33,189 bases of DNA from Robiginitomaculum sp. (GTDB taxonomy: Bacteria > Pseudomonadota > Alphaproteobacteria > Caulobacterales > Maricaulaceae): positions 145,889-179,077 of the forward strand of contig NVXK01000007.1 of NCBI GenBank assembly GCA_002733905.1, in the 5' to 3' direction. A program made the position numbers and the translations under genes. The notes below the pieces were generated by a model. It was not told the origin of the DNA, searched no databases, and saw nothing but the letters and a program-made list of their open reading frames with translations. Positions 1 to 33,189 of the stretch are shown in pieces (within the stretch, counting starts at the first letter, position 1; each line of letters starts with the position of its first letter).

Positions 1-590
1 GTAATAATTTGCCCCATGCCCTTCATTTTATTCAGACGTGGGAAGTTCATCAACATGGCAAATGAGGCAAATAATTGTAGCCCTTCCGTGAACCCGCCAA
101 ACATGGCAAGTGAGCGCGCAATGTCTTCATTGGTATCGGTGCCAAATTCTTGCATATAATTATGCTTGGCCGCCATTTCCTCATATTCCATGAACGCCGA
201 AAATTCGGATTCAGGCATGCCAATGGTTTCGATCAACAAAGCATAGGCTGCAATATGAATAGTTTCCATATTCGAAAACGCAGCAATCATCATTTTAAGT
301 TCTGTGGGCTTAAAAATATGTGCATAATGCTCCATATAATTATCATTAACCTCAATATCACCTTGCGTAAAAAAGCGGAAAATTTGTGTCAAAAGATTGC
401 GTTCAGAATCCGTAAGTTTAGTCGCCCAATCTTTACAGTCTTCACCCATAGGCACTTCTTCTGGCATCCAATGCACTTGTTGTTGTTTTTGCCAAAAATC
501 AAACGCCCAAGGATAGCGAAATGGCTTATACCCAATTGAAGGTGTCAAAAGTCCCGGTTTCTCTATTCCCGTAATGATTGAACTTGCCAT
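1..590 (-). CDS. nrdB: Ribonucleoside-diphosphate reductase subunit beta (NrdB), 3' end outside window
   Basis: This is the small subunit of class I ribonucleotide reductase, which houses the di-iron/tyrosyl radical centre used by NrdA to make dNTPs in the cytosol. Reading the minus strand from ATG at 590 gives 196 uninterrupted codons to the window edge, beginning MASSIITGIEKPGLL. The radical-centre residues are visible: D78 (in TQGDIEVN), E109 and H112 (in METIH), radical Tyr116 four residues after the His, and E169 (in FTEGLQLF). The later Glu and His ligands lie beyond the edge. The start follows a GCGGAA-like ribosome site. There is no N-terminal ATP-cone. It lies about 2.2 kb downstream of nrdA, with two other genes between, and has its own NrdR-like boxes upstream. 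The family call is very secure. Confidence 0.96.
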   Translation of the reverse strand, partial: MASSIITGIEKPGLLTPSIGYKPFRYPWAFDFWQKQQQVHWMPEEVPMGEDCKDWATKLTDSERNLLTQIFRFFTQGDIEVNDNYMEHYAHIFKPTELKMMIAAFSNMETIHIAAYALLIETIGMPESEFSAFMEYEEMAAKHNYMQEFGTDTNEDIARSLAMFGGFTEGLQLFASFAMLMNFPRLNKMKGMGQII

Positions 591-665
591 TTTCCGCTCT
601 TTCCTTGTTTTCGCTCTATAATTGGTAAATATTAATCGAGATATTTTGCTCTCAACACAGAATAT

Positions 666-712
666 TTACTATATCTAGCCCTATGTGAATCAGTTATAAC
701 AATATCTTGTAT
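666..712 (-). promoter_or_regulatory. Tandem NrdR-like boxes upstream of nrdB
   Basis: Two 16-bp sites at 666-681 (TTACTATATCTAGCCC) and 697-712 (TAACAATATCTTGTAT) share the core AC-w-ATATCT-w-G and begin exactly 31 bp apart, the spacing typical of paired NrdR boxes (family consensus near ACACwATATwTwGTGT). Read toward nrdB the distal box is ATACAAGATATTGTTA and the proximal one GGGCTAGATATAGTAA. The nrdA promoter repeats this arrangement. They lie 75-122 nt upstream of the nrdB ATG. NrdR would repress here when dATP/ATP is bound. Individual match is moderate (proximal box loses one outer arm); the shared spacing and the parallel with nrdA raise confidence. Confidence 0.68.
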
Positions 713-890
713 ATTCACCAACAGAGCAAGTCACAAACGCAAGTACCAGACAATTTTTCTGTGCAAAACCTGAAACATGCATACACACCCGAAACAAAAC
801 CGTTAAGTGTTCTGTAGCCAAACTTGCTCAGCACACATTTTGTTGCTAACTTTATACACGAGGAATAGAATTCATAACGAGAACACCAAC

Positions 891-1406
891 ATGACAAAGC
901 TTTTCGAAATTATATCGCGCCCCAAAGTCTTCATTGGGTTTTTTATTCTTTCCACTATCATTAGCTATTGTTTCCCTTACGCGGAAGCTGTCGTTGGCGG
1001 TGCATTACTTGATCTCTCTATGAATGGAGAGAGCGCTTTAACGCGGCTAAACGAAATGAGCCAAACACAAAAAAACAAGCATATTTGGGCGACATTAGTG
1101 CTGGATATCGCTTACCCACTTACACTTTCTGGCTTTATGGCAGGCATTACCTTACATTACCGCAACCGCCTTCCTCAAAGCCTCCATAAAATCATGCTCG
1201 CGCCCGCACTCATCGCATTGATTATGGATTTATGCGAAAACGCAGTACAGGTTTTGGCACTATCTGGACACGCTGGTTTGCTTTCATTGAAAACCATCCT
1301 GACACCATTAAAGTTTTCCATGTTTGCTTTGGCTGCACTCATCGCAATATTTCTATTATTCAGCGCACTCATCACATGGATGCGTGCACGCAAAAAACAG
1401 CATTAA
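891..1406 (+). CDS. Unknown small multi-pass inner-membrane protein
   Basis: I do not recognise a named family. The reading frame is open further upstream, but ATG 891 (MTKLFEIISRPKVFIGF) is preferred because the extra residues are uncharacteristic and run through the divergent nrdB promoter. The 171-residue product has about four hydrophobic segments, at roughly residues 13-33, 67-90, 100-123 and 135-162, and a basic C-terminus (RARKKQH), so the tail is probably cytoplasmic. The third segment carries a D-x-x-E-N signature (IMDLCENAVQVL), charged residues inside a membrane span that suggest a conserved functional site rather than a random ORF. It is divergent from nrdB and converges on the barrel gene with only 23 bp between stops. 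Function cannot be inferred. Confidence 0.72.
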   Translation: MTKLFEIISRPKVFIGFFILSTIISYCFPYAEAVVGGALLDLSMNGESALTRLNEMSQTQKNKHIWATLVLDIAYPLTLSGFMAGITLHYRNRLPQSLHKIMLAPALIALIMDLCENAVQVLALSGHAGLLSLKTILTPLKFSMFALAALIAIFLLFSALITWMRARKKQH

Positions 1407-1429
1407 CAAAGAAAGAGCAAAGACCGTGA

Positions 1430-2527
1430 CTAGCGTTTCCAAGTAATAGAAAGTGCGGCAGCGTCCTCGTCAAATTTATAATTTTCAGCGGTCGCTTGAC
1501 GTTTAAAATAGGTCAAAGCTAAATCAGCGGTACCAAATCTATACCCGAAACCAGCCTGAGCATCATTAATGAACACACGATTTTGCAAATGAAAATCACC
1601 ACGTGTCAAATAACGTGACGTGCTATTTGGGTCAAATCTAACGGTTTCCGCTTCAGCGCCTGCAAACAAATACCAAGCATTAGACTTCATTTCCGAGCCT
1701 TCGCGTAAATTATCACCAATACGTACAAGAGCCCCAATCAGCGCACTTTTACTATTTTCATCAAAACGTAGACCCGCGCGTGGCGACAATTGAATATTAA
1801 AACCGTCTTGTTTGCCATGGGTAATATTTTTGGCATAACCAACACCTATTTGATACGCATCACGCGCATGGCACTCATCCGCCGTCCCGAGGCACAAACG
1901 TCCATCCAGGCCGAGATTAAAAGCAGATATATTTGTATTATCATATGTTGGCGAATTAAATAACGCGCCACGAAGTGGTGTATTTAAATTTATGACACCG
2001 TCTTCACGTGATGCAGGTAACAAGCGCCCTAAGTCAGTAAAACTCGAAAAATCTCCCATACTCAACAATTGTTCAGCCGTAATCATATCGACCGCGCGCG
2101 TACCTTCCACGGCATTTGTCACTTCGGTGTGCGGAGGCTGAACTGACGACGCGTTACGAGAACTCGCCGCGCTTAATCCAACGGCCCCAAAACCAGTAGA
2201 ATGCGTTAAGGTGTCCAAATCCCAGCCATTACGCCCTTGTGAGCGTTTACGAAGCCCTTTTGTCGGATTAAGGTTTTGCGGCTTTGGCATAGCCAATTCT
2301 TCAGGCAGTAAATCCGTTGGTAAAGTTTCATTGGCGATCAATGACATATCTTTACGTGCGGCAACAGGCGCATCAACATCGAGCAAACCACTTGTTGTTT
2401 GAGATTCAACTTGAGCAAATGCGAATGATGACGATAAAAGAGCAAACACGCATACAGACACATTCATGCAGGCTGTCAAAGCCTTTATTCTTCGTGTTTT
2501 ATTCGCGATTTGCAACCAAGGCTTCAT
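1430..2527 (-). CDS. Secreted outer-membrane beta-barrel protein, possibly LpxR/DUF2219-like
   Basis: The 365-residue product has a Sec signal peptide (basic start, hydrophobic core around residues 22-36, likely cleavage after SFAFA). Residues about 40-175 are Ser/Asn/Pro-rich with no visible fold. From about residue 190 the sequence turns into alternating amphipathic strands rich in Gly and aromatics (IGVGYAKNI, NIQLSPRAGLRF, AGFGYRFGTADLALTYFKR). The last 50 residues resemble the end of the lipid A 3-O-deacylase LpxR/DUF2219 barrel pattern, in which F-x-x-D-x-Q-A-G-x-x-x-R is followed by L-x-x-x-Y and a closing strand; that assignment is tentative and no catalytic residues are claimed. The start is supported by CGGGAA upstream of ATG 2527. 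It lies between nrdA and nrdB, is transcribed in the same direction, and is insulated from nrdA by a terminator. Confidence 0.7.
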   Translation of the reverse strand: MKPWLQIANKTRRIKALTACMNVSVCVFALLSSSFAFAQVESQTTSGLLDVDAPVAARKDMSLIANETLPTDLLPEELAMPKPQNLNPTKGLRKRSQGRNGWDLDTLTHSTGFGAVGLSAASSRNASSVQPPHTEVTNAVEGTRAVDMITAEQLLSMGDFSSFTDLGRLLPASREDGVINLNTPLRGALFNSPTYDNTNISAFNLGLDGRLCLGTADECHARDAYQIGVGYAKNITHGKQDGFNIQLSPRAGLRFDENSKSALIGALVRIGDNLREGSEMKSNAWYLFAGAEAETVRFDPNSTSRYLTRGDFHLQNRVFINDAQAGFGYRFGTADLALTYFKRQATAENYKFDEDAAALSITWKR

Positions 2528-2608
2528 TTTATTCCCGTATTCAGTGTATAATTTCTCATTTATGCCTGAATTCCTAAGCTAAATATAGCACAAATCACCT
2601 AAACCTAA

Positions 2609-2626
2609 CATTAATGAGTGTTAATG
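2609..2626. promoter_or_regulatory. CATTAA/TTAATG inverted repeat upstream of the barrel gene
   Basis: A perfect 6-bp inverted repeat, CATTAA-TGAGTG-TTAATG, lies about 80-100 nt upstream of the barrel gene start and downstream of the nrdA terminator, where that gene's promoter must be. It could be an operator, but arms this short and AT-rich occur by chance, so it is a weak call. The rest of 2528-2841 holds the nrdA terminator and no gene. Confidence 0.25.
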
Positions 2627-2760
2627 GTGCTTAAACGCAACAGTGCAAAGCAATTACAAGGTGTAATTTAAATATTTTGGTATTTTTCAACCAAAGCTTT
2701 TATTTACCAAAGCAAGATTACGACAACTGCGTTAACATTTTGTCAACCATAATTTCTCCC

Positions 2761-2788
2761 AATAAAAAACCGCCATATAGGCGGTTTT
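2761..2788 (-). terminator. Rho-independent terminator of nrdA
   Basis: On the minus strand AAAACCGCC-TATAT-GGCGGTTTT forms a 9-bp hairpin with a 5-nt loop, followed by TTTTTATT. It starts about 53 nt after the nrdA stop. Stem and U-tract are both textbook. It separates nrdA from the downstream barrel gene and nrdB, which explains why nrdB needs its own promoter. Confidence 0.9.
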
Positions 2789-2841
2789 CAATCAAAATCG
2801 ATTTGTGTAAATCATTTCACCTCAATATGAGGAAGAAATTC

Positions 2842-4779
2842 TTACTGACAAGCAAGGCATTCCTCATAATCAGTTGGTGCGGCGGCTTGCATAGCAGCCT
2901 CCATATCATTAGCAGGTTTAGTGTCTTTACCTGCAAATGCAGCCCGCTGCACAGACTTCGAACGACAATAATAAAGCGATTTCACACCTTGTTCCCACGC
3001 CGACCAATGTAGCATATGTAAATCCCATTTATTCACATCCGCAGGAATGAAAATATTAAGAGATTGCGCTTGGCAAATCAATGGAGCCCGGTCAGCCGCA
3101 AGTTCGATAATCCAACGCTGATCAAGTTCAAACGCAGTTCGGTAAACTGACTTTTCATCTTCGCTCAACACGTCCAAATGCGAAACACTGCCTTCATACT
3201 CTAGAATGCTTTCCCAAATCTCTTCAGTATTACACCCTTTTTCTTCAAGAAGTGCCACAAGGTTTGGATTCCGCACTGTAAACGAACCTGACAAAGTTTT
3301 ATGTGTGTACACATTCGCAGGAATAGGCTCGATACCCGCAGACGTACCGCCACAGATAATCGAAATAGATGCAGTCGGTGCGACCGCCATTTTATGAGAG
3401 AAACGCGCCATCATACCTGAATCAGCCGCGTCTGGACATGGGCCACGCTCATGAGCAAGTTTCACACTCGCCGCGTCCGCACCTTTGCGGAGATGTTTGA
3501 ACAAACGTTTATTCATTGCTTTTGCCATTGCACTTTCAAACGGAATGTTTTTAGACTGCAACATGGAATGGAAGCCCATAAGCCCTAGGCCAACCGAGCG
3601 TTCACGACTTGCCGAATACACTGCGTCTGCCATTGTATCTGGCGCATTATCAATATAATCTTGAAGTACATTATCGAGAAAACGCATAATATCTTCGATG
3701 AAGTTTTCATCATTTTTCCATTCATCAAACTTTTCAGCATTAACAGAAGACAGACAACATACAGCCGTACGCTGTTTGCCATATTTATCTTTACCTGTGG
3801 CAAGCATGATTTCTGCACAGAGGTTTGACTGCTGAACACGAAGACCTTGGTCTTTTTGATGTTTTGCAAGCGCATTATTCACAGTATCTGAGAAAACCAT
3901 ATATGGCTCGCCCGTTTGCAAACGCATTTCGAGAATTTTTTGCCATAATTTACGGGCATCGATTGTTTTAATAACTTCATTAGTCTTTGGAGAGCGTAGA
4001 CCAAATTCTTTGCCGTCACGTACAGCATGCATAAATTCGTCGCTGATGTTCAAACCATGATGAAGGTTCAAGCTCTTACGGTTAAAATCACCACTAGGCT
4101 TACGAATTTCAAGAAACTCTTCAATTTCAGGATGATGAACATCCAAATATACAGCTGCAGACCCCCGACGCAAACTCCCTTGAGAAATTGCAAGTGTAAG
4201 ACTGTCCATCACGCGAATAAACGGGATAATACCAGATGTCTCACCCGCACGACCAATTTTTTCGCCGATAGAGCGCACATTACCCCAATACGTACCAATG
4301 CCGCCACCACTAGAGGCAAGCCATACATTTTGAGTCCAGCACTGAACAATGCTATCAAGACTATCATCAACAGCATTCAAAAAACACGAGATCGGAAGAC
4401 CGCGTTTTGCGCCACCATTGGAAAGAATGGGTGTCGCAGGCATGAACCAAAGCTGTGACATATAATCATACAGACGTTGTGCATGTTCTGCGTCATCACA
4501 ATAAGCCTCTGAAACCCGCGCAAACATGTCCTGATATGATTCTTCAGGCAAAAGATAACGATCAACCAGAGTGGTTTTACCAAAATCAGTCAAAAGATCA
4601 TCACGCGAACGATCAATTTTAACCCGCGTCACAACTTTCAAAGCTGATATATCCGCATGATTTGGTGTAGTTTCAGGCGCTGACTGAGGGGCAGGACGAT
4701 TAAAAGCTGACGATGCCATCTTTTCCGCTTGCATATTCTCTAAATCTGCAGCCAAAGCCACGGTCGTTTCTTCTGACAT
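2842..4779 (-). CDS. nrdA: Ribonucleoside-diphosphate reductase subunit alpha (NrdA), without ATP-cone
   Basis: Catalytic large subunit of class I ribonucleotide reductase, reducing NDPs to dNDPs with NrdB. At 645 residues it is shorter than the 761-residue E. coli protein. Active-site residues are present: C132 (PISCFLN) pairing with C341/C342 (AVCCLSS), the N319-C321-E323 triad (NLCAEI), radical-transfer tyrosines Y603/Y604 (LYYCRS), and the C-terminal redox pair C641/C644 (ECLACQ, C-x-x-C). The first 50 residues are low-complexity and no N-terminal ATP-cone is visible, so the usual overall-activity site is missing. The specificity-site region is retained. The gene ends in a strong terminator and is preceded by paired NrdR-like boxes about 140 nt upstream. 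The start at ATG 4779 (MSEETTVAL) follows a CGGGGG-type ribosome site. Confidence 0.97.
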   Translation of the reverse strand: MSEETTVALAADLENMQAEKMASSAFNRPAPQSAPETTPNHADISALKVVTRVKIDRSRDDLLTDFGKTTLVDRYLLPEESYQDMFARVSEAYCDDAEHAQRLYDYMSQLWFMPATPILSNGGAKRGLPISCFLNAVDDSLDSIVQCWTQNVWLASSGGGIGTYWGNVRSIGEKIGRAGETSGIIPFIRVMDSLTLAISQGSLRRGSAAVYLDVHHPEIEEFLEIRKPSGDFNRKSLNLHHGLNISDEFMHAVRDGKEFGLRSPKTNEVIKTIDARKLWQKILEMRLQTGEPYMVFSDTVNNALAKHQKDQGLRVQQSNLCAEIMLATGKDKYGKQRTAVCCLSSVNAEKFDEWKNDENFIEDIMRFLDNVLQDYIDNAPDTMADAVYSASRERSVGLGLMGFHSMLQSKNIPFESAMAKAMNKRLFKHLRKGADAASVKLAHERGPCPDAADSGMMARFSHKMAVAPTASISIICGGTSAGIEPIPANVYTHKTLSGSFTVRNPNLVALLEEKGCNTEEIWESILEYEGSVSHLDVLSEDEKSVYRTAFELDQRWIIELAADRAPLICQAQSLNIFIPADVNKWDLHMLHWSAWEQGVKSLYYCRSKSVQRAAFAGKDTKPANDMEAAMQAAAPTDYEECLACQ

Positions 4780-4918
4780 GTAATTCCCCCGAATTAGTGG
4801 TGAAAACTGTTGTTTTCCCTAGGTGAGCGTTCATTTTTTTAGCGACAACATCCCAATACGAGCGCCCACTTTCGCACGTTACCTTAATTGTCAAATACTG
4901 GAGTACCGAATGGTCTTC

Positions 4919-4965
4919 GCACTACATATAGTGTTCAAATCTTCTGTTCCGTCAATACCTTGTGT
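4919..4965 (-). promoter_or_regulatory. Tandem NrdR-like boxes upstream of nrdA
   Basis: Sites at 4919-4934 (GCACTACATATAGTGT) and 4950-4965 (CGTCAATACCTTGTGT) begin 31 bp apart. Read toward nrdA they are ACACTATATGTAGTGC (proximal) and ACACAAGGTATTGACG (distal). The proximal box matches the NrdR consensus at almost every position; the distal one keeps CAAT and TTGTGT. The distal box also contains a TTGACG hexamer and the proximal one a TATATG hexamer about 19 bp further on, so NrdR binding could cover the -35 and -10 elements directly. Proximal and distal boxes match the corresponding nrdB boxes, which supports a shared regulator. No nrdR gene is in the window. Confidence 0.82.
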
Positions 4966-5334
4966 GCCATTCATGCAGAGATTATTGTTAATAACCCGTT
5001 AAAATACGAGGTACCCACTCCCAACTATTTTAAAAAGCCCTGTTTTTATAAGGACTTGGCATCGAAAAAAAATGTGAATAAAAAAATGCAAAAGAACACA
5101 AAAATGGCCCTAAAATTTGCATTAAAATTAGAGTAATTCTAATCACCCATATATAGATATTTAAAAACCCTATTTTTGCACAAAAAGAAGGCGAAAAATC
5201 ACTTTAAAGATGTATTTCAAAGCGAAACACGAGAGAATCATTTTTGAATTTTATTGCAAAAGCCTGCCGAGCACCTCACCCCGTAAATCCGTCAATACCT
5301 GCGTCTAACGATTCTAAAAACAGCTTTGGCAAGA
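4966..5334. other. AT-rich gap between the aminotransferase gene and the nrdA promoter
   Basis: About 370 bp with no credible gene. A plus-strand open frame at 4888-5136 runs across the NrdR boxes, has no ribosome site and is Lys/Asn-rich in the manner of random AT-rich sequence. No clear terminator for the aminotransferase gene was seen. Confidence 0.5.
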
Positions 5335-6549
5335 TTAGGCATTAAGGAATTTCTTGATATTGCGCGCGGCTTGGCGAATACGTTGTTCATTCTCAACAAC
5401 AGCAATACGCACATAGCCTTCTCCGTGCTCTCCAAAGCCAACGCCCGGAGAAACAGCTACACTCGCTTCACGCATAAGGAGCTTGGCAAACTCTAAAGAC
5501 CCTAATTCTGCAAATTGCGGCGGCAAAGGTGCCCATGCGAACATAGAAGCAGGCGGCACAGGTATATCCCAGCCAGCCTCGGCAAATGCCTCAACCAATA
5601 CATCACGGCGTGCTTTATAAATGGCCCGCGCCTCTTCTACACAGTCTTGCGGCCCGTCAAGCGCGGCACATGCCGCCACTTGAATAGGTGTAAATGCCCC
5701 ATAATCCAAATACGACTTCACCCGCGCCAAAGCATGAATAAGCCGTTTAGAACCAACGGCAAAGCCCATACGCCATCCTGCCATAGAATATGTCTTGGAC
5801 AGAGAAATGGTTTCAACGGCGACATCCTTAGCCCCCTCGACTTCAAAAATGGAAGGCGGTATCTCGGTAAAATAAATTTCGGAATAGGCCAAATCTGAAA
5901 GAATAATAATATCATGCGCCTTGGCAATTGCGACGATTTCTTCATAGAATGAAATATCTGCAATCTGTCCCGTCGGGTTAGAAGGGAAACACACAACGAT
6001 GGCAAGCGGCGGTTTCTCCGCTACTGCCAAAGCTTTTTTAATCCCCGCCAGATATTCATCCGCAGTAATCGCTGAAATGCCCTGAATTTTTGCACCCGCA
6101 ATGATAAAACCATAAGCATGTAATGGATAAGACGGATCAGGCGCGTAAATCACATCGCCTGGCGCGGTGATCGCCTGCGCTAAATTAGCAAACCCCTCTT
6201 TGGAACCGATCGTTGCCACGATCTCGCTGTCTACATCCAAATCCACATCGAAACGACGTTTATAATAACGCGCACACGCTTGGCGAAGCCCCAATATCCC
6301 TTTGGACACTGAATACCCTGTCGTTTTAGGTTTTTGGACTGTTTCAATAAGCTTATCAATCACATGTTTTGGCGTAGGCAAGTCTGGATTACCAAAACCA
6401 AAATCAATAATATCGGCACCGCCAGCACGCAGCTCAGCCTTCAGTTTATTGACCTCTTGGAATACATAAGGTGGTAATTTTTTGATACGGTAAAAATCTT
6501 CCAATGTATTTGTGTCGTAATCTTGCCCATCTTGATTCATTTGACTCAT
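5335..6549 (-). CDS. alaC: Class I/II PLP-dependent aminotransferase, AlaC-like
   Basis: A fold-type I aminotransferase of the DapL/AlaC branch, most likely transaminating alanine/glutamate or a related keto acid in the cytosol. The 404-residue product has the family landmarks: GNPDLPTP near residue 53, the PDPSYPLH motif near 137, NPTG at 191-194, D219 and Y222 contacting PLP, the Schiff-base lysine K252 in SLSKTYSMAGWR, and a C-terminal Arg in YVRIAVVENEQRI for the substrate carboxylate. The frame is open to 6594, but ATG 6549 has a ribosome site (AGAGAG) directly upstream and begins MSQMNQDG. It is divergent from the che operon with about 300 bp between. Substrate choice within this family cannot be settled from sequence alone. 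Confidence 0.88.
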   Translation of the reverse strand: MSQMNQDGQDYDTNTLEDFYRIKKLPPYVFQEVNKLKAELRAGGADIIDFGFGNPDLPTPKHVIDKLIETVQKPKTTGYSVSKGILGLRQACARYYKRRFDVDLDVDSEIVATIGSKEGFANLAQAITAPGDVIYAPDPSYPLHAYGFIIAGAKIQGISAITADEYLAGIKKALAVAEKPPLAIVVCFPSNPTGQIADISFYEEIVAIAKAHDIIILSDLAYSEIYFTEIPPSIFEVEGAKDVAVETISLSKTYSMAGWRMGFAVGSKRLIHALARVKSYLDYGAFTPIQVAACAALDGPQDCVEEARAIYKARRDVLVEAFAEAGWDIPVPPASMFAWAPLPPQFAELGSLEFAKLLMREASVAVSPGVGFGEHGEGYVRIAVVENEQRIRQAARNIKKFLNA

Positions 6550-6848
6550 TTTCTCTCTATCCACTTTATGCGACAAAACCCATTCACACATCACATGCCC
6601 ACACTATGCTCGCAGGCCATTAAGCCGTTATTTCTTTAATAACGCGCTCCCTCTATCATGCAATCAATTATGACAATTTGACGACAAACAGTTAGGTTTT
6701 TACGTGTTTTTCCTAAAAAAAACCGCAAAGAACACGACAACATCCTCACACGTTAACATTACGCCAACCACGGCACGCCTGTTAATAATATATTAGGCTT
6801 CCCTCGCTACCAAGAACCACACACGGCTATCTAAGAACTGGGAATTTA
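6550..6848. promoter_or_regulatory. Divergent promoter region, alaC / che operon
   Basis: This 299-bp AT-rich gap separates the divergent alaC and STAS-cheY-cheA genes and must carry both promoters. I see several TTAAC tracts (for example near 6752 and 6780) but no motif I would assign to a named regulator. Confidence 0.45.
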
Positions 6849-7160
6849 ATGACTGATCAGAGCGACACCACAAAAGCGCACATCATCACATTAACACAAA
6901 TTCTTGACCTCACCGCCGCCAACCCTCTTAAAGAAGAGCTTCTGGCCGTTCGGGAACAAGAAATATGTATCAATGCAGAAAATGTGGAAAGATTAGGCGC
7001 ACAATGCCTGCAAGTTCTTCTCAGCGCGTCCCAGACATGGGCGGCAGACAAGAAATCCTTTTCAATATCAAATCCATCAGAAGCCTTTCAAGGCACTTTG
7101 AATACATTTGGTTTTGACACAGAAACACTTGCCCCACACATCCAACAGGAGAGTGCATAA
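6849..7160 (+). CDS. STAS-domain protein of the chemotaxis operon
   Basis: First gene of the plus-strand che operon, 103 residues, about one STAS (anti-sigma-factor-antagonist-like) domain. The pattern is a short strand-helix start (ITLTQILDLTAANPLKEELL), a central strand (EICINAENVERLGAQCLQVLLSA) and a final helix. The central motif lacks the D-S phosphoacceptor of SpoIIAA (VERLGAQC replaces it), as is usual for STAS proteins at the head of alphaproteobacterial che operons, so it probably acts as a scaffold rather than a phosphorylated switch. Its TAA shares a base with the cheY ATG (TAATG), implying translational coupling. Its exact role in chemotaxis is unknown. Confidence 0.85.
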   Translation: MTDQSDTTKAHIITLTQILDLTAANPLKEELLAVREQEICINAENVERLGAQCLQVLLSASQTWAADKKSFSISNPSEAFQGTLNTFGFDTETLAPHIQQESA

Positions 7161-7525
7161 TGTCACTAAGTATACTTGCAATCGACGATTCGCGCACCAT
7201 GCGCGACATGCTTAAATTTGCGTTAAGTGACGCCGGGTTTGACGTCACACTTGCTGAAGATGGTCAAAAAGGTCTGGACGCGCTCGATGGCTACACACCT
7301 GATGTCATCATCACTGATATTAATATGCCTGTCATGGACGGCTTTGGCCTGATCGAAGGTGTCCGCAAAATGGACGCCCTACGGGCAGTACCGATTCTCG
7401 TTCTGACAACAGAAAGTTCTCAAGAATTAAAACAGCGCGCACGTGCAGCAGGGGCAACCGGCTGGATAGTTAAACCATTTGATAAAGTCAAATTGGTCAA
7501 CGCTATTCATAAAGTTGCCGCTTAA
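7160..7525 (+). CDS. cheY: CheY-type chemotaxis response regulator
   Basis: A stand-alone 121-residue receiver domain that would take phosphate from CheA and bind the flagellar switch. The acidic pocket is D9/D10, the phosphoacceptor D53 lies in IITDINMPVMDG, and the switch Thr (LTTESS) and invariant Lys (VKPFDK) are present. There is no output domain. It overlaps the STAS gene stop by one base and is followed 30 bp later by cheA. A second receiver gene lies further down the operon, so one of the two may serve as a phosphate sink. Confidence 0.95.
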   Translation: MSLSILAIDDSRTMRDMLKFALSDAGFDVTLAEDGQKGLDALDGYTPDVIITDINMPVMDGFGLIEGVRKMDALRAVPILVLTTESSQELKQRARAAGATGWIVKPFDKVKLVNAIHKVAA

Positions 7526-7555
7526 AACCCACTTCCTATAAAGAGGAGTCCACAC

Positions 7556-9778
7556 GTGGATACAATGGAAAGCATCAAGCAAACCTTCTTCCAAGAATGT
7601 GAAGATTTGCTACAAGACCTCGAAAGCGGCCTTATTCTTATCAATGATGGTGAGGATGATGACGAAACAATCAATAGTATTTTTAGAGCTGTCCATTCTA
7701 TCAAAGGCGGGGCTGGTGCTTTTGAGCTGACAACTCTTGTTGGCTTTGCCCATATTTTTGAAAACACTCTCGATGAAATCCGCTCTGACAGACTAGACGC
7801 GAGCAAAGACGTTCTCAAAACCCTCCTGCAATCATCAGACATGCTATTAGATATTTTCGAAGCAGCACGTGACGATGTAGAATTTGGTGACGTAGACCGC
7901 GCTGAAGCTTTGAAAAAAGATTTGGCAGCTTTTATTGGCACGAGCGCCCCCGTTGAAAACGACGTAGACGAAATGCCTGCCATGTCTATGGATGATATGG
8001 GTTTCCAACCTGTCGCACTCGACTTTGATTTCGGCGACGACATCGACATTACCCCTGATACAGTCATTTTCGATATTAGCTTCACACCTACGCCAACAAT
8101 GTACGCCCACGGCAATGAAACAGGTCGTTTGTTACAAAATCTGTCTGAACTTGGCAGTGTGAAAACGGTGTGTGACACGTCTCTTCTTCCTGCCCTAGAC
8201 GCACTTGATGCAGAAGGTTCATACCTCACATGGGCAATCGCGTTGGAAACTGACAGTATCGAAAGCGACATTCGTGAAATTTTTGAATTTGTCGAAGATG
8301 ACTGCAAATTAGTCATCTCACAACGTGAGACCACAATTACGGATACTCCATCAGAAGCAATAGGCGATGATGATAAAAAAAAAGATGAGAACTCAGGCCT
8401 AGCAAATATGGCTGTCGCGATTGAGATAGACCTACCAAATATTGAGGCAGCAGAAACGGCAGCAGAGGTGAAGACAGAAATCACCCCTGAAACGATGTCT
8501 CTGGAAACGCCTAAAAACGAAGTAAAACAAGCTGAGAAAAAAGCAGAAAAGAAATCTGCAGCCCCTGCCCAAGCCGCAACCATCCGCATAAACCTTGAAC
8601 GTGTTGATCGGCTGATCAATCTGGTTGGCGAACTTGTGATCAACCAAGCCATGCTTTCAGAATGCGTCGTGGACGCAGGCGCGTCCAACGACCCTGCTGT
8701 TGCTGCGGGTCTTGATGATTTCAGACAGCTCACCCGCGAAATTCAAGAAAGCGTCATGGCCATTCGTGCGCAACCTGTACAATCCCTCTTCCAACGCATG
8801 TCCCGTGTCGTGCGCAAAGCGGCCCAAGCCACAGATAAAAACGTGCGACTTGTCCTTGAAGGCGAGTTTACCGAAGTCGATAAAACCATTATCGAAAAAC
8901 TGGCGGACCCTCTGACACATATGATTAGAAATGCGGTTGATCATGGCATTGAAACACCGGACAAACGTATTGCAGCAGGCAAACCAGAAGAAGGCATTGT
9001 CACACTTTCTGCGGCACACCGTTCTGGCAAAATTGTTATCGAAGTTTCAGACAATGGCGCGGGCATTAACCGCGAACGGGTCAAACAAATCGCAATTGAT
9101 AAAGAATTGATCCCGGAAGACGCGCAGCTCACCGACAATGAAATTGACAACCTCCTCTTTATGCCAGGGTTTTCGACTGTCGAAACAATTTCCACACTTT
9201 CAGGGCGTGGTGTTGGCATGGATGTTGTAAAACGTGCCATTCAAAGCATTGGAGGGCGTGTAACTATTTCATCCGAGCAAGGTAAAGGTTCCGTATTTAG
9301 TATTAGCCTACCACTCACCCTCGCGATTTTGGATGGCATGTTAGTCAAAACAGCAGGGCAAACCCTTGTTATCCCCCTCACTGCGATTGTCGAAACACTG
9401 ATCCCCAAAGCCGAAGATATTCATTCTATGGGCAATAATTCAAGTGTTCTGAATATTCGTGGAACCTTTGTCCCCATGATAGATATTGGCTATGAATTAG
9501 GCTTCAGAGAAAAACCGTTACATGGTGAACGTAGTGTTATCCTTTCTGTTGAAACAGATGACGGTACACAATGTGCTATTTTAGTTGATTCCATTCAAGA
9601 CCAACGTCAAGTCGTCATCAAAAGTCTCGAAGACAATTATGGCCATGTACCAAGTATTGCCGCCGCGACCATTTTAGGAGATGGGCGTATTGCGCTTATT
9701 CTCGACGTTGACAATCTCATTACAAGCACGAGCGCCAAAACAAACACTTTCGACCCTTCACAAATAGCTGCGGAGTAA
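7556..9778 (+). CDS. cheA: Chemotaxis histidine kinase CheA
   Basis: A 740-residue CheA. Domains in order are an HPt domain (residues about 1-110, phospho-His H47 in HSIKGGAGAF), an Asp-rich linker with an alphaproteobacterial P2-like segment (about 150-265, ending FVEDDCKL), an Ala/Lys/Glu-rich hinge, the dimerisation domain (about 340-400, LVGELVINQ), the HATPase domain with N box (IRNAVDHGIETP), G1 (VSDNGAGIN) and G2 (LSGRGVGMDVV), and a C-terminal CheW-like domain (about 600-735). It receives receptor signals through CheW and phosphorylates CheY and CheB. The start is GTG 7556, because AAGAGGAG ends 7 nt before it; the in-frame ATG three codons later is too far from that site. cheW follows after 3 bp. 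Confidence 0.97.
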   Translation: MDTMESIKQTFFQECEDLLQDLESGLILINDGEDDDETINSIFRAVHSIKGGAGAFELTTLVGFAHIFENTLDEIRSDRLDASKDVLKTLLQSSDMLLDIFEAARDDVEFGDVDRAEALKKDLAAFIGTSAPVENDVDEMPAMSMDDMGFQPVALDFDFGDDIDITPDTVIFDISFTPTPTMYAHGNETGRLLQNLSELGSVKTVCDTSLLPALDALDAEGSYLTWAIALETDSIESDIREIFEFVEDDCKLVISQRETTITDTPSEAIGDDDKKKDENSGLANMAVAIEIDLPNIEAAETAAEVKTEITPETMSLETPKNEVKQAEKKAEKKSAAPAQAATIRINLERVDRLINLVGELVINQAMLSECVVDAGASNDPAVAAGLDDFRQLTREIQESVMAIRAQPVQSLFQRMSRVVRKAAQATDKNVRLVLEGEFTEVDKTIIEKLADPLTHMIRNAVDHGIETPDKRIAAGKPEEGIVTLSAAHRSGKIVIEVSDNGAGINRERVKQIAIDKELIPEDAQLTDNEIDNLLFMPGFSTVETISTLSGRGVGMDVVKRAIQSIGGRVTISSEQGKGSVFSISLPLTLAILDGMLVKTAGQTLVIPLTAIVETLIPKAEDIHSMGNNSSVLNIRGTFVPMIDIGYELGFREKPLHGERSVILSVETDDGTQCAILVDSIQDQRQVVIKSLEDNYGHVPSIAAATILGDGRIALILDVDNLITSTSAKTNTFDPSQIAAE

Positions 9779-9781
9779 ATC

Positions 9782-10252
9782 ATGACCGATACACATCTTA
9801 CAAATAATAGTACAGAATCCGAACTCGTCGCTTTTGTCGTTGGCAACCAAGAATACTGTGTCGACATTATGAAAGTCCGCGAAATTCGCGGCTGGACTCC
9901 TGCAACAGCACTACCAGACTCGCCAGAATACGTGCAGGGCGTTATCAATCTACGCGGTTCGGTATTACCAATTGTTGACCTTGCCCGCCGCCTTGACATG
10001 CCGGCCACAGACCCATCTGAGCGCCATGTCATTATCATTTCACAAATTCGTGACCAAGTCGTTGGCTTACTCGTTGACGCTGTTTCTGACATTCTTACTG
10101 TCCCGAATGACGTTATTCAACAAACACCAGATGTAGCATCAGAAATCGCGCAATCATTTGTAGCAGGCGTATTAGCCTTAGAGGGTGGCCGTATGATTAG
10201 CCTGCTCTCGTTGGATCATATTCTACCCAACTTCCAGAGCGAGGCTGCATGA
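9782..10252 (+). CDS. cheW: Chemotaxis coupling protein CheW
   Basis: A 156-residue adaptor linking the MCP signalling tip to CheA. It consists of one CheW domain with the expected motifs: FVVGNQEYCVDIMKVREI at the start, LPDSPEYVQGVINLRGSVLPIVDLARRL in the centre, and a C-terminal GVLALEGGRMISLLSLDHIL. It begins 3 bp after cheA and its TGA overlaps the cheR ATG by 4 bp (ATGA), so cheA-cheW-cheR are probably translated in a coupled fashion. Confidence 0.96.
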   Translation: MTDTHLTNNSTESELVAFVVGNQEYCVDIMKVREIRGWTPATALPDSPEYVQGVINLRGSVLPIVDLARRLDMPATDPSERHVIIISQIRDQVVGLLVDAVSDILTVPNDVIQQTPDVASEIAQSFVAGVLALEGGRMISLLSLDHILPNFQSEAA

Positions 10253-11148
10253 GCGCAAATCTAGCACGTCAACCTTCCCACTCATTAAATCTACCGACAC
10301 GTTTAATGAAAGATGCGATTCCGCTACACGATGCAGACTTACAACGTATCGCACGGATTTTGGATCAAGATGCTGGCATTTTTGTCAGTATGGAGAAAAA
10401 CTCGCTCGTACATTCACGTCTCATCAAAATTCTCCGTACTTTAAATCTTTCAAGTTTCAAAGAATATTGCGATCTTGTAGAAGCGCCCGCAGGCAAAGAG
10501 TTGCGCCGTGAAATGCTGATGGCGCTCACAACAAATTTAACACGTTTTTTTCGTGAAGCGCATCATTTCGAACACCTGTTGAAAGAGGCATTACCGCCAC
10601 TTATTGCCAAGGCCAAACTTGGGGAACGTATTCGTATTTGGTCAGCAGGGTGCTCTAATGGACAGGAGCCTTATTCTATCGCGGCCATAATTTTATCGCT
10701 TCTGCCAGAAGCCAATAACTATGATATAAAAATCTTGGCATCGGATATTGACTGCAACATGGTCGCCCATGGTCGTATAGGCATGTATAGCGAAGAAATT
10801 GCAGAAAAAATGCCTGATAATTTACGGAATAAGCACTTCCAAAAAGTCACAACAGAAAATGGTATTCAATATGCTGCCAGTGAGCGGCTCAAAAAGCTCG
10901 TGAGCTTTAGAGAACTCAATCTCAACGCTGTAAGTTGGCCGATGCGTGGGAAGTTTCAAATTATATTTTGTCGTAATGTGGTGATCTATTTCAATGCAGA
11001 AACCCAAAAGACACTCTGGAATAATTTTCGCGATATGCTGTGTGGGCCAGGGTATTTATACATTGGTCATTCTGAACGTCTTTCTGGTCAGAGCGTAGAT
11101 AAATTTGAAAGTGTAGGCACAACAACGTACCGCCTCAAAACACACTAA
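10249..11148 (+). CDS. cheR: Chemotaxis protein methyltransferase CheR
   Basis: Transfers methyl groups from SAM to receptor glutamates. The 299-residue protein has a Ser/Pro-rich extension of about 25 residues, the helical CheR N-domain, the catalytic-entry motif TTNLTRFFREAHHFEHL, the SAM-binding motif IWSAGCSNGQEPYSIA, and FQIIFCRNVVIYF. No tetratricopeptide tail is present. The only intact receptor nearby ends in an acidic W-x-x-F pentapeptide-like tail, the sort of tether CheR N-domains bind. cheB is not the next gene as in many alphaproteobacterial operons but lies 3.5 kb away on the other strand. Confidence 0.96.
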   Translation: MSANLARQPSHSLNLPTRLMKDAIPLHDADLQRIARILDQDAGIFVSMEKNSLVHSRLIKILRTLNLSSFKEYCDLVEAPAGKELRREMLMALTTNLTRFFREAHHFEHLLKEALPPLIAKAKLGERIRIWSAGCSNGQEPYSIAAIILSLLPEANNYDIKILASDIDCNMVAHGRIGMYSEEIAEKMPDNLRNKHFQKVTTENGIQYAASERLKKLVSFRELNLNAVSWPMRGKFQIIFCRNVVIYFNAETQKTLWNNFRDMLCGPGYLYIGHSERLSGQSVDKFESVGTTTYRLKTH

Positions 11149-11198
11149 CGCACGAGCATATATTAGGCACCACATTTTAAATCACAGAGGAAACTACC

Positions 11199-11585
11199 GT
11201 GTCCCTAAAAGATCACATTAAAATCATGGTTGTCGATGATATGGCAACCAGTCGCGGCCTTGTTATCAACGGCCTCAATGAAATTGGCATTAAAAACATC
11301 ACTTATGAAAACTCAGGAGATGATGCTTTTAAAGAACTCGCAGGCTCACCTGTGCATTTAGTCATTTCCGACATGAACATGCCCGGCATGTCTGGTTTGG
11401 ACTTGCTAAAATCCATGCGTGCGACTCCGTCAACCGCACGAACGGGCTTTATCCTGTTAACAGGCAGCGATGATCCAAGCCTTGTGCAAAAAGGTATTAA
11501 ATTAGGTATGAATAATTTCATCAAAAAACCTTTTACTAAAGAACAATTACAAAAATGTATTGAGCGCGTTGTCGGGCGTCTCTAA
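11199..11585 (+). CDS. Second CheY-like response regulator
   Basis: A 128-residue single receiver domain distinct from the first CheY: acidic pair D13/D14 (MVVDDMATSR), phosphoacceptor D58 (LVISDMNMPGMSGLDLL), switch Thr in LLTGSDD, invariant Lys in IKKPFTKEQL. The GTG start at 11199 is supported by an AGAGGA ribosome site 7 nt upstream. In alphaproteobacteria with two CheYs one commonly drives the motor while the other drains phosphate; which is which cannot be told here. It is followed 49 bp later by the small CheZ-like candidate. Confidence 0.93.
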   Translation: MSLKDHIKIMVVDDMATSRGLVINGLNEIGIKNITYENSGDDAFKELAGSPVHLVISDMNMPGMSGLDLLKSMRATPSTARTGFILLTGSDDPSLVQKGIKLGMNNFIKKPFTKEQLQKCIERVVGRL

Positions 11586-11634
11586 CAGGGTGCCTCTAGA
11601 CAGGCTAAACTGAACCGCCATATTAGGAAGACGT

Positions 11635-12009
11635 ATGACCAGCATACACCCAGAACCAAATGCCAAAAAAGCGACAGACTTGCTAAAAAACACGGCCGCC
11701 GAATTGCAAATGCTTGCGCATAACTCAGATCATTTACAAATTATAATTGGTCAAATTATCAGCGGTGGTGCCAATGCAACAGATAGTCAAATCCGTGATT
11801 TACAGGCTTTGGATCATTTAACCCAATCTCTGGATTGCCTCGCTAAATTCATGACAAACCTTTCGCAAGAGACACCGTCCCATTGGGTATATCCAGATAT
11901 ACAAGCCGCACAATGCGTAACCTTAGCCAGTCTAGCCTCACGCCTTGAGGGGAAAATTCAATCCGTACAAAACAGTAATGATATGGACGGAGACCTCGAC
12001 TTATTCTAG
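11635..12009 (+). CDS. Small helical protein of the che operon, CheZ-like candidate
   Basis: The last gene of the plus-strand che operon, 124 residues, without a family I can name securely. It looks all-helical: residues 10-45, 50-78 (long amphipathic helix) and 88-113. The second helix contains DLQALDHLTQSL with D60-x-x-x-Q64, the spacing of the catalytic Asp/Gln pair in CheZ phosphatases (DLTGQ in E. coli). The C-terminus is a short linker and an acidic tail ending DMDGDLDLF, resembling the CheY-binding C-terminal peptide of CheZ. It is much shorter than the 214-residue E. coli CheZ. A CheY phosphatase or other CheY-binding protein is a reasonable hypothesis; operon position next to cheY2 fits. 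The gene itself is well supported by context. Confidence 0.8.
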   Translation: MTSIHPEPNAKKATDLLKNTAAELQMLAHNSDHLQIIIGQIISGGANATDSQIRDLQALDHLTQSLDCLAKFMTNLSQETPSHWVYPDIQAAQCVTLASLASRLEGKIQSVQNSNDMDGDLDLF

Positions 12010-12039
12010 CATTTATTTTGTTTATAATAATGCAAACAT

Positions 12040-12739
12040 ATCCTGTAGATAAGCTGACGCTTGAGAGAAAACACTTATTGCGCCATATGCCGTTTAACGG
12101 CTCGAACTTGGCATTTCCAATCCATGGTAAGAGAATAACCAGCGGGTTGACCAATGACATGTGTTTCCACGTGCCATTGGTCATCCGCATACTGGATAAG
12201 TCAAAAAGCAATCTTCACCTTGCAAAATGACTTAAAACGAAATAGCAGCCCACAAACTGCCATCTCATTTACGCGGCCTAACTTTTCAGTCATTCCGCAA
12301 ACATCAGCCCTCTCCACATTTAGCGCTGACGCCATATGAACAATGAAAAATATCGTCTTTCACTCCCATATATTCTGTACGACCCTCATAAGAACATCGT
12401 TCAGACTTTGGTAAATAAAATAGCCAAAGGGCAATTTTTTTACCGTCCACATACTAGTTAAGTTCAACAGGTACTTCACCACACTGCTCAACTTATTACG
12501 CTTACCAACAGCCCACTTGCTGTTGTTTAACAGTGCATCAAAACGCCCCACATAGCGTTTATCAACATTTGAAAAATGACCAATATAGATCATTTTTCGT
12601 CCACAAAGTGCGGAGCCTCGATCACATATCGACACCGCACACATCTCTTAAGCGTCACATAGCGCCTAAAAGAATTCGTCTAACTCACGATTAAAACCTT
12701 TCCATCTACAACGGCTCTTTTCCATGTTATAAAATTTCT
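12040..12739 (-). pseudogene. Heavily degraded continuation of a chemoreceptor pseudogene
   Basis: No open gene survives here. Minus-strand fragments in shifting frames resemble, in the correct order, later parts of the intact receptor encoded at 15857-18940. VGRFDALLNN and NKLSSVVKYL (about 12470-12560) resemble the HAMP segment VGSIDTLASG and NELGLISNSM. HMASALNVERADV (about 12300-12340) resembles IMSALNRESALIEF at the start of the second PAS domain. W-x-V-E-T followed by GQPAGYSLTMDW (about 12115-12180) resembles the PAS end W-L-Q-A-A plus GKPFKVVKIASDI. A further fragment, SLNDVLMRVVQN (about 12370-12400), looks receptor-like (TLNGTMKNIVGN) but its placement is less clear. Each match alone is weak; colinearity is the argument. 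No signalling-tip remnant was found. Confidence 0.4.
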
Positions 12740-13117
12740 TCATCTTCCATAATAAAGACGGCGCGTTTCGCCTAAACCAATACCGTCTTTCATGATCATG
12801 ATAAGCCTATCCACAGACGCGTGATGAGCCCACACGCCTATTCTTTCACAATTCGTAGCTATTATTGCACATACCCAGAAACTGACAAAAGCCCCAAAAC
12901 TGGCAAGGGTATCATGATGTGGCCCATATGGCTTGGAACCATATAATACAGTTCTGCAAGTAAACTGCGGCGTTAATCGTTTTTTTGATTTGGCGATGAA
13001 TATATTTTTTGCTTTTGAGCACTTTAAACGCGGCATCAAAGAAGCAATAAAAGTTGCCAGTAAAGTTATGGCATCAGGTAATTTATGAGAAATTTTTACT
13101 GTAGTGAACACGTTCAT
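12740..13117 (-). pseudogene. Chemoreceptor (MCP) pseudogene, N-terminal part
   Basis: From ATG 13117, with GGAG upstream, the minus strand encodes MNVFTTVKISHKLPD, matching the start of the intact MCP (MAMFSKLKISHKLPA) including the following hydrophobic segment. KAKNIFIAKSKKRL then parallels KSKTILIHEIETRL. After a gap equal to about 150 residues of the sensor domain, colinear matches resume: YGPHHDTLASF against YGPSNNAPASF, ERIGVWAHHASVDRL against GRFIGVLAYQIPVGRL, and MIMKDGIGLGETRR against EIMQRHAGLGETGE. The frame then stops at TGA near 12740. This is a truncated, internally deleted paralogue of the intact receptor. It lies directly downstream of cheD and would have been transcribed in the cheB-cheD direction. 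It is not functional as a receptor because HAMP and signalling domains are not in frame. Confidence 0.82.
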
Positions 13118-13491
13118 CAATGAGACTCCACAACAACCAACCTACTGGCTCGCTATTGTCTAAAATAACCCCATTTTGAAATTTCCCATACTGCATCAAA
13201 ATTCATACGAATCTTCATCATTCATATGTTGTGATACATGACTTTTACTTGATTTTTAACTCCTTATCCCGTGTATTTTACGAAATCAGGCAACTCCATC
13301 TTTCCCGTTTGCCTGTGATACGCAATCTAATCATAATGAATCAGTAGTATAAGATTATAACGAGCACTACAATCAACATTACCCTTCATAGTTGTTACCT
13401 ATTTATATACAAGAAAGTAAAGAAAAGGTTTCTAAACCGCCTTTTTTTACTTAATACACAAAAAAACATATGAATTGCGTCATTAATAGCG
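13118..13491. other. AT-rich intergenic gap upstream of the receptor pseudogene
   Basis: About 370 bp between the cheD2 stop and the pseudogene start. It presumably held the pseudogene's promoter. A minus-strand AAAGG...CCTTT stem preceding a T-rich run (about 13415-13450) could be a weak cheD2 terminator, but the stem is only 5 bp. Nothing else is recognisable. Confidence 0.35.
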
Positions 13492-14034
13492 TTATTTTAA
13501 AGCAATACCGCTAAACAACGCTTTTTTTGGGAGAATATAATCCACGTAATCATTCGAAATAAACTTACAGTTGATTTTACCCGTCGTTGGGGAAAATTTT
13601 AAACGACGTGTAAGCTGACCACCAAGACTTATCTCAACACATTTAATATTTGCACCGCGCAGGAATTTCTTAGCGAATATTATATTCGCTTCACCAATTT
13701 CAGGAAGACCCTCTTGTATATACGCGCCGCCAAATAACTTTGCTTGCAAATATTTCCGCGCCGCGCCCTGTTTTATTAAATCTGAAATAAGCCCAACCAT
13801 TAAGCTTTGCCCATGCGAACGAGAAATGTTTTCTCCTTCCCCTGGCAGTAAAAAATGGTTCATGCCGCCAATACGGTTCACGGGATCATAGAGACAACAG
13901 GCAATACACGAACCCAATACAGTCGTGAATACACAGTTTTCGTCAGACGAAATAATATACTCGCCCTGAACGACCACTTGCCTGAATGGCACTTGCCTGA
14001 ACGCCCCTTGAATGGCCCTCTTTTTATAAGTCAT
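13492..14034 (-). CDS. cheD: Chemoreceptor glutamine deamidase CheD, second copy
   Basis: Deamidates receptor glutamines to methyl-accepting glutamates. The 180-residue product keeps the catalytic Cys C43 (LGSCIACCLYD) and His H60 (GGMNHFLLPG), 17 residues apart as in characterised CheD, and the QAKLFGGA core. ATG 14034 (MTYKKRAIQG) is preferred over GTG 14049. The N-terminus contains a short internal repeat (FRQVPFRQV), from a near-perfect 15-bp duplication. It is clearly paralogous to the neighbouring CheD but lacks that protein's acidic Phe-ending tail and has a longer basic start. Unlike cheD1 and cheB, it is separated from the gene upstream by 86 bp, so it may have its own promoter. Confidence 0.93.
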   Translation of the reverse strand: MTYKKRAIQGAFRQVPFRQVVVQGEYIISSDENCVFTTVLGSCIACCLYDPVNRIGGMNHFLLPGEGENISRSHGQSLMVGLISDLIKQGAARKYLQAKLFGGAYIQEGLPEIGEANIIFAKKFLRGANIKCVEISLGGQLTRRLKFSPTTGKINCKFISNDYVDYILPKKALFSGIALK

Positions 14035-14099
14035 ATTTATCGCCCACACGAATTAAATTTCTTACTGATTTTTCCTTACACAGCTTTACCTATAAATAC

Positions 14100-14113
14100 G
14101 GGAAAGCTTTCCC
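14100..14113. promoter_or_regulatory. Perfect 14-bp palindrome between the two cheD genes
   Basis: GGGAAAGCTTTCCC is a perfect palindrome in the 86-bp gap between the cheD1 stop and the cheD2 start. It could be an operator or the remains of a terminator hairpin (no T-tract follows it on the minus strand). Position suggests a role in separate expression of cheD2; function is unproven. Confidence 0.35.
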
Positions 14114-14120
14114 CATATGT

Positions 14121-14660
14121 TTAAAATAATTCCAAGTCCGCTGATACCACAGCTGTTGGAGCCTTTACAATTTTTTCAGCCGCATGAATATCCGCATTAC
14201 TTACAAACCTTTGTCGCGCTTTGCCGCTGGTTGGGCAAAACTGAATACGTCGTCCAACATTACCCCCAACACTTTCTCCAAGCAATGAAATACCTTCATA
14301 CTTCAAAAAGTCACGCGTGAATTCTATGTTTTGCTCGCCGATATTTGTTAGATTACCATTTAATTGTGCACCACCAAACATCTTTGCTTGCAAACGCCTG
14401 CGGTCGGCACCTTGGCGCAAAAGGCCATTGATAAGTAATTCCATCATGTTCAAGCCGCAACTCATCGTTCCGGATGAACTGTCACAAAATCCAGGTAATA
14501 AAAAATGATTCATGCCACCGATTCTTGCCAGTGGATCGTATAAACACGTCGCAACACATGACCCCAAAAGAGTAGCCATCTTCGTATTCTCATCCTTCGA
14601 TACAGCGAAATCGCCTTGAATAACAGTAATTGTTTTCATTTGCAGAATTGGTTCCCTCAT
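14121..14660 (-). CDS. cheD: Chemoreceptor glutamine deamidase CheD, first copy
   Basis: A 179-residue CheD with catalytic Cys C35 (LGSCVATCLYD) and His H52 (GGMNHFLLPG) and the QAKMFGGAQL core. ATG 14660 lies 4 bp after the cheB stop, so the two are almost certainly co-translated; an alternative ATG at 14639 (MKTITVIQG) also has a purine-rich site upstream. The C-terminus carries an extra tail ending SADLELF that the second CheD lacks and that resembles the tail of the small protein at 11635-12009. The usual partner of CheD is CheC or another CheY-binding protein; no CheC is in the window, so the tail may be a docking element (inference). Confidence 0.95.
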   Translation of the reverse strand: MREPILQMKTITVIQGDFAVSKDENTKMATLLGSCVATCLYDPLARIGGMNHFLLPGFCDSSSGTMSCGLNMMELLINGLLRQGADRRRLQAKMFGGAQLNGNLTNIGEQNIEFTRDFLKYEGISLLGESVGGNVGRRIQFCPTSGKARQRFVSNADIHAAEKIVKAPTAVVSADLELF

Positions 14661-14664
14661 AAGT

Positions 14665-15714
14665 TTACCCTAATTTTTCCACACTTATATTCGCGTCACA
14701 CACACGCATAATTTCTGCTGCTATTTTAGAAAGTGGCAATTCAGTTTTCACCGCGCCTAAACTTTTAGCGACCCGCGCCATTCCGTAGACCGTGGAGCTA
14801 TTTTCATCTTGTCCAATCGTATGGCCACCTGATTGTCGAATAGCGAGCAATCCCTCCGCGCCGTCACGTCCCATGCCCGTAAGCATAACGCCAACAGTAC
14901 GCTTACCATAAATCTGTGCAACAGAGTGCATCATAACATCAACGGATGGTCGATGCCCCGAAACAATATCCCCTTCAAGCATTTGACATATAGGCGTGAC
15001 CCGTCCTTTGACTTCCATATGGTACAAACCACCTGGCGCAAAATAGACATTCCCCGGACGAATAGCTTCCCCGTCATTTGCAACCTTGACATTCGGTGCC
15101 ACAATCCCGTCAAGGCGTTGGGCAAAGCTTTTCAAAAAAGCCTCTGGCATATGTTGAGTGATAAGTGTTGGCGGACAATTTTTAGGGAAATCTGCGAGCA
15201 TTTTCCCTAATGCTTCAACACCACCAGTAGACGAACCAATACAAAGAACATTACGGTTTGGGCTAAATTGTTCAAATTTTGGGCCAGAGTGTGCCTGTGT
15301 ATAACTACCCATGCCTTGTGGTTTGTATTTCGCCGCCGCTTTTACAATAGCTGGCAGATGCGCTAATGCTTTTACGAAATCACCACTCGTGGGTTTACCC
15401 ACACATTCAAACGCCCCCATGCTTAAGGCTTCAATAGAATCTTTCGCGCCCGCTTGCGTCAATGTGGAACACATCACAACAGGCATAGGCCGTAATTTCA
15501 TAATTTTTGCCAAAAACTCTAAACCACTCATACGCGGCATCTCGATATCAAGTGTAAGAACATCCGGGTTTAATCGTTTTATTTCTTCACGTGCAACATA
15601 AGGGTCTTCAGCTTCCCCAACGACCTCAATCAATGGATCTGATCTAAGTACCGCCTTCACCACTGCGCGCATCGTAGGTGAATCGTCAACAATAAGAACC
15701 CGCACTCGTTCCAT
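14665..15714 (-). CDS. cheB: Protein-glutamate methylesterase/deamidase CheB
   Basis: Removes methyl groups from receptors and is activated by CheA phosphorylation. The 349-residue protein has an N-terminal receiver (D10/D11, phosphoacceptor D56 in LTLDIEMPRMSG) and a C-terminal methylesterase domain with the catalytic Ser in CIGSSTGGVEAL, His in ITQHMPEAFL and Asp in MLTGMGRDGAEGL. It heads a minus-strand cheB-cheD-cheD group, following the terminator of the receptor gene. CheB is more often found within the main che operon after cheR; its place on the opposite strand here indicates a rearranged cluster. Confidence 0.97.
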   Translation of the reverse strand: MERVRVLIVDDSPTMRAVVKAVLRSDPLIEVVGEAEDPYVAREEIKRLNPDVLTLDIEMPRMSGLEFLAKIMKLRPMPVVMCSTLTQAGAKDSIEALSMGAFECVGKPTSGDFVKALAHLPAIVKAAAKYKPQGMGSYTQAHSGPKFEQFSPNRNVLCIGSSTGGVEALGKMLADFPKNCPPTLITQHMPEAFLKSFAQRLDGIVAPNVKVANDGEAIRPGNVYFAPGGLYHMEVKGRVTPICQMLEGDIVSGHRPSVDVMMHSVAQIYGKRTVGVMLTGMGRDGAEGLLAIRQSGGHTIGQDENSSTVYGMARVAKSLGAVKTELPLSKIAAEIMRVCDANISVEKLG

Positions 15715-15767
15715 ATTTTCATCCCCATGAGTAAAAAGTAATTAGGCGAAAATCAACATCGCCCTAC

Positions 15768-15820
15768 AAAAAAATAAAACCTACCCCATCTACTCTTACG
15801 GTATTAATGAGGTAGGTTTT
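15768..15820 (-). terminator. Rho-independent terminator of the mcp gene
   Basis: On the minus strand AAAACCTACC pairs with GGTAGGTTTT (10-bp stem; the inner ATG/CAT bases extend it past one mismatch), followed by ATTTTTTTG. It lies about 37 nt after the mcp stop and 54 nt before the cheB start, so mcp and cheB are separate transcription units or cheB depends on readthrough. Confidence 0.85.
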
Positions 15821-15856
15821 CTTCACAGAAAAACACTCTGTTATTTCAAAATAGAT

Positions 15857-18800
15857 TTAAAAATCTTGCCAATCATCTTCATTTACCGCAACAGCCGCAG
15901 AGCCCTGTGTCTTAAAATACGCTTGAGCACGTTGTTGCTGTTGTTGAACAACGGGCGCAGATTGCCGTGCAGAAGGCATATGAGCAGTTTCAGCAACACC
16001 ATCCCCAATATCAAATTGACGTACAAGACGTGTCAGCTCTTGCGCTTCATTGGTCAGTGCATGTGCTGCCGCAGTTGATTCTTCAACCATTGCTGCATTT
16101 TGCTGCGTGACACGGTCCATATCATTGACAGCGCTATTCACCTCGCCAAGTGCGACAGATTGCTCCTGAGCAGATCCTGCAATACTTTCAACAAGCGTGC
16201 TCACTTCCGCAACACTCGTCACGATTTTCTCAAGGGCAATACCTGTCTGACCAACAAGATCAACACCTGTTTCCACATGTTTACCAGAAGCAGAAATAAG
16301 TGTCTTGATATCTTTCGCCGCATCAGACGAACGTTGCGCCAAAGCACGAACCTCAGAAGCCACAACCGCAAACCCGCGACCAGCTTCACCAGCACGCGCA
16401 GCTTCAACACCCGCGTTCAACGCCAAGAGATTAGTCTGGAACGCGATTTCATCAATCACACCGATAATCTTCTCGATTTCACCTGAACTGTCTTTGATGG
16501 CGTCCATAGCTTCAACGGCTTTACGAACCACTTCGCCGCTTTTTTCTGCTTCATTACGCGTATCAGTTACAACAGTATTCGCCTGATCTGCAGATTTCGC
16601 GCTCCCTTGTACAGTTGCAGTAATTTCGTCAAGCGCCGCCGCTGTCTCTTCAAGAGCCGCGGCCTGATTTTCAGTACGTTTCGCCATATCATCAGAAGCT
16701 TGACTAATTTCACGCGCACCGTTTTGAATACCAACCGCATTGCCAACAATATTTTTCATCGTACCATTTAGCGTTTCAATCGCGCTGTTAAAGTCACTAC
16801 GTAATTGTGTGTAATCACCTGTAAACTCTTCTTCAATCTTATGAGTAAGATCTCCTTCAGATAACATCTTCAAGCTTCGCGCCAAAGTTGACACAACCTG
16901 TTCTTGCTCTTTTGCATGACGTGCGATGTCCGCCTCATTTTTCACGCGATCGTTTTCGATTTTCGTGATGTCAGAAGCAATCTTGACCACTTTAAACGGC
17001 TTACCCGTAATATCGACGACTGCATTATAGGCTGCTTGTAGCCAAATTGTGTTTCCGTTTTTCCCAAAACGTTCGAACTTATCTGAAATAACTTCACCCG
17101 TATTTAATCTTGTCCAGAAATTTGCATACTCTGTAGATGAACGATAGGCTTCACCCACAAACATTCTGTGATGCTTGCCTTTGATTTCTTCGAGTGAATA
17201 TCCAACAGTTGAAAGAAAGTTCTCATTTGCTGTAATAATCGTGCCATCCATATTAAATTCAATCAAAGCAGATTCACGATTTAAAGCGGACATAATACCA
17301 GAGTTCGTGCGTTCAATCGTTACATGATCCCATTCAAGCGTATTGCCAATATGCTTACCCTCCTCATCTTTGATAATATTCACGTTCAATGCAAATTTTA
17401 AATCACCAACAGAAATATCGGCTTTAAAAGGCATGCGTGACGGATCCGCAAGGATTGCCCGTTGATGTTCAGGTCGTTTATGAAAGACATCAATACAAGT
17501 ACCAATGATTTCCGATGCTTTAAAACTAGGGAATGCCGTTTCAAATTCTGTACTGAATTCGCCAAACATTTCCATCGTAGATTTATTTACGAATGTCACA
17601 ATCAAATCACGATCAATCATCATCATCGCAAGAGAAGAACCATCAAATGCCGAGCCTTTATATAAAGATATACGGTTTGTTACATCTCCCTTAGCTAAAT
17701 TATCTTGCAAAACACCCATAGAATTAGAAATGAGACCAAGTTCATTCTGTTTATCTTTGTACGGAATTTCATGCGTAAGATCGCCAGAAGCCAATGTATC
17801 AATTGAACCCACCAAAGCCGCTATCGGCTTGGAAATACTACGTGCGAAAGCAAAACCAATCGCCGCTAACACCAAAAATGCCAGACCAAGTTGAATATAA
17901 ATTTGTTTTTTCAAAGCAATGAGTGGCGCTTCAAGCTCAGTCATTTCTTGCTCAACAAAAACACCCCATTTTACGCTCAACATTTCGATAGGCGTATAGG
18001 CAGAAATAACTTCTTTCCCCTCAAAATTTGATTCAACCATTACGCCAGTTTCACCCGCGAACACTTTTGCAACCGTCACCGTATCTATTTTTCTTTTAAG
18101 AATAGTCGATATTTCTGAAAAACGTGAATCGCTTCTCATCATTTTGTCTACACCCACAAGAAATGATTCCCCTGTTTCGCCAAGACCAGCATGTCGTTGC
18201 ATGATCTCATCAAGACGACCAACAGGTATTTGGTATGCAAGTACACCGATAAAACGGCCTGCCTCATCATTTACGGCCATAGAAATAAAGCTAGCGGGTG
18301 CATTATTACTGGGTCCATAATTATTAAAATCATAAAACTGTTGTTCTACAGTTGCCGACTTTGATCTCGCATCCCTAAACGCACGGCCTAAATCTGATTG
18401 TGACCATTCACCTGTATTAAAATTTGTTGCATAATCTTGTTCCTTAAAAACGGAATATACCAGATTACCTTTTGTATCGAACAGGAAAATATCATAATAA
18501 TCATGTGCCTGAAGATGTTTGCGGAAATGCGTATGATGGGTTTTATGCGCTTCACTATATTTTGATCCATCAAAGGCATAATCAAAATGCTCTTTACTGC
18601 CAACTGGATTAGGGTTTTTTGTGATATATTCCGATTTAAGATAAAATGTCTTATCCCCAGGAAGTGCTTCCCAGCCCGATGTAAATTCTTGTAGTGCCAA
18701 GCGTGTGGTTGGGTGGGAACTCACTTCATCCAAATCTGTACGAATTTCATGCCCCCAAGTTTCTAGTCCACTTGCTGTATTTTGGACCATCGATAATAAT

Positions 18801-18940
18801 CGCGTCTCAATTTCATGTATAAGGATTGTTTTCGATTTGTTATAACTTGTCCAAGAAATAACTGCGGCGGTGCAAAGCGCCAACAAAACGACTAAAGCCG
18901 GTAATTTGTGCGATATTTTTAATTTACTAAACATGGCCAT
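15857..18940 (-). CDS. Methyl-accepting chemotaxis protein, periplasmic sensor plus two PAS domains
   Basis: A 1027-residue chemoreceptor. TM1 is at about 14-32, a large periplasmic Cache-type sensor at 33-347 (GETGESFLVGVDKMMRSDSRF region near 254-274), TM2 at 348-368, HAMP at 369-420, a first PAS at about 432-540, a second PAS at about 548-660 (GYSLEEIKGKHH), a HAMP-like segment at 680-735, and the methyl-accepting signalling domain with hairpin tip EIAFQTNLLALNAGVEAARAG. The C-terminus has a poly-Gln linker and an acidic DDWQDF tail of the type that tethers CheR/CheB. The frame is open to 19027, but ATG 18940 (MAMFSKLK) has GGAG 10 nt upstream. Periplasmic plus PAS sensing suggests integration of an external ligand with internal redox or energy state; the ligand is unknown. 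It ends in a strong terminator. Confidence 0.95.
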   Translation of the reverse strand: MAMFSKLKISHKLPALVVLLALCTAAVISWTSYNKSKTILIHEIETRLLSMVQNTASGLETWGHEIRTDLDEVSSHPTTRLALQEFTSGWEALPGDKTFYLKSEYITKNPNPVGSKEHFDYAFDGSKYSEAHKTHHTHFRKHLQAHDYYDIFLFDTKGNLVYSVFKEQDYATNFNTGEWSQSDLGRAFRDARSKSATVEQQFYDFNNYGPSNNAPASFISMAVNDEAGRFIGVLAYQIPVGRLDEIMQRHAGLGETGESFLVGVDKMMRSDSRFSEISTILKRKIDTVTVAKVFAGETGVMVESNFEGKEVISAYTPIEMLSVKWGVFVEQEMTELEAPLIALKKQIYIQLGLAFLVLAAIGFAFARSISKPIAALVGSIDTLASGDLTHEIPYKDKQNELGLISNSMGVLQDNLAKGDVTNRISLYKGSAFDGSSLAMMMIDRDLIVTFVNKSTMEMFGEFSTEFETAFPSFKASEIIGTCIDVFHKRPEHQRAILADPSRMPFKADISVGDLKFALNVNIIKDEEGKHIGNTLEWDHVTIERTNSGIMSALNRESALIEFNMDGTIITANENFLSTVGYSLEEIKGKHHRMFVGEAYRSSTEYANFWTRLNTGEVISDKFERFGKNGNTIWLQAAYNAVVDITGKPFKVVKIASDITKIENDRVKNEADIARHAKEQEQVVSTLARSLKMLSEGDLTHKIEEEFTGDYTQLRSDFNSAIETLNGTMKNIVGNAVGIQNGAREISQASDDMAKRTENQAAALEETAAALDEITATVQGSAKSADQANTVVTDTRNEAEKSGEVVRKAVEAMDAIKDSSGEIEKIIGVIDEIAFQTNLLALNAGVEAARAGEAGRGFAVVASEVRALAQRSSDAAKDIKTLISASGKHVETGVDLVGQTGIALEKIVTSVAEVSTLVESIAGSAQEQSVALGEVNSAVNDMDRVTQQNAAMVEESTAAAHALTNEAQELTRLVRQFDIGDGVAETAHMPSARQSAPVVQQQQQRAQAYFKTQGSAAVAVNEDDWQDF

Positions 18941-19286
18941 GGTATGTGGACTCCGCTTATGCTTGTGATGAATTTTAAAATTCCATCGGTTTATTGTGCA
19001 ATCAGATATATGAACTAACATGCACAAATTCCCCCATCAGAACCTGCGCGAACAAAAAACATGGCCCACCTAGCCATAAACTCAATGCTTTATGTTATTT
19101 TAGTAATACCCAATTATGACTTCCCAGTTTCTATACGTAAATCACCCCCGTTTCCCACGAGACATGAAGTGCATATGAACTTTTATTAACCAAGAAGGTA
19201 AATAAACAGTTTCCAGAAAACAAATAACAACATTTTGGCGGGATATTGTGTAAATTCAACATGTTACACCAAGAATCGGTAAAAAA
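18941..19286. other. Intergenic gap upstream of mcp
   Basis: A 346-bp gap that must contain the mcp promoter. A palindrome, GAATTTTAAAATTC (18970-18983), lies about 30 nt upstream of the mcp ATG, flanked by GAT/ATC so that a longer imperfect hairpin is possible in the leader. No gene and no clear terminator for the dadA-like gene are seen. Confidence 0.4.
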
Positions 19287-20573
19287 TCACCACACCCTTG
19301 AAGCTGCAAAACCAACCTGGTCAATCATAGGTTTCTTTCCTAACAAAACATCTGCAAGTAAAGCCCCCGCGCCCGCACTAAACGTCCAGCCCATATGCGC
19401 GTGCCCCGTATTAATCGCGAGTCCTTGTATCTTACTCTCTCCGATAAACGGTCGGCCATCGGCGCTAACTGGACGAAATCCATGCCAAGCTTTCATCGGC
19501 GCAGAAGTCAATTTTTTTGCAAGGTCAGGATATACATTATCTAACATCCCCAGCAACGGTGCCAAGCGCGTCGGCCCCATCTTCGGGTTAAATCCTGCTA
19601 ACTCTGCTATGCCTGCGACACGTATACAATTTGGCAAAGGCGTAATCGCGGCATGTAAACTGTCATCAACCACAGGAATATGTGGAACCACCGCGGTATG
19701 CTTGCGTGCAAGCTCATCTGTAGAAAAACTAAGGGAATACCCTTTCACTGGTCGTATCGGTAAAGGCAAACCCAGCTTCGCTAATAATTTATAACTATAC
19801 GCACCAGCCGCAATAATCGTTGTATCTGCGCGTAATATGCCTGCATGCGTTTCAACACCGCACACCCTATCGCCGCTAAAAACAAAATTTTCGACACGTC
19901 TATTATAAAGAATTTCATTTTTTTGACTAAGAATTTCGGCTTCAAGAGCCTTGCAAAAAACATAAGCATCGGCTTTATAATCATCAGGATAATACAAAGC
20001 ACCCGCAATACTCTCAGAGATTGGTTTCAGCGCAGCTTCCTTAAGAACAGTTTCTTTAGCATTACAAATTTCTATATTCGCCCCAAACTCACGCAAGCGC
20101 GACACACTCTCTTGCGCCCGTGCAAAGCTTTCATCACTACGGTAAATTTTTAACAATCCATCGCCTTCATATCCATCATCAATCGATAGATTTTCACGCC
20201 ACTGCATGTTTTTTTGTAATGCGTATATAGCAAGTTGTGTATTCAACTGCGTTGCCTGCCAATAAGCATCAGGCGTAGAATGTTTTAAAAATTGACGCCC
20301 CCATCCCATAAGCCCGACCAAACCTGTCGCGCGCAATTTCAATGATGTGTTTTTATGAAAAAGCGATCCCAATAATTCACCGCCAATCCCAGGCCTGTTC
20401 CAAGGCTCTGCGAGTGAGACATGCAACATGCCTGCATTGGCAAAACTGGTTTCAAGTGCCACCCCTTCACGAGCTTCAATAATACGTACACTCTCCGCCC
20501 CACTTTCAAGCAAAGCATAGGCAGTTGCAAGCCCGATAAGCCCACCGCCAATAATTTGGTACTGCACGCTCAT
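19287..20573 (-). CDS. dadA: FAD-dependent oxidoreductase, D-amino acid dehydrogenase-like
   Basis: A 428-residue DAO-family flavoprotein. The Rossmann dinucleotide motif is at the very N-terminus (IIGGGLIGLATAYALLESG, with E35 in IIEAREG for the ribose), followed by the DadA-like segment TSFANAGMLHVSLAEPWNRPG. C-terminal blocks GYSLSFSTDE, MKAWHGFRPVSADGRPFIGES and TGHAHMGWTFSAGAGALLADV match D-amino acid dehydrogenases, which oxidise D-amino acids (notably D-alanine) to keto acids and pass electrons to the respiratory chain. The start at ATG 20573 follows GAGAG. It is the last gene of the comF-grxC-nitrilase-DUF1178 run, 18 bp after the preceding stop. The exact substrate is uncertain; other DAO-family amine oxidases are possible. 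Confidence 0.87.
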   Translation of the reverse strand: MSVQYQIIGGGLIGLATAYALLESGAESVRIIEAREGVALETSFANAGMLHVSLAEPWNRPGIGGELLGSLFHKNTSLKLRATGLVGLMGWGRQFLKHSTPDAYWQATQLNTQLAIYALQKNMQWRENLSIDDGYEGDGLLKIYRSDESFARAQESVSRLREFGANIEICNAKETVLKEAALKPISESIAGALYYPDDYKADAYVFCKALEAEILSQKNEILYNRRVENFVFSGDRVCGVETHAGILRADTTIIAAGAYSYKLLAKLGLPLPIRPVKGYSLSFSTDELARKHTAVVPHIPVVDDSLHAAITPLPNCIRVAGIAELAGFNPKMGPTRLAPLLGMLDNVYPDLAKKLTSAPMKAWHGFRPVSADGRPFIGESKIQGLAINTGHAHMGWTFSAGAGALLADVLLGKKPMIDQVGFAASRVW

Positions 20574-20591
20574 CTCTCTACCGCAGCCCTC

Positions 20592-21002
20592 TTAATTCAG
20601 TTTTGTTTTATTGCGCGGCGTGATGGCGTCAGGCAAAGCCAGTGTTTCAATACCCTCTTCCGCCAATTCTTGCGCTTGCCGTATCGTCGCCTGACCATAT
20701 ATGCCACGCTCTGGCGCGTCCCCATAATGGATTGCCCGCGCTGTGTCCGCAAAATCATCACCAACATTTTCACAATTCTTTTCAATATCACGGCGCATTT
20801 CTTCTGCTATTTCATCAAACTTTCTAGTGTTACTTTTCGATGTACGTATATGAGGTGCCATAGGTGCTTTTTCAATGTGAACATCCCCACAATGCGGACA
20901 GGCAATCAACCCCCGACATGCTTGATCATCGAAATCAGAACTATGACCGAACCAAGCTTCGAACTCATGGTCTTGGCAACATTTCAACATATATTTTATC
21001 AT
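20592..21002 (-). CDS. DUF1178 family protein
   Basis: A 136-residue protein matching the alphaproteobacterial DUF1178 family, usually beginning MIKYxLxC with an H-x-FExWF motif; here MIKYMLKCCQDHEFEAWF. A zinc-ribbon-like set is visible: C8/C9 with H12, and C-x-x-C in IACPHCGDVHIEKA. The middle is a charged helix, and the end contains the family-typical ERGIYGQAT segment. The start at ATG 21002 overlaps the nitrilase stop by 4 bp (ATGA), so it is translationally coupled. The function of the family is unknown; its steady neighbours are the nitrilase and glutaredoxin. Confidence 0.9.
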   Translation of the reverse strand: MIKYMLKCCQDHEFEAWFGHSSDFDDQACRGLIACPHCGDVHIEKAPMAPHIRTSKSNTRKFDEIAEEMRRDIEKNCENVGDDFADTARAIHYGDAPERGIYGQATIRQAQELAEEGIETLALPDAITPRNKTKLN

Positions 21003-21811
21003 GCACCCAGAACCGTATTTTGCCGCCATGCAGGAATTTTAGCGCGAATATTATTTACAAGTGCAATATCAATATCCGCAAGACAATAGCCAGGTCTGTC
21101 ATGATTAAGCTGCGCAATCACAACGCCCCACGGATCAATAATCATACTACGCCCCCATGTCATGCGCCCATCTTCATGTACCCCGCCCTGTGCAGGCGCA
21201 ATCACATATGCACTGTTCTCAATCGCGCGTGCACGCAATAAAACCTCCCAATGGGCCTCACCTGTAACCGCAGTGAAAGCCGCAGGCACGCTCATAATAT
21301 GTGCGCCATGTTTGGCGTAATACTTATAAAGAGCAGCAAACCTAACATCATAGCAAATACTTAAACCTAAATCCAAGCCGTCAACATTGGCCAGAACAGG
21401 CCTATCCCCTGCGCGGTAATTATGAGATTCGCGCCAAACTTCGCGCTCATTTATATCCACATCAAACAGATGGATTTTATCATAACGCGCTTTAATGGCG
21501 CCGTCAGTGCCGAATAAAAAAGAACGGTTCGCCGCCTTGCTCTCGGACAATTTAATCGCAAGCGAACCAATCAAGAGGTCAATGGCAAGCTCTTTCGCCA
21601 AAGCCCGAAAATGCGCGACGGCGTGACAGTCCTCTTCAGCCGAGATCGACGCAAATAAAGCCTTCGTACCGCCGCCCATGAAATGCGTATTCTCTGGCGT
21701 AGATATAAACCGCGCACCGTCTTTATAGGCTGTGCGCACAAGCGCGTCTACAGCCTGAATATTGGTATCAATACTCGTTCCCGAACACAATTGTATGCAG
21801 GCTGTTAACAT
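20999..21811 (-). CDS. Carbon-nitrogen hydrolase (nitrilase superfamily), Nit1-like
   Basis: A 270-residue single-domain nitrilase-superfamily amidase with the catalytic triad E40 (STPENTHF), K112 (RYDKIHLFDVD) and C153 (LSICYDVRFAALY). The bacterial branch next to glutaredoxin and DUF1178 usually belongs to the Nit1/deaminated-glutathione amidase group, which repairs deaminated glutathione; that is the most likely role but is inferred from branch and context. ATG 21811 (MLTACIQLCSG) starts 3 nt after the grxC stop. All genes from comF to dadA run in the same direction with tight spacing. Confidence 0.9.
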   Translation of the reverse strand: MLTACIQLCSGTSIDTNIQAVDALVRTAYKDGARFISTPENTHFMGGGTKALFASISAEEDCHAVAHFRALAKELAIDLLIGSLAIKLSESKAANRSFLFGTDGAIKARYDKIHLFDVDINEREVWRESHNYRAGDRPVLANVDGLDLGLSICYDVRFAALYKYYAKHGAHIMSVPAAFTAVTGEAHWEVLLRARAIENSAYVIAPAQGGVHEDGRMTWGRSMIIDPWGVVIAQLNHDRPGYCLADIDIALVNNIRAKIPAWRQNTVLGA

Positions 21812-21814
21812 CAA

Positions 21815-22072
21815 CTAATCCTCGACAAGAACATCAAATTTACCCGCATACTCCAAAGCCAGCAAATCATCACAACCGCCAATATGGTAATCACCCACAA
21901 AAATTTGTGGATAGGTCGTCCCCCCATTGGCGCGTTGTAACATTTCACGGCGCATTTCTGCGTCCATACCAGCATCAATCTGATCGAAAGGAATATTCTT
22001 CTCTTCCAAAAACGCGACTGCGCGCATGCAATATGGGCAAAGAGCCCGTGTATAAAGAGTGACGGTTTTCAT
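21815..22072 (-). CDS. grxC: Glutaredoxin 3
   Basis: An 85-residue dithiol glutaredoxin with active site C12-P-Y-C15, the TYPQIFVGDYHIGGCDDL segment that holds the cis-Pro and GG glutathione-binding motif, and the length usual for GrxC. It reduces protein and glutathione mixed disulfides and can act as a hydrogen donor for ribonucleotide reductase. It lies in operon order between comF and the nitrilase gene. Confidence 0.95.
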   Translation of the reverse strand: MKTVTLYTRALCPYCMRAVAFLEEKNIPFDQIDAGMDAEMRREMLQRANGGTTYPQIFVGDYHIGGCDDLLALEYAGKFDVLVED

Positions 22073-22122
22073 GATAGTCCTTATTCTTTTTCATATTCAG
22101 CCTTGCAACAGCCTTACGCCCT

Positions 22123-22926
22123 TTATGTAGGAACAGATAGGGGGCTGACAACCCGCATTAATGTCAAAACATCAACTTGTGCCGCCCCTGCCCGTTTTAA
22201 CACCCGCGCACACCCTTCCAAAGTAGCTCCCGATGTCAAAACATCGTCAATAAGAATAATACGCGCCCCTGTAATATGTTTTACCTGTGAGGCTGGCACA
22301 TGAAAAGCGCCCACCACATTTCGCTTGCGCCCGACAAAGGTTTGCCCACTTTGACTCGGTGTGTTTTTAATACGCAAAAGTGCATTCGTATCATAGGGTA
22401 TGTGGCTGAGCTGCGATAATTTACCTGCGAGCAAAGCCGATTGATTAAATTTGCGACTCCGCAATCTTGCCTTATGTAAAGGTACAGGCAATATGACATC
22501 TGCGTCTTTCAAAAACTCACGCCCAACACGCAAGAGCTGCGCGCCAAAAAACGCCAACCCGTCTGTACGGCCTCCGTGTTTAAAGTCGAGAATAATTTTA
22601 CGGCTCGCGTCGCAGTATAATATCGCCGACCGACCACGGTCATATTTTGGTGGACGCGCATGACAAGGCGCACAATAGCTGTCACCACCCTCGCCCATAT
22701 TTGGATCATATTCAAAAGGATACCCACATAGCGCACAACACGGCGTATCAAGAAATTGTAATTTTTGCCAAAGCTCCGCATCATCACCCCCAAGAGGCAA
22801 ACCAGTAATCAGAGAATGTACGGGTAAAGCGCTATTTAAGACCGTGTGATAGCTCTGCACAATCTTAGCCCCACCTATGATGGCTAAGTTTGAAAAATCT
22901 AAAGAAGTGTCTTTCTTTATCCCCAT
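22123..22926 (-). CDS. ComF-family phosphoribosyltransferase-like protein
   Basis: ComF-family proteins join an N-terminal zinc ribbon to a PRTase-like domain; in competent bacteria they act in DNA uptake, elsewhere their role is unclear. Here C-x-x-C pairs are seen in TPCCALCGYPF and SYCAPCHARP, the family block FKHGGRTDGLA follows, and the PRPP-loop motif ILIDDVLTSGATLEGC is near the end. The first ribbon of some family members is degenerate (ALPVHSLITGLP). The coordinates give the longest frame from ATG 22926, which leaves 20 bp to the divergent methyltransferase ATG and has no good ribosome site. GTG 22860 (VQSYHTVLNSALP), preceded by AGGTGGGG, fits family length better and may be the true start. 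Confidence 0.88.
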   Translation of the reverse strand: MGIKKDTSLDFSNLAIIGGAKIVQSYHTVLNSALPVHSLITGLPLGGDDAELWQKLQFLDTPCCALCGYPFEYDPNMGEGGDSYCAPCHARPPKYDRGRSAILYCDASRKIILDFKHGGRTDGLAFFGAQLLRVGREFLKDADVILPVPLHKARLRSRKFNQSALLAGKLSQLSHIPYDTNALLRIKNTPSQSGQTFVGRKRNVVGAFHVPASQVKHITGARIILIDDVLTSGATLEGCARVLKRAGAAQVDVLTLMRVVSPLSVPT

Positions 22927-22946
22927 TTTCAGACCATATCAGAGCC

Positions 22947-23843
22947 ATGAATAAAGCCAAGGCGAATAAACCCAAAGACATTTTTGACACGGCATGTATA
23001 CGCGCACGTCGCGGCAAAGGCCAAAAACTTGCGGGCCCAGATGATGACCCGTATTTACTCATCCGTTGCGCGGAAGACGCGGTCGAACGTATTTTAGATA
23101 TTAACCGCGCGTTTTCACGCACACTCATCTTTGCAAATATAGAAATTTCGAAACTGATCAAAACCCGTACAGAATATAAGCTTGGGCATATTATCTGCGT
23201 GGATCACACAAACCATACCAATGGTCTTGATCTGGTTTGCAGGGAAACGGCCTTACCCTTTGCGCCCCACAGTTTTGATTTGGTCATAAATTGCCTTAGC
23301 TTGCACACTGTCAACAATGTGCAACACGCGCTCATGGAGATGAAAAATCTTTTAAAACCTGACGGCATATTTATTGGTGCGCTTTTTGGCGGCGAAACCC
23401 TCGGCGCACTTCGCCACGCCCTCTATGAAACCGAGGACACACTTTATAGCCGCGTTACGCCACGCGTCTCCCCAATGATAAGCCTGCAACAAGCGGCCAA
23501 GCTTTTGCAATCTAGCGGATTTACGATGCCCGTTAGCGACAGGGACCTTGTGCAAACGCACTATACGAACATGCGTTCACTTTTTTACGATTTACGCCGC
23601 ATGGGAGAAACGAATGCCCTTTTAGGCAGGACAAACATGCCCGTCTCCAAGCGATTTTTTGAAATGCTCACACATATCTATACGCGCGACCATGCAAATA
23701 ATGCCGGAAAATTAATTGTAAAATTTGACATATTATGGCTTACAGGCTGGGCGCATCATAAAGATCAGCCCAAACCCTTAAAACCTGGCAGTGCGACAAC
23801 ACGCCTTTCAGACGTACTTGGTGTACCCGAAAGCAAATTTTAA
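22947..23843 (+). CDS. SAM-dependent methyltransferase, BioC/NDUFAF5-like
   Basis: A 298-residue class I methyltransferase. The SAM-binding half is divergent at motif I but shows the post-I region (FDLVINCLSLHTVNNVQHALMEM) and LLKPDGIFIGALFGGETL. The C-terminal half (LFYDLRRMGETNALLGR and later KFDILWLTGWAHH) is characteristic of the bacterial NDUFAF5-related family, close to BioC. In mitochondria NDUFAF5 hydroxylates a complex I subunit; the bacterial role is not settled. ATG 22947 is chosen because the upstream extension would overlap comF. It is divergent from comF and converges on the pilin gene with 13 bp between stops. Confidence 0.88.
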   Translation: MNKAKANKPKDIFDTACIRARRGKGQKLAGPDDDPYLLIRCAEDAVERILDINRAFSRTLIFANIEISKLIKTRTEYKLGHIICVDHTNHTNGLDLVCRETALPFAPHSFDLVINCLSLHTVNNVQHALMEMKNLLKPDGIFIGALFGGETLGALRHALYETEDTLYSRVTPRVSPMISLQQAAKLLQSSGFTMPVSDRDLVQTHYTNMRSLFYDLRRMGETNALLGRTNMPVSKRFFEMLTHIYTRDHANNAGKLIVKFDILWLTGWAHHKDQPKPLKPGSATTRLSDVLGVPESKF

Positions 23844-23856
23844 ATGTGTTGTTTAA

Positions 23857-24045
23857 TTATTTTTCCAACGCAGTCGAAAGCTTTTCATATTGTTCGTTCT
23901 GTACCTTGGCCCATTGGGTCATTGCACCAATAAGGGCCACCGCGATCAAAGCAGCAATAAGCCCATATTCTATCGCGGTAGCACCACTTTTATCTCGTCC
24001 GTAAGCTGTTAAAATGCGCCCACATTTTTCGATTTTATTTAGCAA
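23857..24045 (-). CDS. Flp/Fap-type IVb pilin, orphan
   Basis: A 62-residue type IVb pilin precursor. A short basic leader ends in G21, followed by A22-T-A-I-E26-Y27-G-L-I-A-A: the Flp prepilin peptidase site with the conserved Glu at +5 and the adjacent Tyr, then a hydrophobic helix and a short polar tail. The start is TTG 24045, which lies inside the end of mutT (11-bp overlap) and is preceded by AGAGGA at 7-nt spacing; no ATG is available before the cleavage site. No tad/cpa assembly genes (CpaA prepilin peptidase, TadA, RcpA) are in the window, so assembly must rely on genes elsewhere. Confidence 0.9.
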   Translation of the reverse strand: MLNKIEKCGRILTAYGRDKSGATAIEYGLIAALIAVALIGAMTQWAKVQNEQYEKLSTALEK

Positions 24046-24454
24046 AACGTTGTCCTCTTGGGATTCGATCCCGTATTTCGTGTGCTAACGGAATATCCGC
24101 AGGCACTAATTCCAACTCTAACAAGCGATCCGGGAAAACCCATTTAATCACTTGTCCCTCTTTAGGACGGGGTATCCCATCCCATTGCCGGCAAAGATAG
24201 AGAGGCATGAGCAGATGAAAATCCTCGTACTGGTGGGAAACGAATGAGAATGCTTGAAAGCATTCTTCACAAGGCTCGACGCCCAATTCTTCCCACAGTT
24301 CGCGTTTTAACGCCTGCTCGGGCCTCTCGCCCTTTTCCAACTTGCCGCCAGGGAACTCCCACAGTCCCGCATGGCGACTTTTTGCTGGTCGCTGGCTCAT
24401 TAATATACGTCCATCTGCATCTAGTAACGCACACGCTACGACCAATAACACCAT
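24035..24454 (-). CDS. mutT: Nudix hydrolase MutT, 8-oxo-dGTP diphosphatase
   Basis: Sanitises the nucleotide pool by hydrolysing 8-oxo-dGTP. The 139-residue protein has the Nudix box starting at G36-G37 (GGKLEKGERPEQALKREL, continuing WEELG), preceded by LMSQRPAKSRHAGLWEFP, a MutT-specific stretch. ATG 24454 is preceded by GAGGAAG at good spacing. It lies 92 bp downstream of argJ on the same strand and overlaps the Flp pilin gene. secA-argJ-mutT neighbourhoods are familiar in alphaproteobacteria. Confidence 0.94.
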   Translation of the reverse strand: MVLLVVACALLDADGRILMSQRPAKSRHAGLWEFPGGKLEKGERPEQALKRELWEELGVEPCEECFQAFSFVSHQYEDFHLLMPLYLCRQWDGIPRPKEGQVIKWVFPDRLLELELVPADIPLAHEIRDRIPRGQRFAK

Positions 24455-24546
24455 TACAATTTCTTCCTCTCAAAACAGTTAACAATACGCCAAAACTCGC
24501 CGTTTCATCATATATGCTTAATTTTTAGTTAACAAAAGCCCACGAA

Positions 24547-25794
24547 CTAACTGCGGTAATCCGCATTAATATCAATATACCCATGGGTAAGATCACAGCC
24601 CCAGACCGTAAACGCACCCTCTCCAACACCAATATCAACATGCAAAACTAGGTCCTGCGTTTTCATATAGGCGCTGACGATCTCTTCATCATAACGTGGC
24701 GCACGTGCCCCTTCTAGTGCCACTAAATGAGGCCCGAATGCAATCCGAAGCTTGTCACGATCAGCCTGCTCACCCGATTTTCCCACGGCCATCACAACCC
24801 GTCCCCAATTGGCATCTTCACCTGCAATCGCGGTTTTCACCAAAGGCGAATTGATAATACTCATGCCAATCGTTTTGGCAGCCTTGTCTGACGCCGCACC
24901 AGTCACGCATACTTCGATAAATTTTTGTGCGCCCTCGCCGTCCTTGATCACTTGATGTGCAAGGTTGAGCATCACCCTTTGCAAGGCCGTTTTAAACTCA
25001 TCTAATTTAGGGTCATCTACATTTGTAACAAGATCATGCCCAGCCGTGCCCAGCGCAATAAGCATCACCGTATCACTCGTCGAAGTATCGCTATCGACAC
25101 TGATCGCGTTAAAGCTTGTACGCGTATATTCACTCAGTAATTCTTGCAAAACGGCTTGTGAAATATTTGCGTCCGTAAACATAAAACCAAGCATGGTCGC
25201 CATGTCAGGCGCAATCATGCCAGAGCCTTTAACAATACCGCAAATAGAAATGCCAACACCATCAATATCCGCTGTTTGGCTCGCCCCTTTTATATAAGTA
25301 TCCGTCGTGCAAATTGCCTTTGCCGCTTGCGCCCAACTGGCTTGTGTATTTAGCAAACTGTTTTCACTTAAAGTTTGACGGAACGGCCCCAAGTCCAAAG
25401 GCTCACCAATCACCCCTGTCGAACAAACAAACATATCATCAATGTCTGCGCCAATCGTCACAGCCCCCAAACGTGCCATTTCACGCACGTCTTCATGACC
25501 TTGTTGGCCTGTGAAAACATTCGCATTACCCGCATTGACAAGTAAACCAGTCGTATGACCAGATCCTTCCTTGTGTTTATCTAAACATTTTTTCGACCAA
25601 TCAACGGGCGCACCAGGCGTAGAGGAAGTGGTGAACACACTCGCAATCGCACTGGTTTTTGCAAACCGCATCAATAAAACATCTGGCCTGTTTTTATATT
25701 TCATACCTGTTTCAGCCACCCACATATCAAGTCCAGTGAGAATTGGTAAAACTGGGAATGTATCGGGCGCAAGCGGAGAGCGTTTAAGGTTCAT
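24547..25794 (-). CDS. argJ: Bifunctional glutamate N-acetyltransferase / ornithine acetyltransferase ArgJ
   Basis: Catalyses the acetyl-recycling step of arginine biosynthesis, moving acetyl from N-acetylornithine to glutamate, and may also use acetyl-CoA. The protein (415 residues) has the autoproteolysis site KGSGMIAPDMATMLGF, where T200 becomes the N-terminal nucleophile of the beta chain, the CSTGVIGEPL oxyanion-hole block (T126/G127), and the C-terminal GCDLTHGYIDINADYRS. Two ATGs are possible; 25794 is preferred because AGGATA lies 9 nt upstream, while the ATG at 25800 abuts it. It follows the PpiC lipoprotein gene by about 30 bp. Confidence 0.96.
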   Translation of the reverse strand: MNLKRSPLAPDTFPVLPILTGLDMWVAETGMKYKNRPDVLLMRFAKTSAIASVFTTSSTPGAPVDWSKKCLDKHKEGSGHTTGLLVNAGNANVFTGQQGHEDVREMARLGAVTIGADIDDMFVCSTGVIGEPLDLGPFRQTLSENSLLNTQASWAQAAKAICTTDTYIKGASQTADIDGVGISICGIVKGSGMIAPDMATMLGFMFTDANISQAVLQELLSEYTRTSFNAISVDSDTSTSDTVMLIALGTAGHDLVTNVDDPKLDEFKTALQRVMLNLAHQVIKDGEGAQKFIEVCVTGAASDKAAKTIGMSIINSPLVKTAIAGEDANWGRVVMAVGKSGEQADRDKLRIAFGPHLVALEGARAPRYDEEIVSAYMKTQDLVLHVDIGVGEGAFTVWGCDLTHGYIDINADYRS

Positions 25795-25827
25795 TTTCAT
25801 TATCCTGATATTTTGTGTTGAACAGTG

Positions 25828-26835
25828 TTAATCGTGTTCAGGTGTTGGCGCTATGTCCCCGTCCTTAGGCACGTCCTTAGGCACGTCCTTAGGCACATCC
25901 TTGGGCACAGCCTCGGTATTTGCATTTGTCAGTTTGAGCGCGATATTACTATTGGCCCGTAACGAACGTAATAGTTTTTCAATTTCGTCATACGTCATAA
26001 AGCTTTTAATCTCGGCTTTAATGTCTTCAAATTTTGGTTTTGGTGTGGACCGCCGCCCCTCGACCTTTAAAAGATTCCATCCCATATCGCTTTTAAAAGG
26101 CGCACTGACCTCTTTTATTTTTGTCGAAAAAGCCTGTGTTGCGATATGTTCAGGCATGCTATTTTTCGCAAACCAACTCAGGTTCCCCCCAAGATCACGT
26201 GTCGAATTATCTATGGAATATTCTTTCGCCAAGCGCGCAAAATCACCGCCTTTGTCTAACAAATTTGCTAATTCTATCGCCTTTTTTTCATCCGCCACAA
26301 CAATCAGGCGTGCCCAAACTTGCTCCCCGCCTTCGTGCAAAGCAGATTGCTCATCATAGATGCGACGTATCGCCTCTTCTGTCACTTTCTCGGCCAAAAT
26401 GCTTTCAACCACCACATTGGAGAGAATACGTTCCTGTGCAGCCGATAACCGTTTTTGTGTTTCTGAGTTTTTATCCAACGAACGACGATAGGCTTCGAAT
26501 GCCAATAACCTTTGATCAATCAACTCATCTAATACGCTTTGAAACAACGGGTCCGACGGGGTAAGTGACGTCCCGGCTTGCATCAACCCCTTTGCCAACG
26601 CGGCATGTTCAATGTCTGAAAGGTAAATACGCGTATTGTCCACCTCTGCCACAATTGTATCCCCAAGACGTACAATATTACTGTTAAAAGGTGATGTATC
26701 GGGTGCAAGCGCACCATCTTGACACCCCGAAAAACCCAGAATGAAAACAAGGGCAAAAGTAGGGGTAAGAATAGGGGTGAAAATACAGGGAAAATCAGCA
26801 ATTTTAGGTAATTTTGCACCTTTTAACATATACAT
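25828..26835 (-). CDS. PpiC/SurA-like peptidyl-prolyl isomerase, probable lipoprotein
   Basis: A parvulin-type peptidyl-prolyl cis-trans isomerase probably anchored at the periplasmic membrane, helping fold exported proteins. The 335-residue protein has an N-terminal signal with a lipobox-like F-S-G-C38, a SurA-N-like helical segment (about 60-150, FQSVLDELIDQRLLAFEAYRR), a parvulin domain (about 168-265, with FARLAKEYSIDNSTRDLGGNLSWF), and a tail with four VPKD repeats at residues 310-325. AAGGA lies 9 nt before ATG 26835. It is divergent from secA, so an export-linked folding factor and the translocase motor share an upstream region. Confidence 0.88.
   Translation of the reverse strand: MYMLKGAKLPKIADFPCIFTPILTPTFALVFILGFSGCQDGALAPDTSPFNSNIVRLGDTIVAEVDNTRIYLSDIEHAALAKGLMQAGTSLTPSDPLFQSVLDELIDQRLLAFEAYRRSLDKNSETQKRLSAAQERILSNVVVESILAEKVTEEAIRRIYDEQSALHEGGEQVWARLIVVADEKKAIELANLLDKGGDFARLAKEYSIDNSTRDLGGNLSWFAKNSMPEHIATQAFSTKIKEVSAPFKSDMGWNLLKVEGRRSTPKPKFEDIKAEIKSFMTYDEIEKLLRSLRANSNIALKLTNANTEAVPKDVPKDVPKDVPKDGDIAPTPEHD
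25861..25908 (-). repeat. Four tandem 12-bp repeats within the ppiC-like gene
   Basis: On the plus strand three perfect GTCCTTAGGCAC units are followed by one with two changes (ATCCTTGGGCAC). They lie in frame and encode VPKD four times near the C-terminus of the isomerase. Unit identity suggests recent slippage or unequal exchange, and copy number may vary between strains without shifting the frame. Confidence 0.95.
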
Positions 26836-26889
26836 GTATTTATTTCCTTCGTTTCACCCATTTTAGTGCTAAATCTACGTCGCTCTCAT

Positions 26890-26975
26890 TGACTTAAGGG
26901 GTGAGCATACTTAAGTCACCACAAAGCATTCTTTAACGCGAAAAGCCCTGTCTTGCAAACTTAGAACGACTAAGT
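26890..26975. promoter_or_regulatory. Two related inverted repeats in the ppiC/secA divergent promoter
   Basis: The first is TGACTTAAG-N11-CTTAAGTCA (26890-26918), perfect over 9-bp arms. The second is ACTTAG-N5-CTAAGT (26959-26975), overlapping the small palindrome GACTAAGTC. All four arms share an ACTTA/TAAGT core. They occupy the 188-bp gap between divergent genes, 49 and 106 nt upstream of secA. Paired related repeats look like binding sites for a dimeric regulator; neither has a T-tract, so terminators are less likely. No known regulator motif is recognised. Confidence 0.5.
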
Positions 26976-27023
26976 CAACAAACACAAAATAGGGTTATCG
27001 CCGATAATAGACTAGGGATCCAC

Positions 27024-29732
27024 ATGTTAGGTATCGCAAAAAAATTATTTGGCACGGAAAACGACCGTAAACTCAAAAAAATGGCGCCTCTTGTAGCCAA
27101 AATCAATGCACTAGAACCTGAATTTGAGAAAATGACGGACGACGCATTACGTGAAAAAACCAACGAATTTAAAACCCGTTTCCAAAACGGTGAAACCCTA
27201 GACGACCTACTCCCAGAAGCGTTTGCGAATGTACGCGAAGCAGGTAAACGTACGCTTGGCCAACGTCACTATGATGTACAATTAATCGGCGGCATTGCCC
27301 TACACCGTGGTGACATCGCAGAAATGCGAACAGGTGAAGGTAAAACCCTCGTCGCGACCTTAGCCGTATATCTTAATGCCCTAACCGAGCGCGGCGTGCA
27401 TGTTGTTACGGTAAATGACTACCTTGCACAACGTGACGCGGACTGGATGGCACAGGTTTATAATTTCCTTGGTTTGACAACGGGCTGTGTCGTACATGGC
27501 CTTGATGACATACAGCGTAAAAATGCCTATAATTGCGATGTAACTTACGGCACGAATAATGAATTTGGCTTTGACTATCTTCGTGACAATATGAAATTTT
27601 CGGTCGAGACCATGAGCCAACGCGGCCATCATTTTGCAGTGATTGACGAGATCGATTCCATCCTCATTGACGAAGCCCGTACCCCGTTAATTATCTCTGG
27701 CCCAACGGAAGACCGCTCAGATTTCTATCAACTTATCGACACATTTATTCCCCTCATCACCGAGGACGGTTACGATATAGACGAAAAAGCCAGCACCGCC
27801 GTTTTCAATGAAGACGGCAATGAACAAATTGAGAAAATCCTACGCGAACGCGACCTCCTCGAAGGAGAAAGTCTTTACGATATCGAGAACATCACCATTG
27901 TTCATCATATCAACCAAGCCCTCCGCGCCCATAAAATCCAAACCGTCAATAAAAACTATATTGTCAAAGACGACCGCGTCATTTTAATCGACGAATTCAC
28001 GGGTCGTATGAAAGAAGGGTCTCGCCTTTCCGACGGCCTACATCAAGCGATTGAAGCCAAAGAAGGCGTAGAAATCATGCCTGAAAATGTCACGCTTGCC
28101 TCTGTGACCTATCAAAACTATTTTCGTCTCTTCGACAAGCTTTCGGGTATGACGGGTACGGCTGTCACTGAAGCCACAGAATTTCACGACACCTACAAAC
28201 TTGAAGTGCTCGAAATCCCAACCAACCGTGAAATCAAACGTATTGACGAAGAAGACGTTATTTACCGCACAGAGCGTGAAAAGTTTAGCGCGATCGTAGA
28301 TGAAATCAGAGAGTGCGCTGGAAAAGGCCAGCCGATGTTGGTCGGGACAGTGACGATTGAAAAATCAGAATCTCTTTCTGCATTTTTGACAGAACGCGAT
28401 ATACGTCATCAAGTTCTCAATGCACGCTATCATGATCAAGAGGCCGCCATTATCGCACAAGCTGGCGTCCCTGGCACAGTGACGATTGCCACCAATATGG
28501 CAGGCCGTGGTACAGATATCCAACTCGGCGGCAATCTCGATATGCGTATCGAACAAGAAGCTGTCGAAGGTGAAACTGATGCACAACGTGAACGCCGCAT
28601 TGACAAACTTACAGACGAAGTTGCCGTCCTTAAACAACAAGCCCTCGATGCAGGTGGTCTTTATGTTCTCGGTACAGAGCGTCACGAAAGTCGCCGTATC
28701 GATAACCAGCTTCGTGGCCGTACAGGTCGCCAAGGCGATCCGGGACGTTCTAAATTCTACATCTCGACCGAAGACGACCTTATGCGTATCTTCGGCGGTG
28801 ACCGCCTGAAAAATATGATGGACAAACTAGGCTGGGAAGAAGGCGAAAGCCTGACCAATAAATTTATGTCCAAAGCGGTTGAGCGCGCACAAATGCGTGT
28901 CGAAGCCCGCAACTTTGACATCCGTAAAAACCTTCTCAAATATGATGATGTGATGAATGATCAACGCAAAACCATTTTTGAACAACGCCTTGAATTTATG
29001 ACAGACACAGATGTATCCGATGTTATCGAAGATATGCGTCACCAAGTATGCGAAGACCTGATCAACACTCATATCCCTAAAAAAGCTTATGCCGAGCAAT
29101 GGGATATTGAAGGCCTGACAAAACGCTCTCAAGAAATCATGGGCTACACCCCTGACTTCCAAGCATGGGCAGACGAAGAAGGTATTGCGGACGAAGAAAT
29201 GCGCGAACGTTTTCAAAACACGTCTGACAATGCCTTTAAAGGCACATTTGGCCAGCTCGAAACCTCCGTTGTACAAAGCGTAGAAAAACAGGTGCTCCTA
29301 CAAACGATTGATAAAAACTGGCAAGATCACATCCAGCAACTCGATCATTTGAAAAATGTAATTACGTGGCGGAGCTATGGTCAGCGCGACCCGCTCAATG
29401 AATACAAAAGCGAAGCCTTCACCATGTTTGATGAGCTTTTGACTAATTTGCGCGAAGGCGTGACAAAACTCCTAATGAATTTACAAGTTCAAGAACGTCC
29501 AGCACCTGCGCCAGAACCCGCATTTAACCCAGCCGAATACGCAGACTTTAATCCAGCCGCATTTGAAGCCGATTCAAGCCAGCCTGCCCTGAGCATGCCT
29601 ATGGACGGCGCATCACGACCGAGCTTTGACATTGCTGCATTCGAAGCCGCAAATGGGCGAATTTCTCGCAATGCAAATTGCCCATGTGGTTCAGGGCAAA
29701 AATTCAAACGCTGTCACGGTAGCATAAGCTAA
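27024..29732 (+). CDS. secA: Preprotein translocase ATPase SecA
   Basis: The motor of the Sec export pathway, 902 residues, within the normal size range. Features in order: a helical N-terminus, Walker A at 102-109 (RTGEGKTL), the DYLAQRDA block, DEID in the Walker B region ([19 protein letters not shown]), the preprotein cross-linking domain, NBD2 with [13 protein letters not shown] and [10 protein letters not shown], the helical wing/scaffold region, a variable Pro/Ala-rich linker with repeats resembling FNPAAFEA, and the C-terminal zinc motif C886-x-C888-x8-C897-H898 that binds SecB and phospholipid. It is divergent from ppiC and convergent with the tautomerase gene, 11 bp between stops. 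Confidence 0.98.
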
Positions 29733-29743
29733 ATACCATAACC

Positions 29744-30076
29744 TCAAAGACAATAAGTCTCTCGGTCCATATCACGCACTTCGAGGGTTACTGAACATCC
29801 TTGCGGTGCATAGGCTTTCAAAACCTTGTGCAATGTTTGGCCATAGAGAGTGCGTGTCGGGACATCTCGTCCCGAAAGCAATTGCAAACAGATGTGTAAC
29901 ATTTCAGCACCTGCGCCCTTATTCCCAACAACACAATGCGTATAACCAATAGCGCGCAATTTAAGGCGCTCAGGTTCAATGCCGTCTAACTCACCGAGCG
30001 CGTCCCGTAATGCAATGAGTAGCTCTGGCATGATCGCGTCTAAGTTTTTGGAATATTCAACAATAATATGCGGCAT
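29744..30076 (-). CDS. 5-carboxymethyl-2-hydroxymuconate isomerase-like tautomerase
   Basis: A 110-residue tautomerase-superfamily protein beginning M-PHIIVEYSKNL, so Pro1 after Met removal is the expected catalytic base. The rest (THCVVGNKGAGAEMLHICLQLLSGRD, then a helix and SVTLEVRDMDRETYC) fits the CHMI/HpcD-type family, which isomerises muconate-type keto acids in homoprotocatechuate breakdown. No aromatic-catabolism genes are nearby, so its true substrate is uncertain. It lies 54 bp downstream of cobT on the same strand and may be cotranscribed. Confidence 0.85.
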   Translation of the reverse strand: MPHIIVEYSKNLDAIMPELLIALRDALGELDGIEPERLKLRAIGYTHCVVGNKGAGAEMLHICLQLLSGRDVPTRTLYGQTLHKVLKAYAPQGCSVTLEVRDMDRETYCL

Positions 30077-30130
30077 AAACCCTCCCCTTAACAGACACCG
30101 TAAACCACCAAAACGGATAGCGTATATATT

Positions 30131-31972
30131 TTAACTACGGCGACCACGTCCACGCTTTTTAGGTTTTTCGGCAAATAACTCTGCGAGTTTTTCTGTCATG
30201 ACACCACCGAGTTCCGCCACATCGGTAATCGTCACCGCGCGAGAATACCAGCGCGTGACATCATGGTTTATACCAATCGCGATCAATTCTACCCCTGAAC
30301 GATTTTCGATTTTATCGATCACCTCGTGAAGATGATGCTCTAACATGCCAGATTTATTGCGAGATTGTGTCGCGTCATCAACAGGAGCACCATCCGAGAT
30401 TACCATCAAAATACGACGCTGTTCAGGCCGAGCCATAAGGCGTGCATAGGCCCATTCGAGCGCTTCCCCGTCAATATTTTCTTTCAACAAACCTTCGCGC
30501 ATCATCAGGCCAAGATTATTTTTGGCCCGACGCCACGGCATGTCTGCAGATTTATAAATAATATGTCGCAAATCATTGAGGCGTCCAGGGCTAGACGGCT
30601 TATCTTTTTCAAGCCAGTCTTGAAACGAAGCCCCACCTTTCCACGCCCGTGTCGTAAAGCCCAAAATTTCGGCCTTCACCGCACAACGTTCGAGCGTGCG
30701 CGCTAAAATATCCGCACATACCGCCGCCATCATAATCGGGCGACCACGCATAGAGCCAGAATTATCAATTAAGATCGTGACAATCGTATCCCGAAATTCT
30801 GTCGCTTTTTCTTCTTTAAACGACAAAGCTTGCATCGGGTCAGTCACCACGCGTGTAAGTCGCGCCGCGTCCAACATGCCTTCTTCCAAATCAAAATTCC
30901 AAGAGCGTTGTTGTTGCGCCATCAAACGCCGCTGCAAGCGATTGGCAAGCCGCGCAATCACAGACGCAAGCCCCGCCATATGACCGTCCAAATAGCCACG
31001 AAGCCGCTCTAGCTCTTCTGCCTCGCAAAGATCTTCGGCTTTAATAATTTCGTCATGTGCTTTGGTGAAGACTTTATAGGGCGGCGGGGTATTACTATAA
31101 TCTTGTTGTTGCTGTGACGGATCGGCAACTTCGTCACCTTCGGAACCATCCCCGTCTATATCGTCTGCATCAATCGTATCTTGGGCGTCCGCGTCACTAT
31201 CATCCAGACTATCCGCCTCAGTAACTTGCGTCGTCCCAGGATCAGTTTCGTCTTGAACATCTTGTGCATTTTGAGGGTTATCTTCTTCGCCCTCACGCGC
31301 TTCCTCGTCTTCGTCCTCTTCGCTCTGCTCTTGATCAGCAAGTTCATCGCCAAGATCAAAGGCCCGCAATAAATTTTGCGCCGCGTCTGCAAACTTTTTT
31401 TGATCACCAACATTAAGCGCGAGTATATCCAAATCTGCGCCAGCAACATCTTCAATATATGAACGCCACGCCGACATCAAACCACTTGCCCCTTCAGGCG
31501 CAGATCGTCCCGTAAACACTTCACGTGCTATAACGCCAATCGCTTCGGCCATTGGCGCGTCTTGTTGCGTCAAACTCTCTTGATCAAACCCACGCCGCTT
31601 ACAACGGTGATCAAGTGCCGCATATAAATTATCTGCGACACCATCTAAAACTTTCGCCCCATGCGCCTCAATTCGCGCCTGTTCCAAAGCCTCATAAATC
31701 GCCCTCGCAGGCCCCGGCTTTGGCTGTAATTGACTAAATATTTCAGGGTCATGTAAAGCAAGCCTAAGCGCCAACCCATCCGCTTCGCCGCGTGACCTCG
31801 CAATGGCTTGAGGCGTAGGGTGCGCTGGCGGTGTCGGCAAAACAATCTGGTCTCTCACAAGACCTGCAACCTCACCGCCGAAACTAACTTCCATTTCCCG
31901 CACGCCCGCAAGCGCCTTGGTCGCCCCAACAAGAGAGCGCTTATAAATTTCTAAGGGAGAAGAATTACTCAC
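30131..31972 (-). CDS. cobT: Aerobic cobaltochelatase subunit CobT
   Basis: Together with CobS and CobN it inserts cobalt into hydrogenobyrinic acid diamide in aerobic vitamin B12 synthesis. The 613-residue protein has an N-terminal helical domain, a very acidic central linker (about residues 212-286), a helical segment with [16 protein letters not shown], and a C-terminal von Willebrand A domain with the MIDAS motif D403-N-S-G-S407. It ends in a basic tail (KKRGRGRRS). The start is GTG 31972, 4 nt after the cobS stop. Charge contrast between linker and tail is typical of CobT and chelatase D subunits. No cobN is in the window. Confidence 0.96.
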
Positions 31973-31976
31973 ACGC

Positions 31977-32960
31977 TTACGCCACCATCACCGTTGTTGC
32001 GCTTTCTCGGAGATCAACACCAAAGGCACGTTGGTAAAACTCGGCAATCATCGGGCGTTCTAGCTCGTCGCATTTATTGAGGAATGTCATACGGAAAGCC
32101 GTACCAATATTACGGTCAAAAATATCCGCGTTCTCGGCCCAGTTCATCACTGTACGTGGGCTCATCAATGTCGAAATATCTCCTGCCATAAATGCATTAC
32201 GGGTCATGTCTGCGACACGTACCATTTTCGCAAGTATATCGCGGCCTTCTTCATTGTCATATGTCGGCGATTTCGCAAGCACAATGGCCGCTTCTTCGTC
32301 ATGACCAAGATAGTTAAGTGTTGTCACAATCGACCATCTGTCCATCTGGCCTTGGTTGATTTGTTGCGTGCCATGATAAAGGCCCGTTGTATCACCCAAA
32401 CCAACAGTGTTGGTTGTCGAGAACAAACGGAAAGAGGCATTTGGCGTAATGACACGGTTTTGGTCGAGCAATGTTAAGCGACCCTGCGCCTCGAGAACAC
32501 GCTGAATAACAAACATTACATCTGGTCGCCCAGCGTCATATTCATCAAACACAAGTGCAACAGGGTTTTGCAAAGCCCACGGTAATAGACCTTCGCGGAA
32601 CTCTGTAATTTGTTTACCGTCCTTAAGGACGATTGCGTCTTTACCCACCAAATCAATCCGTGAGACATGACTGTCCAAATTAATACGTACCGTTGGCCAG
32701 TTTAGCCGTGCGGCAACTTGTTCAATATGCGTTGATTTCCCCGTACCATGATAGCCTTGCACCATAACGCGACGGTTAAAGGCAAAACCTGCCAATATGG
32801 CATGGGTAGTTTCATCGTCAAAACGATACGCCGCGTCAATTTCTGGCACATGTTCCGAGCGCATAGAGAAGGCCGGTACATCCATATCAAAATCAACACC
32901 GAACATTTCACGAGCAGATATTGTGATATCTGGCTTTAAAATTGGAAATATGTCGCTCAT
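31977..32960 (-). CDS. cobS: Aerobic cobaltochelatase AAA+ subunit CobS
   Basis: The AAA+ ATPase partner of CobT. The 327-residue protein has Walker A at 69-77 (GYHGTGKST), Walker B ([14 protein letters not shown]), sensor 1 ([20 protein letters not shown]) and the arginine-finger region ([13 protein letters not shown]). The frame is open to 33002, but ATG 32960 ([12 protein letters not shown]) has GAGGGTGAG just upstream and matches usual CobS starts. It lies downstream of the J-domain gene (52 bp) and is followed 4 nt later by cobT, forming a transcription unit. Confidence 0.97.
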
Positions 32961-33011
32961 AGTCTCACCCTCAAACAGATCGCCCTGCCCTATACTCATC
33001 ATGTTAAACTT

Positions 33012-33189
33012 TTAAGTTAAATTTGTTGTTTTCAAAACCTTATAGGCCTTCACAACACGCTGGAAAGACGCTTCCGTTGTACGGTCCCCACCATTCGCAT
33101 CGGGATGAAGTTGTTTCACCAATTGCGTATAACGCTCGCGTACCATTTTTGGGCCAGAAAATTCGTCCAGTCCCAAATCACTAAGCGCT
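33012..33189 (-). CDS. J-domain (DnaJ-like) protein, C-terminal fragment; 5' end outside window
   Basis: The window edge cuts this gene; the last 58 codons are read on the minus strand. A J domain lies at the extreme C-terminus: FSGPKMVRERYTQLVKQLHP with the HPD motif, then ANGGD and a final helix SFQRVVKAYKVLK before TAA at 33012-33014. A C-terminal J domain beside cobS is a common alphaproteobacterial arrangement. It would recruit and stimulate an Hsp70 partner. The N-terminal part cannot be judged. Confidence 0.93.
   Translation of the reverse strand, partial: ALSDLGLDEFSGPKMVRERYTQLVKQLHPDANGGDRTTEASFQRVVKAYKVLKTTNLT

Follow-up and report, generated by a model that had tools for sequence, protein, structure and literature searches.

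Decayed paralogues of dCache-type chemoreceptors are already on record. The passages of one study that concern the Pseudomonas genes pctA, pctB and pctC trace the duplication, decay and loss of these dCache paralogues over more than 200 genomes of one species, and refer to 'a substantial number of pseudogenes' (PMC6974571). As far as that account goes, the relic described here is an ordinary member of the same kind: in both cases the picture is one of dCache paralogues in one neighbourhood, of duplication, of conversion to a pseudogene and of loss (PMC6974571). Unlike the genes of that account, however, the present relic is known from one genome of its species, is an N-terminal fragment, and is identical to its intact neighbour at 44 of 109 positions.

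The window, that is the whole stretch of DNA that was analysed (33,189 nucleotides), belongs to a Robiginitomaculum genome of 3.48 Mb in 43 contigs and carries two convergent che blocks. The plus-strand block (6849-12009) encodes a STAS protein, a response regulator, a CheA-type kinase, CheW, CheR, a second response regulator and a CheT-like protein, and the minus-strand block (19027-13492) encodes the receptor, CheB, CheD1 and CheD2. The CheT-like protein matches NCBIfam NF047973 at E 0.0028 (17.7 bits, below the cut-off of 200), and its homologues occupy the same place in the sister genomes G001 and G013. The stop of the CheT-like gene (12009) and that of cheD2 (13492) are separated by 1482 bases with a GC content of 38.6%, versus 44.5% for the window. 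The features of the region are collected in Table 1.

Table 1. Features of the che region, in window coordinates unless a sister locus is named.
Feature	Coordinates	Strand	Basis or remark
Intact receptor: dCache_1, HAMP, PAS, PAS, HAMP_2, MCPsignal	15857..18940	-	Pfam domains
cheB: response regulator receiver and CheB methylesterase domains	14665..15714	-	
cheD1	14121..14660	-	
cheD2, fast-evolving CheD copy	13492..14049	-	No C-terminal D-x-E-L-F, which all six other CheD sequences compared have
Stretch between cheD2 and relic	13118..13491	-	Matches neither the receptor nor the receptor's upstream DNA
Relic ORF, 125 aa, probable N-terminal fragment of a dCache-type chemoreceptor	12740..13117	-	tblastn, frameshift-tolerant alignment, profile, HMM
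Relic segment equivalent to receptor residues 1-48	12974..13117	-	KISHKLP leader and TM1 region
Relic segment equivalent to receptor residues about 193-260	12752..12973	-	Part of dCache, YGP...ASF to GLGET
Stretch with no recognisable coding content	12010..12751	-	Claimed HAMP/PAS fragments unsupported
CheT-like gene, bordering the site on the other side	11635..12009	+	Weak NF047973 match and homologues in G001 and G013
Receptors of the conserved locus with differing input parts	15857-18940 (window); L033 15502-18990; L035 8380-11094; L036 518-3160		

A sequence-only reading of this DNA had placed the relic of a second receptor between the two che blocks, and had described a KISHKLP leader with TM1 followed by YGP.....ASF, V.RL and GLGET motifs, all colinear in a single frame. 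Comparison with the intact receptor, using a frameshift-tolerant aligner purpose-written for the present analysis, bears this out on the minus strand from 13117 to 12752. The alignment matches receptor residues 1-48, 193-218, 219-227 and 231-256, and its score of 122 was reached by none of 200 dinucleotide shuffles (mean 38, maximum 67). A tblastn search of the receptor against the 1482-base stretch, which alone formed the search space for the E values, returned two minus-strand pieces sharing one frame: residues 1-48 (E 1.7e-6 and 1.8e-5 under two settings) and residues 197-256 (E 3.5e-4 and 4.2e-5).

The relic was also compared with a profile of 31 sensor-domain sequences, comprising the window receptor, one other locus of its own genome and 29 loci from a search of the order, all picked for similarity to the receptor and not to the relic. 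On the relic the profile scored 167.8. The best of 100 shuffles reached 63.6, and the best of 100 overlapping, equally long tiles from elsewhere in the window, both strands included, reached 67.1. Used singly, 30 of the 31 sequences beat all of 20 shuffles of 12740-13491, the exception being L083. Moreover, the family HMM recognised the relic ORF at E 3.2e-12 and placed its two domains in the expected order, in a search space consisting only of the region's stop-free pieces of at least 20 residues. The relic ORF by itself has no match in Pfam or NCBIfam, and the DNA-level likeness of the region to the receptor gene was equalled by 13 of 50 shuffles. In a genome search with the relic as query at E 0.001 the neighbouring receptor was not among the matches, so that significance rests on the two colinear pieces and the profile. 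Together, these data show that the match of the relic to the receptor family is real from 13117 down to about 12752.

Like the intact receptor, the relic has an N-terminal leader, TM1 and part of dCache in colinear order; unlike it, the relic lacks 144 (pairwise alignment) or 150 (profile) dCache codons between its two pieces, and everything detectable past residue about 260. A complete dCache_1 domain does not follow TM1, since only receptor residues 1-48 and about 193-260 are represented. No HAMP or MCP signalling domain was found in the relic, and the two MCPsignal matches of the genome sit elsewhere. The large gap and the small gaps all keep the frame, which is open from 13141 to 12743. 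The matched part contains neither a stop nor a frameshift, and the disablement of the relic therefore rests on its missing parts. Inspection by eye showed a GGAG 8 nt before the relic ATG, and 10 nt before that of the intact gene.

Gene order is the same on both sides of the site in G001 and G013. In these genomes the CheT-like gene is followed by the distal cheD after 104 bases (G001) and 78 bases (G013); the site at which an intact orthologue was sought is thus empty in both. In G005 the contig with cheB-cheD-cheD runs on into other genes and shows no CheT-like match, and so is uninformative for the site. As DNA, the 1482-bp stretch was found in none of 40 other genomes (13 of the same genus), in a type of search that would miss an old relative. 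At the protein level two of the 298 other genomes in the order sample had a match to the relic, in each case within a longer sensor-bearing gene of another genus. The relic query gave no tblastn match at E 0.001 in six sister stretches, and no relic-like ORF was confirmed in viral contigs.

With respect to the parent of the relic, the neighbouring receptor is the top scorer of the 31 sensor sequences (122), followed by L055, from another family, at 101. It has 44 of 109 residues in common with the relic, the next-best sequence having 33 of 107, although this count leans towards the neighbour because the columns were those aligned to the neighbouring receptor. In bootstrap resampling of these same columns, which favour it, the neighbour was closest to the relic in 1850 of 2000 replicates. 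The homology that the sequence-only reading claimed is supported, and there is moderate support for the relic being a paralogue of this particular receptor.

The relic and the receptor are identical at 59, 67 and 45 of 109 sites at codon positions 1, 2 and 3, respectively, where 29.3, 29.2 and 30.5 would be expected from composition. Functional relatives compared over similar columns gave 52, 62 and 31 of 99 (receptor versus L055), 51, 63 and 19 of 100 (versus L056) and 52, 61 and 34 of 100 (versus L057); the three positions rank in the same order in the relic, a pattern expected of a frame that once was coding. The choice among synonymous codons does not differ from chance, with 19 identical codons among the 44 codons for the same residue (19.7 expected), which argues against a recent tandem copy. 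This analysis suggests that much of the divergence of the relic arose while the sequence was still coding.

The explanation that best fits these observations, to which we give a probability of roughly 0.8, is that 12752-13117 is what remains of the N-terminal portion of a second gene for a dCache-type receptor, kin to the intact receptor of the window and long diverged from it. The best reading of the relic itself is that it is internally deleted, without detectable output domains, and so far seen just in the present genome. It shows homology to an intact gene beyond chance and function-removing lesions, in the form of 144-150 lost codons and no output domains found, and neither of the two syntenic genomes has a conserved intact orthologue there. 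A gene, or a piece of one, would have arrived or been duplicated behind cheD2 in the present lineage, and deletion would have removed the output domains and a large part of the ligand-binding domain. A receptor needs its HAMP and signalling domains to contact CheA or CheW and to drive CheA; for this reason the relic would now be without receptor function. Loss of a whole working second receptor from the cluster is not shown. The locus adds one more decayed dCache receptor piece to those on record, and shows how little such a piece reveals.

Other explanations for the open frame and its likeness to the receptor were weighed. One is a chance resemblance limited to the KISHKLP leader, which is indeed among the most alike pieces. 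However, the second piece, taken without the leader, has tblastn E values of its own (4e-5 to 3e-4) and an HMM domain i-E of 1.1e-7, and chance resemblance is refuted. Alternatively, the 125-aa ORF could be a living small membrane protein, derived from a receptor N-terminus and kept for a new role. Such a protein would account for the open frame of 133 codons, the in-frame gaps, the codon-position pattern of coding sequence and the plausible ribosome-binding site 8 nt before the ATG. Yet an open frame of this length is unremarkable alone (stop-free runs of at least 126 arose in 41 of 500 shuffles) and most of the sensor domain is missing. In addition, a relative of the same build was found in none of the 40 genomes searched as DNA, and was confirmed in none of the viral contigs; the order sample of 299 genomes yielded only the two full sensor genes. 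Retention for a new role appears unlikely.

The sequence-only reading had also let the relic extend over 12040-13117, as a nearly full-length receptor whose HAMP- and PAS-like fragments followed in shifting frames. Below 12752 such fragments could not be told from shuffled sequence. The receptor scored 32 against 12010-12763, where shuffles averaged 34.4 and 72 of 100 did at least as well, and the profile on 12010-12755 was equalled by 88, 68, 69, 81 and 22 of 100 shuffles under five minus-strand settings. In a family HMM/profile test, 147 and 75 of 200 shuffles were as high for 12010-12755, and 108 of 200 for 12360-12755. The upper part of the proposed relic therefore stands, but because nothing passes below 12752 its demonstrable extent is about 366 bp and not 1.08 kb. 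Permissive penalties (frameshift 6, long gap 14) do raise the score of the whole region to 258, against at most 195.8 in 100 shuffles; under the same penalties, however, the lower part alone stays within its shuffles, 22 of 100 of which equalled it, and this holds for the PAS columns as well.

A longer relic would also be in keeping with the segment 12614-12507, which lies about where the end of dCache is expected. It is included in an alignment with L083 that scores 55 (maximum 38 in 20 shuffles), with further alignments at 42 (L067) and 40 (L004), and the best z of the family there is 8.1, against 3.5 in shuffles. Against this, the family-wide test and the profile were negative, of the 5514 36-mers of the window 454 attained the family-wide mean score of this 36-residue segment and 23 its best score, and L083 is the sole family member of the 31 without a match to the upper relic. 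Moreover, an overlapping segment (12734-12531) scores 60 with an unrelated protein, CheR, a match first spotted among 18 window proteins, two strands and two regions. That score was equalled by one of 300 shuffles for the lower part and by none of 300 for the whole region. A profile of 30 CheR sequences is nevertheless at chance on the minus strand (26 to 66 of 100 shuffles as high), and of the 30 used singly just two are conspicuous, the CheR of the genome itself (60) and the G001 orthologue of that protein (51), a third, L111, being just at its shuffle maximum; a CheR relic is unsupported. Since two unrelated families match one stretch, neither with support from its profile, and L083 fails on the relic itself, both matches near 12734-12507 are taken as chance. 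A nearly full-length relic with decayed HAMP and PAS parts is thus very improbable, and close to refuted.

On the other flank, 13118-13491 gave no signal, with 37 of 100 shuffles as high for the receptor and 22 of 50 for the profile. A tandem copy carrying upstream DNA was considered and rejected (121 of 200 shuffles as high). The eight small ORFs of the 1482-base stretch yielded one Pfam match (E 0.16, below the cut-off), which was taken as chance. A search for repeats and insertion-sequence borders found nothing that frames the stretch; the repeats detected were three two-copy direct and three inverted ones, up to 19 nt long.

The presence of a second receptor had been linked in the sequence-only reading to the cheB-cheD-cheD arrangement, which suggested to that reading that the cluster once served two receptors. 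This link does not hold. G001 has two CheD, one MCP signalling domain in its genome (90% complete) and an empty site, and two cheD genes therefore do not imply two receptors; the corrected inference is that a cheD doublet is no count of receptors. G013 has one CheD, and the genome of the window has two MCPsignal matches, both away from the relic. The related proposal, that sensory input has narrowed through receptor loss, is also unsupported. What can be seen is no more than an N-terminal fragment, and both syntenic sisters have nothing at the site, so that a gene first gained and then decayed, or an incomplete copy that was never functional, would explain the data as well as the loss of an ancestral receptor. 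Among the 13 other genomes of the genus, the MCP signalling domain occurs in four and CheD in three. With the present genome included, chemotaxis looks patchy in the genus (MCP signalling domain in 5 of 14 genomes, CheD in 4 of 14), some of these genomes being incomplete.

The receptor locus itself shows turnover of the sensor. From residue 424 onwards, over the PAS-to-signalling part that they have in common (residues 424-1027), the sister receptors are 76% (G001), 63% (G013) and 62% (G005) identical to the window receptor; the input part is dCache in the window species, NIT in G001 and PAS domains only in G013 and G005. Among the 14 genus genomes searched, that of the window is alone in carrying the sensor domain at this locus. 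Elsewhere in the genus the domain occurs once in the same genome and once in G001, in 408-residue frames, and the sole match on the G001 receptor itself covers the HAMP part. The only lineage whose receptor carries dCache thus harbours a second dCache N-terminus, the relic, and the sequence comparisons would allow the relic to be connected with the way in which the dCache sensor arrived. As a speculative extension, which we consider improbable, the site could be the scar of a sensor exchange: a dCache receptor that came in behind cheD2 would have passed its sensor on to the PAS receptor already present, leaving the relic as the remains of the donor or of a sister copy. If true, such an exchange would make the locus a small natural record of one chemotaxis cluster swapping its input domain.

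The intact receptor ends in DWQDF, which resembles the pentapeptide by which, in other bacteria, receptor C-termini tether CheR and CheB. CheD2 is much faster-evolving than the other CheD proteins compared: of 60 columns that do not vary among the six others it departs from the consensus at 12, while each of those six does so at just 1-2 of 49-50 columns, and it is still above the Pfam CheD cut-off (61.2 bits versus 25). The D-x-E-L-F ending that it lacks reads DLELF in CheD1 and D-[LV]-ELF in five sister CheD proteins, and the CheT-like protein ends in DLDLF. This common C-terminal tag of the CheT-like protein and CheD could be a docking motif.
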